Shown here: in pieces, positions 1 to 64,000 of the stretch
Layout of the letters: every line of letters begins with the position of its first letter
Position numbering within the stretch: the first letter of the stretch is position 1
DNA from: an uncultured Opitutia bacterium
GTDB taxonomy: Bacteria > Verrucomicrobiota > Verrucomicrobiia > Opitutales > Opitutaceae
DNA: 64,000 bases
Direction: 5' to 3'
Assembly: GCA_903877135.1 (NCBI GenBank)
Contig: CAIRCN010000068.1
Location: forward strand, 1-64,000
Notes under the pieces: model-generated
The model's input: only the letters and a program-made list of their open reading frames with translations
Database searches by the model: none
Told to the model about the DNA's origin: nothing
Made by a program: the position numbers and the translations under genes

Positions 1-1
1 A

Positions 2-78
2 TGGTCGGGGCGACAGGATTCGAACCTGCGACCTCCTGGTCCCAAACCAGGCGCTCTACCAGGCTAAGCTACACCCCG
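2..78 (-). tRNA. tRNA-Pro (UGG)
   Basis: Read on the minus strand this is a complete cloverleaf. The acceptor stem CGGGGTG pairs with CGCCCCG with one T-G wobble. The anticodon loop TTTGGGA gives UGG, which reads proline codons. The T arm carries GGTTCGAATCC. A genomically encoded CCA lies at 4-2, so the mature 3' end is templated. The gene is divergent from the glycosyltransferase-like gene that starts at 245. The 166-base gap must hold both promoters, but I could not pick out convincing -35/-10 boxes. Confidence 0.97.
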
Positions 79-244
79 CCGACCAGCCGCCATCGGACGT
101 TGAACCCGCAGCCCTGTCAACGCCAGCTTCGCGGCAATCGCATTCCACCCCGCACCGCCACACCTGTGCGGAGCACCCGCAAAAAACATCGCTACTGGTA
201 TTTTCCTCGAAAACCGCATGTTTTCCCCGCAGTAACGGCAAGCC

Positions 245-2884
245 ATGTTGACCGTCGAATCTCCTCCGTGGCGGCGCCGTCTGGTGCTCGTCGCCATCCT
301 CGCCGTGGGGGTGCTCGCGTTCGCGCATACCTGGCTCACTGACCGGCATCTCACGTTTGTGTCGGACGTCCACCGCTCCGATCATCCGATCCAGACACCG
401 TTGCAGCGCGTGCGGCCCGGTTTCACAGCCGACGTCAACATGTGGATCCGTTACGCCCTCGCCGTGCTCGAGGGCACGGAAGGACCGCGTGTGCGCCACA
501 CCGACGTGGATAACGTACCTGCCGGCCGCGAAGTGCATTGGAATTCCGCGCTCACCTGGTGGCTCGCCAGTCTAGGCTGGTCGTGGCACCAGCTTTCTGG
601 CGCACCCCTGCCCGCCGCGGTCGAACGCATCGTCCCGTGGGCCAACCTGCCGCTGCTGCTCGCCTTCGTCGCAGGCTTCGCGTGGTGGGCGGGCCGCCGG
701 GCCGGCGCACTCGCCGGCGCCCTCGTGGCGGTCGCGATCTTTGGCCACCGCTCCATCTATGAGGGCTTTTTACCCGCCTATCCCGATCATCACGGACTCA
801 TCGCCGCGGGCATTCTCGGCCTGATGCTGGGGCTGCTCTTCATGGGCGGTGGCTGGACCCGCGGACCTGACGCGCCGCCCGGTTTCGCACTCCTACCCGC
901 TGACGAGCGCGAGGCACAGCGCGCAGCGCGGTGGGGCGGCTTCTGGGGCGGCTTTGGCCTGTGGATCAGCACGGCCTCACTGGCGCTGCCACTTCTTACC
1001 GTGCCCTTCGCCGGCGCACTCGCCACTCTCGTCTGCCGCTCGGGCCTCACGGAATCGGGCGCGCGCTTCCACGCCAGTGTGTGGCGCACTTGGGGCCGCT
1101 CCGGTGCGATCACCAGTCTCGCGTTTTTCCTGCTCGAATATTTTCCTCATCACCTCGGCTGGCGGCTCGAAGTCAACCATCCGCTCTACGCCCTCTCCTG
1201 GTGGGCTGGCGCCGAACTCACCGCCTGTGCGCTCGAGGCGCTCGCCGCGCCTCCCGGCCAGCGCCGCGTCCCCGGCCTCATCCTCGCCCGCTGCGCCGTA
1301 TGGGCCGTTCCCGCCAGCCTCGCGCCGGCCCTCGTCATCCTCTGGCGCGGTTCCGCGGTGTTTCTGCCGCTCGATCCATTCCTCGCGCGGCTGCACGCCA
1401 CCATCGCGGAATTTCTCCCGTTCCAGACGCGCCTGGCTCTGGACCACAACTTCACTGAGCGCCTCGACTACCTCATCGTTTACCCGATGTTCTACGTCGT
1501 CGCGTTCGTCCTGCTGCCGATCACGCCTCGCGCCCAGCGCTACCTCGTAATCATGAGCCTCGTGCCGGCGCTGGCGCTGCAGGCACTGGGTTTCTGGCAA
1601 GGCCGCTGGGCCATGAGCGCCGGCTCCGCGCAAGTGCCGCTGCTGCTCGCCTGCCTCGGCTGCGCTTACGCCCGCCCCGCGATGGGCTCGACCCCGCGCC
1701 GCCGCTGGACCGTGGCCGTCGTGGCCGCAGCATTCTTTTTTATTCCCGCACCGATTTACTATTTCAAAAATCTGATCCAGGCCCTCCATCACCGCCTCGT
1801 GCCGCTCGACGAAACCCTTGAGCTGGTCTATCGCGAGATCGCACAGGCTGTTCGCGACTCGCAGCCCACCGGCCCGATTGTCCTTTTCGCCAGTCCCAAC
1901 GCCTCCGTCAGCGTCGGCTACTATGGCCGCTTTCAGACCCTCGGCACCCTCTACTGGGAAAACGTCTCTGGCCTCAAGACCGCCGCCGCTCTCAGTTCCG
2001 CGCCCGGCGAGGAGGCCGCCACCCGTATCATCCGCCGCCTCGGCGTCACCCATCTTGCCCTCGTGTCGCGTGACAACTACATTGAGGAATACGCCAAGTT
2101 CCTCCACCCCGGCCTCTCCAACGCCGGCGTCGAGCGCACCTTTGCCTACCAACTCCTCGGCAAAGGCCAGATTCCTGTCTGGCTCGAACCCATCCTCTAC
2201 CGCCCGCCGACGGACCTCCCCGGCGACCTTGCCGGTCTGCGCGTGCTCCTCCTCAAGGTCAACTTCGGCCAAAACGAAACCACGCTCTACTATCGCCTCG
2301 GCCTCCTCCTCACCCTCCAGGACCAGCTTGACGATGCCCTCCAGCGCTTCGCCCACGCCTCCCAACTCGACCCCAAGGCCCCTGCCCCCTGGCTTCGCCG
2401 CAGTGAAATCTTTCTGCGGCAAAAGAAATGGCGCGACGCCGCGGACAATCTCGCCCGCAGCGTGGAACTCTCCGACCCCGCTGAACGCTACCGCCTCCTC
2501 ACGCAAGGCGGCATCGCCTTCGACCAAGCCGGCGAACTCGCCCTCGCCCTTGGCTTCTATCGCCAGGCCGTCGCCCTGCCGATGAACAACGCCATCGCCC
2601 TGAACAACCTCGCCTGGCGCCTCGCTACCTCAAATCAGGCCTCCCTCCGCGATCCCGGCCTCGCGCTCCACTATGCCGAGGCCGCCTGCACCATCGAGCC
2701 CAACGAACCCGGCAGCCGCGACACCCTGGCCGCCGCCCTCGCCGCCAACGAACGCTACTCCGAAGCCCTCGTCGCCATCGAGCAAGCCATCGCCCTCGCC
2801 ACCAAGTCAGGCGACACCGAGGCGATCAAAACCTACCAGCTCCACCGCGATGCCTACCACGCCGCCAGTCCTTGGCGCAAGTGA
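245..2884 (+). CDS. STT3-like GT-C membrane glycosyltransferase with C-terminal TPRs
   Basis: This 879-residue protein has an N-terminal membrane anchor (about 11-28), many hydrophobic segments up to about residue 520, and a soluble C-terminal third. The first external loop has an acidic DVDN followed by an HW (about 87-99). A second loop has YPDHHG (179-184). Both resemble the metal-binding DxD and DHH-type motifs of STT3/AglB oligosaccharyltransferases and other GT-C enzymes. Residues about 690-870 look like tetratricopeptide repeats. By family analogy it would transfer a glycan from a lipid-linked donor on the outer face of the inner membrane, but the acceptor is unknown. No other glycosylation gene lies beside it. 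The class is likely; the exact reaction is not established. Confidence 0.72.
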   Translation: MLTVESPPWRRRLVLVAILAVGVLAFAHTWLTDRHLTFVSDVHRSDHPIQTPLQRVRPGFTADVNMWIRYALAVLEGTEGPRVRHTDVDNVPAGREVHWNSALTWWLASLGWSWHQLSGAPLPAAVERIVPWANLPLLLAFVAGFAWWAGRRAGALAGALVAVAIFGHRSIYEGFLPAYPDHHGLIAAGILGLMLGLLFMGGGWTRGPDAPPGFALLPADEREAQRAARWGGFWGGFGLWISTASLALPLLTVPFAGALATLVCRSGLTESGARFHASVWRTWGRSGAITSLAFFLLEYFPHHLGWRLEVNHPLYALSWWAGAELTACALEALAAPPGQRRVPGLILARCAVWAVPASLAPALVILWRGSAVFLPLDPFLARLHATIAEFLPFQTRLALDHNFTERLDYLIVYPMFYVVAFVLLPITPRAQRYLVIMSLVPALALQALGFWQGRWAMSAGSAQVPLLLACLGCAYARPAMGSTPRRRWTVAVVAAAFFFIPAPIYYFKNLIQALHHRLVPLDETLELVYREIAQAVRDSQPTGPIVLFASPNASVSVGYYGRFQTLGTLYWENVSGLKTAAALSSAPGEEAATRIIRRLGVTHLALVSRDNYIEEYAKFLHPGLSNAGVERTFAYQLLGKGQIPVWLEPILYRPPTDLPGDLAGLRVLLLKVNFGQNETTLYYRLGLLLTLQDQLDDALQRFAHASQLDPKAPAPWLRRSEIFLRQKKWRDAADNLARSVELSDPAERYRLLTQGGIAFDQAGELALALGFYRQAVALPMNNAIALNNLAWRLATSNQASLRDPGLALHYAEAACTIEPNEPGSRDTLAAALAANERYSEALVAIEQAIALATKSGDTEAIKTYQLHRDAYHAASPWRK

Positions 2885-2886
2885 CC

Positions 2887-2901
2887 GCCCGCTCCGCGGG
2901 C
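2887..2901 (+). terminator. Possible hairpin terminator after the STT3-like gene
   Basis: GCCCGC and GCGGGC form a 6-bp GC stem around a TCC loop, starting just after the stop codon. There is no T-run behind it, so it is at best a weak or Rho-assisted terminator. Confidence 0.25.
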
Positions 2902-2902
2902 A

Positions 2903-3079
2903 GAAGCTCCAATTTTCAAGCTCCAATCACCAGTAAACATCCCCGGAGCAACCCGGACTGTCATTGCGAGGCACGACACGCCGAAGTAATCCAGTTGGAT
3001 CACAGAGGAGTGAAGAGTGAGCGCTGACCGTTGAAGTTCGAAGCTTCTCTGGAGCTTGGACGTTGGAATTTGGGGCTTC
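2903..3079. repeat. Imperfect inverted repeat (GGAGCTTGG-type) around a palindromic repeat
   Basis: The left arm at 2903-2926 (GAAGCTCCAATTTTCAAGCT...) is roughly complementary to the right arm at 3051-3079 (GGAGCTTGGACGTTGGAATT...). Between them lies another short repeat at 2960-2995. The 2885-3221 stretch holds no credible gene, and the short frames over it are repeat-derived. This looks like accumulated small non-autonomous repeats next to a decayed insertion sequence. Confidence 0.5.
2960..2995 (-). repeat. Short dispersed repeat, copy 1
   Basis: On the minus strand the element begins ACTGGATTACTTCGGCG and ends CCTCGCAATGACA. A related copy at 44977-45018 has the same ends (TGGAT..C and TCGCGATGACA) with a different GC-rich centre. 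Conserved ends with a variable palindromic middle suggest a mobile or REP-like family. Confidence 0.5.
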
Positions 3080-3221
3080 TGCCTACGCTGCGCACCTCTT
3101 CTCCACATCACCACGCCGGCTAATAGCCACAGGAACGTGACCGAAACCCTCTTGCCCGCCTTCCGCGCACCCTATGAATTGGTCCTGTATTCTACCCCCG
3201 GTTTTCTGTCCTTAGCCGGAC

Positions 3222-3620
3222 TCATGCAATTGAGTGCAAGATAAGTTGGTGAGGGCCGGCTCTGGCCGCGAGTGCAGCAACTGTATAGCAGTCGTCGTTG
3301 GCGCTCATTTGGCGGAGGAGAACATGCCACCAATGGCGGCGGTGGGGCGCAGCGACGGCGAGTTTGAGTGTGAGCTTGCCCGTGGCGTGGCTGAAGACCG
3401 CGGCGCAGGAAAACCGGCGCCAGCGCAGCGTCGTGAGCTCGGCACGCTGGGGTTGACCGAGGCGGCGCTGGAGACCGACGCAGAGATTGAAGGCGCAGAT
3501 GGCGAGATGACAGGCCGCTTCGGTCGCCCAGAACGAACGGCCGCACAGGCCCTTCAAGCCAAACTGGGTGCCGAGCTCCTTGATCCGATTTTCGATGTCG
3601 GCGCGGCCGTTGTAATGAGC
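3222..3620 (-). pseudogene. IS1380-like transposase, C-terminal fragment
   Basis: Translated on the minus strand, the segment runs from YNGRADIENRIKEL through CGRSFWATEAACHLAICAFN to a stop at 3224-3222. The YNxRADxENRIKEL block followed by an FWATEA helix is typical of the end of IS1380-family (DDE_Tnp_1_4) transposases. The catalytic DDE residues would lie upstream and are absent, because IS630-like sequence takes their place. The fragment has no start of its own and is not expected to be functional. Confidence 0.75.
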
Positions 3621-4585
3621 AGATGATCTTCCAAGCGGAGCAGACTGGGATAGAGCCGGTTGCAGATGCGATCCTTGACGATGTCGCCGAGTTTCTCGAC
3701 TGGGTTAAGTTCGGGACTGTAGGGCGGCAACGGCAGCAAGCGGACGTTCCGGGGTAGCCGCGGATCAGTTTCCGGCAGGTGGAATCCCGCCTGGTCTTGG
3801 ATGACGACATGCAAAGCCGCCGGCTCCGTGGCGCCGAGTTGCTGGAGAAACAACGCGTGCACGTCTTGGTCGATGCACGGCGTGAACAGCAGCTCCAGCC
3901 GGTTGGCGCCGTCGACTTCCAAGGCCTCGTGCAGATAGCCCCACTGGTAGCGCGTCGCATAGGGCGCGTGCACGCGGACTCCGCGTAAACCCCAGACCCG
4001 GCAGATGATCGGCAACAAACCGTAGCGGTGCTCATCGAGCACCCACAGCCGCACCGGCCGGCCCGCCCTCGTGGCGGCGCCGGCGAACACCGCCAGTTAT
4101 GCCGGCAGTTCCACTTTGAAGGCCGCCGCCTTGGCCGGATCCTTTTTCGCGTGGCTCTTGCGTGGCACCTTCAGCTTCCCGCCCAGCCGTCGCAGCACCT
4201 TGCGCACGCCGCTCTCGGTGAGGGTCCGGCGCGTGCGCTTCTTGATCCAAGCTTGCGCGTCCTTCGCCCGCCGGAACTTTCCCGCCGCCAAGTGCGCCAA
4301 AAACTCCGTTTGCACCGCGCCGCGCACTACCGGCCGATTCCCTGGTGCCTTGCCCCGCTGGAGCAACGCGGCCACGCCCCCAGGTAACAGTTTATCCCGA
4401 TAGGTGAAGACCGTCTGCCGCGAGACATCGGCAATCTTCATGATCTCGGCCACCGTCAGTTCGTGCTGCGCGATGAGTCGCACCACCAGCAAACGCCGTC
4501 GCGCCCAGTCGGGTTGGGCCTGCGCCCACGCCGCTTCGATTTGCGCCACCAACTCCTCGCCCAGTTTCGGTAAGGTTCTCGCCAT
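3554..4585 (-). pseudogene. IS630-family transposase with in-frame stop and foreign 3' end
   Basis: The 4585-4100 part encodes a helix-turn-helix half with a winged-helix-like stretch (MKIADVSRQTVFTYRDKL) and ends at ELPA-TAA (stop at 4099-4097). The same frame then continues with the catalytic half: VLDEHRYG (first Asp), VIQDQAGFHLPE (second Asp) and PPYSPELNPVEKLGD (Glu), the usual IS630/mariner-type DDE layout. The two halves together give about the normal 340 residues. Because both halves share one frame, this is a nonsense mutation (or stop readthrough), not the programmed frameshift seen in some IS630 members. After about residue 320 the frame runs out of IS630 sequence into IS1380-like DNA. 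Confidence 0.82.
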
Positions 4586-4756
4586 GCCACTGCTTACCCG
4601 AAATCAATGGCCTTGTATAGTCTAATGATTACAGGTCGTTTTTATTATGCGGCGATTTTTGGAGCCGTGGCCCACGCCGCCGCCAGCGCAAATCGACTGA
4701 TTTCTTCGCAGCTGTATGGCGTTGGCGCAAACCACGGTAAGCTGCCGCTGGTGGAT

Positions 4757-5488
4757 TTATTTTTCCGTCAACGGCAGGCTGATGGCCGGCGCCCCGGCGA
4801 CGGGAGCAGACTCAGCGACGGGCAGGTTGGCGCGCAAGAGCATCGCGCGCTGCACCCACTGACTAGCCGGATCGACCTGTGAAACTTGGTCGGAATATCT
4901 TATCACGTCGTCGTTGCGGTGCTGTGTCACCGCGAGGCTGGCGAGGTGGTAGGCTGCCTCGGCGCGCGCGCCTCTGGGCTGCGCGGCATCGGCGAGCAGT
5001 TGCTTGAGCCCGCTTTCGCCGTCGGCGGATTTGCCGGCCTGAAGTTGGGCCATCGCGAGGCCGAGCCGGGCGCGGCTGGCCAGCGGGCCGGACTTCAGGA
5101 GCACGGCCGCCTGCGTGTAAGCGGTGGTGGCATCAGCAGACTTGCCGGCGGCGTAGGCTTGGTCGCCGAGTTGGAGTTGTGTCACACCGGCCAGCGAGTG
5201 GTCCGGGTGCGCGGCGGCAAACGCCCTGAGCTTTTCCGGGGTGCCAGCAACGGCGTAGGCCTGCTCGATCTCGATTTCTTTTTGCGCCGCAAAATAGTCC
5301 CAGCCGCCCTTGGCGACGATGGCCACCGCCACAGTGATCAGCACGCCCAGTATGAGTTGCTGGTTTTTTTCCCAGAACAGGCGGATGCGGTCCTCGAGGC
5401 CCGGTGCGACGTAGTTTTTGTCAACGGCGACGAGATTGCGGTCGTCGCCAGCTTTTTGGGGGGAGGAAGGAGTGGCGGGCGTGATCAT
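4757..5488 (-). CDS. Membrane-anchored TPR protein (YfgM-like)
   Basis: The 243-residue product has a cytoplasmic N terminus, one membrane helix (about 46-65, LILGVLITVAVAIVAKGGW) and a periplasmic Ala-rich helical repeat region that looks like tetratricopeptide repeats. This layout matches the YfgM/TPR_21 type, which in E. coli associates with the Sec translocon and periplasmic chaperones. I chose the ATG at 5488 because the 24 residues upstream in the open frame are Arg/Pro-rich and unlike a coding start. No Shine-Dalgarno is obvious. The C-terminal tail after about residue 225 is low-complexity. The specific role here is unknown. Confidence 0.7.
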   Translation of the reverse strand: MITPATPSSPQKAGDDRNLVAVDKNYVAPGLEDRIRLFWEKNQQLILGVLITVAVAIVAKGGWDYFAAQKEIEIEQAYAVAGTPEKLRAFAAAHPDHSLAGVTQLQLGDQAYAAGKSADATTAYTQAAVLLKSGPLASRARLGLAMAQLQAGKSADGESGLKQLLADAAQPRGARAEAAYHLASLAVTQHRNDDVIRYSDQVSQVDPASQWVQRAMLLRANLPVAESAPVAGAPAISLPLTEK

Positions 5489-5651
5489 GCGCGAAGGGAT
5501 TGGGCTTTGGAACCGTGGACGAGAACAAAACCCCGCCCTCATGTCCATGCCGGAAAACAAACGTTGGTTACCAATGTGCGGTCAAGGCCGATGCTGGTGA
5601 AAAACCGCGGGCCCGAAATGACAACCGCGGGCTAGCCTTGAAGCGGCCCGG

Positions 5652-6023
5652 TCAGGCTGCCGCCATTACGTCTGCCTGGACCAAATGCCGGAGGTAGTTG
5701 CGCAATTGGTCGAGGGTCGAAAGGCGGCTCAGCTCGGTGTCGTCAATGTCGATGTCGAACAGGCTCTCCATCATGAAAATTGTGTCCATCATGGTCAGCG
5801 AATCGCAACCCAGGTCTTCGACCAATCGGGTTGTGCCCGGCAGCGCGTCAAGCGACGTCTTCGGTTTCTTGGCCAGATAAAAATGGAGCACACCCAACAC
5901 GGCGACATCAAGGCTCTCGGGGGATCCTGTTTCAGCAGCGTCGAGGTAGGCGGCAGTGACTTGGGGCGGGAATCCGACCAGTGTTTCTTGGGCCCTTTTA
6001 TTTGCTTCGGTATAGTCGATCAT
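5652..6023 (-). CDS. Acyl carrier protein-like protein
   Basis: This 123-residue protein carries the phosphopantetheine attachment signature LVEDLGCDSLTMMD, in which the Ser of DSL would hold the 4'-phosphopantetheine arm. An acidic helix (MESLFDIDIDD) follows, as in ACPs. It is longer than FabD/FabF-type ACP (about 78 residues) because of a roughly 40-residue N-terminal extension. No ketosynthase or transferase gene is adjacent, so it is probably a specialised ACP rather than the housekeeping AcpP. The start at 6023 (MIDYTEAN) is preferred over the one seven codons upstream. Confidence 0.75.
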   Translation of the reverse strand: MIDYTEANKRAQETLVGFPPQVTAAYLDAAETGSPESLDVAVLGVLHFYLAKKPKTSLDALPGTTRLVEDLGCDSLTMMDTIFMMESLFDIDIDDTELSRLSTLDQLRNYLRHLVQADVMAAA

Positions 6024-6322
6024 AAGTGTGAGCGTCAGCGGCATAACCCAGTGCGGAGTGTTTTAGGGAAATGGATTTCAATTTTCACCAGAAGATGGAA
6101 TGCGATGGGCAGGAACGCAGGGGGAGTGTAGGCAACTTCGTTCCCGATGTATGTAGGGCAGACCAGAATTATGATGTAGGGAAACGCCTTACACAGAGCA
6201 CTCGAGGGTGTTCGAAAAATTCGGTGCACTGCTGAAACGAACCACGATACTTGGCACAAGCGGCCTAGCTGTGGCTGCCTAGAGTCTGGTTACATGACCG
6301 CGGTCCTCCCCGTCTTTACTCG
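6024..6322. other. Intergenic region with three spaced GTAGG repeats
   Basis: No credible gene is seen in this 299-base, comparatively AT-rich spacer upstream of the ACP gene. On the + strand GTAGG occurs at 6128, 6153 and 6176, spaced 25 and 23 bases, the last two inside ATGTAGGG. The regular spacing could mark a regulator binding site or be chance. Confidence 0.35.
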
Positions 6323-7768
6323 TCAGTCAGATAGTCCGGACTCGGCGGGCACGGTGAAGAAGAATGTGGCCCCGGCGTCGGGCGCAGCTTCGGCCCAGAT
6401 GCGCCCGCCGTGGCGCTCGATGATGCGCCGCACGGTGGCGAGGCCCACCCCGGTGCCTTCAAACTCGTGGAGGTGGTGCAGGCGCTTGAACAGGCCGAAC
6501 AGCTTGTCGGCATTGTGCATGTCGAAGCCGACGCCGTTGTCGCGCACGAAGAAAACCGGCGTGACTTCGTTGGCGGGGTGCGTGACGCCGATTTCGATGA
6601 CGGCGGGATCGCGCGGCCGAGAATACTTGAGCGCGTTGGAAAGGAGGTTGACGAACACGACCCGCAGCAGGGCGGGGTCGCCGTAGACGACCGGCAACGC
6701 CACGAGGCGCAGTTCGATGTGGCGGCCCTGGTGCTCGCGCTCGAGTTCCTTAAACACCTCGCGGCACAGGTGAGCGGGCTCGACCGTCTGCCGGGTGAGC
6801 GCCTGCCGGCCGAGTCGGGAAAAGGCGAGGAGATCGGTGATCAGCTGGCTCATCTGACTAGAACCGTCGTGAATCTGGCCGATATAGCGGCGCACGTCGG
6901 CCGGCATCGTGTCCGAGTGGTGGGCGAGCAAAATGTCGGTGAATCCGGTGATGGCGCGAATTGGTGTGCGCAAGTCGTGGGCGGCGGAGGAGCAGAAGGC
7001 CTCCAGTTCGTCGTTCGCCGCCTCAAGTTCCGCCGTGCGCTCGCGGACGCGTTTTTCCAGCTCGGCGTTTTGCGCCTCGATTTGCGCGAGCATGTGGTTG
7101 AACGCGTCGGTGAGCAGGCCCAGTTCGTCGTCGCCGTATTTCGAGGCGCGCACCGCATAGTCGCGCCGCTCGGAGACCGCCCGGGCGGTCTCCGCCAGCG
7201 CGAGCACCGGCCGGGAAATCTGCCGTTGGAGGGTCCGCGACAACAAATAGGCGACCAGAATGGAAACCGCCATCACCAGCACGGCGATGCCGCCATACAG
7301 GCGCAATCGCTCATACATCGCATCGAGGTCGGAGCGGAGATAAAGCGTCCCGAGCCGCTGACTGCCCTTGACCTGCACGACGGGCGTGAAGCCGACCAAG
7401 TAGCCGCCGGCAAAACGAAAGCCGTCTACTGCCGGCGCCGAGGGGAATCGGCCGGCGGGCGCGTTGGCGGGATAACGGGAGAAAAGCCGGCCGTTCGCGT
7501 CGTAGAGACAGGCTGAGACGATGTGGCGTTCGGCCTTGAGCGCGGCCAGGACTTGCGCGGCGTCCTCGGAGTTGTCGAAGGCCAGGGCGGCGGTGCTGTT
7601 CGCGGCGATGACTTCGCCGAGCGTCGCGAGCTGCTGGGCCGCCGCCCGGCGAAAGGTGAAAGCCTCGTAACTCAGAAACGCCGCACAGGTCAGCAGCACC
7701 ACCACACCGCTCGTCGCGAGGATGATCGCGGTGAGTTTTTGGCGGATCGGGATGTCTTGAAACGCCAT
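6323..7768 (-). CDS. Sensor histidine kinase (CHASE8-HAMP-HisKA-HATPase)
   Basis: The 481-residue protein has a first membrane helix (about 12-33), a periplasmic region of CHASE8 type (about 38-150), a second helix (about 157-176), a HAMP segment and coiled coil to about 250, then a phosphoacceptor box SSAAHDLRTPIRAI with His264. The ATPase domain shows NLLSNALKYS, DNGVGFD and GTGVGLATVRRI. The kinase half resembles phytochrome-like kinases. It lies 2 bases after yfiR-like in the same operon as a TonB-dependent receptor and a response regulator. The likely partner is the LuxR-type regulator at 10346-11029, which is an inference from the shared operon. Confidence 0.93.
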   Translation of the reverse strand: MAFQDIPIRQKLTAIILATSGVVVLLTCAAFLSYEAFTFRRAAAQQLATLGEVIAANSTAALAFDNSEDAAQVLAALKAERHIVSACLYDANGRLFSRYPANAPAGRFPSAPAVDGFRFAGGYLVGFTPVVQVKGSQRLGTLYLRSDLDAMYERLRLYGGIAVLVMAVSILVAYLLSRTLQRQISRPVLALAETARAVSERRDYAVRASKYGDDELGLLTDAFNHMLAQIEAQNAELEKRVRERTAELEAANDELEAFCSSAAHDLRTPIRAITGFTDILLAHHSDTMPADVRRYIGQIHDGSSQMSQLITDLLAFSRLGRQALTRQTVEPAHLCREVFKELEREHQGRHIELRLVALPVVYGDPALLRVVFVNLLSNALKYSRPRDPAVIEIGVTHPANEVTPVFFVRDNGVGFDMHNADKLFGLFKRLHHLHEFEGTGVGLATVRRIIERHGGRIWAEAAPDAGATFFFTVPAESGLSD

Positions 7769-7770
7769 CG

Positions 7771-8373
7771 TCAGCCTTTCTCCGGGGTGATCATCTTTGC
7801 CAGGCGGAGCAGTTTCGAGCTGATGGCGAGGCCGCTGGCCTTGGCCGCGTCGGGATTGATGCGCAGCCGGATTTTGCCGTTTTCGATGGCCAGCCGCACC
7901 ATCCCGCCGGCGCGTTCGAAACCATCCTCATCGGCCACGGTGAGGACACTGCGGCCGGCGAGCGCCGACACTATTTTGGGGAATTGCCCGGCTTCGGAAC
8001 CGCTGATGAAAAGAATGTGGCAGTCCGCGGAATCGTCGCCGCGGCGGTAGCGTCGCACAATGATCGGGTGTCCTCCCACCTTTTCTCCCCGGACCAATTC
8101 GTCGAGATAACTGCCAAACGGATCTTCGCCCAGCACACCGATCACGATTGGAGCCTGGGCCGTGGCAAAGGCGCGCGCCGGCCATTCGATAAATTGGGGA
8201 AAATTGAAAAGGAAGCCCGCCTTCACCCGATATTCAGCCGAAACCGTCGCGGGTTCCGGTCCGGCCGCCGCGCGGACTCCAGACAGGCACGTCGCCGCGA
8301 CGAACCCAAGCATGCAACCGCGCCGCACGATGCGGGCGATGCGTCCATAGAAAATGGGGTTCAGAAACTCCAT
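7771..8373 (-). CDS. YfiR family periplasmic protein (DUF4154)
   Basis: This 200-residue protein has a basic N terminus and a hydrophobic export segment (about 20-38), then the YfiR/DUF4154 pattern: an EYRVKAGFLFNFPQFIEWP start, IGVLGEDPFG, and GGMVRLAIENGKIRLRINPD near the end. In Pseudomonas, YfiR is a periplasmic repressor of the diguanylate cyclase YfiN; in other genomes the family sits beside TonB receptors and CHASE8 kinases, as here. The ATG at 8373 lies inside the receptor gene (13-base overlap), and the kinase starts 2 bases after its stop. A role in handing a periplasmic signal to the kinase is inference. Confidence 0.88.
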   Translation of the reverse strand: MEFLNPIFYGRIARIVRRGCMLGFVAATCLSGVRAAAGPEPATVSAEYRVKAGFLFNFPQFIEWPARAFATAQAPIVIGVLGEDPFGSYLDELVRGEKVGGHPIIVRRYRRGDDSADCHILFISGSEAGQFPKIVSALAGRSVLTVADEDGFERAGGMVRLAIENGKIRLRINPDAAKASGLAISSKLLRLAKMITPEKG

Positions 8374-10346
8374 GTCGCCTTGGCAAAAACACCGCGCTGG
8401 ATTTCACGGCGGGCGCCGGGCCTGTTAAACTCGGCGTGGTGGCTGTGGAGCAGATTTTGCCCGTTTAGAGAAAGCTCCCACACCGGGGCCGGCCGCCAGC
8501 CGAGGCGCACGTCGGCCTCAGAGTATCCGGGCAGGTTTTGGTTGGCGATCGGTCCAACATAACGGAGATCGGCGTCGCATTCCCAATGCGCGGACAAATC
8601 GAACAGCGAGTGGAGGGAAAACTGATGGTTCGGATCTCGCCCGATGCTGTCGCGTGTGCTGCGGTCGATGGTGCCTGGATTCGGCTCACTGTGGACGCGT
8701 AGCTCGGTATAGCCGGCGCGCAGGCGCCATGCCGAGGTGACACGCCAGTCCGCCGTCAGCTCCGCACCGGTCGAGTGGCCGCGCAGGCCGCTGCTCTGCT
8801 CGACGGGAAACGCCAGCGGAGGAGTGAGGGGTTCGAGGCTGCGCAAATTGCTGTAGTCATTGAAAAAAGTGGCGAGCGAGAGGGCAAATTGCGGGGAGAC
8901 CTGCGCGCGATAGCCAAGCTCGTAAGCCGTCAATTTTTCCGAGACCACGTTGCCGCCGCCCGCGATGCGATAAGGGGGCGTGGCCGGAGAGTAGAGGTCG
9001 CGGTCGATGCGCGACGGCGTGCGCACCGCGCGCGAGATTGAACTCCAGATCGTTTGTTCCCCGCCGGGCGTCCAAGACAGTCGCGCACTCGGTTCAAACT
9101 CAACGCCCGTATATTCGGTATGCTCGACCTTGGTGCCCACCATAAGGTGCAGCCGGTCTTTCCTGAGAGTGATTTCATCTTGAGCAAACGCACTGAACAA
9201 CTGTTGACCGGAACTGGGTGGCAGAAACGCATTCGCCGGAGTGTTGACGATGGCGTCCTCGACCAGGCGATAGCCAACACCCCACACAAAATTGTTGATG
9301 GGGCCAAGTGGGCGTTGGTGCTGGAAGTCCAGGTCATAGGTGTCGATGTCTTGGGTGAATGAACCCGGTATGCGGCGATGCGTGTGGTCGTAGTAGACTT
9401 GCAGCTTCACATTGGAGCCATCGCCGAATGAGCGCGACCAGCGGCCAAGCACATTATTCCCATTGGCGCGGATATTATCGGGACCGACCTGCCCCATGGT
9501 GGCATCGTAGGCATCGCCTTGCACTGTGAAGGTGGTGTCAAGCGGCTGCTCCCAATCCACGCGGAACCCAGTCTGCCCCATGCGCCAGGCGTCGTTCGCG
9601 GTGGGACCGCCAGGTCGGACCGAATCACTTCGGTCGAAATATTTCACGTAAACGCGATAGTAAATATTCGGCGCCAACTTGCCGCCATAACGCGCTTCTT
9701 CCGATTGGCGGAGCTCGGTGCCTCCTCCGCCGACCAGAAGACCGCCTTGGGTGTCCTTCGCGCTCTTCGTTGTGATGTTGATTACGCCGTTGACGGCATT
9801 GGCGCCCCACTGCGTCGCGCCAGGGCCGCTGATAACCTCGATGCGGTCGAGGTCTTCGAGCATCGTGTCCTGCACATCCCAATAAACGCCGGCATAGAGC
9901 GGCGTGTAAACCGAGCGCCCGTCGATCAGCACAAGCATCTTGTCGGCGAAAACATTGTTGAACCCGCGGGACGTGATCGCCCATTGGCGCGAATCAATCT
10001 GTGCCACCTCTAGATTCGACGCCAGCCGCAGGGCCTCGGGCAGGCTGGTGGCGCCGGCGCGGCGGATGTCCTCTCCAGTGATGACCTGGATTGCCGACGC
10101 GGCCTCAGAAAGTTTTTCCGGGTGCTTGGAAACCGATGTCACCTCCAGGTCCATGAGCTGTTCCACGCTCAGTTTTTTCATATCACTGGGAGAAGAAAGC
10201 GGCGACAGCGATTGAGCGTGAAGGGCGCCGCCAAAACAAACCAGGCCGGCAATCAACATCATCGCAGGCGCTCGCCAGTGGCCCTGTGGTGCCTGACAAA
10301 CCCGTGTGCTGGCGCCGGGCAGCAAATGTTGTCGCAGGAATTGCAT
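8361..10346 (-). CDS. TonB-dependent outer-membrane receptor
   Basis: The 661-residue product has a signal peptide (cleavage probably near LHAQS, about residue 45), a plug domain with LVLIDGRSVYTPLYAGVYWD and VISGPGATQWGANAVNGVIN, and a 22-strand-type barrel ending in an aromatic residue (ATWSF). The segment LSVEQLMDLEVTSVSK before the plug is typical of the receptor group found with YfiR and histidine kinases. I place the start at the ATG at 10346, where TGATG overlaps the response-regulator stop by one base; a TTG 27 bases upstream is the alternative. The ligand cannot be read from sequence. Confidence 0.92.
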   Translation of the reverse strand: MQFLRQHLLPGASTRVCQAPQGHWRAPAMMLIAGLVCFGGALHAQSLSPLSSPSDMKKLSVEQLMDLEVTSVSKHPEKLSEAASAIQVITGEDIRRAGATSLPEALRLASNLEVAQIDSRQWAITSRGFNNVFADKMLVLIDGRSVYTPLYAGVYWDVQDTMLEDLDRIEVISGPGATQWGANAVNGVINITTKSAKDTQGGLLVGGGGTELRQSEEARYGGKLAPNIYYRVYVKYFDRSDSVRPGGPTANDAWRMGQTGFRVDWEQPLDTTFTVQGDAYDATMGQVGPDNIRANGNNVLGRWSRSFGDGSNVKLQVYYDHTHRRIPGSFTQDIDTYDLDFQHQRPLGPINNFVWGVGYRLVEDAIVNTPANAFLPPSSGQQLFSAFAQDEITLRKDRLHLMVGTKVEHTEYTGVEFEPSARLSWTPGGEQTIWSSISRAVRTPSRIDRDLYSPATPPYRIAGGGNVVSEKLTAYELGYRAQVSPQFALSLATFFNDYSNLRSLEPLTPPLAFPVEQSSGLRGHSTGAELTADWRVTSAWRLRAGYTELRVHSEPNPGTIDRSTRDSIGRDPNHQFSLHSLFDLSAHWECDADLRYVGPIANQNLPGYSEADVRLGWRPAPVWELSLNGQNLLHSHHAEFNRPGARREIQRGVFAKATWSF

Positions 10347-11029
10347 CAGAGTCCGCGCTGACGTTCCTGCCAAAGCATGGCTTCGCGCATCACCTCGGTG
10401 GTGCTCTCCAGACCGAGTTTGGATTTAATGCGTTCGTCGTAGGAGCCGACAGTCTTCACGCTGACCCGCATCCGGTCGGCGATTTCCTTCGCGCTGTGCC
10501 CTTGCCCCCGCATCCGAAAGACCTCCAGCTCGCGGTCGCTCAACAATTCCTCGGGTTCTCCGCCGCTGCGCGAGAGACCGCCAAGCAGCCGGCCCGTGAG
10601 CTGGGCCGCCAGCGCCGGGCTGGTATAGAAGTTTCCCGCGAGCACCGACCGGATCGCCTCAACGATGCTCGGGCCGGATTCGTTTTTGACGGCGTAGCCA
10701 TGCGCGCCGGCGCGGAACGCGCGTTCAGCGATGCTCGCTTCATCGTGCATCGAAAGCACCAGCAGCCGCAGCGCGGGAAACTGCGCGCGCAACTCCTTCA
10801 GCAGTTCCAAACCCGACCCGCGTGGCAGCGAAAGATCCACCACGACGACATCGGGTCTCGCCTTCGGCAGCGCGATCAGCGCGGAAGGCGCGTCTTCGGC
10901 GTGTCCGCAAACTTCCAGATCGGATTCAAGCGCCACCAAGCTCGCCAGCCAGTCGCGCACGAGCGGGTGGTCATCGACAAAGAACACGCGTCGCCGCACC
11001 GGCTGTGCCGCTCTCGAATCGCTTCTCAT
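10346..11029 (-). CDS. NarL/LuxR-family response regulator
   Basis: The 227-residue protein has a receiver domain (VFFVDDHP acidic pocket, phosphoacceptor Asp65 in VVDLSLPRG, Lys in GYAVKN) and a C-terminal LuxR-type helix-turn-helix (LSDRELEVFRMRGQGHSAKEIADRM). In the recognition region it has KTVGSYDERIKSKLGL, where most relatives have KTVxxHxxxIxxKL. It is the first gene of the operon with the receptor, YfiR and kinase genes and is translationally coupled to the receptor by TGATG. It probably controls its own operon or nearby polysaccharide genes, which is inference. Confidence 0.93.
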   Translation of the reverse strand: MRSDSRAAQPVRRRVFFVDDHPLVRDWLASLVALESDLEVCGHAEDAPSALIALPKARPDVVVVDLSLPRGSGLELLKELRAQFPALRLLVLSMHDEASIAERAFRAGAHGYAVKNESGPSIVEAIRSVLAGNFYTSPALAAQLTGRLLGGLSRSGGEPEELLSDRELEVFRMRGQGHSAKEIADRMRVSVKTVGSYDERIKSKLGLESTTEVMREAMLWQERQRGL

Positions 11030-11788
11030 GGCGCAGCAACGGTCGCGCGCCCCGCGAAGCGTGGGTCGCTACGGAAATAACGAGCGAGATTCTCGGCCAT
11101 GGAAACCTGTTGGCGCAACTTTTGGGGCAGCGCAAATCATCTCGGATGCTCGGCTACGCGAATTACTAGGAATTTGCCCTGCACATGTATTCCTGTCTTG
11201 CAGGCAGCCGGGTGCGGCGCGTTTGCATATTTTTAGAAATGCCATCCGGCGCGGTCCTTGATCGCCCCGCCGAAGCTACAAACTTCCTGAGGCCAGTCTC
11301 TGTTCTCTCCCTGTCGGATGTTTTGTTTCTGGCCGCGTTCGCCAGCGCGCGAGCGTCGCGGCCGCTCCAATTAGTGCGACTATCCTTACAAAGAACAACG
11401 ACCATTGCTGGCCAAAATTCTGGCACCACTCCCGTGGTGCGATGCGGTCGTCATCTTCAACACTGGGTTCGTCGACAGCACGCTCGGAATACTGTTCGTG
11501 TAATGCGAAAACTCTTCGTCGCTCAAGCGGCAAGGATCTTGCGCCAGCATTGCTTTTCGGGAGTTCATTCACAGAAAAAGTCACGCACAGGCGCCGAATC
11601 ATCTCGATAACACCAAATCAATCACACCAGCCTGCGTTCATGTGTCACTGATCAACCGTTATCTACGAAAGCCGGCTTTGCCTTTAATCAGACAGTCGTG
11701 GGCGATTGGGTAAAAAGTTGGCTATTGCGGCGCTGCCGGGCTAGATTGTCGCGTCACGCCACCTCAAGCCACCAACCAACCACCTTTC
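11030..11788. other. Long intergenic region with possible gene remnant
   Basis: These 759 bases separate two divergent genes. The response-regulator promoter should lie at the left end. At about 11276-11602 (minus strand) two overlapping frames each look partly protein-like: LSDEEFSHYTNS in one, and a membrane-helix-like SLFFVRIVALIGAA in the other. This could be a small gene broken by a frameshift, but I do not recognise a family and cannot exclude chance. Nothing else was seen. Confidence 0.35.
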
Positions 11789-12079
11789 ATGGCCCGTCCC
11801 TACCGCCGCCGTCTCGTCTCGAATGCCAACCGTGCTTACAGTCGCGATCCGCTGGAGCGCGTCGAGGCAATCGGTGGGGTGAATTCCGACCATACCCACT
11901 GGAATCTCTCTCAGGTCGCCGCCATCGCCGCCATCGAAGCCGGCACCGATGAATTTTTTGTGAAAGATGGCGGCAATGCCGTGAAATTGATCGTGCTGAC
12001 CCACAACGGACAGAAATACCTCAAAACCGAGCGTGAGAAAACACATCCCGACGACCTACTGAGCCTGACCGCGCGGTAG
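11789..12079 (+). CDS. DUF3892 small protein
   Basis: The 96-residue protein begins MARPYRRR and then follows the DUF3892 pattern: an IGG motif, HWNLSQVAAIAAIEAGTDEF, FVKDGGNAVKLIV, and a C-terminal GQKYLKTEREKTHPDDLLSL. DUF3892 proteins are short, often roughly the length of this one, and of unknown function. It stands alone between a divergent signalling operon and a convergent esterase gene (25 bases to that stop), so context gives no role. Confidence 0.8.
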   Translation: MARPYRRRLVSNANRAYSRDPLERVEAIGGVNSDHTHWNLSQVAAIAAIEAGTDEFFVKDGGNAVKLIVLTHNGQKYLKTEREKTHPDDLLSLTAR

Positions 12080-12103
12080 GCTGCGCTTGCTTGCGCCGCC
12101 ATT

Positions 12104-13051
12104 TCAGTGCCGGAGGTTGAGGTCGAGCCAGGGCCAGGTCATTTCATAAAAAGCCGCGCAGGACGTGTGCGGGAGTTCGGGGTAGAACATCAGTGCTTTG
12201 GTGCCGGGGATCCGGTCGAAGACGGCGCGAATCGTCGTCGAGGGACACGTCTCATCCCTCCCTCCGGCGCTGATTAATGCCGGAGCGCGCAGATCGGGCG
12301 CGAGTTGCAATGGGTCGAAGTGATCGAGCGTGCGCAGGTTCGCCTCATTGTTGCAGCCAGCCGTGTCGAGCAGTGTTTTCACAAGTGCGCCGGATGTGCG
12401 CGCCGACTGGCGCAGGTCACACAATAACGGGACGTGCGCCACGACCGCCTTGACGCGCAAGTCGAGCGCGGCGACCGCGAGGACGATGCCGCCGCCTTGG
12501 CTGGTGCCGGCGAGGCCAATACGAGCGACATCAATGTCGGGCCGCGACACAAGGTAGTCGATACCGCGGATCACGTCAGCATAGGCACCTTGATAGTAGG
12601 CGCCCTCGGGTTGCGCGAGGTGCCAGGTGAGCTTGTCAGGGCCGTCGATTTTCCAGAGCTCGGCAGATTCGCCCTGCGAACGCGGATAAACCTGCAGGAT
12701 CGCGTAGCCGCGCATGCATTCACCGAGCATCACCCCTTGTTGCGTGCCGCCATAGCCCGGCGCGGTGACAATCGCGGGCCACGGGCGCGGCGGTGATTCG
12801 CCCTGCACGGGCAGCGCCAGCAAGGCCCGGATTGGCACGCCGCCAAGACTGCGAAGCGTAATGCGATACTTCCGGTAAGGCAGCGGCTCGCTGAGCAGTT
12901 CGACCTTCGCCTCCATCGGCTCATGTGCGAGAGCCGCCAAGGTTTGCCGCCAAAAAGCATGCAGCTCCTGCGCAGGTAGCGAGGTGGCAACCGTGAACCA
13001 GACAGCGGTGATAAAAGTCGCGGCGCTCAAAAATGAGCGAATGAAGGTCAT
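12104..13051 (-). CDS. Acetyl-xylan-esterase-like alpha/beta hydrolase (AXE1 family), secreted
   Basis: This 315-residue protein has a signal peptide (about 1-27, ending ATSLPAQ), an AXE1-type fold with an APGYGG oxyanion region, the nucleophile Ser184 in AGTSQGGG, and candidate acid and base at Asp266 (GGRDETCP) and His295 (LPHTSCA). The family removes acetyl groups from xylan, cephalosporin C or other sugars. Neighbours are a sialidase-like protein (28 bases away on the same strand) and a PhyH oxygenase, which fits a carbohydrate setting. The natural substrate is not known. Confidence 0.87.
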   Translation of the reverse strand: MTFIRSFLSAATFITAVWFTVATSLPAQELHAFWRQTLAALAHEPMEAKVELLSEPLPYRKYRITLRSLGGVPIRALLALPVQGESPPRPWPAIVTAPGYGGTQQGVMLGECMRGYAILQVYPRSQGESAELWKIDGPDKLTWHLAQPEGAYYQGAYADVIRGIDYLVSRPDIDVARIGLAGTSQGGGIVLAVAALDLRVKAVVAHVPLLCDLRQSARTSGALVKTLLDTAGCNNEANLRTLDHFDPLQLAPDLRAPALISAGGRDETCPSTTIRAVFDRIPGTKALMFYPELPHTSCAAFYEMTWPWLDLNLRH

Positions 13052-13079
13052 GGCGGAGTTTGAGTCTGTGCGGGAGGCA

Positions 13080-14459
13080 CTATCTGCCCGGTTGATTTTT
13101 ATTCACCCCTAGCCAGAGCGGGCGCCCGTAAATGCTGCGGCCCTTCCCGCTCGTCCAGTCACCAAGGTCATAGGCGACGAAGATTTCGTTGTCGCGCGGC
13201 ATCTCGACTACAGCGGTGTAGTGCGTGGTGAGCACGCCGGACGTGAGACGGAGCACATGGCTCCATGTTTCCCCGTGATCGAGGCTGACAGCCATGTAGT
13301 TGCCGTTGCCGGGATAGCCGGCGCGTGGCCAGCAAACCCGCGCAGGAACGCGCACTCCGAAGGTGCACACGAGTATGCCGCTGCGCAGTTCAAGCAGGTC
13401 AGGATCGACCACCGCCGCGACCAGATCGACAGGTTTGCCCTGCTTATCGGTCACGCCGCGGAACATCTCGGCCCAGTCCTGCGTGCGGTGAACATCGATG
13501 ACGCCAAAGCCGATGGGGCTGGCGCGTGTCCAAGTGAGGCCATCGTCGTCTGACTGCGTGCCGTAAAGATCCTCGCCCGTGCGCATGAAGCACAGCAACC
13601 GGCCGACGTGCGACCCGCGGGAAATGCGCGCGAGGGCGGGCTCGTCAAACCCTTCGGTACCTACCTTGGGGTCGGCGGCGATTGTCGACACCAAACGCCA
13701 ATGGCGGCCTTGGTCGCTTGAGCGCAGTAGCATCGCGCGCGTACGTTTCATGGTTGGGATGTAGGCCGCTGGCGCGTTGTCGCCGTGAAGCCAGCCGTAG
13801 ACGGTCGTGAGTAATTCGCCGTTGGGCAGCTCAAGAATCCGGCGGTGCAATCGTATCGCCACGTGCGCGCGACCGTAATCATCCGAAGAGCCGTGAAAGT
13901 TGACGTTGGGGAGCTGGAAGGAGCTTTCCAACGGGCCCTGTACCGTCCGCCAATCGTCGTCGGACCAGTAAAGTTGGCCCACGCCGAGGCCTTCTCCGAC
14001 AGCCGGCGTCACATAAGTGTCCAACGCAAGAACGCGACCGCTGCGCAGCGCCAAGGCGCCGCCTTCGAGGTTCAGGCCGTTCTCGCCCGGAGGACGGGGA
14101 AACTCGACCCACGTCTTGCCCGCGTCGCGCGATACCACGGTCTCGATCGCACTCGGATAAGTTATGCGCTTCGAGAGAAGCGGCGCCTCAATGGTTTGTG
14201 CTTGCACGATCAGAGTGCCGGCCGCGGTGCAGACCATCGCCGGCTGCAAGCCACCTTTCATCACAAGACATTCCTGAGCGGGGCGCACGCGTAGCCGCGG
14301 ATCGGCCTTCAGCGTCTCCACCACGCTCGGCCGCGGGTCTGGTGCATCAGCTGACGGGTTGGTCGCCGCCCCGCACAGTTGCGCGGCATTGATCGCCACC
14401 AACGCGACCCCGAGGACGGTCCGCAGCCCAGACGAGTGAGACCTGAGTAAGGGTGACAT
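13080..14459 (-). CDS. Sialidase-like BNR-repeat exo-glycosidase, secreted
   Basis: The 459-residue product starts with a signal peptide (MSPLLRSHSS..., cleavage near residue 32) and has several Asp-box-type motifs spaced through a beta-propeller: SRDAGKTW, SSDQGRHW, SDDDGLTW and SLDHGETW. This is the six-bladed exo-alpha-sialidase fold. Many environmental members of the fold do not act on sialic acid, so the substrate is open. I prefer the ATG at 14459 over one 23 codons upstream because it gives a clean signal peptide. It is followed by an acetyl-esterase-like gene in the same direction, suggesting joint action on a decorated glycan. Confidence 0.85.
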   Translation of the reverse strand: MSPLLRSHSSGLRTVLGVALVAINAAQLCGAATNPSADAPDPRPSVVETLKADPRLRVRPAQECLVMKGGLQPAMVCTAAGTLIVQAQTIEAPLLSKRITYPSAIETVVSRDAGKTWVEFPRPPGENGLNLEGGALALRSGRVLALDTYVTPAVGEGLGVGQLYWSDDDWRTVQGPLESSFQLPNVNFHGSSDDYGRAHVAIRLHRRILELPNGELLTTVYGWLHGDNAPAAYIPTMKRTRAMLLRSSDQGRHWRLVSTIAADPKVGTEGFDEPALARISRGSHVGRLLCFMRTGEDLYGTQSDDDGLTWTRASPIGFGVIDVHRTQDWAEMFRGVTDKQGKPVDLVAAVVDPDLLELRSGILVCTFGVRVPARVCWPRAGYPGNGNYMAVSLDHGETWSHVLRLTSGVLTTHYTAVVEMPRDNEIFVAYDLGDWTSGKGRSIYGRPLWLGVNKNQPGR

Positions 14460-14687
14460 GGTGGCGAGACGGGGAAGATGGAGCACTGCGGGGTGCGGCA
14501 CGCAATGACCTTGACCTGCGATGGGCACGCGTCGGAAAGCAGCCAGCTTTCCTCGGCGAGTCGATGCAATTTTCCCGCGAATGTCTTCCTTAGGGAGAGA
14601 TTGCCAACCTCACATCAGCTCTCCATCGCTACCGGCCTCCCCAACCGTAGGCCGCTCTCGGCCCAAATTCCGCAATCCCCTCGCACC

Positions 14688-15464
14688 ATGCCCTCACTCC
14701 AGGAAATCAAAACGTTCTTCGCCGAAAACGGCTACTACCTCGCCCGCGGCGTTTACGCTCCGGCGGAAATCGCAGAGCTGGAGTGCGAGATCGACCGCAT
14801 CGTCGGCCAAAACATCCGGCTCAAGGATGCGGCTGACAAGAGCTGGAAAGGCGAGGCGGTTGACCGCCTCAAGGTTGGCGGTACCTTCTTCACCCATACG
14901 CACCAAGTGCATTATTATTCGGCGCGTTGGCTGCAGGCCCTGCTGCACCCGGCCTTCCTCGATGTTGCCGAGGCAATTCTCGGTCCCGACATCGTGCTGC
15001 ACCACACGAAGCTCCTGCAGAAGCCCGCGGAGAAAGGCGCGCCGTTTCCCATGCACCAGGACTGGTCCTACTTTCCGACGGTCAAGGACACCATGATCGG
15101 CGGCACCATCGCGGTCACGCGCGCGACAAACGAGATGGGCTGCCTGCGGGTCTATCCCGGCTCGCAAAAGCTCGGCCGCCTCTCCCATTCGGATGGTCAG
15201 GAATATTCCGAATTCATGGAGAAGAATTATCCCCTCGAACGGGCTACCATCATCGAGGCCGAAGCTGGCGACGTGCTATTTTTCCACTACCTGACGATCC
15301 ATGGCTCCATGCCCAATCGCTCCTCGCAGGTCCGGAAAAACGTCCTCGTGCAACTGCATTCGGGGCAGGATCGCGTCGAGCCCGGCAACGGCCATGTCGA
15401 TTCGCGGCTCGTGCTGCGCGGCTGGAGCCACGTGGCCTCACAAGCCTACTGCGAGGCACATTGA
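14688..15464 (+). CDS. Phytanoyl-CoA dioxygenase (PhyH) family oxygenase
   Basis: The 259-residue protein matches the PhyH 2-oxoglutarate/Fe(II) oxygenase layout. The HxD motif MHQDWSYF (His123, Asp125) and the distal His205 (TIHGSMPN) would bind iron, and Arg216 would bind 2-oxoglutarate. The open frame extends 70 codons upstream, but that part reads as non-coding, so I chose the ATG at 14688. It is divergent from the sialidase-like gene and convergent with the SulP gene. PhyH enzymes hydroxylate diverse small molecules and the substrate here is unknown. Confidence 0.88.
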   Translation: MPSLQEIKTFFAENGYYLARGVYAPAEIAELECEIDRIVGQNIRLKDAADKSWKGEAVDRLKVGGTFFTHTHQVHYYSARWLQALLHPAFLDVAEAILGPDIVLHHTKLLQKPAEKGAPFPMHQDWSYFPTVKDTMIGGTIAVTRATNEMGCLRVYPGSQKLGRLSHSDGQEYSEFMEKNYPLERATIIEAEAGDVLFFHYLTIHGSMPNRSSQVRKNVLVQLHSGQDRVEPGNGHVDSRLVLRGWSHVASQAYCEAH

Positions 15465-15512
15465 GCGACAGCCGGCGAGGCGGCCTTCAGCACTCTCGCT
15501 CCCCTGGAGCGC

Positions 15513-17771
15513 CTACGCTTCGTAGAGAGTGCGCAGTTCGCCGTCGGTGCGGCGCAGCCGGAGCGCCAGCGCGCGGGCGATACGGGCGAAAACTTTCACG
15601 CCGACGAGCGGGTGCTCACGCGAGACCTCATTGAAGCGCGCGCGGGAGATGACGAAGAGGTCAGTGTCCGTCGTTGCCACGGCATTGGCCGAGCGGATGC
15701 CGCGGTCGAGAAACGCCACCTCGCCGAAAAAGTCTCCCGTGCCGAAGGAGGCGAGATTGTGGTAATTACCGCCGTGCAGCGGCAGGATGATGCGGACGAC
15801 GCCGCGTCGGATGAGAAACAGTTCGTCGCCTACCTCGCCGCCTTGGAAAATCATCTGCCCGGCGGCGCACGAGCGCTCAACCACACACGAAGCCAGCGCG
15901 CCGAGCGTCTGGTCAGCCTTGAACTCGCGCAGCAGCTCGATCTCGGCAAGCGAGAGCGGCCGGTCGCAGGCGTCGGGGCGGGGCAGTTCGGCGGCGAGGA
16001 TCCGATCCTCGACCCACTGCAGCGCGTCGTCGAGCGTGTCGAACTTACGGACGTTTTCCTGCGGCTTCGTGACACCAACGCGGTCGAAATAGACTTGGAG
16101 ATTCTGGCCGGTCGGCAGGATGGCGGGCAGCCGGCTGAAGAGGAGGTAACCGCCGCGGTCGGTGAGCATCGCCTCGAACTGCTCGAGCAGGTGCGCCGCG
16201 GTGAAGTCCACCGAGTGCACGCGGCGCATGTCGAGGATGAGGTAGCGGCAGCGCTTTAGGTCGGGTTCAAGTTCTGTGAACAGCTGATCGGTGGTGCCGA
16301 AGAAAAGGCTGCCCTGCAGCTCGCACACCGTCGTGAGCGACCCGTGTTTTTCCAGCACCGCTTGTTCGGCCGGGAGACGGTGCTGCTTCGAGGAGATTTT
16401 TTCGCCGGACACTTTCCAGCGGATCACCGAGCCGTGGATCTGTTCGCGGATGAAGAGCAGAATCGCAAGGGCGAGGCCCGCGCCGGCGGCGGCGATAAGG
16501 TTGACGCCGACCGCCACAACGATGACGGCGGCGATGACGATGAAATCCAGCGCGGTCGACCGCTGCCGCAGCAGCGCAAAGCTGCCCCAATCAAACATGC
16601 GGAACGCGACGACGAACAGGATGCCCGCCAGTGCACCGAGTGGCACCCAGGCGATCAGGTTGCCAAACACTAGAAACACCGCGAGCACGCAGGCACCCTC
16701 GATCGCGCCGGAGAGGCGCGTGCGCCCGCCACTTTGGACATTGACGAGCGTCGCGCCCATCGTGCCGGAGCCCGGCATGCCGCCGATCAGCGCCGAGGCG
16801 AGATTGCCCGCGCCCTGGCCGATCAACTCGCGGTTCGAGTTGTGCCGGCTGCGGGTGAGCGCGTCGACAACGACGCAGGTTTTCAGAGTGTCGACCGAGA
16901 GCAGCACCGAGAGGGTTAAGGCCGGCACGATGATGACACCCAAATCGGTGAAATGCAGCGCAGTGACCGCCGAGCAGCGGCCGGCGAATTCAGAAAACAC
17001 CAGGCCGGCGCCGCCGCCCACCGGGCCGATCACGAGCTTGTTGTGCGCGAGGTCGAGCAGTGCGGGCTGGAACCACGCCAGCACAAAGTAGGCCGCCAGG
17101 CCGCAGAGGAGACCGAGGATGGCTGCCGGCACGGCCTTGGTGACCTTGGGCGCAAGCAGCACGCCGGCGATCGTCACGCCGCCCACAATGAGCGCGGGCC
17201 ATTGCCACAGCTGTGGCGACATGACGCCGGTCCACGTCGGCACTCCCTTGGGCAGGCCAAGAAACTTCGGCACCTGGCTCATAAAAATGAGGACACCGAC
17301 GCCGCTTAGGTAGCCCGAGACGACCGGGTAGGGAATGTATTTGATCAGCCGGCCTCCACCGATGGTCCCGTAGAGAAACTGCAACGCGCCAGAGAGAAGC
17401 GCCACGAAGGTCAGCAGCACCACGATGCGCTCGGGGGCGAGGGGTGCCACCGTGCCGGGGGCGCCGGCCATCAGCTCACCGACAAGTGCCGCCAGCACGG
17501 CTGCCGCCGGAGCGCAGGGCGCGGAGATCAGCCGCGGCGCGCCACCCAGCAGCGGGGCGGTCAACCCGATCGCGATGGCGCCGAGGATGCCCGCGCGCAC
17601 GCCGTAGCCGACATAGTTGGCGCCCAGCAACGCATAGATCGCGATGCCGTAGGCGATCGACGAGGGCAGCGCGACCAACATGGCGGCGAAACCACCCCAA
17701 GCATCGCCCGCCAGGTCTTTTGACCAGGTAAGGGCGGGGCTGGCGGTGTGGTTAGCCGAGGTAGCAGGCAT
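15513..17771 (-). CDS. SulP-family anion transporter with STAS and cyclic-nucleotide-binding domains
   Basis: This 752-residue protein begins with a SulP transport core of about 10-14 membrane helices (residues about 20-440). A STAS domain follows (about 480-590, LILDMRRVHSVDFTAAH), then a C-terminal cNMP-binding domain (about 640-745) with FFGEVAFLDRGIRSANAVA, which retains the GE and Arg that grip the cyclic phosphate. Transport of sulfate, bicarbonate or another anion is possible. The start at 17771 is only 5 bases after the PPK2 stop, so it is the third gene of the adenylate kinase-PPK2 operon. Direct control by cAMP or a related nucleotide is suggested by the domain but untested. Confidence 0.9.
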   Translation of the reverse strand: MPATSANHTASPALTWSKDLAGDAWGGFAAMLVALPSSIAYGIAIYALLGANYVGYGVRAGILGAIAIGLTAPLLGGAPRLISAPCAPAAAVLAALVGELMAGAPGTVAPLAPERIVVLLTFVALLSGALQFLYGTIGGGRLIKYIPYPVVSGYLSGVGVLIFMSQVPKFLGLPKGVPTWTGVMSPQLWQWPALIVGGVTIAGVLLAPKVTKAVPAAILGLLCGLAAYFVLAWFQPALLDLAHNKLVIGPVGGGAGLVFSEFAGRCSAVTALHFTDLGVIIVPALTLSVLLSVDTLKTCVVVDALTRSRHNSNRELIGQGAGNLASALIGGMPGSGTMGATLVNVQSGGRTRLSGAIEGACVLAVFLVFGNLIAWVPLGALAGILFVVAFRMFDWGSFALLRQRSTALDFIVIAAVIVVAVGVNLIAAAGAGLALAILLFIREQIHGSVIRWKVSGEKISSKQHRLPAEQAVLEKHGSLTTVCELQGSLFFGTTDQLFTELEPDLKRCRYLILDMRRVHSVDFTAAHLLEQFEAMLTDRGGYLLFSRLPAILPTGQNLQVYFDRVGVTKPQENVRKFDTLDDALQWVEDRILAAELPRPDACDRPLSLAEIELLREFKADQTLGALASCVVERSCAAGQMIFQGGEVGDELFLIRRGVVRIILPLHGGNYHNLASFGTGDFFGEVAFLDRGIRSANAVATTDTDLFVISRARFNEVSREHPLVGVKVFARIARALALRLRRTDGELRTLYEA

Positions 17772-17776
17772 GACGG

Positions 17777-19282
17777 TCAGAGCGCGACTTCGAGACTTTG
17801 CACCACGGTTTTCAAAATCTGCACGCGGGCGAACTTTTTGTCGTTGCCGGCGACGAGGGTCCACGGGGCGAACTCAGTGCTGCACTTTGCCACCAGGTCG
17901 TTCACGGCGAGTTTGTAAGGCTCCCACTTCTCGCGGTTGCGCCAGTCCTCGTCGGTGATTTTGTATTGTTTGTAGGCCACGGTCTGCCGCTCCTTGAAGC
18001 GCCGCAGTTGCTCCTGCTTGCTGATGTGCACCCAGAATTTGTTCACCACGATGCCGTGGGCGGTGAGCTGCTCCTCGAAGTCGTTGATCTCCCCGTAGGC
18101 GCGGCCCCAGTCCGCAGGCGGTGCGAAACCTTCGACGCGCTCGACGAGCACGCGGCCATACCACGAGCGGTCGAAGAACGTCGTGAAACCGGCGCGCGGC
18201 AGGTGCCGCCAGAAACGCCAGAGATAATGCTGCGCCCGCTCCTCGTCGGTGGGCGCAGCGATGCCGACTACGGCGTAGAGCCGCGGGTCCATCGCCTGCG
18301 TGACGCGCCGGATCGCACTGCCCTTGCCGGCGGCATCCCAGCCCTCGAAGAGGAGGACCATCGAGCGTTTCTTGGCGTGCGCGGCCCACGCGAGCTTGCT
18401 GAGCTTGGCCTGTTGCGCGGCAAGTGACTTTTCATACTCGGTGTCGGTGAGGCGCTGCTTCAAATCCACGTGGTCGAGAATGGAGTCGACTGAGATTGCA
18501 GCTAGTTTGGCCGGCTCGGGGACCGAAACTGCGACAGGCGCGGGCGCAGCCTTGGCGGCTTCTTTGGCGGCAGCCTGTGCCGCCGCCTGCTTCAGCCGGC
18601 GTAGGATCGCGTCGAGGAGAATCTTGCCGACGGCGAGTTCGCGGTGGCGGCGGTCGGTGGCCTCGACGACGTGCCAGGGGGCGGCGTCGGTGTGGGTGCG
18701 GCGGAGGGAGCGCTCGGAAACTTTGGCAAACTCGTCGAAGAGCTTGAAGTTCTTCCAGTCGTCGGGCGCAATGCGGCCCTCCTTGTCGAGTTTCTTGAGC
18801 CGCTTTTTCTGCTCCTTTTTCGGCAGATGCAGCCAGAGCTTCACGAGGAGCGCGCCATCCTCGGCTAGCATTTTCTCGAAGGCGACAATCTGGTCGAGCG
18901 CGGAGTCGAACTGACTGCGCTTGGTCTTGCCGAAGACGCGGTCGACAATGGGATCGGTATACCAAGAGCCGAAGAAAATCCCGATGCGGCCGCGGCCAGG
19001 CATGGCGCGCCAGAAACGCCAGTAGGGCGGGCGCTCGCACTCCTCGTCGCTGGGCTCCCAGAAGGCGTGGGTTTCGACGCCACGCGGGTCGAGCCACTCG
19101 TTGAGGCGGTGCACGAGATCGCCTTTGCCGGCGCCATCTGCGCCGGAGACGATGACGATCACGGGGAATTTTTTTCCACGCAGCTCGAAATGCGCGTTGA
19201 GAACTTTCTCCCGCAGTTTCGGCAGCTCGACGGCATATTTTTCGGGCGTCACAGTGCGGCCCAATTCGGCATTTTCAAACAT
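17777..19282 (-). CDS. pap: Two-domain PPK2: polyphosphate:AMP phosphotransferase
   Basis: The 501-residue protein holds two tandem PPK2 domains. Domain 1 (about 10-225) has a Walker A GADGAGKGD but an altered FGSWYTDPIVD where active domains have DRSWY. Domain 2 (about 275-500) has GWDAAGKGS and FDRSWYGRVLVERVEG, the intact set. An Ala-rich linker joins them. This is the class II PPK2 architecture, known in PAP enzymes to phosphorylate AMP to ADP using polyphosphate, with the C-terminal domain catalytic. A good ribosome site lies 6 bases before the ATG at 19282. It sits 14 bases after a tandem adenylate kinase gene, the enzyme that would convert the ADP formed to ATP. Confidence 0.93.
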   Translation of the reverse strand: MFENAELGRTVTPEKYAVELPKLREKVLNAHFELRGKKFPVIVIVSGADGAGKGDLVHRLNEWLDPRGVETHAFWEPSDEECERPPYWRFWRAMPGRGRIGIFFGSWYTDPIVDRVFGKTKRSQFDSALDQIVAFEKMLAEDGALLVKLWLHLPKKEQKKRLKKLDKEGRIAPDDWKNFKLFDEFAKVSERSLRRTHTDAAPWHVVEATDRRHRELAVGKILLDAILRRLKQAAAQAAAKEAAKAAPAPVAVSVPEPAKLAAISVDSILDHVDLKQRLTDTEYEKSLAAQQAKLSKLAWAAHAKKRSMVLLFEGWDAAGKGSAIRRVTQAMDPRLYAVVGIAAPTDEERAQHYLWRFWRHLPRAGFTTFFDRSWYGRVLVERVEGFAPPADWGRAYGEINDFEEQLTAHGIVVNKFWVHISKQEQLRRFKERQTVAYKQYKITDEDWRNREKWEPYKLAVNDLVAKCSTEFAPWTLVAGNDKKFARVQILKTVVQSLEVAL

Positions 19283-19288
19283 GGTGGA

Positions 19289-19294
19289 CTCCTT
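19289..19294 (-). promoter_or_regulatory. Shine-Dalgarno AAGGAG for the PPK2 gene
   Basis: AAGGAG lies 6 bases before the ATG at 19282 and fixes this start rather than the open frame extending to 19528. It overlaps neither gene and sits in the short adk-pap junction. Confidence 0.75.
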
Positions 19295-19296
19295 TT

Positions 19297-20721
19297 TCAG
19301 GTGCTTGGGGTGGACTGCGGTTCGCTGGCAAAACTGCGCACGGTCGCAAGGCTGCGCCCGGTAATCTGGCCGACTGTGCCCTCGCCGTCGATCTCGTGCA
19401 ACAGCCCCGCCTCGCGGTAGTAGGCGATCAGCGGTTCGGTCTGCGCGTGGAACGTCACCAGCCGGGCGCGCACGGTGGCGGGATTGTCGTCGGAGCGCTG
19501 ATAAAGTTCGCCGCTGCACAAATCGCACACGCCGTTTTTCGCGGGTGGCTTAAAGAGGACGTGGTAGGGCGACTGGCAACTGCGGCAGATGAGCCGGCCG
19601 GAGAGCCGGTCCACGATCGCGGCGTCGGGCACGTTGATGTAGAGCACGCCGGCGAGGCGGCGCCCCAAGCGGACCATCATCTCGCGAAGCGCCTCAGCCT
19701 GGTGCAGCGTGCGCGGGAAGCCGTCGAGGATAAAGCCCACGTGCGCGTCGGGCCGCGCGAGGCGGTCGGCGACCATCGCATCGGTGATTTCGTCGGGCAC
19801 GAGTTCGCCGCGGTCCATATAGGTTTTCGCCAGACGGCCGAGCTCGGTGGCCTGCCGGAGATTTTCGCGGAACAGGTCACCGGTGGCGATATGGGGCAGG
19901 CTGAGTTGCTTGCTCAGCTGCTCGGCCTGCGTGCCCTTGCCAGAGCCGGGGCCGCCGAGCAGAACGATGTCGCGGCTGGCGCGGACGGGCTGTTCGGGCA
20001 GCCGGCTAGTGGCGACCGCGGCGGAAATCTCGGCGGTCTCCTCGCGGGTGGCGAATCCATAGGTGCCGCTGTGCACGGCTTCCAGAGCCGCGACGAGCCG
20101 CGCATCAACATCGGCGATCAAGCCTTCGCCGGAGATAATAACAAGTTTTTTCGCGTCGCGATAGTGCTCGATTATGGGCTCGATGGTCCGGTGGAAGACG
20201 CGGAGCCGGGCGTTCACCATCTCGGTGGTGTCATCAGGCCGCTGATAGAGCATGCCACCGCAGAGATCACAGACGCCGGGTTGCCGGGCGGGTTTGAGCG
20301 TCTCGTGGTAGGGCGTCTGACACTCGCGGCAGATCAGCCGGCCAGTGAGGCGGCGGACGATTTCCTCGTCGGGCACCTTAAGATAAACCACCGCGTCGAG
20401 GGTGCGGTTGAGTTGGCGCAGCAGTTCGTCGAGAAACTGCACCTGATAGGTGGTGCGCGGGAAGCCATCGAAGAGCGTGCCTTGGTCGAGTGTGAGCGCA
20501 TAGCCCCACTCCTCTATCATTGCATCGACGACCTCGTCGGGCACGAGTTCGCCCTGCGCCATGTATTTGCGCGCAAGGATGCCGAGGGCGCTGTGGGTTT
20601 TGAGATTGTGGCGAAACAGGTCGCCGGTGGCCACATGGCGCAGGTTGAAACGGAGGGCGAGGGCGGCGGCGTGCGTGCCTTTGCCGACACCGGAGGGACC
20701 GAGCAGGGCGAGGTTCATCAT
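19297..20721 (-). CDS. Tandem (fused) adenylate kinase
   Basis: The 474-residue protein contains two complete adenylate kinases head to tail. Unit 1 has the P-loop GPSGVGKGT, ATGDLFR, DGFPRT and a zinc-type lid (CRECQTPYH...CDLC). Unit 2 has GGPGSGKGT, ATGDLFR, DGFPRT and the same four-Cys lid pattern (CRSCQSPYH...CDLC). Normal bacterial Adk is about 215 residues, so this is a full duplication joined by a short linker. Both P-loops look intact, so both halves could be active. It is the first gene of an operon with PPK2 and a SulP transporter. The start may be either of two adjacent ATGs (20721 or 20718). Confidence 0.93.
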   Translation of the reverse strand: MMNLALLGPSGVGKGTHAAALALRFNLRHVATGDLFRHNLKTHSALGILARKYMAQGELVPDEVVDAMIEEWGYALTLDQGTLFDGFPRTTYQVQFLDELLRQLNRTLDAVVYLKVPDEEIVRRLTGRLICRECQTPYHETLKPARQPGVCDLCGGMLYQRPDDTTEMVNARLRVFHRTIEPIIEHYRDAKKLVIISGEGLIADVDARLVAALEAVHSGTYGFATREETAEISAAVATSRLPEQPVRASRDIVLLGGPGSGKGTQAEQLSKQLSLPHIATGDLFRENLRQATELGRLAKTYMDRGELVPDEITDAMVADRLARPDAHVGFILDGFPRTLHQAEALREMMVRLGRRLAGVLYINVPDAAIVDRLSGRLICRSCQSPYHVLFKPPAKNGVCDLCSGELYQRSDDNPATVRARLVTFHAQTEPLIAYYREAGLLHEIDGEGTVGQITGRSLATVRSFASEPQSTPST

Positions 20722-21009
20722 AGGAATTTGCGGTGTTGCAGACGCGCGCTTGGCCACGCGGCACGGCGAGGTGCTGGTGAGGGCTCCTGGCGAAGCGGAC
20801 AAGTTTTCATGGGAGCGCCTTGATGACCGACGGGGCTAATTTTGGCAGAAAACCAGGCTAATGTCTCTTCGTTTCTTGGCGGAAATACCGCATTTCTGAG
20901 AGCTGGGCGCGGGCACGGGAATGTATTTCCGGCGTGGGAGGCGACAGGCTCGCCTGCATTGCGCTGGTGCGAATGCAGGGGGGATTATTGAATTTGCTCC
21001 ACTGACAAT
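20722..21009. other. Intergenic region upstream of the polyP operon
   Basis: These 288 bases separate the operon start (leftward) from the 3' end of the aldo/keto reductase gene. The region must hold the promoter of the adenylate kinase operon. I see no convincing promoter boxes, small gene or repeat. Confidence 0.4.
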
Positions 21010-21945
21010 TCAAAAATAGCAGGCTCTTTCACCAGCTTGCGGGTGGGTGGCCTGTCCGATATCGATAGAAAAAACGGCAGCGTTGGCCCGGACCTGCTCC
21101 GGTGATTTGCAGCCAGGAATAACGGCGGTCACAGCCGGGTGCTTGAGGCACCATGCGAGCGCCCATTGCGCCATCGGCACGCCGGCGGGCACCTCGGTCG
21201 CAGCGATGCGCTGCACCTCGGCGAGCTTGGTGTCGCGGTCGGCCTTCATCCACGCCTCGCGCACGTCGCTCGCCGGGAAGGTCGCACCGGGCTTGTATTT
21301 GCCTGAGAGAAACCCGCTGGCGAGTGGCACGCGGGCGAGCACGCCGAGATGGTCGCGATGGCAGGCGGGAAGCACCTGCGCCTCGGGTTCGCGTTGCAGG
21401 CGGTTGTAAACGACTTGGATCGTGCTCGCGCCGACCTGCACCGCCCTGTCGGTCTGGTAGATATTCGACCCCGGGCTGATCGAGAGGCCGAGGTGGCGCA
21501 CCTTGCCCTTGGCTTGCTCGCGCAGCAGCGCGGCCCAAAGACCGTCAGTGTCAAACTCCGTATCCTTGGCCGAGTGACATTGCAGAAGATCGACGTAGTC
21601 CGTGCGCAGCGCCTCCAACGAAGCGTCGAGCTGGCGCACGACATCGGCCGGGTCGAAGTGCATCGTCCTGTCGAAGCACTTGTGGAAATGGTGCCCGAAC
21701 TTTGTCGCGACTATCCACTTCTCGCGCTGGCCGGCAATGGCGGCACCGATGAAACGCTCTGAAAGGTGGTCGCCGTAGCACTCGGCGGTGTCGAGGAAGT
21801 TGATACCGCAGTCCGCCGCCGAGCCAAGGATGGCGTCGACCTCGGGCTGCGTGAAATTCACACCCCATTCGCCGCCAAACTGCCAGGTGCCGACGCCCAC
21901 AACGGAGATTTTCAGGCCGGTGCGGCCGAGCGTGCGGTAGTGCAT
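21010..21945 (-). CDS. Aldo/keto reductase
   Basis: This 311-residue protein begins MHYRTLGRTGLKISVVGVGT. The catalytic tetrad is visible as Asp and Tyr in FLDTAECYGDHL, Lys in IVATKFGHH, and His in LLQCHSAKD. An NADPH-binding end (VIPGCKSPEQVRANAAV) completes the family pattern of oxidoreductases that reduce aldehydes or sugars. The open frame runs 203 codons further upstream, but that part lies over the GH88 gene and is not real. The ATG at 21945 is 2 bases after the GH88 stop, so the two genes form an operon, which suggests a sugar-derived substrate. Confidence 0.9.
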   Translation of the reverse strand: MHYRTLGRTGLKISVVGVGTWQFGGEWGVNFTQPEVDAILGSAADCGINFLDTAECYGDHLSERFIGAAIAGQREKWIVATKFGHHFHKCFDRTMHFDPADVVRQLDASLEALRTDYVDLLQCHSAKDTEFDTDGLWAALLREQAKGKVRHLGLSISPGSNIYQTDRAVQVGASTIQVVYNRLQREPEAQVLPACHRDHLGVLARVPLASGFLSGKYKPGATFPASDVREAWMKADRDTKLAEVQRIAATEVPAGVPMAQWALAWCLKHPAVTAVIPGCKSPEQVRANAAVFSIDIGQATHPQAGERACYF

Positions 21946-21947
21946 GC

Positions 21948-23360
21948 TCAAAAGAACGTGTAGTATTTTCCCGCAGCCATGCGCGAGATGAGGAGCGCGA
22001 GTTCCATCGCGTGGTAATCGCCCCACATCGAGGACTCGCCATTCGGCACTTTCTGGCCCGACGCGACGTGGTCCCAGCCGTTCGGGCGGTGGTAAACACT
22101 GTGGAGCAGCAGACCCTGGTGTTTCTTGTCGGTCGAGAGGTAGGGCTCGGCGAAAAGCGTGTCGGCGATGGTGAGTCCGGCCTGGAGATACCTGCTGCCG
22201 GCGGCTTTTTCGCCGTGCGCGGTGAGATAGTTGCCGAGGCGGATCATGCCTTGCGCAGCGATGGCGGCGGCGGAGCTGTCCACCGGCTCGTGGGCGTTGT
22301 AGGGATCGGCGTTCTTTTTGGTGTAGTCGCCGAGTTGGTGGGTGTTGAGCGCCATCGAATCCCAGTAGGGCACGCCGTCCTTCGCCGAGTAGCCGTCGAT
22401 GTAGTAATCGCTCGCGGCGCGGGCGGTTTCGAGGAAGAGGTCGGTCACGGCGCGGCGGCCGCCCACGGCGTCGAGGTCGGTGCCTTTGACGGCGTCGAGG
22501 AACTCGAGCTGCTCGGCGTAGCCGCAGATGATCCACGCGGCGCCGCGCGTCCACGTCGTGAACGGCGAGTAACCCTGCTGCGACGAGGGGCAGCGGAACT
22601 GGCCGTCGTTGCGGTTAAAAACGCTTTCGTGAGCGACGCGGCCACGGACGTCGTAGCTGTCGCGGCCCTGGCCGAAGAAAACGTTGAAGCGCGCGGTCGT
22701 GGCGGCGTGCTCGATGGCGCGGTGGAGGAGGTTGATGGGCCGGTCGCCCTCGCCCATCAGCGCGTGGCCGAGCTGGTGCGCGACGACGAGCGAGCGCACG
22801 GAGCGGATCGTGTCGGCAAAGAGCGACTGCGGGCCGTTGAAGGAGTAAACGTAGCCGCTGGGCGCGACGCCCGGCGCGCCGGCGACGGGCGACCACGGGG
22901 TTTTGTAGGCGGTGGTGGCATAGCGCGCGGCCTGCACGGCGCCGGAGACTTTCAGAGCGAGCTCGGTGAAGTTGAGTTCGTCCTGGTTGTGCGGGATTTT
23001 CCCCTCGAGAATCAGGCGGCGGAGGTTGCCGTAGGTGGAGACGTTGTTGAACCCGTGGTCGTGCACGCCGACGTGTGAGACGTGCGAGGCCATCAGCTTC
23101 ACCGTTTTCTCGCGGCCGAGCTTAATGAAATCTGCCTCGCCGGTGGCGTCGTATTGCAGGAACGTCATGCCGAACTGGAAGCCCTGCGTCCACTCGGTCC
23201 AGCCGCGCGAGGTGTATTTGCCCTTCACGGTGAAGACAGGCGTGCCCTTGGAGGGGTCCCACGAGGCGTCGATCGCGCGGATCTTCTGGCCGGCGAGTTC
23301 GAAGAGACGGGCGATTTTCTTGCCGAGACGGGTCGGCGTGAGCGTGGCGTTGATCTTCAT
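21948..23360 (-). CDS. Glycoside hydrolase family 88-like (unsaturated glucuronyl hydrolase-like)
   Basis: The 470-residue protein shows GH88-type blocks: WTQGFQFGMTFLQYDATGEA, HDHGFNNVSTYGN, WTRGAAWIICGYAE and the Asp-containing EPVDSSAAAIAAQGM. These form the (alpha/alpha)6 barrel that removes unsaturated uronic acids from lyase products. There is no clear signal peptide, so it probably acts in the cytoplasm on imported oligosaccharides. I chose the ATG at 23360 (MKINATLTPTRLG) over one 14 codons upstream. It is followed within 2 bases by an aldo/keto reductase. No polysaccharide lyase is seen nearby. The family call is good; the exact substrate is not. Confidence 0.82.
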   Translation of the reverse strand: MKINATLTPTRLGKKIARLFELAGQKIRAIDASWDPSKGTPVFTVKGKYTSRGWTEWTQGFQFGMTFLQYDATGEADFIKLGREKTVKLMASHVSHVGVHDHGFNNVSTYGNLRRLILEGKIPHNQDELNFTELALKVSGAVQAARYATTAYKTPWSPVAGAPGVAPSGYVYSFNGPQSLFADTIRSVRSLVVAHQLGHALMGEGDRPINLLHRAIEHAATTARFNVFFGQGRDSYDVRGRVAHESVFNRNDGQFRCPSSQQGYSPFTTWTRGAAWIICGYAEQLEFLDAVKGTDLDAVGGRRAVTDLFLETARAASDYYIDGYSAKDGVPYWDSMALNTHQLGDYTKKNADPYNAHEPVDSSAAAIAAQGMIRLGNYLTAHGEKAAGSRYLQAGLTIADTLFAEPYLSTDKKHQGLLLHSVYHRPNGWDHVASGQKVPNGESSMWGDYHAMELALLISRMAAGKYYTFF

Positions 23361-23466
23361 GGAAAGGTAACGCAACTTGCGCCCTCCGCCGCAGCGAAAC
23401 AAGGGCGAAACGCGTCAGCGACCCGCCGGGCTTGCAGGCGCGGCGCCGGTGCGAATACTCCACCGC

Positions 23467-24048
23467 ATGACCGATCTGCTTCAACGGTTCATCTTGGCGT
23501 TCATTCCGCTCTTTGTCGCGATCGACCCGATCGGGCTCGCGGCGGTGTTTCTCGGACTTGGGCAGGGCGTACCCTTGGAGCGCCGGAACAAGATCGCCAA
23601 CCAAGCCACGTGGACCGGCGGGCTCGTGGCGCTGGGTTTTCTGTTTCTTGGGCAGAGCGTCTTCACCGCGCTGGGCATTGCTGTGGGTGACTTCCAAATC
23701 GCGGGCGGACTCATCCTTTTCATTCTCGCAGCGAAGGATCTGACCCAGTCGGCGGTGGTGGAGGTGAAGATGCCGGACGATTTCGGCGTGGTGCCGCTGG
23801 GTATGCCGTTGATCGCCGGGCCGGCCTCGATCACCACCTTGCTGCTACTGGTGCAGACGCAGGGGCTGTTCATGACGCTCACCGCGCTGGTGGTGAACCT
23901 GGCGATCGTGGTTTTCGCGCTGCATTACAGCGATTGGCTCGGCCGCAAGATCGGGCCGACAGGGCTGCGCGCGATTTCCAAGATCATCTCGATGCTACTC
24001 GCGGCGATTGCCATCAGCATGATTCGCCGTGGCTGGGCCGCGGGGTGA
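23467..24048 (+). CDS. MarC family integral membrane protein
   Basis: This 193-residue, six-helix membrane protein matches MarC/UPF0056: it starts with a hydrophobic segment containing FVAIDPIG, has KDLTQSAVVE in the middle loop, and PLGMPLIAGPASITTLLLL before the fourth helix. MarC was once linked to multiple antibiotic resistance, but its true role is unknown. The ATG at 23467 was chosen because the 30 codons upstream are Arg/Pro-rich and lack membrane character. It is divergent from GH88. Confidence 0.9.
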   Translation: MTDLLQRFILAFIPLFVAIDPIGLAAVFLGLGQGVPLERRNKIANQATWTGGLVALGFLFLGQSVFTALGIAVGDFQIAGGLILFILAAKDLTQSAVVEVKMPDDFGVVPLGMPLIAGPASITTLLLLVQTQGLFMTLTALVVNLAIVVFALHYSDWLGRKIGPTGLRAISKIISMLLAAIAISMIRRGWAAG

Positions 24049-24160
24049 GCCACGGCAGACGAATCTTTATGTTGATCAGATCCGGCGGTAAGCGAGCGCC
24101 GCTTGCAAAACCGCGCCGAAAAACCCAGCATATCCGCGGTGAGGCAAATCAAACACCACC

Positions 24161-24475
24161 ATGAAAAACACGCTTACCATCCTGTGTGCCGTCGCGGCCC
24201 TGTTGTCAGCCGGCTGCGGCAGTCCGGCTGTCGTTCAACTGACCCCCGATCTCTATGTCATCAACAAAGCCAACCGCGCCGGGGTTTTTGAGAATCTCGA
24301 CGCGATAAAGGCGGCCGTGTTCAAGGAGGCCAACGATTTCGCCGCGGCCAAGGGAAAGGTCGCCCTCGCGGTGGCGGTGCACGATGCCCCGGAGTATCCG
24401 GGGCACTGCGCGACGGTTGAATACCAGTTTCGCCTGGTGGACAAGGACAGCCCCGAGGCGAGCGCGGCGCATTGA
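24161..24475 (+). CDS. Small predicted lipoprotein
   Basis: The 104-residue product has a signal peptide with the lipobox LLSAGC (Cys at 19), then an acidic to neutral domain with VQLTPDLYVINKANRAG and a C-terminal ATVEYQFRLVD. I do not recognise a named family. It probably sits in the outer or inner membrane facing the periplasm. No operon partner is evident; a beta-lactamase-fold gene follows in the same direction after 64 bases. Confidence 0.78.
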   Translation: MKNTLTILCAVAALLSAGCGSPAVVQLTPDLYVINKANRAGVFENLDAIKAAVFKEANDFAAAKGKVALAVAVHDAPEYPGHCATVEYQFRLVDKDSPEASAAH

Positions 24476-24539
24476 GCGGCAAACATCGCCGAACAAACCG
24501 CTCCGGTTTCGGGTGTAGCCATCATAGAGTGAAAAACTG

Positions 24540-25481
24540 TTGTCCGTGGTAAACTATATAAGCAGCTGGACTAAATTTGGCCTGCTCGCGCTGGTCGGCT
24601 GCTGCAGAACCGCAACAGTGGGCGCGGCGCCGGGCGACCTCCAGGCGCTGGTCGAGCGGACGGTGGCGGAGACGCGGACGGAGTTTGCCAGCCCGGCGCT
24701 CAAACCCGAGCAACTGGCCGTGACGGTCGTCGATTTGCGCGGCGCGGCGCCGGTGGTGGCGCACTCGCGAGGCGACGAGCGGTTTTACCCGGCCAGCGTG
24801 ATAAAGCTGTGCTTCCTCGCCTATGCGCACCGGCGGATGGAAGACGGTCAACTCGCCGATACGCCGGAGCTGCGCCGCGGGCTGCGCGATATGATTGTCG
24901 ATTCATACAACGAGGCGACGAGCTACGTCGTCGATGCGGTCACGGGCACGACGAGCGGGCCGGAGCTGCCGCCAGATGAACTGACTCGCTGGAGCACAGC
25001 ACGCGGGGTGGTGACGCGTTATTTCCGGCAACTCGGCTACTCAAACGTCTACGCGCAGCGCAAACCGTGGGGCGAAGGACCGTATGGCCGCGAGCAGCAG
25101 GACATGGCGGCGCATCCGCCGGCGCGGAATTTTCTTTCGACGAACGACACGGCGCGGCTGCTGACGGAGATCGCGCTAGGCCGGTGCGTGTCGCCGGCGC
25201 GCTCGGCGCAGATGCTGGCGCTGCTGGCGCGCGACCATTTTGCACCGAAAAGCAACCCCGACGATCAGGCAATCGGTTTCACCGGCACGGCACTTACTCC
25301 AGGTATGAAACTATGGTCAAAGGCCGGCTGGGTGAGTTGGGCGCGGCACGACGCGGCGCTGATCGAGCTGCCGGGCCGCGGGCGCATCATCATCGTGACG
25401 TTCACAGACGGCCGCGAGCATGCGCAGAACCGCGCGATCATCCCCGCCGTGGCGCGGCGGATTCTGGCGGGGCTGAAATAG
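24540..25481 (+). CDS. Serine hydrolase of the beta-lactamase/PBP fold, exported
   Basis: The 313-residue protein carries an N-terminal hydrophobic export segment (about 9-30) and the active-site block YPASVIKLCFL, an SxxK motif (Ser and Lys catalytic). SYNEATSYVVD may supply the second (SxN-like) motif, and KAGWVSWARHD the third (KxG). This fits class A beta-lactamase-like or D,D-peptidase-like enzymes. Resistance function should not be assumed, since many environmental members are peptidases or esterases. The start is TTG at 24540 with no strong ribosome site; a GTG two codons later is possible. Confidence 0.8.
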   Translation: MSVVNYISSWTKFGLLALVGCCRTATVGAAPGDLQALVERTVAETRTEFASPALKPEQLAVTVVDLRGAAPVVAHSRGDERFYPASVIKLCFLAYAHRRMEDGQLADTPELRRGLRDMIVDSYNEATSYVVDAVTGTTSGPELPPDELTRWSTARGVVTRYFRQLGYSNVYAQRKPWGEGPYGREQQDMAAHPPARNFLSTNDTARLLTEIALGRCVSPARSAQMLALLARDHFAPKSNPDDQAIGFTGTALTPGMKLWSKAGWVSWARHDAALIELPGRGRIIIVTFTDGREHAQNRAIIPAVARRILAGLK

Positions 25482-25496
25482 GAGGCCGCTCCGGGA

Positions 25497-25904
25497 CTAC
25501 GGGCAGATTTCGTGTTCGCGCAGCAAGTCCGCGACTTGCTGATGGCTGTCGACGTAGGTGTTCCACACCGACTGACACCATTCGTCGATGGAGCAAGCAC
25601 GCGCCGGGTTGTCCAGCACGTCGCACGCCGTCATCGCACCGCGTATCGATGGCAGCACGAAAGTCGGCCATTGATGTCGACGCCGGCCCATCCGCATGTG
25701 CGCCAACTGCACCTGTCGGCCCGTGAACTGCCGTTCAAGGTGCAGATAGAGACCGACGAGGGCGAACGTCAGCTTGATGGGCTTAGTGCTCGCGTCCGCT
25801 TGCTGGGCAGCAAAGGCATCAACGACGTGCTGGTGAATGAACGCCGGATCCCGGAGGGCGAGCGTGTAGGCACATAGCTCGTCGAAGGGTACTTCCTCGG
25901 TCAT
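25497..25904 (-). CDS. DUF5946-like protein
   Basis: The 135-residue protein shows the helical, metal-site-like pattern of DUF5946: an N-terminal VPFDELCAYTLAL, FIHQHVVDAFAAQQAD, and a closing WCQSVWNTYVDSHQQVADLL. His residues are spaced in a way that could bind metal, but that is inference. It is convergent with the beta-lactamase-fold gene (15 bases between stops) and lies downstream of an aminoglycoside-phosphotransferase-like gene on the same strand. Function unknown. Confidence 0.65.
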   Translation of the reverse strand: MTEEVPFDELCAYTLALRDPAFIHQHVVDAFAAQQADASTKPIKLTFALVGLYLHLERQFTGRQVQLAHMRMGRRRHQWPTFVLPSIRGAMTACDVLDNPARACSIDEWCQSVWNTYVDSHQQVADLLREHEICP

Positions 25905-25964
25905 GGGTTGTCCAATAGGACGAAAGTTGTTCTACGGGCAGTCAAACCGGTGTAAATATTTGCG

Positions 25965-26909
25965 CTAGATGAGATCCATCAGGTCGCACAATAGCACCTC
26001 AAGGCGAGTCGTTTGTTCGCCATCGCGGCTTATCTTGCCGCGGTTAAACGCGTGCCCTTGTTCGGCGAGGAAATCGACGCAAAACACCGCGGTATAGAAA
26101 TCGACGACTGCGCGGGCCTTATCGTCTGCCCCGATCAGTTCGAGCCAGTCCTGCACATAATCCGTGTCACAGCGGCGGGCCAGCAGCGCCATCTTAGTGA
26201 GTGCCGGCGTCAGCAGCGGATCTCCGAAACATATCTCATCCACGTCCACAATTCCGCTGAACCTCGTTTGATGAATCAGGACGTTTTTTGTGGTCGTATC
26301 GTCAAGAAAAGGAGTTGTCCGCACCCGGGAAAAATAATCCGAAAACCGGGGCAGCCGGCGCAGCACGCGGTCAACGGCGTCCGGGTCGGTCATGCCAGCT
26401 GTAATAATCCACTGCCTGCTGTGCTCCAGCATGGCCTCGATCACCTGAAACCAAGTCTGGCGCCGCTGCAGTGCGGGATCGTCGTAGCTTTGGGCAAGGC
26501 CAAAACCAGAGGCCTCGGGCAGCCGGGCGGCGCGGCACTGCGCCTCCACGACCGCGGCGGCGATCGCGCGTTTCTCCTCACGGCTGAGCGAAGCATAGAC
26601 CGCATGAAGATCGTCGCCGGGCAGGCGTTCGAGAATGACAAACGGGATGGAGCCCTGCTCATTGGCGTGCAATATGGCAGGCAGCGGGACCCCCAGCGGT
26701 TTCAACCGGTTGTGCCAGTATACTCCACCGGCAAGCAGAGCGCGGGTTTCCTCCGTGGCGAGGCGGACTGCCACGTGGCGCCCATCGTTGAGCGCGACCT
26801 CGTAGACATGGTGGCAAAGCCCCGTGGCAAATCGTTTCGCGCTGACCGTGGCGCCGCCGAGCGCCTTTTCCACCAACTGCCGCGCGTCTGATTCAGTCGG
26901 TATTCGCAT
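25965..26909 (-). CDS. APH-fold kinase (aminoglycoside phosphotransferase family-like)
   Basis: This 314-residue protein has an APH/choline-kinase-type fold. An N-lobe runs to the hinge VILERLPGDD. The catalytic loop reads LDDTTTKN in place of the usual HGDxxxxN, keeping the Asp and Asn at the right spacing but losing the His. The metal site is in VDVDEICFGDP. The family phosphorylates antibiotics, choline, homoserine and other small molecules. The altered loop makes a resistance role uncertain. It is followed by DUF5946 on the same strand after 60 bases. Confidence 0.75.
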   Translation of the reverse strand: MRIPTESDARQLVEKALGGATVSAKRFATGLCHHVYEVALNDGRHVAVRLATEETRALLAGGVYWHNRLKPLGVPLPAILHANEQGSIPFVILERLPGDDLHAVYASLSREEKRAIAAAVVEAQCRAARLPEASGFGLAQSYDDPALQRRQTWFQVIEAMLEHSRQWIITAGMTDPDAVDRVLRRLPRFSDYFSRVRTTPFLDDTTTKNVLIHQTRFSGIVDVDEICFGDPLLTPALTKMALLARRCDTDYVQDWLELIGADDKARAVVDFYTAVFCVDFLAEQGHAFNRGKISRDGEQTTRLEVLLCDLMDLI

Positions 26910-26936
26910 TCGGTCGAACCGCGGAAAATTTTGCCT

Positions 26937-28178
26937 TCAGCCGGCGAAGCTGGTCAGCAAGTTGGCGTAGATTTTGGCGCTGGCGAGGAGCTCCTTGATC
27001 TTCGCGCTCTCGTCCACGGCGTGCTCGAAACGGCCGCCAGGGCCGTAGCCGAGCGTGGGAATCTTCATTTCCGTGGCGAAAAAATGCATGTCGTTGAAAC
27101 CGGTCGAGACGTTAAAGACGGTCGGTTCGCGGCGCACACGGGTGACGCTCGCGGCCATGGCGGCGAAGAACGGGTGCTTTGGCCGGGTAAAGCAGGCGAA
27201 GTTTTCCGAAACTTTTTTTACCGTGATGCGGCAGTCGGGAATCCGGCGCGCGGCGGCGGCTAGGAAGATGCGTAGGTCGCGTTCGGCGGCGGCGTGGTCC
27301 TCAATGGCGAGCACGCGACGGTCGATGCTGAAGCTGGCGAGGGAGGGCACGGTGTTGATCTTGCCGCCGGGGCCGGAGGCGAAGACGCCGCCGACGTTGA
27401 TCGTGGGGCGCATCGTCCGGCCCTCGGGCGTGACGAAGGTGCGACGGGCGAGCTTCCGCTTGTAATCCTCCAACGCGAGGACGAGGGCAGACATTTTTTC
27501 GAGGGCATTGATGCCAGCCTCGGGCTTGGAGCCGTGCGCGGCGAGGCCGTGGACGGTGACTTCGAGCCAGACGACGCCGTTGTGGCCGCAGCAGACGGTG
27601 TTTTCTTCGCCGCCTTCCATCACGACAGCGTAGTCGGGCTGGATGGGGGCGTGTTTCACGAGCCAGCCAGTGCCGAGTTCGGAATCAGTTTCCTCGTCGG
27701 CGGTGAAGGAGACCTCGACGTTGAGCTGGGGCGCGGTGCGCGTGGCGCGGAGGGCGTTGAGCGCGAGGAGAAGGCTCGCGATGGAGCCCTTCATGTCGGA
27801 CGTGCCGCGACCGTAGATCCAGCCGTGCTCAACCGCGCCGCTGAAGGGGCTGCCGTGCTGCCACTCGCCGGACACGGGGACGACGTCATAGTGGGCGTTG
27901 AAGTGGATGGTCTTCGTCGCGCCGCGGACAGGGAGCTTGCCGAGGACGTTGTAGCGCGGGAAAGCGCGTTGTTCCGGAGGCAGGTGCCGGCGGAGCAGGG
28001 CGCGGGAGATGGTGTAGCGCTTCGCAGCGAGGCCGGCGTCGGTGAGGGCGTCGACGAGGCCGGAGGTGATGGCGGCGTAGTTTTCGCCGGGCGGATTGAC
28101 CGTGGAAATGCCGACGAGCTGCCGGAGGCAGCCGACGAGGTCGGCGGCGTGGTCGGCGATGTAGGAGGAAGGGGTCAT
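26937..28178 (-). CDS. M20 family metallopeptidase (ArgE/DapE-like)
   Basis: The 413-residue protein matches M20 peptidases: the metal ligands His and Asp lie in FNAHYDVVP and GRGTSDMKG, the catalytic Glu in TADEETDSE, and the distal His in FEHAVDES. A dimerisation domain (about 190-310) begins with VHGLAAHGSKPEAG. The family hydrolyses N-acyl amino acids or succinyl-diaminopimelate. No arginine or lysine pathway gene lies beside it, so I give no gene symbol. It follows the TauE gene on the same strand but begins 55 bases downstream of that gene's stop, so an operon is possible. Confidence 0.9.
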   Translation of the reverse strand: MTPSSYIADHAADLVGCLRQLVGISTVNPPGENYAAITSGLVDALTDAGLAAKRYTISRALLRRHLPPEQRAFPRYNVLGKLPVRGATKTIHFNAHYDVVPVSGEWQHGSPFSGAVEHGWIYGRGTSDMKGSIASLLLALNALRATRTAPQLNVEVSFTADEETDSELGTGWLVKHAPIQPDYAVVMEGGEENTVCCGHNGVVWLEVTVHGLAAHGSKPEAGINALEKMSALVLALEDYKRKLARRTFVTPEGRTMRPTINVGGVFASGPGGKINTVPSLASFSIDRRVLAIEDHAAAERDLRIFLAAAARRIPDCRITVKKVSENFACFTRPKHPFFAAMAASVTRVRREPTVFNVSTGFNDMHFFATEMKIPTLGYGPGGRFEHAVDESAKIKELLASAKIYANLLTSFAG

Positions 28179-28233
28179 GCGGCGGTAGACGGGCCACTAT
28201 GGGCACGGGGCCGCAGGCGACAAAGCTTAAAGC

Positions 28234-28995
28234 TCAGGACCGGAAACTGAGCCAAACGAGCCGGGTCAGCGTGAGCGCGACCATTGTCAAGAATACCGGC
28301 CGGATGAAGCGCACGCCCTTCGTGACCACGAGGCCTGAGCCAAGGCGCGCACCGAGCACTTGGCCCACGCCCATCGTCAGGCCGGCGCCGAGGTGGATGA
28401 GGCCGGCAGAGGCGAACACGGCGAGCGAGACGAGGTTGCTGGTGGCGTTCATGACCTTGGTGGTGCCGGTGGCCCGGGTGAAGTTCTGCCCGAGGAGCAT
28501 GATGAGCGCGATGGCCCAGAACGAACCGACGCCGGGCCCGAAAAACCCGTCGTAAACCCCAAGCCCGAGACCGAAAACGGCGTAAAACGCCCCCTCGCCC
28601 ATTCGCGGCGGCTGCTCGTGCACGCCGATGGCCGGGCGGAGCACGGTGTAGAGCAAAATCGCCGCGAGCAGCCAGGGCACGAGCCGGCCGAGGAGGTGCG
28701 AGTCGATCTGTTGCACGGCGAGCGCGCCGCCGAGGGCGCCGACCAAGGTCATCGCGATGCCGAGCCGGCAGGCGCGCAGGTCCACGACGCCACGGCGGGC
28801 ATAGTGCCACGAGGCGGCGACGCTGCCGAATGTGGACTGGAATTTGTTGGTGCCGAGCGCGAGCGGCACGGGCAGGCCGAGGTTGAGCAGCATCGGCAGC
28901 GCGATCAGCCCGCCGCCGCCCGCGATGGAGTCCACCAGCCCGGCGACGAGGCCGGCGAAGAAGAGCAGTGGGTAGCTCCACGGGACGAGGTGCAT
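28234..28995 (-). CDS. TauE/SafE family membrane transporter
   Basis: This 253-residue protein has about eight membrane helices. It shows the family start GLVAGLVDSIAGGGGLIALPML and its internal repeat GVYDGFFGPGVGSFW, with ALGTNKFQSTFGS between. Family members export sulfite, sulfoacetate or other organosulfonates, though most are uncharacterised. The nearest sulfur-linked gene in the window is the SulP transporter 10 kb away, so context does not help. The start at 28995 is divergent from the cupin gene at 29094. Confidence 0.9.
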   Translation of the reverse strand: MHLVPWSYPLLFFAGLVAGLVDSIAGGGGLIALPMLLNLGLPVPLALGTNKFQSTFGSVAASWHYARRGVVDLRACRLGIAMTLVGALGGALAVQQIDSHLLGRLVPWLLAAILLYTVLRPAIGVHEQPPRMGEGAFYAVFGLGLGVYDGFFGPGVGSFWAIALIMLLGQNFTRATGTTKVMNATSNLVSLAVFASAGLIHLGAGLTMGVGQVLGARLGSGLVVTKGVRFIRPVFLTMVALTLTRLVWLSFRS

Positions 28996-29093
28996 GACCG
29001 AGGGAGAATCGCCGAAACGCGGCGGAACGGAAGCGCGGAAATGGGCGCGTTCCGCGCTTTCCCTAGGCGCCGAGGGGCGCTTGGCTGGCGGTC

Positions 29094-29570
29094 GTGAAAC
29101 GCGAGGCCGCAGAAATCGTCGCTCGGTTGGGGCTGGAACCGCTCCCGCACGAGGGCGGATTTTTCCGCCAGATTTCTGTGAGTGAAGAGCGGTTGCCGAG
29201 CGGCCAGCCGCTGCGCTCGGTCATCTGGTATTTGATGACGAAGGAGGATTTCTCCTCGCTGCACCGGTTGCAAGCGGAGGAATTGTGGGAGTTTCACGAG
29301 GGTGATGAGGTCGAACATCTGCAGCTCGATCCGCGCACCGGCGTGGCGCGGGTAACTTTGCTGGGAACGTCCGCCGGTGAGCGGAAAGTCGTGGTGCGCG
29401 GCGGCGTCTGGCAAGGCGCGCGGTTGGCAAAGGCGGCGCGCGGCTGGGCGCTGTTGCAATGCACTATGACGCCGGCGTGGGACGAAGCGGAGTTCGAGCT
29501 GGGCCGGCGCGACGAGTTACGGCGGACATTCCCGGCTGCCGCGGAGCTAATCGTCGCGATGACGAGATGA
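29094..29570 (+). CDS. Cupin, DUF985 family
   Basis: The 158-residue protein begins with a GTG and has the DUF985 cupin blocks: LGLEPLPHEGGFFRQ, YLMTKEDFSSLHRL, ELWEFHEGDEVEHLQL and GGVWQGARL. The His residues in the second and third blocks are the usual cupin metal ligands. Family function is unknown. It precedes pdxH by 43 bases on the same strand, so the two may be co-transcribed. Confidence 0.87.
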   Translation: MKREAAEIVARLGLEPLPHEGGFFRQISVSEERLPSGQPLRSVIWYLMTKEDFSSLHRLQAEELWEFHEGDEVEHLQLDPRTGVARVTLLGTSAGERKVVVRGGVWQGARLAKAARGWALLQCTMTPAWDEAEFELGRRDELRRTFPAAAELIVAMTR

Positions 29571-29613
29571 CTTTTGACAGCGCGGTGTCGGCGCTTCACG
29601 TTGCCAGCATATC

Positions 29614-30252
29614 ATGCCGCTGGCCGATCACAGAAAAGACTACAGTCTCGCTGGGCTCGCCGAGAAGGACCTCGCGCGCGACCCGTTCCGACAGTTCGAC
29701 AAATGGTTCCAGCAGGCCGAGGCGGCGAAGATTTCCGAGCCCAACGCCATGACACTAGCCACCGCCGCGCGCGACGGCCGGCCCTCGGCACGCACCGTGC
29801 TGCTCAAGGGCGTGGACGGGCGAGGCTTCGTTTTCTTCTCCAACTACGAGAGCCGCAAGGGCCGCGAGCTAGAGAGCAACCCGCGCGCGACGCTGCTGTT
29901 TCCCTGGCTTGCGCTCGAGCGACAGGTGGTGATCGAGGGCCCCGTGTCGCGCGTGCCGCGGGAGGAGTCTGAGGCGTATTTTCACAGCCGGCCGCTCCCG
30001 AGCCAGCTCTCCTCGTGGGTCTCGCAGCAGAGCTCGATCATCTCTGGGCGCAAGTTCCTTGAGGACACGATGAAGGAGCTGGAGATAAAATACGCCGGTC
30101 GTGCAGTGCCACTGCCGCCGCACTGGGGCGGTTTCCGCCTCACGCCTGAAACGGTCGAGTTCTGGCAGGGGCGCCGCAGCCGGTTGCATGACCGCCTGCG
30201 CTACCGGCGCGAGCCAGATGGGGACTGGACGGTCGAACGCCTTGCCCCGTGA
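29614..30252 (+). CDS. pdxH: Pyridoxamine/pyridoxine 5'-phosphate oxidase
   Basis: This 212-residue protein has the normal PNPOx length. FMN-binding residues are in ARTVLLKGVDGRGFVFFSNY, and the C-terminal substrate signature is VEFWQGRRSRLHDRLRY with WTVERLAP at the end, matching the E. coli enzyme closely. It makes pyridoxal 5'-phosphate, the cofactor for transaminases, in the cytoplasm. Its TGA overlaps the GTG start of the next gene (PAS histidine kinase) by four bases. A second PdxH-like gene lies at 63482. Confidence 0.95.
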   Translation: MPLADHRKDYSLAGLAEKDLARDPFRQFDKWFQQAEAAKISEPNAMTLATAARDGRPSARTVLLKGVDGRGFVFFSNYESRKGRELESNPRATLLFPWLALERQVVIEGPVSRVPREESEAYFHSRPLPSQLSSWVSQQSSIISGRKFLEDTMKELEIKYAGRAVPLPPHWGGFRLTPETVEFWQGRRSRLHDRLRYRREPDGDWTVERLAP

Positions 30253-31805
30253 ATAAAAAATCGCATCAACCGAAAGCGCCCGCCCGCATTCCCACCACGC
30301 TGCTGGCCGCCGCTCTGCGAGCGGAGGGCGACGGCGTCGTCGTCTCAAAATTAGGCGCCCCGGGGTGCAAGCCAACGATTATCTTCGTCAACGGCAGTTT
30401 CTGCGCGATGACCGGCCGCACCGCCAACGAACTGGCGGCGCAACCGCACGTCGCTCTGCACGTCGACCAGGCCGAGGTGGAAAACATTGAGCATTGGCTG
30501 CTCAGCGCACAACCCGGCCAGCCGTTCGCCGGAGAAGGCTTCCTCGTCGGCAAAAATGGCGCGACCATCTTCGCGGCGTGGACGTTTAGCACGCTGGGCA
30601 ACCGCCGCGGTCGCCCCACTCACCTTGTCGCCAGTTACCGCGACACGACCGAAAAACGCCGCCTGCAAGAGACGCTCGTCCAAGCACAGCGTCTCGATGC
30701 CGTGGGCCAGCTCGCCGGCGGCGTGGCGCACGATTTCAACAACCTGCTCTCCGTCATCAACGGCTACTGCGAGATGCTCGCCGCCCATGTCTCGGACCGG
30801 CCACAGGCGCTGCGCGAAGTTAACGAAATCCACCGGGCAGGCAGGCAGGCGGCGACGCTCACGCGACAACTCCTCGCCTTTGGCCGCCGCCAGCCGATGG
30901 ACGCTCGCGTCATCAATCTTAACCGCGTTGTCAGCGACAACGCCGAGATCTTGGGCCGGCTGCTCGGTTCAGCCGGCCGGCTCGAACTCGACCTCGCGAA
31001 GAATCTCGGCCGCGTCCGTGTTGACCCCACGCAGTTTCAGCAAGTGCTGCTAAACCTTGTCCTCAACGCCCGCGACGCCTTGCGCGATAAGGGTTGTGTG
31101 ACCATCGCCACCCTGAACCGCGACGTTGGTCCCGGCCTCAAAAACCGCGTCTCCGATGCCCCCCCGGGGCATTATGTCTGCGTCTCCGTGACCGACAACG
31201 GCACCGGGATGGACGCCGAGACGCAAAGACACCTATTCGAGCCGTTTTTCACAACGAAGCTCGAGGGTAAGGGCACCGGGCTCGGACTGGCGCTAGTTTA
31301 CGGCGTGGTGCAGCAGAGCGACGGTTACATCGAAGTGCGCAGCGCGCTCCTCGCCGGCTCGACTTTCGAAATTTACCTGCCGGAAGCTCGCGAACCGGAG
31401 GAACCGGTTGTAAGAGTCGACACGGCTTCACCCTTCCCTGCGACGCGCGGGCATGAAACATTGCTGCTTCTTGAAGACGACGATGTGGTGCGAAAAATGG
31501 TCGCCGGCATGCTCACCGCCGATGGTTACCGTGTGCTGGCGGCGAAGACGCCAGCCGAAGGTCTCAAGCTTGCCCGTGCCAACTCGCGCCCGGTGCAGTT
31601 ACTGATCGCCAACCCGAGCCAAGGCGGCGATACCGTCGCACGTGCTCTCCTCTCAACCCGGGCGGATCTGCGCATGCTCTGCACCAGCAACCACGAGGCG
31701 CTCACCCCCCTCACATGGCTGAAACCGGAATACCAGGCCGGCATGGTCAAACCTTACGCGTTGAGTGAAGTCTTGCTCACCGTGCGCACGCTACTCGACG
31801 CCTAG
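30249..31805 (+). CDS. PAS hybrid histidine kinase with degenerate receiver
   Basis: The 518-residue protein is soluble. A PAS domain (about 28-130) leads to a HisKA domain with the phosphoacceptor box GGVAHDFNNLLSVINGY (NtrB-like), then an ATPase domain with NLVLNARDAL, DNGTGMD and GKGTGLGLALVYGVV. The C-terminal receiver-like domain (about 400-518) keeps the acidic start LLLEDDDVVRKM and the Lys in MVKPYAL, but the phosphoacceptor position reads LLIANPSQGG, with Asn where Asp is expected. The receiver is therefore probably a regulatory pseudo-receiver. The GTG start overlaps the pdxH stop by 4 bases. Confidence 0.9.
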   Translation: MNKKSHQPKAPARIPTTLLAAALRAEGDGVVVSKLGAPGCKPTIIFVNGSFCAMTGRTANELAAQPHVALHVDQAEVENIEHWLLSAQPGQPFAGEGFLVGKNGATIFAAWTFSTLGNRRGRPTHLVASYRDTTEKRRLQETLVQAQRLDAVGQLAGGVAHDFNNLLSVINGYCEMLAAHVSDRPQALREVNEIHRAGRQAATLTRQLLAFGRRQPMDARVINLNRVVSDNAEILGRLLGSAGRLELDLAKNLGRVRVDPTQFQQVLLNLVLNARDALRDKGCVTIATLNRDVGPGLKNRVSDAPPGHYVCVSVTDNGTGMDAETQRHLFEPFFTTKLEGKGTGLGLALVYGVVQQSDGYIEVRSALLAGSTFEIYLPEAREPEEPVVRVDTASPFPATRGHETLLLLEDDDVVRKMVAGMLTADGYRVLAAKTPAEGLKLARANSRPVQLLIANPSQGGDTVARALLSTRADLRMLCTSNHEALTPLTWLKPEYQAGMVKPYALSEVLLTVRTLLDA

Positions 31806-31849
31806 TCGTAGGACCAGCGGCCGGACGAGGATCTATTTCCGATTTGAAT

Positions 31850-31932
31850 CGCGTAAAAAAGAGAGGAAGGAACTTCGGAAAGAAAGTTTGTTAGTATTGC
31901 GCTTCCGCCCTTCCGTGCCTCCGCGATTAACC
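31850..31932. repeat. Repeat-like leader with opposed GGAAG / CTTCC blocks
   Basis: Purine-rich AGAGAGGAAGGAACTTCGG near 31860 is opposed by CTTCCGCCCTTCCGTGCC near 31902. The two can pair imperfectly and resemble the other inverted repeats of this window. It forms the leader of the ligase gene at 31933. Confidence 0.35.
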
Positions 31933-32652
31933 ATGAATCTGGACCTTCTTCCTATCCGCACTGGCGGTGCTGCCGAGAACATGGCGGTGGATTTTCTGCT
32001 GCTACAACGTTACCCGCAGGCGGCGGTGCCGCGCTTCCGCCACTACGGTTGGCGCGGGCCGGCGTTCACGTTTGGTTACAGCCAGAAAATTGCCTTCGTG
32101 CGCGGCGCGCTGCCGCCGGGCGGGATTGTTGACGTTTGCCGGCGGCCGACCGGCGGAGGCATCGTCGATCACCGCGACGATTGGACCTATGCGCTCGTGA
32201 TCCCGCGCGGCCATCCACTCGAGGATGTGCGTGCCACGCAGAGTTATCGCGAGGTGCACGAGTGTCTGGCGGCGGCGCTGCAACGACAGGGCGTGTCAGC
32301 CGCAGCAAAGAAAGCCTGCGAACCTGCGGCCGACGGTGCGGCGTGCGGCCCATCGGGCGTGTGTTTCCAGCGCGCAGAACTTTACGATGTGGTGCATACG
32401 GGCAGCGGCGAAAAAATCGCGGGCGCGGCGCAGAAGCGCAATAAGCACGGTCTGCTGTTCCAAGGCTCAATCTGGCGGCCGGCTGTGGGCGCGCCGCTTG
32501 ACTGGGAGCGGTTTCACGCCGACTTCGCCGCGCTTCTCGGCGCGGTGCTGGGCGGCGAGGCGGTGCAAACGCCGTGGCCCGAATTAAACGAGGACGAGGT
32601 CAGCGGGCTTACGGAGCAATATTCGTCAACCGAGTGGATCGAGGCACGTTGA
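31933..32652 (+). CDS. Lipoate-protein ligase A-like (biotin/lipoate transferase fold)
   Basis: The 239-residue protein has the BPL/LplA fold: MNLDLLPIRTGGAAENMAVD, a RRPTGGGIVDH loop that binds the acyl moiety, and the catalytic Lys region GEKIAGAAQKRNKHG. Such proteins transfer lipoate or octanoate onto the E2 subunits of dehydrogenases or onto GcvH. The start at 31933 was chosen because the 56 codons upstream correspond to the end of the kinase gene and a repeat-like leader. No lipoylated protein gene is adjacent. LplA, LipM or LipL type cannot be decided from sequence alone. Confidence 0.82.
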   Translation: MNLDLLPIRTGGAAENMAVDFLLLQRYPQAAVPRFRHYGWRGPAFTFGYSQKIAFVRGALPPGGIVDVCRRPTGGGIVDHRDDWTYALVIPRGHPLEDVRATQSYREVHECLAAALQRQGVSAAAKKACEPAADGAACGPSGVCFQRAELYDVVHTGSGEKIAGAAQKRNKHGLLFQGSIWRPAVGAPLDWERFHADFAALLGAVLGGEAVQTPWPELNEDEVSGLTEQYSSTEWIEAR

Positions 32653-32659
32653 ACAGCGC

Positions 32660-34213
32660 CTACGGCTCGAGTCGCAAGCCACTGAGAGTGTAAGCCAGAG
32701 CGCGGGCGTTGGGGGCAACATTTTCCGGCTCGGGCAGAGCGTCAGAGTCGAGCGTCAGCGTCGCGCGCCCTTTGTGAAACTCCAATCCGGTGAGGCAAAC
32801 CCAGCGGGCTTTTCTTTCGACCGGGCTCGACCAGACCGAGCTCCCCTCCTGCCGCACAGTGACGGTGCGCGGAGTGAATCCCGCCAGTTTCAGCCATACT
32901 TGCGGGGGCGGAGCGGACGCCGGCGCCCACAACTGCAGTTCCAGATGCGCAGTGCCTCCTGCCCAGGCCCACAAGCGCGAACCTGCGTGCTCGACGCTAT
33001 ACCAGCCGCTGCCAGCGCGGGCGATCATGGCAGTTTCGCCGGTCCGCGCGGCAGCTATTTCGCCAGGCGTGTGTGGCACGTCCAACAGCGGCAACACGCC
33101 GCTAAGGAAGCCGAGGTTGCCCAGCACGAGAAGCGCAAGCCCGCCACGGGTGCGGGGAGCGAGGGCGTTGAAGGCGAGGTGCAGCGGCAGCAGCACGCGG
33201 GCCGCGGCACCCGGCTGTCCGTCCCACGGTGCGATGCCGAGGCAGAGCATGAGGCCGACGTAGCCGATGCCGAGCCGCCACCAGAGATTGTCCCACGCCG
33301 GGCGCAGCAGCAGCCAGGTGGCCTGCACGGTGAGGGCGAGCAGAGTGAGTAGCGTCGCCCAGAACAGCAGCGAAAAATCACCGCGCCCAAGATCGGCGAG
33401 GCAGCCGCGCCATTTTCCGACGAAGGCGAGACCGGGCCAGGAGAAGTTACACCAGCCGGCATCGACGGGTCCGGCCATGACTCGCACATAAACCAGCCAG
33501 ACCGCCAGCGGAGCTGCGACCACGGCGACGCGCAGCAGATGCCGGGGCCAGATGCCGGCACGCAACGCCAGGGCCGCCAGTAGCGAGGTCTCGCGCGCCA
33601 GCGCGGCGGCGGCCAGCCAGCCCATCGCGCCGCCGCGGCGGCCGCGCTCCCCCACAACCATGGCGGCCACGATAAGCAGCAGCGCCGGCAAATCCGTAAG
33701 CGCAAGACGCACGCTGGCGAGCACACCGGCCGAGAACATCAGTCCGGCCCACGCGATGACGTTGTGTAGCGAGCGCGGTGGAAACACCGCGAGCAGCAGC
33801 GCACCCAGCACGAGCCAGCACAGCGGATTAAGCAGTGCGTATGTGTCGAGCGCCCGAACGGGGTCGCCTAACGCGAGCGCCCAAGCAGCCCAACTCGCCA
33901 GGATACGGTGGGCGCGGTAGGAAAAACCATCCATCGCCACCGCCAACGCAGGATCACGCAGCGTGGGCCGACACGCGAGTTGAGCGTAGTAGAGCCCGTC
34001 GTAGCCCCCGGTGTCGCGATAGATGAAAACCGGCCGCTCGCGCAACTCGTGTAGCATGATCGTCTCATTGCTCTCATCGAGTTGGAAGAAGGCGGTGAAA
34101 CCATAAACCGGATGATAGAACCGCAGGACCAGCGCGAGAAACCCGGCGACCAGCAGGACGATGCAGCCCAGCCAGACGAAACGGGCGGACGAAAGATGCG
34201 CCGGAGGGATCAT
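32660..34213 (-). CDS. GT-C-fold integral membrane protein
   Basis: This 517-residue protein has about ten membrane helices and a C-terminal periplasmic beta-rich domain (about 400-517). Its first loop contains LDESNE and then DTGGYDGLYYAQLA, in the position and style of the catalytic loop of polyprenol-phosphate-dependent GT-C glycosyltransferases. A specific donor or acceptor cannot be given. The start at 34213 directly follows the stop of a decayed gene. It is convergent with the lipoate ligase gene (7 bases apart). Confidence 0.65.
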   Translation of the reverse strand: MIPPAHLSSARFVWLGCIVLLVAGFLALVLRFYHPVYGFTAFFQLDESNETIMLHELRERPVFIYRDTGGYDGLYYAQLACRPTLRDPALAVAMDGFSYRAHRILASWAAWALALGDPVRALDTYALLNPLCWLVLGALLLAVFPPRSLHNVIAWAGLMFSAGVLASVRLALTDLPALLLIVAAMVVGERGRRGGAMGWLAAAALARETSLLAALALRAGIWPRHLLRVAVVAAPLAVWLVYVRVMAGPVDAGWCNFSWPGLAFVGKWRGCLADLGRGDFSLLFWATLLTLLALTVQATWLLLRPAWDNLWWRLGIGYVGLMLCLGIAPWDGQPGAAARVLLPLHLAFNALAPRTRGGLALLVLGNLGFLSGVLPLLDVPHTPGEIAAARTGETAMIARAGSGWYSVEHAGSRLWAWAGGTAHLELQLWAPASAPPPQVWLKLAGFTPRTVTVRQEGSSVWSSPVERKARWVCLTGLEFHKGRATLTLDSDALPEPENVAPNARALAYTLSGLRLEP

Positions 34214-34223
34214 GTCTTTGCGC

Positions 34224-34659
34224 TCATTTCGCCGGCATCGAGGCCGGCGCCGGTTCCCAGAAGTAGTGCCCTGTCTTGACGCGCTTCCAGCGGATAAAAA
34301 TCGCGGTGGCAGCAATCACGAGGAGGGCAAACAATATCACCACACAGTGGCGCTGTTTTGCGGCCTCCTTGTGTTTGTAAGGAGCCTCCAGCAGCCGTTA
34401 CCTTCGAGGAACGGGCCGAGTGTGCGCCGGCGAAGTTTGAGCCATGCGCTGATCTTCGAAGGGCCGAAAATGCCGAAGATGATGCCCAAAACACCGATCG
34501 CCATCCACGCACCAAGGCCGAAGAACACACACATGATTGGCCAAACGCGGCGGTGATGCTATCAAGCGCTGCTAGATCGGCCCCGGTCCTAAGGGAGACC
34601 TGATCGAGTCCGTAGGTGCGAAAGAATTTCGACGGCTGGGACACGTCTGAGGTGGACAT
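34224..34659 (-). pseudogene. Frameshifted small membrane protein gene
   Basis: Three frames must be joined to read one protein. The N terminus MSTSDVSQPSKFFRTYGLD is in frame 1, from 34659 to about 34533. A glycine-rich membrane helix, FFGLGAWMAIGVLGIIFGIF, with ISAWLKLRRRTLGP is in frame 2, to about 34400. A second helix, CVVILFALLVIAATAIFIRW, with GHYFWEPAPASMPAK is in frame 3, ending at a TGA at 34226-34224. The first shift lies near the GGCCAATCATG around 34530; the second lies near the AACGGCTGC around 34395. I know of no recoding signal here, so this is most likely a recent double-frameshift pseudogene. Sequencing error in a draft assembly is the other explanation. Confidence 0.68.
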
Positions 34660-34707
34660 GGCACGAATTTTGGGAGCCCGCGGCCGGTCTGCAATATTAC
34701 TCTCCGA

Positions 34708-35955
34708 TCACGGCGCGCGCCGGAGGCTCAGCACGCACTCGAGGTGACGCGTCTGGGGGAAGAGGTCGAAAGGTTGCACAGCGGTCAGTGCGTAGCCAGC
34801 GGCGAGGAAATTTTTCAGGTCGCGCATCTGCGTGGCCGGGTCGCAGGAGACGTAAACCACGGCGCGCGGGCCGAAGGCGAAAAGCTGCGCGAGGAACGCC
34901 GCGTCGCAGCCTTTGCGCGGCGGGTCGATGACGACCACGGTGTCTGCCGGTGGAAATGCGAGCCCGGCGAAGATCGCGGCGGCATCGCCGGCCTGGAACG
35001 TGGCGTTGGCGATACCGTTGGCAGTGGCGTTTTCACGGGCAAACCGGATACTGCTCTCGCTGATCTCCACACCCGCCACGCGTTCAAACGCCGGCGCCGC
35101 CGTGAGCGCGAAGAGTCCGCTGCCGCAGTAAGCGTCGACGAGAAAGCGCGCGCCGCTGGCGGCGGCCTGCGCGCGCACGTAGCCGGTGAACGAGGGCAAA
35201 ATGAAGGGATTGTTCTGGAAAAAATCACGCGCGAGGAAGTGCAATTTCAGGTCGCCCACCGTCTCAGTGACGATGGCTTCGTAATCGGTTGTCACCGTGC
35301 CCGAGGCATCGCGGAGCAGGAGCGTGGCGCCGCGGGTGTAGGTTTCGCGCCGCGCCTGCACCCTAGCGCGCACCTCTGTCAGGCGGGCGTTGATCGCATC
35401 GGTCGCGATGTCGCAGTGGGGCACGTCCACGATGTCGAAGCGCGTGCCCTGGCGGAGAAAGCCGATCGGCACCGGGGCGCCCGAGCCGGGAGTGCGCGGC
35501 GGGTTGAAATGCGGAGTGACCTTCGAGCGGTATCCGAATTCGCGCGGCGAGGCGATGACCGGGGTCACCGAAAACTCGATGCCCACCATGTGCCGGAGCA
35601 ACTCGGTCACCTGACGTTGCTTCCACTTAAGCTGCTCCATGTAGGAGAGGTGCTGGTATTGGCAGCCGCCGCAGCGACCGTAGAGCGCACAGCGGGGCGT
35701 GACCCGATCCGGCGAGGATGTGACGACGGCGACAAGTTCAGCGTCGGAGAAATTTTTCTGGTTGCGGAAGACACGGGCGCGGACGCGTTCGCCGGGGAGC
35801 GTGAACGGCACCATCACGACCCATTTGGCCTCGGTCTCACCGGGCAGCGTCACGCGGCCGAGGCCGGAGCCGAGGTTGGTGAGCGTGGTGATATCCAACT
35901 CGATTTCCTCGTGGTAGGCGAACGGACGGTCGTTGAATGATTTCTTATTTCCCAC
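34708..35955 (-). CDS. rlmD: 23S rRNA (uracil-5-)-methyltransferase, RlmD/RumA type
   Basis: The protein has an N-terminal TRAM domain (IELDITTLTNLGSGLGRV), the iron-sulfur Cys set in CALYGRCGGCQYQHL, the SAM motif VDAYCGSGLFAL, VVIDPPRKGCD, and the catalytic Cys in VYVSCDP. It methylates C5 of a uridine in 23S rRNA (U1939 in E. coli); RlmD rather than TrmA is suggested by the 4Fe-4S Cys pattern. The open frame runs to an ATG at 36036, but the residues between 36036 and about 35955 (RNTRNGPK..., SVCSVYSVG) come from an inverted repeat, so I place the start at the GTG at 35955. The true start needs testing. Confidence 0.9.
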   Translation of the reverse strand: MGNKKSFNDRPFAYHEEIELDITTLTNLGSGLGRVTLPGETEAKWVVMVPFTLPGERVRARVFRNQKNFSDAELVAVVTSSPDRVTPRCALYGRCGGCQYQHLSYMEQLKWKQRQVTELLRHMVGIEFSVTPVIASPREFGYRSKVTPHFNPPRTPGSGAPVPIGFLRQGTRFDIVDVPHCDIATDAINARLTEVRARVQARRETYTRGATLLLRDASGTVTTDYEAIVTETVGDLKLHFLARDFFQNNPFILPSFTGYVRAQAAASGARFLVDAYCGSGLFALTAAPAFERVAGVEISESSIRFARENATANGIANATFQAGDAAAIFAGLAFPPADTVVVIDPPRKGCDAAFLAQLFAFGPRAVVYVSCDPATQMRDLKNFLAAGYALTAVQPFDLFPQTRHLECVLSLRRAP

Positions 35956-36043
35956 GGAATACACGGAACACACAGAATTCGTGGCGGCGAGGAAAAGGAT
36001 TTTGTCTTTTGGGCCATTCCGTGTGTTTCTTCTCATCTGTGGG
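35951..36043. repeat. Inverted repeat (CCACGGAATACACGGAA type) between two methyltransferase genes
   Basis: The left arm CCCACGGAATACACGGAACA (35951-35970, continuing to 35977) is matched by a roughly complementary right arm ending CATCTGTGGG (36015-36043). The element fills the whole divergent gap between rlmD and the SpoU gene. It supplies candidate start codons to both. Confidence 0.65.
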
Positions 36044-36848
36044 CCCTCCTCCCGAAAAGATTTCCAGCCTCCAGAATCCGCGCGTGAAGCAGTTGGTGAA
36101 GCTGCGCGACCGACGGTCGCGCGACGAGGCGGGCGTCTTTCTCGTCGAGGGTTACCGCGAGATTCGCCGCGCGCTCGAGAAACGGTTCGCTCTACAGGAG
36201 ATCTATTTTTCCCCCGAGTGGTTTTTGGGCGAGAACGAGCCGGCGTTGATCGTGCAGGCTCGCGCCGCCGGGGCCCAGGCGTTTGAGCTGTCCAAGGACG
36301 CCTTTGCCAAAGTCGCCTACCGTGAGCGGCCCGACGGGCTGCTGGCCGTGGCGCCGCAGTGGAAGCGCGCGCTCGGCGATCTCGCGCTGCCTACCGTATC
36401 GTTTCTCCTCGTGGTGGAGGCGATCGAGAAGCCGGGCAACCTCGGCACCATCTTGCGCAGCGCGGACGCGGCGGGATGCGACGCCGTGATCGTTTGCGAC
36501 CCGGTGACGGATATTTTTAACCCCAACGTCGTGCGTGCCTCGACTGGCGTGTTGTTTTCCGTGCCGCTTGTCGTCGAGGAAAGCGCGCGAGTGTTGGCGT
36601 GGCTGCGGGAAAAGGGCGTGCACACGGTGGCGACGACGCCGTCCGCCAAGAAAATCTACTCGGACGCGGACCTGCGCGGCCCACTGGCGGTGGTAATGGG
36701 TAGCGAGCAATACGGGCTGAGCGAGTTCTGGCTGAAAAACGCCGACCTGCCCGTGCGCATCCCGATGGCGGGTCAGGCCGACTCGCTGAACGTCGCGATG
36801 GCGACGATCATCACGCTGTTCGAAGCCGTGCGGCAGCGGACTGCTTGA
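36039..36848 (+). CDS. SpoU/TrmH-family RNA 2'-O-methyltransferase
   Basis: The 269-residue protein has the N-terminal substrate-binding part (KISSLQNPRVKQLVKL, VEGYREI) and the knotted SPOUT domain: VVEAIEKPGNLGTILRSADA, NPNVVRASTGVLF, VMGSEQYGLSEFW and IPMAGQADSLNVAMAT. These are the three motifs of TrmH-like rRNA/tRNA ribose methyltransferases. An ATG at 35937 lies in the repeat, so the GTG at 36039, still at the repeat edge, is preferred. The 3' end overlaps the convergent oleD by 38 bases. The methylated RNA position is unknown. Confidence 0.9.
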   Translation: MGPPPEKISSLQNPRVKQLVKLRDRRSRDEAGVFLVEGYREIRRALEKRFALQEIYFSPEWFLGENEPALIVQARAAGAQAFELSKDAFAKVAYRERPDGLLAVAPQWKRALGDLALPTVSFLLVVEAIEKPGNLGTILRSADAAGCDAVIVCDPVTDIFNPNVVRASTGVLFSVPLVVEESARVLAWLREKGVHTVATTPSAKKIYSDADLRGPLAVVMGSEQYGLSEFWLKNADLPVRIPMAGQADSLNVAMATIITLFEAVRQRTA

Positions 36849-37848
36849 GGTGTCCGACCAGTTCAGCTGTGCCGGCGGCCATGGTGATGCGCGGGGAGTA
36901 GCCGAGGTCGCGGAGGGCGGCGGTGAGGTCGAACCAGTGGTCTTTCGCCAACTCGGCGGCGACGAAGCGCGTCATCGGCGGTTCGGTGCGGAGCGGGAGC
37001 AGGCTCCACGCGGCTTCGCATACAGCGCCAAGGGCGGCGGCGGCGCGGAGGGAAATTTTTTTCGTTACGGGCTGTTCGCCAAGGGCGGCGAGCAGTGCGT
37101 TGATCCAGTCCCAGAGCACGACGGGTTCACCGTTCGTGATGAAGTAGGCGCGGCCGGCGGCGGTCGAATTCGGGCGCGAGAGGACTTGCTCGGCAAGCAG
37201 GTGGGCATCAACAGCGTTTTCGACGTGGACCATATCGACACGGTTATGGCCGGTGCCCACGATGCGCAGGCGGCCGACGCGGGCCCGGGCCAGCACGCGG
37301 GGCACGAGGTGCGGGTCGCCCACGCCCCAGATGAGGTGCGGGCGCAGCGCGACGGTGCGGAGTTTTTCGGAATTGGCGGCAAGGACTTCGCACTCGGCGA
37401 TGGCCTTCGTGAGCGGATAGGGACTCGGGCAGGCGGTGGTAAGGGGCAGTGACTCGTTGGCGCCGGCGAGGTCGCCGCCATGGTAAACCACACTCGGCGT
37501 GCTGGTGTAGACGAGGCGCGCGCCGCCGTGCTCGCGGCAGCCGGCGAGCACCGCGCGGGTGCCGAGGACGTTGGTGCGGAAGAAACTGTCGTAGCGGCCC
37601 CAGACGCCGACCTTTGCGGCGACGTGAAAGACGGTGCCTATGCCAGCACAGGCGGCGCGGACGGCGGCGGTGTCGTCGAGCGAGGCGCGGATGAAGCGCA
37701 CGCCGCGTTTTTCGAGTTCGGGCGCGGGCGTGCGGGCGAGGACGGTGACGGGGCGGCCTTGCGCGAGGAGGCGTTCCACGAGGTGGCGGCCGAGGAAGCC
37801 GGTGCCGCCGGTGACTAGGACGGGGGAAGTTGGAGCGGGGGCCGTCAC
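36811..37848 (-). CDS. oleD: OleD-like NAD(P)-dependent ketone reductase (3-beta-HSD family SDR)
   Basis: The 345-residue protein shows the dinucleotide motif VLVTGGTGFLGRHL near its N terminus, a Ser in YTSTPSVVY and a YxxxK catalytic pair in SPYPLTKAIAE, then RPHLIWGVGDPHLVPR. It lies 16 bases downstream of the stop of an OleC-like gene, the arrangement seen in long-chain olefin biosynthesis, where OleD reduces the 2-alkyl-3-ketoacid made by OleA. The start is taken as the GTG at 37848; the open frame upstream overlaps oleC and looks non-coding. OleA and OleB are not in the window. Confidence 0.82.
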   Translation of the reverse strand: MTAPAPTSPVLVTGGTGFLGRHLVERLLAQGRPVTVLARTPAPELEKRGVRFIRASLDDTAAVRAACAGIGTVFHVAAKVGVWGRYDSFFRTNVLGTRAVLAGCREHGGARLVYTSTPSVVYHGGDLAGANESLPLTTACPSPYPLTKAIAECEVLAANSEKLRTVALRPHLIWGVGDPHLVPRVLARARVGRLRIVGTGHNRVDMVHVENAVDAHLLAEQVLSRPNSTAAGRAYFITNGEPVVLWDWINALLAALGEQPVTKKISLRAAAALGAVCEAAWSLLPLRTEPPMTRFVAAELAKDHWFDLTAALRDLGYSPRITMAAGTAELVGHLKQSAAARLRTA

Positions 37849-37864
37849 GGGGCAGGCGGCAGGA

Positions 37865-39616
37865 TCAGCGTTTGGGTTCGACCTCGAAGCCCTTGGCGGT
37901 GGCGGCCCAACGGGCGAGGGCGAGGCGGTGAATCTTGGCGTTGTGGCGGACATCCACCGGGAAGCGCGGGTGAAAATAGTAGGTGCGGATGGCGGCGGTG
38001 TGCGGCTGAGCCACGGCGAGGGCGCAGAGTTCACGTGCGAGGTGGCGGCGCGCGGTGGAGTTTTTCAACGTCGCCTCGACGACGAGCGCCGGGCGTTGCT
38101 GGCCGCGGGGGCCGAGCCCGATGAGGGCGCAGCGGGCCGCGCGCGGGTGGCAGCGGAAAACCTGCTCGCACGGTTCGGTGTGGAGTGTGCCGGAGGAGGT
38201 CTCGACGCGCTCGGCCTTGCGTCCGCAGAACCAGAGGCGACCGGAGGCGTCGAGATAGCCGCAGTCGCCCATGCGGTGCCAGACCGCCGCGCCGGTAGGC
38301 ACGGCGGAAGTGGCAAGTGCCAAGTGGGATGTTCCAAAAGACTCCGGTGCGCTGGTAGGAGCGATTTCTCGAGATTTGTCACTTGTCACTTGGATTTTGG
38401 CGGCGGCGGTGGCCTTGGGGAAGGCGTCGTAGGTCTGCGTGACGACAGGGCCGCGGACGATGATTTCTCCAATTTCGCCGGGCGGTAGTTCGCGGGCGTC
38501 GGTAAGGGCGATAATTTTGACTTCGATTTCGGCGACGGGGCGGCCGACGCAGGCGCCGCAGGGCGCGACAAAAGTGTTACCTATTAGGTGACACTTTTTG
38601 AGAGCGAGGGCGGCGATTTCAGCCGATGAGACAGTGGCGACGGGGAGGGCTTCGGTGGCGCCGTAGGGGCTATGAAGCTGGCCGTTGGGCAAGAAGGTGA
38701 GGGAGGTTTCCCAGAGGGCGGCGGGCACAGGCGCGCCGGCGCAGAGGACGCGGCGGAGCGAGGGGAGCGTGATGCGGTTGGCGACGCAGTGGTCGCCGAT
38801 CTTGCGCCAGAGCGTGGGCGAACCGAAGGAGTTGGTGACGTTTTCCTGGCTGATGGCTTGGACGATTTTCGCGGGGTCCACCTCGGCGGGCCGGCGCGGG
38901 TCGATCTCGGGCACGATGGTCGTCATGCCGAGCGCGGGGTTAAAGAGCGCGAAAATCGGCAGCAACGGCAGGTCGATCTCGCCGGGGACGATGCCGTAGG
39001 TGTCGCCGATGAGACGGACTTGGGCGTCGAACATGCCGTGTTCGTAGCAGACGCCCTTGGGCGCACCGGTGGACCCGGAGGTGAAGAGGATAGCAGCCAA
39101 TTCGTCCGCGGCGCACGAGGCGGTTTCTGATTTTGGATTTTGGATTTTCGATTTTGGATTGGACAGCCGGGCGGTGAGGGAGCCGGGGGCGAAGACGCGG
39201 ACGGCTACGGTGGCGAATTTTCGCGAGAAGAGGTGGCTGACGAGCTGAGCGAGCGGGAGGCCGACAATGGCGCGGGGGCGTGCGTGCGCGACGCAGGCGA
39301 GGAACGTTTTCAGGCCCATGCCCGGGTCGATTACGACGGGCACGGCACCGAGGCGGAACAGCGCGAAGGCGGAGGCGATGAGCGGCAGGCCCTGCCGGAC
39401 CATGACGAGCGTGCGGTCCCCTCGCCTCACCCCGGCGGCAGCGAGCCGCGTGTGCCATGCGGCTACTTCGGCGTCGAGTTCTGCGAAGGTCAGCGCGAGA
39501 TAGTTGATGTCGCCGGTGCGCGTGCGGCCGCGGGGCACCTTGAGGGCAGTGCGAGCGGGTTGCTGTGCAGCCATGAGCCCAAGGTGGCGGGCAATGTTGG
39601 CGTTGTCGGCAGGCAT
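37865..39616 (-). CDS. oleC: OleC-like beta-lactone synthetase (ANL superfamily) with in-frame repeat insertions
   Basis: This 583-residue ANL enzyme has the adenylation signature LFTSGSTGAPKGVCYEH and a C-terminal GRLWFCGRKAERVET. Its middle, RLGAVPVVIDPGMGLKTFLAC, is characteristic of OleC, which closes 2-alkyl-3-hydroxyacids to beta-lactones in olefin synthesis. Two stretches look foreign. SNPKSKIQNPKSE (coding 39129-39163) precedes the P-loop, and about 35 residues (VTSDKSREIAPT... to HLALATSAVPT, coding 38304-38396) interrupt the region before WHRMGD. Both are translated dispersed repeats and keep the frame open. The gene is followed by oleD. The product is probably active, because the core motifs flank rather than contain the insertions. 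Confidence 0.85.
   Translation of the reverse strand: MPADNANIARHLGLMAAQQPARTALKVPRGRTRTGDINYLALTFAELDAEVAAWHTRLAAAGVRRGDRTLVMVRQGLPLIASAFALFRLGAVPVVIDPGMGLKTFLACVAHARPRAIVGLPLAQLVSHLFSRKFATVAVRVFAPGSLTARLSNPKSKIQNPKSETASCAADELAAILFTSGSTGAPKGVCYEHGMFDAQVRLIGDTYGIVPGEIDLPLLPIFALFNPALGMTTIVPEIDPRRPAEVDPAKIVQAISQENVTNSFGSPTLWRKIGDHCVANRITLPSLRRVLCAGAPVPAALWETSLTFLPNGQLHSPYGATEALPVATVSSAEIAALALKKCHLIGNTFVAPCGACVGRPVAEIEVKIIALTDARELPPGEIGEIIVRGPVVTQTYDAFPKATAAAKIQVTSDKSREIAPTSAPESFGTSHLALATSAVPTGAAVWHRMGDCGYLDASGRLWFCGRKAERVETSSGTLHTEPCEQVFRCHPRAARCALIGLGPRGQQRPALVVEATLKNSTARRHLARELCALAVAQPHTAAIRTYYFHPRFPVDVRHNAKIHRLALARWAATAKGFEVEPKR
38304..38396 (-). repeat. In-frame inverted repeat inside oleC
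   Basis: Arms GGAAGTGGCAAGTGCCAAGT (38306-38325, + strand) and TTTGTCACTTGTCACTTGGA (38375-38394) are imperfect inverted copies built on AAGTGRCAAGTG. The centre carries GTAGGAGCGATTTCTCG. The insertion length is a multiple of three. Confidence 0.6.
39129..39163 (-). repeat. ATTTTGG tandem repeat inside oleC
   Basis: Three to four ATTTTGG-like units (GATTTTGGATTTTGGATTTT, then CGATTTTGGATTGG) read on the minus strand as NPKSKIQNPKS within the OleC frame. They are AT-rich against a GC-rich gene. Confidence 0.55.
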
Positions 39617-39674
39617 CCGGGCGAGTCACGCAGAGGGTGGCGGAGTGGGCAACAAAAAGGGCCACGGTCCTCGA

Positions 39675-39691
39675 GCCGGCAGGGTGCCGGC
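39675..39691. repeat. Short palindromic repeat GCCGGCAgggTGCCGGC
   Basis: A perfect 7-bp stem with a GGG loop sits between the lipoprotein gene and oleC. Similar CCGGCA..TGCCGGC palindromes are widespread in related genomes. It may also act as a hairpin terminator for the small lipoprotein gene. Confidence 0.5.
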
Positions 39692-39709
39692 GCTACTTCG
39701 ACACCTGGC

Positions 39710-39889
39710 TCAGTAATCGTGAAAGGTTAGCAAGCCCCACAACACGGAAATCCTGGTGCCGGAGGCGGTCATCACACCGCCGAGCACGGTGGTGGTTTTG
39801 CCGCCGCTGACGGTCGGATGGGTGGTGCAACCGGCGGCCGCTGCCAGCATGGCGAGGGTGATGGAAAACTTCAGGGGTTTGAAGTTCAT
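39710..39889 (-). CDS. Small predicted lipoprotein
   Basis: The 59-residue product has a signal peptide ending in the lipobox AAAGC (Cys about 21), followed by about 38 residues rich in Thr and Gly (TTHPTVSGGKTTTVLGGVMT). It resembles small lipoproteins of unknown function. It lies downstream of RNase D (47 bases) on the same strand and upstream of oleC, with a palindromic repeat between. The start ATG at 39889 gives the proper signal peptide; an upstream ATG does not. Confidence 0.65.
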   Translation of the reverse strand: MNFKPLKFSITLAMLAAAAGCTTHPTVSGGKTTTVLGGVMTASGTRISVLWGLLTFHDY

Positions 39890-39936
39890 GGGTGGAAAGA
39901 TGAGGTGAGGCGGCCCCCGGCCTGGCAATATGGAAG

Positions 39937-41112
39937 TTACGCCTCGTTGAGCGAGGGCTCGGCGCGGAGTAGGCCGGCCTGCCACGGAAGGAGGATCTCG
40001 TCGAGTTTGCGCGGAGCGCGGGCGATTTGCGCAAGTTGGGCGCGGTTGGCGATGAGGGTGGACTCAATGCCAAGTTTTTGGGCAACGCGGTCGCGGTCGG
40101 CCTTGATGCGGTCGAGGTGCTCGATCTCGGATTGCGAGAGGGAGACGTGATTGGGGTCGCGGCCGCGGCGTCGCGGGAGGGTGTGCGGGTCGCGTTCGAA
40201 CCCGGCATGCAACGCGGCGGCGAGCGAAGGGACGAGCCGGTCGTGGCGCTTGCCGAGGTTGATCTGGGCGAGGATCGCAGGTTCGGGCTCGCCGGTTTCG
40301 GCGGCTTGGGAGATTTTGGCGAGGAGGTCGTTACTGCAGACCTTGAACGGGGGAACGTCGAGTCGCTCGGCGGTTTGCTGGCGCCAGTGCCAGATGGCAT
40401 GGAGGACGCCGAGGCCTTTGCCGCGCAGGCGTTCGCTGCGGCCGATGCGCCAGTCGTTCTCGTCGGGCAGCGCGAAGCCGCTAAGGCCGGATTCGATTTG
40501 GGCGCGGCATTGCTGCTCGAGCCAGTCGAGGCGTTTAAGTTTCGCGAGTTCGCGGGTGAGAATGTCGCGCAGCGCGGGCAGGTGCCAGACGTCGAGCGCG
40601 GCGTAATCGAGCATCTTCTGGGGGAGCGGGCGCCGCGACCAGTTGGCCTTCTGCGACTCCTTGGAAAGTTTTACGCCGAAATGATCCTCGAGGAGCGGGG
40701 CGAGGCCGATGCGCGGGCGATTGAGGAGCTGTGCGGCAAGCATCGTGTCGAAGATGCCCTTGGGCCGAAACCGGCAGAAATCGTGCAGCAGGCGCAGGTC
40801 GAAATCGCTGCCGTGCATGACGAGGTGCTTCGTCGCAAGGCGCGTCCAGAGTCCGTCGAGCTGCAACGGAGCAAGCGCATCGACCAGAAAGATTTCCTTC
40901 CCCACCAAAAACTGCAGCAGGCAGACGCGCGTGCGGAAGTGGAACATGTTGTCCGCCTCGGTATCGAGCGAGACCTCGTCGACCTTGTCCAAGGCGGAGA
41001 GCAGGGGCGCAAGTTGGCCGGGTTGGTCGATGAATTGAAAGGCGGGCGGGCGCGAAGTCACTTTGACACCAAGAAAACGGCGAACGCCGGCGGGAAGAAA
41101 GCGAGAAATCAT
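39937..41112 (-). CDS. rnd: Ribonuclease D-like 3'-5' exonuclease
   Basis: The 391-residue protein has a DEDD exonuclease domain: LDTEADNM (Asp, Glu), HGSDFDLRLLH (Asp), and YAALDVWHLPAL (Tyr, Asp, so DEDDy). A HRDC-type helical domain follows (about 210-290). RNase D trims tRNA 3' ends and other stable RNAs. The ATG at 41112 (MISRFL) is preferred to the TTG at 41124. It follows the HDAC-family gene by 13 bases on the same strand, so they probably form an operon with the lipoprotein gene. Confidence 0.92.
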   Translation of the reverse strand: MISRFLPAGVRRFLGVKVTSRPPAFQFIDQPGQLAPLLSALDKVDEVSLDTEADNMFHFRTRVCLLQFLVGKEIFLVDALAPLQLDGLWTRLATKHLVMHGSDFDLRLLHDFCRFRPKGIFDTMLAAQLLNRPRIGLAPLLEDHFGVKLSKESQKANWSRRPLPQKMLDYAALDVWHLPALRDILTRELAKLKRLDWLEQQCRAQIESGLSGFALPDENDWRIGRSERLRGKGLGVLHAIWHWRQQTAERLDVPPFKVCSNDLLAKISQAAETGEPEPAILAQINLGKRHDRLVPSLAAALHAGFERDPHTLPRRRGRDPNHVSLSQSEIEHLDRIKADRDRVAQKLGIESTLIANRAQLAQIARAPRKLDEILLPWQAGLLRAEPSLNEA

Positions 41113-41125
41113 GCGGAGAAACAAA

Positions 41126-41998
41126 TTATCGGCTCGCCCACGCGGAAAGGAAAGCGTCGATCAGCATGCGAAGATCGTCGCTGTAACCGCCTTCCAGGAT
41201 GGCGGCAGCGGGCAGGCCGCTCTGACCCAGCCACGAACCGAGCGTGGCGAAGTCGCTTTCCTCCAATGTCATCGCTGTGATTGGGTCATCCATGTATGCG
41301 TCGAAACCGGCCGAAACGAGCACCAGATCGGGGGCAAAGGCGAGGACTGCGTCGAAGGATTCGCGCAGGGCGGCAAGGTGCGCGGCGCGCGGGGTGTGGG
41401 GCGCGACCGGCCAGTTGCGGCAGTTTTCGAACGAGACCGTGCCCGTGCCAGGGTAGCCGGGATATTGGTGGACAGAGGTAAACAAAAAACCCTCGCGACC
41501 GCGAAGGATGGCCTCGGTGCCGTTGCCGTGGTGGGCGTCGAAATCCCAGATCGCAACGCGGGTGGCGCCCAGTTCGCAGCGGGCGTGGAGCGCAGAGATG
41601 GCGATCTGGTTGAGATAGCAGAACCCCATCGCCTGGCCAGCTGTAGCGTGGTGGCCGGGAGGGCGCATGAGGGAGAAAGCTTTGCGGCGTTCGCGGAGAG
41701 CGAGTTCGGCGGCGGCAAGTGCAGCTCCGACGGCGCGGCGCGCATGGTCGCCGATGCCGGGAAAGAACGGCGTGTCGGCGTCAAAATCGCGCGGCTGGGC
41801 GAGGCGCTTGAGATGTGCGGGCGTGTGGGCGAGCAGGAGCGTGGCGTCGGCGACGCTAGTCGCGGACGGCGGCACGCGCCAGGTCCAGTCCGGGTGAGTC
41901 GCGCGCAGATGGGCAGCGCTCCGCGTGACCCGCGCAGGCTGCTCGGGGCGCATCGAGGAGCCATAACCGGCGCACTGCGGATCGTGAAAAATTACCAT
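41126..41998 (-). CDS. Histone deacetylase superfamily protein
   Basis: This 290-residue protein carries the arginase-deacetylase fold with the charge-relay His pair in RPPGHHA and the zinc ligands in DFDAHHGNGT and SAGFDAYMDDP; EGGYSDD closes the domain. Bacterial members remove acetyl groups from acetylpolyamines, acetoin-related targets or proteins. The fold and active-site residues are intact. It is the first gene of a leftward group with RNase D and divergent from queC, 49 bases away. The substrate is unknown. Confidence 0.92.
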   Translation of the reverse strand: MVIFHDPQCAGYGSSMRPEQPARVTRSAAHLRATHPDWTWRVPPSATSVADATLLLAHTPAHLKRLAQPRDFDADTPFFPGIGDHARRAVGAALAAAELALRERRKAFSLMRPPGHHATAGQAMGFCYLNQIAISALHARCELGATRVAIWDFDAHHGNGTEAILRGREGFLFTSVHQYPGYPGTGTVSFENCRNWPVAPHTPRAAHLAALRESFDAVLAFAPDLVLVSAGFDAYMDDPITAMTLEESDFATLGSWLGQSGLPAAAILEGGYSDDLRMLIDAFLSAWASR

Positions 41999-42047
41999 CA
42001 GATTTCTGTTTGTGACTTTTCCGAAGATTTAGGCCAAGATTTTCCTG

Positions 42048-42737
42048 ATGAAAGTTGTCGTGCTCTGTTCCGGCGGGATGGATTCCGTGACCGCGCTCCA
42101 CTGGGCGCGGCGGGAGCATGCCGTGGTGGCGGCGGTGAGTTTCGATTACGGGGCCAAACACAACCATCGCGAGATTCCGTTCGCCCGCGAGCATGCGGCG
42201 GCGCTGGGCGTGCGGCACGAGGTAATCACGCTGGATTTCGTGGAGCGGCTGTTCGCGTCGGACCTGCTCAAGGGCGGCGGGACGGTGCCGGACGGGCATT
42301 ACGAGGCGGAGAACATGAAGCAGACGGTCGTGCCGTTCCGGAACGCCATCATGCTGTCGATTGCGTGCGGTCTCGCAGAGAGCATCGGCGCGGAGGGGCT
42401 CGTCATCGCGGCGCACGGGGGCGACCACGCGATTTATCCGGACTGCCGCGAGGAATTCATGCGGGCAATGAGCAACACCATGCAACTCGGCACCTACGCG
42501 GGCGTGCAGTTGCTGCGACCGTTCATCGCGATGGACAAGGGCCTGATCGCGGCGGAGGGCGTGGGGCTCGGCGTGAATTTTGCTCGGACCTGGTCTTGCT
42601 ACAAGGGCGGCACGGTGCACTGCGGCACCTGTGGCACCTGCGTGGAACGGCGTGAGGCGTTTCTGCTGGCCGGGCTGCCCGACCCGACGGTTTACGCGTC
42701 GCAGGAACCGCTGCCGCTGAAACCTGTGGCTCACTGA
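42048..42737 (+). CDS. queC: 7-cyano-7-deazaguanine synthase
   Basis: The 229-residue protein begins with the ATP PP-loop VVLCSGGMDSVTALHW and has the four-Cys zinc site in CYKGGTVHCGTCGTCVERREAF near its C terminus. QueC converts 7-carboxy-7-deazaguanine to preQ0 using ATP and ammonia, a step in queuosine (and archaeosine-type) biosynthesis. Two bases after its stop lies queE, which makes its substrate. The other pathway genes queD and queF are not in the window. The 49-base upstream gap is too short for a preQ1 riboswitch plus promoter, and none was seen. Confidence 0.97.
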   Translation: MKVVVLCSGGMDSVTALHWARREHAVVAAVSFDYGAKHNHREIPFAREHAAALGVRHEVITLDFVERLFASDLLKGGGTVPDGHYEAENMKQTVVPFRNAIMLSIACGLAESIGAEGLVIAAHGGDHAIYPDCREEFMRAMSNTMQLGTYAGVQLLRPFIAMDKGLIAAEGVGLGVNFARTWSCYKGGTVHCGTCGTCVERREAFLLAGLPDPTVYASQEPLPLKPVAH

Positions 42738-42739
42738 CC

Positions 42740-43432
42740 ATGCTTATCGCGGAAATCTTTTATTCGCTCCAAGGCGAGGGCGAGCTGACGGGCGTGCCGT
42801 CGGTCTTTGTGCGGACGAGCGGCTGCAACCTGCGCTGCAACTGGTGCGACACGCCCTACGCCTCGTGGTATGCCGAGGGCGAGCCACGCACGGTGGCGCA
42901 GATCCTGACCGAGATTGCGAGTCATCCGGCACGACACGTGGTGCTCACCGGCGGCGAGCCGATGATCGCCAAGGAAATCAGCCAGCTGGCTGCCGAAATC
43001 AAAAAACTCGGCCACCACCTCACCATCGAGACAGCGGCAACAGTAGCGCCCGGCAGCATCACCTGCGATCTCGCCTCGCTTTCGCCCAAACTGCTCAACT
43101 CGGCGCCTGACAACCGTCTCGGTCTGACCTGGCGCAAGAAGCACGAGACGCTGCGCTGGCAGCCAGCGGTCGTCCGCGCGTGGCTCGACGCCTATCCCTG
43201 GCAGTTCAAGTTTGTCGTCGCGCAGCCGGGCGACGTCGATGAGCTTGAGGGCATGCTCGCCTCGCTTGGACGGGAGATTCCCCGGCACAAAGTGCTGCTC
43301 ATGCCGGAGGGCGTCACGCTCGAGGCGATCCGCGCGCGCGCCGGCTGGCTCGGCGAACTGTGCAAAGCCCGCGGCTACCGTTACGCGCACCGGCTGCACC
43401 TCGAACTTTACGGCAACAAGCGCGGCACATGA
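42740..43432 (+). CDS. queE: 7-carboxy-7-deazaguanine synthase (radical SAM)
   Basis: The 230-residue radical SAM protein has the cluster motif SGCNLRCNWCDT (CxxxCxxC) near residue 27, the GGEP motif (VLTGGEPM) and a YSLQGEGELTGVPSVFVR start, all typical of QueE. It converts 6-carboxy-tetrahydropterin to 7-carboxy-7-deazaguanine with SAM and magnesium. It is co-directional with queC, and its stop overlaps the ATG of the ExoD-like gene (ATGA). Confidence 0.96.
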   Translation: MLIAEIFYSLQGEGELTGVPSVFVRTSGCNLRCNWCDTPYASWYAEGEPRTVAQILTEIASHPARHVVLTGGEPMIAKEISQLAAEIKKLGHHLTIETAATVAPGSITCDLASLSPKLLNSAPDNRLGLTWRKKHETLRWQPAVVRAWLDAYPWQFKFVVAQPGDVDELEGMLASLGREIPRHKVLLMPEGVTLEAIRARAGWLGELCKARGYRYAHRLHLELYGNKRGT

Positions 43433-44076
43433 GCGCTCCCCTGCCCCACGCCAGCGATACGACGCGGCGCAAACTCTCCGAGGAGCTGGCACGGGTCGGC
43501 GCGATGTTCGCCGCGCGCGCGGTGACGTTGCGCGAGGTGATCGAGGTGCTGCAGGACCGTGCTTATCTGCTGTTGATCGTGCTACTCTCCCTGCCCTTCG
43601 TGGCCCCGATATCGATCCCGGGGCTCTCAACGCCGCTCGGCGCCGTGATCGCGTTCATCGCGGCCAGTTTCGTGCTGGAGCGACGGCCGTGGCTGCCGCA
43701 ACGCCTGCTCGCGTTGGAACTGCCGCCGGGATTTTTCGGGAAGGTGATCCACGTGGCGCACAAGGTGGTGGTGTGGCTGGAGCGGTTTTTGCGGGAGCGC
43801 GCGCCTCGCCTGACCACCTCGCCCTGGCTGCGGCGGCAACATGCACTCGTGATCATGGCGGGCGGTGGGTTGCTGCTGCTGCCGCTGCCGATTCCGCTGA
43901 CCAACACGCTCCCGGCGTGGGCCGTCTTGCTGACCGCCGGCGGCTTGCTCGAACGGGACGCACTATTTGTCGCGTTCGGCTATGCGATGTTGCTGGTCTC
44001 AGTCGTTTATTTTGTGCTCCTCGGCGCGACCGTCGGCCAGTCACTGCACTGGTTCAGCCAGTGGATGAGCAACTGA
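43429..44076 (+). CDS. ExoD family membrane protein
   Basis: This 215-residue protein has a soluble helical start (RRKLSEELARVGAMFAARAVTLREVIEVL), two hydrophobic segments around YLLLIVLLSLPFVAPISIPG, and more helices near the C terminus (LLLPLPIPLTN, LLVSVVYFVLLGA). ExoD was found in Sinorhizobium as needed for exopolysaccharide production and alkaline tolerance; its biochemical role is unknown. The ATG at 43429 overlaps the queE stop, so the three genes queC-queE-exoD are one operon. No functional link with queuosine is known. Confidence 0.85.
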   Translation: MSAPLPHASDTTRRKLSEELARVGAMFAARAVTLREVIEVLQDRAYLLLIVLLSLPFVAPISIPGLSTPLGAVIAFIAASFVLERRPWLPQRLLALELPPGFFGKVIHVAHKVVVWLERFLRERAPRLTTSPWLRRQHALVIMAGGGLLLLPLPIPLTNTLPAWAVLLTAGGLLERDALFVAFGYAMLLVSVVYFVLLGATVGQSLHWFSQWMSN

Positions 44077-44099
44077 GGACGTCTGAAAAATACCTTTGT

Positions 44100-44885
44100 T
44101 CAGTCGTAGCGCTGCCAGGCGAATTTATTGGCATCGATCCAGCGGTAGTGGTCGGCGTATTGCAGCGCGGAGGCGGAGGCTTCGTCAACGATCACGGTGG
44201 CACGTGGATGGAGCTGCAGCGCGGACGCGGGGCAGATGGCGGCAAGCGGACCCTCGATCATGCGCTCGACAGCGCGCGTCTTGGCCGGGCCGAAAGCCAG
44301 CAGCAGGCAGCGGCGGGTGTCGAGGATCGTGCCAACGCCCATCGTGATCGCGTGGCGCGGCATCGCGGTGGGCAACTGGAAGGCATCGCTGTTGTCACGC
44401 AGCGTCTGTTCCGAGAGGATCTTGATCCAGGTGCGCGAGCGGAGGGAGCCGGAAGGCTCGTTGAAGCCGATGTGACCGTTGCGCCCGAGGCCGAGGAGCT
44501 GCAGGTCTATGCCGCCCGCGTCGGCGATGAGCTGCTCATAGCGGCGGCACTCGACGTGCAGGTCGGCCGCCGTGCCGTCGGGCACATGGGTGCGCGACTG
44601 GTCGATGTTGATGTGGCGAAAAAAATTCTCCCGCATGAAATAGCGGTAGGAACGGTCGTGGTCCGCCGGCAGGCCGACGTATTCGTCGAGGTTGAAGGTC
44701 GTGACGCGACTGAAATCGAGGCCTTCCTCGCGGTGCTGGCGGATGAGTTCCTGGTAAAGCCGCAGCGGGGTGCGGCCGGTGGCGAGGCCAAGCACGCAGC
44801 CGGGTTTGTCGCGCACGAGCTTGGCGATGATCTTGGCGCCGAGGATGCAACCGGCGGCGGCGTTCGGGCGAATGATGACTTCCAT
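44100..44885 (-). CDS. nagB: Glucosamine-6-phosphate deaminase
   Basis: The 261-residue protein matches NagB: LGLATGRTPLRLY phosphate loop, the NLDEYVGL block with catalytic Asp, and GLGRNGHIGFNEPSG containing the catalytic His and Glu. It converts glucosamine-6-phosphate to fructose-6-phosphate and ammonia, feeding amino sugars into glycolysis. No nagA or transporter lies beside it. It is convergent with the exoD-like gene (23 bases) and has a repeat upstream. The allosteric sites cannot be judged reliably by eye. Confidence 0.94.
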   Translation of the reverse strand: MEVIIRPNAAAGCILGAKIIAKLVRDKPGCVLGLATGRTPLRLYQELIRQHREEGLDFSRVTTFNLDEYVGLPADHDRSYRYFMRENFFRHINIDQSRTHVPDGTAADLHVECRRYEQLIADAGGIDLQLLGLGRNGHIGFNEPSGSLRSRTWIKILSEQTLRDNSDAFQLPTAMPRHAITMGVGTILDTRRCLLLAFGPAKTRAVERMIEGPLAAICPASALQLHPRATVIVDEASASALQYADHYRWIDANKFAWQRYD

Positions 44886-44976
44886 GGGAGCGGAGCGCAG
44901 CCTAGTGCAGGGCGCGGCGGTGTTGGCAAGCGCCGAGGGACGCGTGAAGCGGAATGTTCATCGCGGCAAGGTTATC

Positions 44977-45018
44977 AGATGGATCGCCACGCCCGGCGGT
45001 GCCGGGCTCGCGATGACA
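44977..45018 (+). repeat. Short dispersed repeat, copy 2
   Basis: AGATGGATCGCCACG at one end and GCTCGCGATGACA at the other flank an internal palindrome CCCGGC/GCCGGG. The ends match the repeat at 2960-2995, read on the opposite strand. It lies just after the stop of the amidohydrolase gene at 45032 and could serve as its terminator. Confidence 0.5.
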
Positions 45019-45031
45019 AACCGAGACATAT

Positions 45032-46285
45032 TCAATGCAGACCGTCGGCGAACATCTGGCCGTTGATGATCGTGCCGGTGCAGTGGCTGGTGTATTCGAA
45101 GGGATCGCCGTCGTAGAGGGCGAGATCGGCGTCCTTGCCGGCATCGAGCGAGCCGGTGCGGGTGGCGATGCCAAGGATCTTCGCTGCGTCGAGTGTGACG
45201 CTCGCGAGCGCGGCGTCGAAGCCGAGACCGTTGCTCGCAGCGATGGCAGCCTCAAAGAGGACGACGCGCGTTTTCGGCACGTAGGCCTCGAAGCCGCTTT
45301 GCAAAGTGAACGGAATGCCGGCGGCGCGAAGCTTGGCGGCGGTCTCGACACTGAGATTTTCAGCGTCCTCGAAGCTACGCGCCATCGTCGGGTGCAGGAT
45401 GACAGGGAAGCCGCTGGCCTTGATTTCGGCGAGGACGAGCGGGGCGTCAGCACAGCCGTCGAGGATTATTTTCAGCCCAAACTCCTTCGCGACGCGAATG
45501 GCAGAGAGGATGTCCTGCTGGTGCTGGGCGTTGACGAGGAGCGGTTGCTCGCCGGTGAACGCGCGGAGGATGGTCTCATACTTGAGGTCGCGGCCGGGGC
45601 GCTTGGCCTCGTCCTTGCCTTCGCGTTTTTTAGCGTATTCCTGGGCCTTAATGAGTTCGGCGCGGAGCATGGCGACGGCCTTGGCGCGGGTGCCGGGGGC
45701 CTTGGCGGCGGGCTCGCCGGAGCGGCCGGGCACGGCGTCGCGGCCGGTGAGGCCGTTTTGGCCGAGAGCAGCGGAGGTCATCGCGGCGGGGTTGACGACG
45801 TCCTCGTCGGCGGTGCGGCCGAGCATTTTCACGATCATGGTCTGGCCGGAGGCGAGCGCGCCGGGGGCGTGACCGGTGTTGACGGTGGTGACGCCGAAGG
45901 AGCGCACCCAGGCGACGAGCGGGTCGCGGGCGTTGTAGGCGTCGATGGCGCGGAGTTCGGGCTGGAACGAGGCGGATTTCTCCAACTGGTCCTGATCCTG
46001 CGGCTGGTTGAGGATGCCGGAGAGGCCGACGGTGGCGTGGGCGTCGATGATACCAGGGGTGACGACGGCGGCGGAGAGCGTGCGGTAGCCGGCGGGAATC
46101 TTGGTCGTGGCAGCGGGACCGACGGCCTCGATCTTGCCGTCGCGGATGAGGACGACGCCATTGTGCAGCGGCGCGCCGGAAACGGTGTAGACAGTGCCGC
46201 CGGTGACGGCGAGATTCTCGGCATGCATCGTGAACGTGAAGGCAAGCAGTGAGACGAGGGAGAGAAGGCAGGGTAAAGTTTTCAT
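45032..46285 (-). CDS. Exported amidohydrolase family protein 1
   Basis: The 417-residue product has a signal peptide (MKTLPCLLSLVSLLAF..., ending near HAEN), the amidohydrolase start TGGTVYTVSG and VVTPGIIDAHATVGL, where the usual metal motif HxH reads HAT. The C-terminal GSLDAGKDADLALYDGDP is intact. Loss of the second His suggests changed or absent metal chemistry at that site. Its ATG overlaps the stop of the upstream amidohydrolase (ATGA), so the two are co-translated. The substrate is unknown; family members act on peptides, imides and nucleobases. Confidence 0.82.
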   Translation of the reverse strand: MKTLPCLLSLVSLLAFTFTMHAENLAVTGGTVYTVSGAPLHNGVVLIRDGKIEAVGPAATTKIPAGYRTLSAAVVTPGIIDAHATVGLSGILNQPQDQDQLEKSASFQPELRAIDAYNARDPLVAWVRSFGVTTVNTGHAPGALASGQTMIVKMLGRTADEDVVNPAAMTSAALGQNGLTGRDAVPGRSGEPAAKAPGTRAKAVAMLRAELIKAQEYAKKREGKDEAKRPGRDLKYETILRAFTGEQPLLVNAQHQQDILSAIRVAKEFGLKIILDGCADAPLVLAEIKASGFPVILHPTMARSFEDAENLSVETAAKLRAAGIPFTLQSGFEAYVPKTRVVLFEAAIAASNGLGFDAALASVTLDAAKILGIATRTGSLDAGKDADLALYDGDPFEYTSHCTGTIINGQMFADGLH

Positions 46286-47619
46286 TGGTCGGCTCCGTTG
46301 GCGGCAGCGATGAGATCCCAGGCACTGGTGAAACAGCAGAGGTGAGCGCGACGCGGGTCGCCGGCGCCGGGGCCGCCGACGGCGTAGAGGTGATCCTCGG
46401 GGCGGGAGAGGTCGAAGATCTTGCGGCCCTCGACCCACGTCTGCTCGACGTGCGAGTAAACACTGAGTGGGTCACCAGAGAGGAGAATGAAGTCGGCGTC
46501 CTTGCCGGGCTCGAGCGAGCCGACGCGGTTTTCGAGGCCGAGGATTTTGGCGTTGGCCAGTGTGACGCCTTCAAGGGCGCCCTGGCGCGTCATGCCGGCA
46601 CGGACAGCGAAGCCGGCGGAGCGGAGAAAGCGGCGAGAGTCGCAGATGGGGTCGTCGGTGTGCAGGCCGACGAGGACTCCGGCTTTTTCGAGTATGGCGG
46701 GCGTGCGCCAGTCGGCCTCGCGGGCCTCGAGTTTGCCGCCGGGCGAGTCGATCATGATGACGGAGCAGGCGGCGTGAGCGGCGGCGATTTCGTCGGCGAC
46801 TTTCCAGCCTTCGCTGACGTGGTGGAGGACGATTTTGTAGCCGAATTCCTTGGAAAGGCGGAGGGCCGTGAGGATGTCGTCGGCACGGTGCGTGTGCTCC
46901 TGAACGATGCGTTTGCCGTCAAGCACCTCGACGAGTTCCTCGAGGGCGAGGTCGCGCGGGGGCATTTTCTCGGCGTCGCCTTTGGCGCGTTTGATTTTGT
47001 CACGGTATTCCTGGGCCTTGACGTATTGCTCACGGACGAGGGAGGCGGACTTGGCGCGAGTGCCAGGGAAGGGTGCGGCGCGGATGGAGTTGGTGCCGTT
47101 GGCCATCTTGAGGCCGCCGGCATTGGTTCCGTCGGGGAGTTTGATGAGGAGGTCGTCGATGGTGCGGGCGTCGCGGAGCTTGAGGTAGAGCGTCTGGCCG
47201 CTGATGAGGTGGCCGGAGCCGGGCATGACGTTGACGGTGGTAAGGCCGCCGGCTTGGGCCTTGCGGATGGAGGGATCGCGGACGTCGATCGAGTCGAGCA
47301 CGCGGGCGTCGGGCTGGATGGGGCCGGAGCCGTCGCCGCCGGAGCCTGCGCCGATGTGGCTGTGGGAATCGATGAGTCCGGGCATAAGGACTTTGCCGGT
47401 CGCGTCGTGAATCTCGGTGTCGGCGGGGATCTTCACGGAGGCCATGGGACCGACGGCGAGGATTTTCCCGTGCTGGACAACGAGCACGCCACGCTCAATG
47501 GGCGCGCCGACGATGGGGACAATCTGGGCGTTGGTGAACGCCACAGGGTTTTCCTGGGCGGCAAGGGGGACCGTCAGCGCAGCGAGCAGGCCGCAGCGGC
47601 CGAGAATACGGGGGAACAT
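46282..47619 (-). CDS. Exported amidohydrolase family protein 2
   Basis: This 445-residue protein has a signal peptide (MFPRILGRCGLLAALTVPLAAQ) and the full metal motif GLIDSHSHIG (HxH), with further ligand-like His in VLHHVSEGW, an HTDD block (LHTDDPICDS) and the C-terminal GSLEPGKDADFILLSGDP. It is therefore a more canonical amidohydrolase than its downstream partner, to which it shows clear paralogous layout. The ATG at 47619 was chosen for the signal peptide. Its stop overlaps the partner's start by four bases. The pair may form a heteromer of active and degenerate subunits in the periplasm, which is inference. Confidence 0.87.
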   Translation of the reverse strand: MFPRILGRCGLLAALTVPLAAQENPVAFTNAQIVPIVGAPIERGVLVVQHGKILAVGPMASVKIPADTEIHDATGKVLMPGLIDSHSHIGAGSGGDGSGPIQPDARVLDSIDVRDPSIRKAQAGGLTTVNVMPGSGHLISGQTLYLKLRDARTIDDLLIKLPDGTNAGGLKMANGTNSIRAAPFPGTRAKSASLVREQYVKAQEYRDKIKRAKGDAEKMPPRDLALEELVEVLDGKRIVQEHTHRADDILTALRLSKEFGYKIVLHHVSEGWKVADEIAAAHAACSVIMIDSPGGKLEAREADWRTPAILEKAGVLVGLHTDDPICDSRRFLRSAGFAVRAGMTRQGALEGVTLANAKILGLENRVGSLEPGKDADFILLSGDPLSVYSHVEQTWVEGRKIFDLSRPEDHLYAVGGPGAGDPRRAHLCCFTSAWDLIAAANGADQ

Positions 47620-47681
47620 GCGGGGGAGCAAAGCCACCCGTGGCGGTCTGGCAAATGCAATCCTGGCCGCGGGCCAAGCCG

Positions 47682-49946
47682 TTAGAATTCGTCGAAGACG
47701 ATCTGGGCCGGCGGCACGCCGAGGGCGGTGAGCATTTTGGCGCAGGCCTTGATCATCAGCGGTGGCCCACAGAGGTAGTATTCGACGGCCGCGGGATTCG
47801 GGTGGTCGCGGAGAGATTGCGCCAGCACGACCTCGTGGATGAAACCGATGGGACCGGTCCATGCGTCTTCCGGCAGCGGCGCAGAAAGCGCAAGGTGGAA
47901 GGAGAAACTCGGGTGCGTGGCCGCGAGGGCGGTGAAATAGTCGTCGTAGAAAATCTCCTGCCGCGAGCGCGCGCCATACCAGTAGCTGACCTTGCGGTGC
48001 GATTGCTCCGTCTCGAACAGGTGTGAGAGGTGGGCGCGGAGCGGGGCCATGCCGGCGCCGCCGCCGATGTAAACCGCCTCTTTCTGCGTGGGCTTCAGGT
48101 GAAAATCGCCGAAGGGGCCGATGGCGGTGACGGCGTCGCCGGGCTTCAGGCTGAAGACGTAGGCGGAGCCGACGCCGGGCGGGCAGTCTTGGCCGGGCGG
48201 GGGCGTGGCGATGCGGACGTTGAAGCGGAGCGCGCGCTCGGACCGGGCGTTGCTGGCGAACGAGTAGTTGTTGCGCCGGCCGGTGGCCGCGTGACGCGCC
48301 ACGAGGTCAAACACGTGCTGGCGCTCCCAGACGGCGGCGTAGGGCGCGGGAATGTCGAAGTCGCGGAAGCGGATTTCGGCGTAGGCCGGGATGTCGAACT
48401 GCAGGTAGTCGCCGGGAGAGAAGGCAATTTTATCGGCGGCATTGGCGGGCTCGAGGACGAGTTCCTTGATAAAGGTGGCAACGCTGCGGTTGGAGACGAC
48501 GCGGAACTGGAAGGTTTGCTGGGCGCGGGCGCCGGCGCCGCCGGGACGCGTGAGGTTCAGGTGGAGGCGGCCGTGGCGCTCTTCTAGCGGATAGGTGACG
48601 AGGCCGCGGCACACGGGTGGGCGCGCCGGTGAGCCATCGGCGAGGTGGTAGCGACCATTGTGCTTGGGGCACTCGATGAGCGGGCCCTTCACGAAGCCAT
48701 CGGAGAGGTGGGTGTTGCCGTGCGTGCAGACGCCGTCGGTGGCGTAGAGCTGGCCGGCGGCAGCGCGGTAGAGCGCATAGGTTTTCTGACCGTGATCGAA
48801 ACGGAGGACATCCTCGCGACCGAGGTCGGCGGCGGCACAGACCTCGAGCCAGCCGTCGGCGTCAGGTTGGACTTCGGCGGGCGCAGCAGCGGCGGCGCGC
48901 GCGGGTGGCGGAGGGAGTTTGCGCCGCACGAAATGGCCGGGGTCTTTCACCTGACGCAGGACGGTGGGAATGATTTCGCGAAAGGCCTCGGCGATGCTGC
49001 CGTAGGGCGTGGGCATGTCGTGTTTTACGAGAGCGTGGAGACGGGGCAGCGCGTGGTAGGGCACCAGCGGGAACATGTGGTGTTCCACGTGGTAGTTCAT
49101 ATTCCAGTAGAGATACCGGTGAATCGGATTCATGTAGACCGTCCGACAGTTGAGGCGGTGATCGAGGACGTTCTCGGCGAGCCCAGCGTGCTGGGTGTAG
49201 CCGTAGATGAGCATCAGCCACGTGCCGAAGATATTGGCCAGGCCCACATACATCAGGGGCAGGATGCTCCGCGTGGAGATCGCGAGCACGATGACCGCCG
49301 CGTAGATCAGCAGGTGGATCCGCGCCTTAAAGTAGATCTTGGGAAACTCGCTCTCGGGGATGTAGGTTTTTTCCTCGGGCAGCATGCGGCCGACGGAGTG
49401 GTTGAGGATCTGCGTGAAGTATTTCTGGTAAACGCCGAGGTTGAAGACCCCGAGGGCCATACGGGTGAGATTGGGCGGACGGGGCACGGCGATCTCGGGG
49501 TCGCGGCCGACGATGATGGTGTCGCTGTGGTGGCGGGTGTGGCTCCAGCGCCAGAGCGTCGATTCGCGCATGACCATGAACGAGGCGACCTCGTAGAGGG
49601 TGTTGTTCATCCAGTCGGTCTTGAAGGCCGTGCCGTGGCCGGCCTCGTGCCAGCGCGAGTCAGACGTGGAGGCGTAGAGCGCGGCATAAACAGCGTAAGG
49701 CAAAATCGCCCACCCTAAGCCCCAGAGGACGAAGGTGGCCCAGCCGGTGCCAAAGATCAGGGCAAACCAAATGATGGTGTCGCGCACGGCCGGGCCGTCG
49801 CGGCGTTCGAGCAGGCGGCGAAACTCCGCGCGGGGCACCGGGCATTGATACCAGTCGGCCTCGGCGAGGCCCTTCTCGATGGCGGCAGCGGCGTTTTCGC
49901 CGACGAGACTGTAGTCGAGCATGACGGCGGGGCGGGCGTTACTCAT
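47682..49946 (-). CDS. Three-domain fusion: desaturase-type hydroxylase, Rieske ferredoxin, NqrF-like reductase
   Basis: The 754-residue protein joins a complete electron chain. Residues 1-340 are a fatty-acid-desaturase-superfamily membrane domain with diiron His boxes HEAGH (100-104), HTRHH (136-140) and HVEHH (286-290). Residues about 365-465 are a Rieske domain with CTHGNTH (Cys407, His409) and CPKHNGRYH (Cys426, His429). Residues about 480-754 are an NAD(P)H:flavin reductase like the C-terminal part of NqrF, with RNNYSFASN for FAD, GGGAGMAPLR and CGPP for NADH. Electrons could flow NADH-FAD-Rieske-diiron in one chain. MocD, MocE and MocF are the separate-gene analogues I would compare. 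The substrate is unknown. It sits next to the feo iron-uptake genes. Confidence 0.9.
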   Translation of the reverse strand: MSNARPAVMLDYSLVGENAAAAIEKGLAEADWYQCPVPRAEFRRLLERRDGPAVRDTIIWFALIFGTGWATFVLWGLGWAILPYAVYAALYASTSDSRWHEAGHGTAFKTDWMNNTLYEVASFMVMRESTLWRWSHTRHHSDTIIVGRDPEIAVPRPPNLTRMALGVFNLGVYQKYFTQILNHSVGRMLPEEKTYIPESEFPKIYFKARIHLLIYAAVIVLAISTRSILPLMYVGLANIFGTWLMLIYGYTQHAGLAENVLDHRLNCRTVYMNPIHRYLYWNMNYHVEHHMFPLVPYHALPRLHALVKHDMPTPYGSIAEAFREIIPTVLRQVKDPGHFVRRKLPPPPARAAAAAPAEVQPDADGWLEVCAAADLGREDVLRFDHGQKTYALYRAAAGQLYATDGVCTHGNTHLSDGFVKGPLIECPKHNGRYHLADGSPARPPVCRGLVTYPLEERHGRLHLNLTRPGGAGARAQQTFQFRVVSNRSVATFIKELVLEPANAADKIAFSPGDYLQFDIPAYAEIRFRDFDIPAPYAAVWERQHVFDLVARHAATGRRNNYSFASNARSERALRFNVRIATPPPGQDCPPGVGSAYVFSLKPGDAVTAIGPFGDFHLKPTQKEAVYIGGGAGMAPLRAHLSHLFETEQSHRKVSYWYGARSRQEIFYDDYFTALAATHPSFSFHLALSAPLPEDAWTGPIGFIHEVVLAQSLRDHPNPAAVEYYLCGPPLMIKACAKMLTALGVPPAQIVFDEF

Positions 49947-50017
49947 CGCACAGAGAAACCAGATGATGGTGAAATCGCAAATGGTCGGGTGGCGCCGAAC
50001 ATACAGTGGACACGAAT

Positions 50018-50173
50018 TCAGGACTTGAGCTTCGCCTTCAGGTCACTCGTCGGGCAGGCACAGTCGCTGCCGCAGCCGGGGTGTTTGCGCTTGGCGAGTG
50101 CGCGGCGCACGAGCCAGAACGCGGCGGCGGCGACGACCACGAGCGCAAGAATGGTCTGGAGTTGAGGCGTCAT
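50018..50173 (-). CDS. FeoB-associated Cys-rich membrane protein
   Basis: The 51-residue protein has one membrane helix (LQTILALVVVAAAAFWLVRRAL) and a C-terminal Cys motif HPGCGSDCAC. It starts one base after the feoB stop, the usual place for this small family, which may help iron(II) passage or play the part of FeoC. An ATG twelve codons upstream lies inside feoB and is rejected. The coupling to feoB supports the call. Confidence 0.82.
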   Translation of the reverse strand: MTPQLQTILALVVVAAAAFWLVRRALAKRKHPGCGSDCACPTSDLKAKLKS

Positions 50174-50174
50174 T

Positions 50175-52304
<2,130 letters not shown>

Positions 52305-52424
52305 AACTCAGAGAAATAAAGAGACGTGCCGGCCAACAACGTATCGCCATCGCGCGCGAGGGTTAAATTTTCCTCGGGAAAAATCATACGCTCAACCGAA
52401 CGACCGACAAGGAGCCGGGCGCTA

Positions 52425-52676
52425 TCAGCGCCGGTCCAGCGGTTCAACGAGGATGTTTTGAGCTGCGCTGTGACTGAGGGCTATCCGCGTGCCATTGACC
52501 TGACAAACAAATGGCCCACGACCTGAAATCTTGGTCACGAACGTCGATTCTCCGAAACCCATCTCGCGGACACGCTGGCAGAAATGAGCATCGCCCATGA
52601 CCTCGCGCACCCGGCCAACCGAGCCAGCGGGGAGCTGGCAGAGGGGCAAACTGGGGTTTAGCAGCGTCTGTTTCAT
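52425..52676 (-). CDS. feoA: Ferrous iron transport protein A
   Basis: The 83-residue SH3-like protein has the FeoA pattern: MKQTLLNPSLPLCQLPAGSV, REMGFGESTFVTKISG and TRIALSHSAAQNILVEPL. FeoA is a cytoplasmic partner of FeoB. The start is the ATG at 52676; a TTG three codons upstream is less likely. It is separated from feoB by 120 bases, longer than usual, so an internal promoter or leader is possible. Confidence 0.9.
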   Translation of the reverse strand: MKQTLLNPSLPLCQLPAGSVGRVREVMGDAHFCQRVREMGFGESTFVTKISGRGPFVCQVNGTRIALSHSAAQNILVEPLDRR

Positions 52677-52741
52677 GGCGAACAAGATTGATGAGACTGG
52701 GTTTCAGCAAATAAGCAAGAAAAAGGCTCGGCCTGGATATT

Positions 52742-52761
52742 CCGACTTTAACCTTAGTCGG
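52742..52761 (-). terminator. Possible terminator of the ATP synthase operon
   Basis: CCGACT and AGTCGG form a 6-bp stem around an 8-base loop, just beyond the atpC stop. No strong T-run follows, so termination may be weak. Confidence 0.35.
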
Positions 52762-52766
52762 CAAAA

Positions 52767-53174
52767 TTAGCGTCGCCGGCGTTTGACGTCGAGCTGCACG
52801 CCGGCGAAGCGCACGAGTTCCTGCAGGTGTTCGAATTGGGCAGGATCGGTGGTGCTGGCGTCTTGGAGCAGCTGCTCGGCGCGCTTGAGCGCGTCTTCGA
52901 CCGCCTTCTCATCGATCTTTTCCTCGTCAATGGCGTGCTCCGCAAGGACGCGGACCTTGTCGCCCTCAACTTGGGCAAAACCACCGCTGACGACGAGCCA
53001 CTGCGTCTGACCACCCTTGGTCACGCGGAGTTCGCCCTCTTGAATCTGGGTGAGCAACGGGATGTGACCGGGCAAAATGCCGACCTCGCCCTCAACGGTC
53101 GGGATGACGACAGTATCGATAGTGTCGGAATACACCTTCGCCTCGGGTGTGACGATTTCGAGCGTGAGTGGCAT
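52767..53174 (-). CDS. atpC: ATP synthase F1 epsilon subunit
   Basis: The 135-residue protein begins MPLTLEIVTPEAKVYSDTID and shows GEVGILPGHIPLLTQ, the epsilon beta-sandwich, followed by a helical C-terminal part. Epsilon links F1 to the c-ring and inhibits ATP hydrolysis. It is the last gene of the operon, 5 bases after the atpD stop. Confidence 0.96.
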   Translation of the reverse strand: MPLTLEIVTPEAKVYSDTIDTVVIPTVEGEVGILPGHIPLLTQIQEGELRVTKGGQTQWLVVSGGFAQVEGDKVRVLAEHAIDEEKIDEKAVEDALKRAEQLLQDASTTDPAQFEHLQELVRFAGVQLDVKRRRR

Positions 53175-53179
53175 AGCGT

Positions 53180-54598
<1,419 letters not shown>

Positions 54599-54641
54599 TT
54601 AGGTGAAAAGGAAAGTGGGTGCGGTCGGTCTTGGAGAAAAA

Positions 54642-55517
54642 TCAGGCGGCGAACTGGGCGGCGGCGATCTCAAGAATTTCCTGTGTGATGCCGGCTTGGC
54701 GGGCCTTGTTGTATTCGAGAGTGAGGTCGCCGAGGAGTTTGGTGGCGTTGTCCTTGGCGGTCTTCATCGCGACCATGCGGGCGCTGTGTTCGGAGGCCTT
54801 GGCTTCAAGCACGTGTTCGTAGACTTCACGGTTGATATAGAGAGGAAGGAGGGCTTCGAGCACGACCGCAGCGGTGGGTTCGAAGAGAATCTCGCGGTCG
54901 TCAGCCTGGGTCATAGCCGCGGCGCCGGAGTGAGAATCGAGATCGTCTATGGCATGTCGCAGGCTTTGCAACGGCAACAACGGGAGCGCCGACGGCACCT
55001 GCACGAGCGTGTTCCTGAAACGCGGCCAGATAAGTTCCACCGTGTCGACCACGCCGTCGAGATACTGTTTCACCATGAATTCGGCGACGACCCTAATGTC
55101 GGCAAACGCCGCGCGATCGTTGGCAGGAAAATCCGCAAGCAGATCGCGTTTTGTGCGCGCAAGGAACTGGGCGCCTTTGCGACCGATGGCGGCGTATTTG
55201 GCGGGGGTCCTGATATCCGAGACGAGTTTAAAGAGGTTGGCGTTGAGCGGACCGCACAAACCCTTGTCGGTCGTGATAAGGATAATGCCACGGGTGCGCA
55301 CCTCGCGTCGGGCGAGGAACGGATGCTGCGCCTCCTCGACACGGTTGGCGAGCGAGGCGAGCATCTTGGCCATGAGTTCGGCGTAGGGCCGGCCCGCGAG
55401 GGCAGCCTGCTGCGCCTTCTTCATCTTCGAGGCGGCGACCAGTTCCATCGCCTTGGTGATCTGGCGGGTGTTCTTGACCGACTTGATGCGTCGGCGGATG
55501 TCGCGTGTGGATGCCAT
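54642..55517 (-). CDS. atpG: ATP synthase F1 gamma subunit
   Basis: The 291-residue central-stalk subunit begins ASTRDIRRRIKSVKNTRQIT and ends NKARQAGITQEILEIAAAQF, the paired N- and C-terminal helices of gamma. The middle has GIILITTDKGLCGPLNANL. It rotates within the alpha-beta ring to couple proton flow to ATP synthesis. Length is normal. Confidence 0.98.
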   Translation of the reverse strand: MASTRDIRRRIKSVKNTRQITKAMELVAASKMKKAQQAALAGRPYAELMAKMLASLANRVEEAQHPFLARREVRTRGIILITTDKGLCGPLNANLFKLVSDIRTPAKYAAIGRKGAQFLARTKRDLLADFPANDRAAFADIRVVAEFMVKQYLDGVVDTVELIWPRFRNTLVQVPSALPLLPLQSLRHAIDDLDSHSGAAAMTQADDREILFEPTAAVVLEALLPLYINREVYEHVLEAKASEHSARMVAMKTAKDNATKLLGDLTLEYNKARQAGITQEILEIAAAQFAA

Positions 55518-55549
55518 GGGTGAACGGACTCGCTAGAGGGAGAGCGCGA

Positions 55550-57076
55550 TCAGGCGGTGAAGGTGACTTTCCACTCGTCGCACGCGGCCTGGAGTTTCGC
55601 CTCGAGGTCCTTGTCGAGGGCGGCCTTGGTGCGGATTTCGGTGAGGAGGGTATCCTTGCGGGTGGTGAAAAATTGCTTCATCGAGGCCGCAGCAACGACG
55701 ACCTTCTTGGTGTCGATCGCGTCGAAGAAATTCTTCTGCATCGCGAAGAGAACGGCGACCTGGAGCTCGATCGGCACGGGGCTGAGCGCGGGCTGCTTGA
55801 AGAGTTCGACGATGCGCGCGCCGCGGTCGAGTTGGGCCTTGGTCTTGGCATCAAGGTCGGAGCCGAACTGGGCGAAGGCGGCCAGTTCGCGGAACTGGGC
55901 GAGCTCGCCCTTGAGTTTGCCGCCGACCTGTTTGGTGGCCTTGATCTGCGCGGCGGAACCGACGCGAGAGACAGAGAGGCCGACGGAGACGGCGGGACGG
56001 ATGCCTTGGTTGAAGAGATCGGTCTCGAGGAAGATCTGGCCGTCGGTGATCGAGATGACGTTCGTCGGGATGTAGGCGGAGACGTCTCCGGCCTGCGTCT
56101 CGATGATCGGGAGACCGGTGAGCGAGCCCTTGTCAGCGAGGCGCGCGCTACGCTCGAGGAGGCGGCTGTGCAAGTAAAACACGTCGCCGGGATACGCCTC
56201 GCGGCCCGAAGGGCGCTTCAGGATGAGCGAAATCTGGCGGTAGGCGACGGCGTGCTTGGAGAGATCGTCGTAAACAATTAGCGCATCCATGCCGTTTTCC
56301 ATGAACCATTCGCCCATCGAGGCGCCAGAGAACGGGGCGAGGTATTGGTTGGCAGGGTTGTCGGCGGCGGGAGCGGCGACGATGATGGTGTATTCGAGCG
56401 CGCCGGCGGCCTCGAGCGCGGTCATCGTGCGGACAACGTTGGAATTCTTCTGCCCGATGGCGACGTAGACGGAGTAGACGGGGCGGAACTTCGGGTCGCC
56501 GCTTGCGAGGCCGACCTTGTTGATCTTCGCCTGATTTATGATCGTGTCGATGCAGATGGTAGTCTTGCCCGTGCCACGGTCGCCGATGATGAGCTCGCGC
56601 TGGCCGCGACCGATCGGGATCATTGAGTCGATCGCCATGATGCCGGTGAAGAGCGGCTGCGAGACGGATTTACGGACGATGATGCCAGGGGCGATTTTCT
56701 CGACGGGATAGGTTTCGGTCGAGGCGATCGGGCCCTTGCCGTCCACAGGGTTGCCGAGGGCATCCACCGCGCGGCCGAGGAGGGCCTTGCCGACGGGGAC
56801 GGAAAGGAGGCGGCCGGTGGTCTGGACTTCGTCGCCTTGTTTGAGTTGGGAGACGTCGCCGAGGACAACGCAGCCGACCTCGTCTTCCTCGAGGTTGAGC
56901 GCGATGCCGATGGCGCCACCGGGGAACTGCACCATTTCATTATACATCACCTCGGAGAGGCCGTCGATTTTGGCGACGCCGTCGGCGACGGTGCGGATGG
57001 TGCCGGTGTTCTTCTTGACGGCCTTGCTGGAGAGCTTGGCGATCTGCTGTTCAATTTGGTCGAGGACGGTGCTCAT
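55550..57076 (-). CDS. atpA: ATP synthase F1 alpha subunit
   Basis: The 508-residue protein has the nucleotide-binding P-loop [10 protein letters not shown], and the family signature [17 protein letters not shown]. Alpha holds the non-catalytic nucleotide sites. It lies between atpH (41 bases) and atpG (32 bases). Confidence 0.99.
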
Positions 57077-57117
57077 CGGAGAATGGTGAAGGGTGAAACC
57101 TGAAGATTAAAAGAAGG

Positions 57118-57513
57118 TCAGACAGCGGCGGCGAGTGCAGCGAGCTGACCGGCGACGGATGATTCGTAGGTGTCGTCGCCCACGCGGACGCGCAGGCCGG
57201 CGACGAGGGCGGCGTTGGGTTGGGAGATGGCGGTGACGGGACGCTGGTATTTTCGGGTCATCGCCGCAGAAATAGAGGCAAGCATGGCGTCGTTGATCGT
57301 CCCGGCATGCTCGACGACAGCCCGGCCGCGAGCGAACTCGGCGGCGACGAGGCGCCGGTAGGCTTTGAGGACTGCGAGCGCGTTGGCCGGCCGGTGTAGC
57401 TCGATATATTCCAGCACGCCGGCCACGCGGTCAGCCGACAGCGTGCCGTCGACAACGCTCAGTTTGAAGAACTGGCGGGCGAGGAGCTGAATTTGTTTTT
57501 TGCCGGAGGCCAT
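57118..57513 (-). CDS. atpH: ATP synthase F1 delta subunit (short form)
   Basis: At 131 residues this is shorter than the usual delta (about 175-180). The C-terminal signature is present (LVAGLRVRVGDDTYESSVAGQL) and position in the operon between atpF and atpA fixes the call. The N-terminal six-helix domain that binds alpha appears reduced. The gene starts at 57513, 18 bases after atpF. Delta anchors the peripheral stalk to F1. Confidence 0.9.
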   Translation of the reverse strand: MASGKKQIQLLARQFFKLSVVDGTLSADRVAGVLEYIELHRPANALAVLKAYRRLVAAEFARGRAVVEHAGTINDAMLASISAAMTRKYQRPVTAISQPNAALVAGLRVRVGDDTYESSVAGQLAALAAAV

Positions 57514-57531
57514 CGCAAAACGCCGTAGAGA

Positions 57532-58080
57532 TTAAACGTTGGTGAGCTCGCGCGAAGCAGCGTCGTTGTAGGAAGCGCGGTCGGCATCGGTGAGTTTCTT
57601 CGCGAGGACGCGCTCGGTGGTCACGACCACGAGGCGGGCAATTTCGGTGCGAGCGTCGGCGAGCATCTTCTTGTGCTCAAGCTCGATGGCCTGCTGGGCC
57701 TTGAGTTGCATGTCGTTCGCCTTGGTCGCGGCTTCCTGGACCTGCTTGTCGAGGTAGTCCTTGGCGGTCTTGCGGGCGTCGTCGACGATACGGGTGGCTT
57801 CGAACTGCGACTTCTTGACGATGGCGGCACTCTCCTGCTGAGCGGCAGCGAGCTTGGCTTGCATCTCCTCGGCGTATAGGAGGCCAGCTCCGATCTTCTT
57901 GGCGCGCTCTTCCATCGTGGCAATGGTCGGCTTGATGCCGAACCTGTAGAGAACGGCCAAGACGATGAGGAAACTGACCGCTTGGATGAAGATATATTTC
58001 GGCTCCAAGCCGAATTTTTCCACAAGACCGGGCTCAGCGGCGTGAGCTTCGACCGCGGCAAGGAGGAGAGGCAGCATCAT
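57532..58080 (-). CDS. atpF: ATP synthase Fo b subunit
   Basis: The 182-residue protein has one membrane helix (about 29-48, [20 protein letters not shown]) and a long charged coiled coil with many Ala, Glu and Lys (about 55-165). This is the peripheral stalk subunit. Two adjacent ATGs at 58080 and 58077 are possible starts. A short hydrophobic segment precedes the helix ([18 protein letters not shown]), which may be a cleaved signal sequence. Confidence 0.95.
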
Positions 58081-58134
58081 GACAGAAAAGGAAATGACGG
58101 CGCAGACGAGCCACGCCGCCGGTTCAGAAACGGA

Positions 58135-58344
58135 TTACTTGGCAAGGAACAATGCGAGAATGCCGAGACCTTCAGCGAGTGCCATACCGATAATGGCTTG
58201 CACGAGGACTTTGCCGGAGGCGGCAGGATTGCGGCCGACAGCCTCGGCGGCTTTGAGGCCGATGAGGCCGACGCCGAGAGCGGCACCGAGGAGGCCGAAT
58301 GCGCTGGCGATATTGCCTTGGATTTCAGCGAGGATGGTGATCAT
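58135..58344 (-). CDS. atpE: ATP synthase Fo c subunit
   Basis: The 69-residue proteolipid has two helices with a polar loop (GRNPAAS). The ion-binding carboxylate is the Glu in MALAEGLGIL. At the two other positions used for sodium binding I align Val (helix 1) and Gly (after the Glu), so the ring is probably proton-driven. The protein is slightly shorter than most c subunits. Confidence 0.96.
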   Translation of the reverse strand: MITILAEIQGNIASAFGLLGAALGVGLIGLKAAEAVGRNPAASGKVLVQAIIGMALAEGLGILALFLAK

Positions 58345-58417
58345 GATGGTGGATTATCTTGTTTGTTGTTGGGTTTCCGCCGTGCGCGCTCTGGGCACGC
58401 TCCCGGAGGGAAAGGAT

Positions 58418-59305
58418 CTAGTGATGGGCTTCGGCGGTGTGTCCGTGTTTGTCGTCGTGCGCTTGATCATCGCCGTGATTGCAGATTAGCCCGATGTAAA
58501 CGGAAGTAAGTAGGGTGAAGACGAGCGCTTGAATCAGACCAACGAGCAATTCCATGAAATAGAAGACGAAAAAGAACCCTGTGCCGTGGAGGAGATTTTC
58601 GCCGCCAAATATGTTTCCGAATAGACGGACCGAGAGCGTGAACGGGCGAATAATAATGGAGAAGACTTCAATGAGCCCGACGAGCAGGAACACGAGTGAA
58701 AGAATAGGGTAAAGCCAACCTGGCGTTTCACTTTTCTCGGCCTTGTTGCCAAAGAGGTCCCAAAGGATGATTTTCGGACCGGCAAATTTAAAGATCATGA
58801 TGAGCCAGGCACCAAAGGAAATGAGGGCGAGGGCGATGGTGCCGTTGAAATCGGAATTAAAAGGACGGATGAGTGGGCGAGTGATGTGAAAATGGCCGTC
58901 AACATCATGGCCCCACCCCATCGTGCCAACACCCGGGATGAGCCCCATCCAATTATGAAAGAGGATAAAGAGGAAGAATGTTACCAAGATGGGAAACGCC
59001 GCCGGAAATGCCTGTTTTCCAACGATGGGTTCAAACAGATCGCGGAGCGACTCGATTAGCGCTTCGATCAACGCTTGGCCCTTGGTCGGGAGAATCTTTG
59101 GTTTGCCCACCAGCCATAGCACAAAAACAACAAGGAGGACGGAAATCGTCCAGCCGGTCACCATGCTGTTCGTAATAGACCAGCCATGGCCGAGGTTAAC
59201 CAGCTTTGCCGCACTCGGCGATACCCCTCCACCTTCGCTAGCAAAGGCGGGGAGGCTGAGAGCCGACAAACTCAGAAAAGTGACGAGCTTTTTGACTCGG
59301 AACAT
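58418..59305 (-). CDS. atpB: ATP synthase Fo a subunit
   Basis: The 295-residue membrane protein has a signal-like N terminus (VTFLSLSALSLPAFASEGGG), five or more helices, and the essential Arg in FTLSVRLFGNIFGGE. The C-terminal tail is His/Asp-rich (HGDDQAHDDKHGHTAEAHH), which may bind metal. It is the first gene of the operon; I find no atpI or atpZ ahead of it. The next upstream gene, trmB, ends 136 bases away, so the operon promoter may lie in that gap. Confidence 0.97.
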   Translation of the reverse strand: MFRVKKLVTFLSLSALSLPAFASEGGGVSPSAAKLVNLGHGWSITNSMVTGWTISVLLVVFVLWLVGKPKILPTKGQALIEALIESLRDLFEPIVGKQAFPAAFPILVTFFLFILFHNWMGLIPGVGTMGWGHDVDGHFHITRPLIRPFNSDFNGTIALALISFGAWLIMIFKFAGPKIILWDLFGNKAEKSETPGWLYPILSLVFLLVGLIEVFSIIIRPFTLSVRLFGNIFGGENLLHGTGFFFVFYFMELLVGLIQALVFTLLTSVYIGLICNHGDDQAHDDKHGHTAEAHH

Positions 59306-59441
59306 GGATACGTGGAGCGGTTAGTAGCGGAAGAAAAGAAAACAGGAAGGCTAACCCAGCAGACTCCGTCAACCCCTGAAATCAGCCCGTAGCCAGTCCG
59401 GCATTGGAATAATAGCCAGAGAAAATCTTCCCATGATGGCT

Positions 59442-60047
59442 TTATGGAGCTGGCAGACGGCGGCGGGCTATGAACGAGTGATAGCTGTCGGCCCGGCCTT
59501 GAAAAACCGTCTCATATTCAAAAGGCCAAGGTTCCTCGACAATCCGCCAGTCCTGATGGTCCCGGACAGCGGCCATCGCTTCGGTGAAGTAGGGCTGGAA
59601 ATCAGTGCGGAAACAAAGTTGCGTCCTCTCCCCTGCCTTGCGCGCGACGGCCGTGAGGAAATCCGGTTGCAGAATGCGGTGTTTGTGATGCCTCAATTTA
59701 GGCCACGGATCAGGAAACAGAACAAAGATCGTCGAAAACTCCGCGCCGGACGGCAGCGCTTCCAGAAACAGCTTCGCTTCGCCGTGAACAAAGTGCAAGT
59801 TGGGCAACCGCGCTCGGTCGCGCTTACGATATGCTCGCTCAATCCTTTTCGACTCCATGTCGACACCAATGCAAAGCTGCTCAGGATGAACTTGGGCAAA
59901 TTCGGTGAGGAAATGCCCATGTCCACACCCCACTTCCCAGACAAAGGGCCGACCCGATGGCAGTATCTTCCTCAAAATATCACCTATATCGCTCTTACGT
60001 TGTGATATAATTAATCTATAGAGTGCCGCCTGCTTCGGATTTTCCAT
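59442..60047 (-). CDS. trmB: tRNA (guanine-N7-)-methyltransferase
   Basis: The 201-residue protein has the SAM motif WEVGCGHGHFLTEFA, VHGEAKLFLEALP, and the TrmB signature VLFPDPWPKLRHHKHR. TrmB makes m7G46 in tRNA. It lies 28 bases after mnmG on the same strand. Its base composition is more AT-rich than most of the window. Confidence 0.96.
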   Translation of the reverse strand: MENPKQAALYRLIISQRKSDIGDILRKILPSGRPFVWEVGCGHGHFLTEFAQVHPEQLCIGVDMESKRIERAYRKRDRARLPNLHFVHGEAKLFLEALPSGAEFSTIFVLFPDPWPKLRHHKHRILQPDFLTAVARKAGERTQLCFRTDFQPYFTEAMAAVRDHQDWRIVEEPWPFEYETVFQGRADSYHSFIARRRLPAP

Positions 60048-60075
60048 AGTGTGGCAACAAGAAATTCAGTCGTGG

Positions 60076-61950
60076 CTAGGATTGCGCTTTACCCCTGCCT
60101 GATTTGATCAACACCATCAGAATGCTAATATCCACCGGATTGACGCCACTGATGCGGCTGGCCTGACCGAGGGTGCAGGGTTTAAATTCTGCCAGTTTTA
60201 GTGCACTCTCTCGTCTTAATCCATTTATTTCCAAATAATTAAAATAATTCGGAATCCGCACATCCTCAATATGGCGAAGCTTTTCAACATGACGCGCCTC
60301 CCGCTCCATATATCCTTGGTAAAAAACACGATATATCACTTCGTCGCGAACTATTTTGGTCTCATGGAGAAATGACTCCGGCAGGGCCGCGGCCTGATTC
60401 TCCCGTCGCACTCCCTCGGCCCAAGTCGCGCCAGTCGTCGAGCGGTTTGTCTCGAGAAACGCCACCCAGTGATCGATTCGCCTCTGCTTGTCACGAATGC
60501 GCTCCAACCGACTGGGGTTGAGCAGGGCATATTTCTCAGCGTGAGCCTGGAGCCGCAACTCGGCGCTGCCATGGTTGAACAACAAACGATGCTCTGCCCT
60601 GCTTGTGAACATGCGGTAAGGCTCATTCGTGCCCTTCGTCACCAAGTCATCGATCAATACCCCGAGGTAAGCCTCGTGACGCCTAATTACGAGTGGCTCC
60701 ACTCCCCTCACCTTGCAGACCGCATTAACTCCAGCGATCACGCCCTGCCCTGCCGCCTCCTCATAACCTGAGGTGCCATTAATCTGTCCGGCCAAAAACA
60801 AGCCTGACACTTTCTTCGATTCAAGCGAAGGATAGAGTTGGGTCGGTGGCGCAAAATCATATTCGACTGCATAGGCCGGACGGAGCAAAACGGCCTTTTC
60901 CAAGCCCGGAATGCTGTGCACCATCTCCAACTGCACGTCGAAGGGCAGACTTGTTGACAAGCCATTCACATAAAATTCGTTCGTCCCCCTACCCTCCGGT
61001 TCGAGGAAAAGTAGGTGTCTCGGTTTGTCGGCAAACCGCACAAACTTATCCTCAATACTTGGACAATACCTTGGTCCTACGCCCTCTATCTCTCCACTAT
61101 ACATAGCTGACTTGTTGAGATTGCTGCGCACGATGGCTGCGGTCTCGGACGTGGTGTAGGTCATCCAGCACGAAACTTGTTCACAACCGGGATTCCAGCC
61201 GATCCGGCGTTCTCCAGTCTGTTCTACGTGGAACAAATCTTCTGGATCACGCGTGTCATGAAAAGCAAATAGTGTCGGCACGTTATCACCTTTCTGTTCC
61301 TGCATGCGGCGAAAATCCAAGCTGCGCCCCAGGACCCGCGGCGGAGTTCCGGTCTTCAATCGGCGCAATCCAATGCCAACTTCCAGTAAACTACCGGAGA
61401 GCGTCTGAGCCGAAAAATCCCCCAATCGCCCACCTTCGTTCTTATTCTGGCCAATGTGTATCAAGCCGCGCAAGAAAGTCCCCGTGGTGATAATGACCGT
61501 GCGCCCCATGAACTCGATATCCAGATTCGTGCGGCATCCAACGACACAGCCGTTGTGGAAAATAAGACCGATGACCGTGGCTTGAAAGATCTGAAGATTC
61601 GGCTGCAACTCTAGCGTATGTTTGAGCCGAAACTGGTAGGCCTTCTTGTCGCACTGCGCGCGAGGAGCCTGAACCGCCGCGCCTTTTGATTCGTTGAGCA
61701 ATCGAAACTGGATGCCGGTCACATCCGCATTGATCGCCATCTCGCCACCAAGGGCATCAATCTCCCTCACAATCTGCCCCTTCGCTTGGCCACCGATCGC
61801 AGGATTACAGCTCATCTGCGCAATAGTATCGATATTGCCCGTCAGGAGCAGGGTAGAAGCCCCCATCCGCGACGTTGCCAAGGCTGCCTCGATTCCGGCA
61901 TGGCCAGCTCCACAAACGATGACATCAAATCTTATATCTTTATAAATCAC
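60076..61950 (-). CDS. mnmG: tRNA uridine 5-carboxymethylaminomethyl modification enzyme MnmG (GidA)
   Basis: The 624-residue protein begins with the FAD motif [22 protein letters not shown] and has [30 protein letters not shown] and [16 protein letters not shown]. With MnmE it builds the cmnm5 group on U34 of tRNAs. Its start is a GTG at 61950 in an AT-rich leader without a clear ribosome site. mnmE lies 55 bases upstream. Confidence 0.98.
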
Positions 61951-62005
61951 TTATTTATATAATAATTAATTTGGGAATAAGAGCCAGAAATGCTTGGCAA
62001 ATCCG

Positions 62006-63361
62006 CTACTTTCCAATGCAAAAACTGGCGAAGAGATGATCAAGCATGTGCTCGTTGTCGACCTTGCCCGATATCTCCCCAAATGCATCGAGCACTTCGC
62101 GGAGTTCGCTAGCCACCAATTCTACCGCTACTCCTGCGCTAAGTTGGGTAATAACCAATTGCAGACTCACCTGCGCCCGGTTGAGCGCATGTGCGTGGCG
62201 GGCGTTCACAGCAACCAAATCCTCACCAACTTCCTGCTGAAACCCGTCGGTTAACCTAGTCACCACTTCCACCAATTCGTCTATTCCCGCACCGGTCAGC
62301 GCCGAGACCCGCACGACGGTTGTGCCTGCCGGTGCCACGGAAACCGGTTCCCCTATGAGTAAATCAGTCTTATTTATCACTGTGATCGCCGCTCGTCTCC
62401 TCAAGGCATCTAGCACTGGCGCCGTCAAAGGCGGAGTAGGGCGCGCCGCGTCGAGCACGAGTAGGATCAAGTCTGCCTCCGCCACCCTGTCATAGGTTTT
62501 TATAATTCCAAGTCTTTCTAATTCTGTTGGTTCTGTGTTTAATCCGGCCGTATCGATCAACCGCAGGCAGTGCGGTCCGATCAAGATGCGCTCTTCGATG
62601 AAGTCCCGGGTCGTACCTGGTTCTGGACTTACCAACGCCCGGTCTTGCCCCACAAGGCGGTTAAGGAGACTGCTCTTGCCGGCGTTGGGCGCGCCCAGAA
62701 TCACGGTCTTGATCCCATCCCGCAGCAACTCGCCGAAGTGGCGCGTGGCCAGCAGCCGGTCGGTTTCACGGGCAAGCAGCGTTAGTTCGCTAGTCACGCG
62801 ATTGCAGTCCTCGGACGGCAGATCCTCCTCGGGGAAGTCGATATACGCCTCGATGTGAGCGAGGACGTCCAAGAGGCGGGCGATCAGCCCCTGCATCCGC
62901 TGTCCCAAGGCACCGCGCAGCTGTTGGTTAGCCGCCGCCAGCGCCCGCTCGCTCCGAGCGTGGATCAAGTCCATCACGGCCTCCGCTTGGCTCAGGTCCA
63001 TGCGCCCGTTGAGAAAGGCCCGCTGAGTGAATTCGCCCGGTCCCGCCAACCGGCAACCGCGCGCGAGCAGGTCTTCCAATATCTTCTGGGTGACAAACGG
63101 GTTGCCGTGACACGAAACCTCAAGCGAATCCTCACCCGAGTAAGAATGCGGACCTTGAAAGAAAGTGAACAGCACATCATCCACGAGCCGGCCCCCAGCA
63201 TCCCGGTAGTCAGCATGGGTGGCCACGCGGGGCAGGGGTGGGACACCAAAAATCTCCTGCGCCAGCCGCCGCGCCTCCGGCCCGCTCGCTCGCACCACGG
63301 CGATGGCGGAAGTGCCCGTAGGAGTAGCGGGGGCGGCGATGGTGTCGGGAGGGTGCGGCAT
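62006..63361 (-). CDS. mnmE: tRNA modification GTPase MnmE (TrmE)
   Basis: This 451-residue protein has an N-terminal tetrahydrofolate-binding domain (to about 118), a central helical part and a G domain with [19 protein letters not shown] and NKTDL. It ends in the conserved FCIGK with the functional Cys. The ATG at 63361 is preferred to the TTG one codon upstream. It forms the tRNA-modification set mnmE-mnmG-trmB. Confidence 0.97.
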
Positions 63362-63481
63362 CAAGAGAGCGGAGACGCTTCGCCTCCGGGCTCTTCAAGT
63401 CAAACCCGCGCGTGCAATCCATGCGCACTGTTCGCCAAACCCGGCGGAGCCAGTCGCGGCGCCTCGTGTCATCCTTCGCCA

Positions 63482-64000
63482 ATGGCCGGCTCCGATCCTT
63501 TTTTACTGTTTCAGGAATGGTTTGCCGCTGCCCGCGCCAGCGAGCCCGATGATCCCACGGCGATGGCACTCGCAACCGCCGACTCTTCCGGACGCGCGGC
63601 CGTCCGCATGGTGCTCCTGAAGCAAGCCGACACCCGCGGCTTTGTTTTTTACACCAACCTCGAAAGCCTAAAGTCCTCCGATCTGCGGGTGAATCCGCGC
63701 GCCGCACTTTGCCTGCACTGGGCCAAGCTCGAACGGCAAGTGCGCATCGACGGCCCAGTCGAACCGGTGAGCGATGCCGAAGCCGACGCTTATTTCGCCA
63801 CGCGCCCGCGTCTCAGCCAACTCGGGGCGTGGGCGTCAAAGCAGTCCCACCCGATGGCGGGCCGGTTCGAACTCGAACAAGCCGTCGCCGCCGCAACCCT
63901 TCGCTTCGGCCTCGGCGCCGTGCCGCGTCCGCCGCACTGGTCGGGTTGGCGGGTCGTGCCCGAACACATCGAATTTTGGCACCAGCGCGCCTTCCGTCAT
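63482..64000 (+). CDS. Pyridoxamine 5'-phosphate oxidase-like protein (partial, cut by window end)
   Basis: The first 173 codons are present and the 3' end lies outside. The frame reads [20 protein letters not shown], then [20 protein letters not shown] (FMN-binding block), [13 protein letters not shown], and [20 protein letters not shown], which parallels PdxH. The sequence stops at RAFRH, just where the catalytic RLHDR would continue. It is the second PdxH-like gene in the window (other at 29614) and differs from it at many positions. It is divergent from mnmE. Whether it is a true PNPOx or a paralogue of changed function cannot be judged from the part seen. Confidence 0.85.

Follow-up and report, generated by a model that had tools for sequence, protein, structure and literature searches.

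A recurrent gene cassette in Opitutaceae places a candidate polyphosphate-to-ATP enzyme pair beside a SulP-STAS-cNMP transporter

We analyzed a window of 64,000 nucleotides (contig CAIRCN010000068.1) from an uncultured Opitutia bacterium of the family Opitutaceae. On its minus strand lie three genes, in the order tandem adenylate kinase (tADK), polyphosphate:AMP phosphotransferase (PAP) and SulP-STAS-cNMP protein, with intergenic gaps of only 14 and 5 nt. The sequence-only reading had proposed three such genes with these gaps and the protein lengths given below; these were confirmed, and the Pfam domains match. The features are:

19297..20721, minus strand: tADK, tandem Zn-lid adenylate kinase, 474 aa (Pfam ADK x2 and ADK_lid x2; NCBIfam adenylate kinase models; 53-70% identical homologues in 25 other family genomes)
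20152..20706, minus strand: N-terminal Adk domain, core match, with CxxC..CxxC lid and catalytic Lys/Arg retained (alignment)
19405..19962, minus strand: C-terminal Adk domain, core match, with no variation at any of the 15 residues checked (26/26; alignment)
17777..19282, minus strand: PAP, two-domain PPK2, 501 aa (TIGR03708 above cut-off; 3CZP match)
18590..19243, minus strand: N-terminal PPK2 half, where FFGSWYT replaces FDRSWYG, predicted inactive (alignment; PMC8776046 on PA3455)
17783..18451, minus strand: C-terminal PPK2 half, EGWDAAGKG and FDRSWYG, predicted catalytic, with class II glycine (alignment; class rule from PMC8776046)
15513..17771, minus strand: SulP-STAS-cNMP protein, 752 aa (Pfam, NCBIfam and structure match)
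16527..17714, minus strand: SulP transmembrane domain (Pfam Sulfate_transp), Asp294 aligned with the BicA cation-site Asp
16128..16355, minus strand: STAS domain (Pfam)
15615..15875, minus strand: cNMP_binding domain with FFGEVAFLDRGIRSA (Glu684, Arg693) (Pfam and alignment)
20722..21009, minus strand: upstream intergenic region, 288 nt, the expected place of a promoter, with none convincing there

The longest mechanical open reading frames start farther upstream (501, 583 and 783 aa for tADK, PAP and SulP, respectively); alignments of homologues back the downstream ATG starts, i.e., those yielding 474, 501 and 752 aa, and the start of PAP is preceded by AGGAG. Scans against shuffled sequences gave no excess of promoter-like sites (1 versus a mean of 0.8) or of terminator-like sites (6 versus 4.9). 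From the short gaps and the conserved gene order, we infer that the three genes form an operon with one transcript.

Both halves of tADK retain the P-loop Lys, the NMP-site Arg and the lid Arg, which bears out the proposal of a tandem enzyme with two kinase domains. In an alignment of 26 homologues, the equivalents of Lys13, Arg36, Arg88, Arg119, Arg123, Arg156 and Arg167 (E. coli Adk numbering), together with the four lid Cys residues, were present in 26/26 C halves and in 25-26/26 N halves, the exceptions being one gap in a truncated gene and one Arg88-to-Gly change in genome G073. The N halves drift at the positions of Thr31 (retained in 22/26) and Asp33 (20/26). In both halves, the residues of the P-loop, the NMP-binding site and the four-Cys lid correspond to those of Zn-lid adenylate kinases such as 1ZIN; unlike 1ZIN, tADK has two full domains on a single chain. 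Mean identity was 45% between N and C halves, compared with 61% among N halves and 68% among C halves, which points to an old duplication. Our literature search, whose coverage left out most subscription journals, found no paper on tandem or fused Adk. A regular-expression check had indicated motif losses in both halves; the alignment showed most of these to be artefacts of the patterns, leaving the N-half drift.

The product of the second gene scored 679.4 bits against the TIGR03708 equivalog model (cut-off 547.65; model positions 1-493), and matched 3CZP over its full length (E = 3.8e-170). The class II Gly, the catalytic D/R and the Walker A Lys were found in 32/32 aligned PAPs (31 from family genomes plus that of locus L281), whereas the N-half Asp was missing in 32/32. 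The glycine that follows Walker B in class II PPK2 enzymes, according to PMC8776046, is present in FDRSWYG. The Walker B Asp/Arg are absent from the N-terminal half, which is predicted to be inactive, so that the C-terminal half alone looks active; the same source describes the N half of PA3455 as inactive. The earlier view of a double class II PPK2 is supported as to class, although one of the two domains is degenerate. As in P. aeruginosa PPK2C/PA3455 (3CZP), there are two PPK2 domains with a full-length match, a degenerate N half and an apparently active C half; the differences from PA3455 are of linker and identity only, with no sign of other chemistry in the window protein. In genome G163, gene calling split the PAP into two pieces.

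The third protein scored well above the gathering thresholds for Sulfate_transp (171.4 versus 23.2 bits), STAS (34.7 versus 22.6) and cNMP_binding (PF00027; 66.2 versus 27.5). Its best solved relative is 6KI1 (BicA). It resembles BicA and other SLC26-SulP proteins (6KI1, 5DA0) in its SulP fold, its STAS domain and its acidic cation-site residue, Asp294 being conserved in 105/107 aligned rows; it differs from them in its extra C-terminal cNMP-binding domain and in falling below the BicA cut-off. An assignment as BicA itself was rejected, because the score against NF050096 was 226.1 bits with a cut-off of 880. The cNMP domain has Glu684 and Arg693, which, judging from the motif in CRP and PKA, presumably contact the ribose and phosphate. 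Glu684 was found in 29/30 family rows and 34/76 other rows, and Arg693 in 30/30 and 68/76; Glu684 is thus lacking in 42/76 relatives outside the family, among them every one of the five PAO loci that have USP and, of the six PAP-linked loci described below, two. A plasmid search with the SulP protein gave no match at 1e-60.

The same three genes recur across the family. Because the genome search scored 4-6 first-look candidates per genome, the presence counts are lower bounds: SulP occurred in at least 31, tADK in at least 26, PAP-A (the PAP type of the cassette) in at least 32 and all three in at least 20 of 252 Opitutaceae genomes. The SulP figure leaves out G057 (28% identity), one of 32 matching genomes; the tADK of G134, split across two contigs, was counted, as was the PAP of G073 (50%), whose position within the cassette led us to class it as PAP-A; the PAPs of G031 and G163 are partial. 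PAP-A was present in 27/31 genomes with SulP and 5/221 without (Fisher 4e-27), and tADK in 22/31 and 4/221 (Fisher 1e-20), both tests taking the genomes as independent despite their shared ancestry. Among the 27 genomes having both, 22 have PAP as the immediate upstream neighbor of SulP, and tADK lay directly upstream of PAP in 21/22. The distances of the three proteins agreed (Mantel r = 0.66-0.72, 0/2000 permutations, 17 sets). The full order, on the same strand, recurred in 16/252 genomes with mostly different flanks; the association that the sequence-only reading had seen at one locus thus holds more widely, and the cassette is maintained beyond chance. Seven of the 31 family SulPs had neither PAP nor tADK as a neighbor: four were on other contigs or far off, and the rest at contig ends. 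As a small control, the commoner PAP type of the family had no SulP-cNMP neighbor at seven loci (L070, L079-L082, L084 and L085).

These distributions bear on whether tADK might simply be the housekeeping adenylate kinase, which fortuitously came to share an operon with two stress genes. In line with that explanation, the window genome (97% complete) has no other strong PF00406 match. However, long tADK was not found in 226/252 family genomes, the same-genus G001 among them, and 40 of 57 relatives lacked a strong Adk match; 39 of the 57 had weak ADK matches only, many of them in reading frames some 400-530 aa long. Five such divergent Adk-like proteins, from five families, were 50-57% identical to the copy in the window genome; this 447-aa protein, whose predicted structure has a mean pLDDT of 59.7, would be more plausible than tADK as the essential enzyme. 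We therefore regard a housekeeping role for tADK as unlikely and, because most relatives lack it, tADK is probably an accessory enzyme.

Linkage of the transporter to polyphosphate genes extends beyond Opitutaceae. Of at least 577 matches, 80 loci were listed, and 77 remained after exclusion of L216, L220 and L283, which are contigs of the family; L215, titled Verrucomicrobia, is among the 77 and may also belong to it. SulP-cNMP lay beside PAP in 6/77 of these listed loci, where about 0.11 would be expected from the density of PAP in 50 genomes without an adjacent PAP; L217 and L218 are 94% identical, so these are not six independent events. It lay beside a CYTH-CHAD cluster in 7/77. CHAD proteins bind polyphosphate and cluster with polyphosphate genes, according to PMC10892726; the likeness to CYTH-CHAD polyphosphate-granule proteins is one of gene neighborhood in other phyla, since CHAD is not in the window cassette and the CHAD match of its own genome is on another contig. 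These linkages, in Accumulibacter, Dechloromonas and Syntrophales records, suggest that ion uptake is tied to energy stored as polyphosphate.

Mere spread of a small stress operon by horizontal transfer, its members being neighbors with no functional tie, would account for the patchy distribution and mostly different flanks, and also for the SulPs of G073 and G159, which fell outside the main family clade (FastTree). Block transfer nevertheless leaves unexplained the reversed gene order in L217-L219, L262 and L275, the CYTH-CHAD neighbors and, by parsimony on the SulP tree, 12 changes of PAP linkage (gains and losses not separated), and we consider it very improbable.

In three Bacteroidota loci (3/77 of those listed) a cyclase gene lies 1, 153 or 246 nt downstream of SulP, and the window genome contains class III cyclases as well as PPK1 and a CHAD protein. 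Because of these cyclases and the two conserved residues, the cNMP domain in this family probably binds a cyclic nucleotide, gating transport with cAMP or cGMP.

We propose, with a probability of about 0.55, that the cassette is a polyphosphate-to-ATP unit with a regulated, cation-coupled anion importer. The C-terminal half of PAP would pass phosphate from polyphosphate to AMP, giving ADP, and the tandem Zn-lid Adk would convert 2 ADP to ATP plus AMP, which would return to the PAP step. AMP would thus be catalytic, the net reaction being polyP(n) + ADP > polyP(n-1) + ATP, and two Adk sites per chain may keep the ADP-to-ATP step from becoming limiting. The SulP domain, gated by the STAS and cNMP domains, would import a small anion, of which bicarbonate or one like it is the most likely, together with Na+ or H+ via Asp294. 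The transporter would run while polyphosphate is spent.

The domain name Sulfate_transp suggests a different use, i.e., disposal of AMP in sulfur metabolism: SulP would import sulfate, its activation would yield AMP or the nucleotide PAP, and the phosphotransferase and Adk would recharge these via polyphosphate. Adk and AMP recycling belong to sulfate activation. Yet no sulfate-activation gene was recognized beside the cassette in the window, and the best solved relative is BicA (6KI1). In addition, the Arg polarizing the sulfate site of AtSULTR4;1 (PMC8298490) has no counterpart at the aligned positions tabulated for the 107 rows, with one row excepted, a result still compatible with sulfate. 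Overall, we judge a role in sulfur metabolism quite unlikely.

The enzymes might also run in reverse or on other nucleotides, building up polyphosphate from ADP or salvaging GMP or dAMP, with Adk as a buffer and the transporter supplying counter-ions for polyphosphate. Acinetobacter johnsonii PAP can make polyphosphate and uses GMP and dAMP (PMC8776046), but PPK1 is at hand for synthesis in the window genome, and PA3455, the closest solved enzyme, made none under the conditions tested, according to the same source. Such use seems improbable here.

The cycle itself is already known: polyP + AMP > ADP followed by 2 ADP > ATP + AMP is described for A. johnsonii 210A (PMC8776046) and for Ca. Accumulibacter (PMC5216660). 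The window genes are proposed to carry out the same two reactions; unlike those systems, they lie side by side, with a tandem Adk and with SulP-STAS-cNMP after them. The literature search, again with subscription journals mostly outside its coverage, found no paper on a tADK-PAP-SulP cassette or on a tie of SulP-cNMP to polyphosphate genes. More tentatively, and with rather more doubt than belief, SulP-STAS-cNMP proteins could, in many phyla, form a so far unrecognized branch of energy metabolism based on polyphosphate: importers, gated by nucleotides and coupled to cations, that take up bicarbonate or another small anion and open or close with the polyphosphate/AMP state. In Opitutaceae they would be joined to their own polyphosphate-to-ATP enzyme pair; in the lineage of Accumulibacter and Dechloromonas, CHAD and universal stress proteins would be their partners. 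Phosphorus-removing bacteria store energy as polyphosphate, and how its use is tied to transport across the membrane is a long-standing problem, for which a cassette that sets a transporter carrying a nucleotide sensor next to polyphosphate-to-ATP enzymes offers a concrete protein for testing.

The window genome also has, at a second locus (C26), another PAP and a class I PPK2, an enzyme that forms ATP straight from ADP; on paper, the cassette is therefore redundant. In G007 and G191, tADK is followed by SulP with no PAP between; in G007 our search detected no PPK2 of any kind, and polyphosphate is thus not the whole explanation there. The pair of tandem Adk and PAP would be a ready-made module for ATP regeneration; in G176, a single-domain Adk occupies the tADK slot.

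The cassette lies on a contig of a 4.23-Mb draft genome with a completeness of 97.29%. As the sequence-only reading had correctly observed, three genes follow one another on one strand, with gaps of 14 nt and 5 nt:

19297-20721 (-): tandem Zn-lid adenylate kinase (tADK), 474 aa
17777-19282 (-): two-domain PPK2, polyphosphate:AMP phosphotransferase (PAP), 501 aa
15513-17771 (-): SulP-STAS-cNMP transporter-type protein (SulP-cNMP), 752 aa
288 nt upstream of the cassette (-): aldo/keto reductase gene
48 nt downstream of the cassette, opposite strand: PhyH-type gene

The second gene upstream of the cassette (21948-23360, minus strand), 2 nt ahead of the aldo/keto reductase gene, encodes a 470-aa protein that had no Pfam match in a Pfam scan. 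Elsewhere in the window (47682-49946, minus strand), a 754-aa fusion of a fatty-acid desaturase, a Rieske domain and an NAD-binding oxidoreductase domain is predicted to be a desaturase carrying its own electron chain.

Co-occurrence of the three genes, a check proposed in the sequence-only reading, was borne out among 252 Opitutaceae genomes. SulP-cNMP was found in 31, the long tADK in 26, the cassette-type PAP in 32 and all three in 20, 16 of which had the complete order tADK>PAP>SulP; pairwise distances of the three proteins also agreed (Mantel r 0.66-0.72), although these family figures treat genomes as independent and ignore kinship. A second, commoner type of PAP (~43-51% identical) was listed in most of the 159 family genomes with a PAP match. 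The tADK gene was immediately upstream of PAP in 21/22 genomes having both, and PAP immediately upstream of SulP in 22/27. Partial arrangements were tADK>SulP without PAP (G007, G191) and PAP>SulP without tADK (G023, G101, G104; also G129 and G031, there at contig ends), while in G176 a single-domain Adk occupied the tADK slot and in G102 each gene was on a separate contig. The flanks were mostly unshared between genomes. Universal stress protein genes were near the cassette loci of G187, G190, G102, G010 and G122, and a 2-oxoacid:ferredoxin oxidoreductase alpha/beta pair was directly downstream of SulP in G262, G260 and G191 (L179, 11362-14231; L180, 2739-5635; L192, 9825-12704). The conserved gene set lends support to the proposal that the cassette is a polyphosphate (polyP)-to-ATP unit with a transporter.

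Beyond the family, tADK is restricted and SulP-STAS-cNMP is widespread. At 1e-80, tADK was matched in only 2/387 genomes drawn across the phylum, both in the family, and one cassette outside those genomes was at L281, a locus titled Proteobacteria bacterium (identity 55% for tADK, 64% for PAP and 49% for SulP). SulP-STAS-cNMP had at least 577 relatives; among the top 80, the record titles included Syntrophales, Magnetococcales, Elusimicrobia, Bacteroidetes, Spirochaetes, Methylobacter, Dechloromonas and Ca. Accumulibacter. Neighbours were counted at 77 of these best 80 loci, three family contigs being left out. PAP adjoined SulP-cNMP in 6/77, in the order SulP>PAP at L217, L218, L219, L262 and L275 and as tADK>PAP>SulP at L281. 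From PAP density, ~0.11 such loci were expected (P = 2e-9 for six; 2e-4 for three), the six representing at most about four lineages. A CYTH-CHAD cluster adjoined in 7/77 (three of the seven domain-scanned: L217, L240, L251); CHAD domains are described as binding polyP (PMC10892726). The rest of the 77 had neither neighbour. A full PAP was present elsewhere in 28/50 genomes having SulP-cNMP without an adjacent PAP, compared with 2/14 lineage-unmatched controls. Universal stress proteins came after SulP in five Accumulibacter/Dechloromonas loci, and two further neighbours recurred among the 77:

MscS-type channel carrying a cNMP-binding domain of its own, close to SulP-cNMP in four loci: L233, 8191-9816; L245, 8754-10274; L261, 8805-10322; L290, 4254-5783
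Class III nucleotidyl cyclase with HD domain, 1-246 nt downstream in three Bacteroidota loci: L231, 8461-10287; L250, 8189-10012; L294, 8338-10179

Four Accumulibacter loci have the gene for AccA (acetyl-CoA carboxylase, a bicarbonate user) downstream of SulP-cNMP, immediately so in three of them (L252, 2779-3747; L259, 3455-4423; L269, 8389-9357; L243, 9780-10748), which may be incidental gene order.

In a FastTree analysis of 107 SulPs, a quick tree that does not distinguish gain from loss, 26 family rows formed one supported set, with G073, G159, G010 and the distant G057 placed outside it. Because PAP-linked rows from outside the family fell in three places and the linkage label required at least 12 changes, the tree points to PAP-SulP linkage having been gained or lost repeatedly.

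The top solved-structure match of the cassette SulP was 6KI1 (E 7e-46), labelled low affinity sulfate transporter, which we take to be BicA. Asp294 aligns with an Asp of BicA and is Asp in 105/107 SulPs. The equivalent acid is described as coupling Na+ in BicA and H+ in plant AtSULTR4;1 (PMC8298490), and BicA-like SulPs of Nitrospira marina have been interpreted as bicarbonate importers (PMC8115632). Membership of BicA itself was rejected, the cut-off of the BicA model not being reached. In the cNMP domain, Glu684 and Arg693 were present in 29/30 and 30/30 family rows, but in only 34/76 and 68/76 of the others, so that a canonical cyclic nucleotide is a plausible ligand in Opitutaceae and a doubtful one in part of the wider group. 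Position 684 was Gly in the five Accumulibacter/Dechloromonas loci with universal stress proteins and in L262 and L275, and Asp, Glu and Asp in the three cyclase-linked proteins.

In a profile search the cassette PAP exceeded the polyphosphate:AMP phosphotransferase equivalog cut-off, and it aligned end to end with P. aeruginosa PPK2C (3CZP). Among 32 cassette-type PAPs (31 family genomes plus L281), Asp, Arg and Gly were each retained in 32/32 C halves; in the N halves, the expected Asp was Gly in 31 and Arg in one. The cycle that the cassette enzymes would run is already known chemistry: in polyphosphate-accumulating bacteria, PAP together with Adk is a textbook way of making ATP from polyP (PMC5216660). 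In the literature searched, we found neither a description of the tADK-PAP-SulP-cNMP arrangement nor a report tying SulP-cNMP to polyP genes in several phyla. The window genome has a second two-domain PAP (contig C26; L070, 7315-8796, minus strand), 42% identical to that of the cassette, in divergent orientation to a PPK2 of class I type (TIGR03707, 364 bits; L070, 8945-9877, plus strand); matches in G001, of the same genus, are arranged as the same pair.

The tADK protein contains two full Adk domains. At the catalytic Lys and Arg sites and the four Cys of the lid, residues were conserved in 26/26 C halves and in 25-26/26 N halves, the latter being variable at Thr31 (retained in 22/26) and Asp33 (20/26) (E. 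coli numbering). Identity between the two halves is 45%, against 61% (N) and 68% (C) between proteins, so the duplication predates spread of the gene set. Although tADK is the sole strong Adk of the window genome, a strong match was absent in 40/57 relatives, 39 of which had a weak one, often in frames of ~400-530 aa. The window genome too has such a divergent protein (447 aa, contig C42), 50-57% identical to homologues in four other genomes, from four other families of the order; loci of this protein type include L008, 1207-2547, and L071, 5792-7135. We think that this protein probably serves the order as its housekeeping enzyme, with tADK as an extra. Its weak ADK match covers ~90 residues, the remaining C-terminal part having no Pfam match, and its structure prediction was poor; it is a candidate non-canonical housekeeping AMP kinase. 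Six relatives have a tandem Adk of another type, short-lidded and ~30% identical to the window tADK: G004 (L069, 6847-8217), G056 (L077, 6300-7469), G014, G015, G029 and G033.
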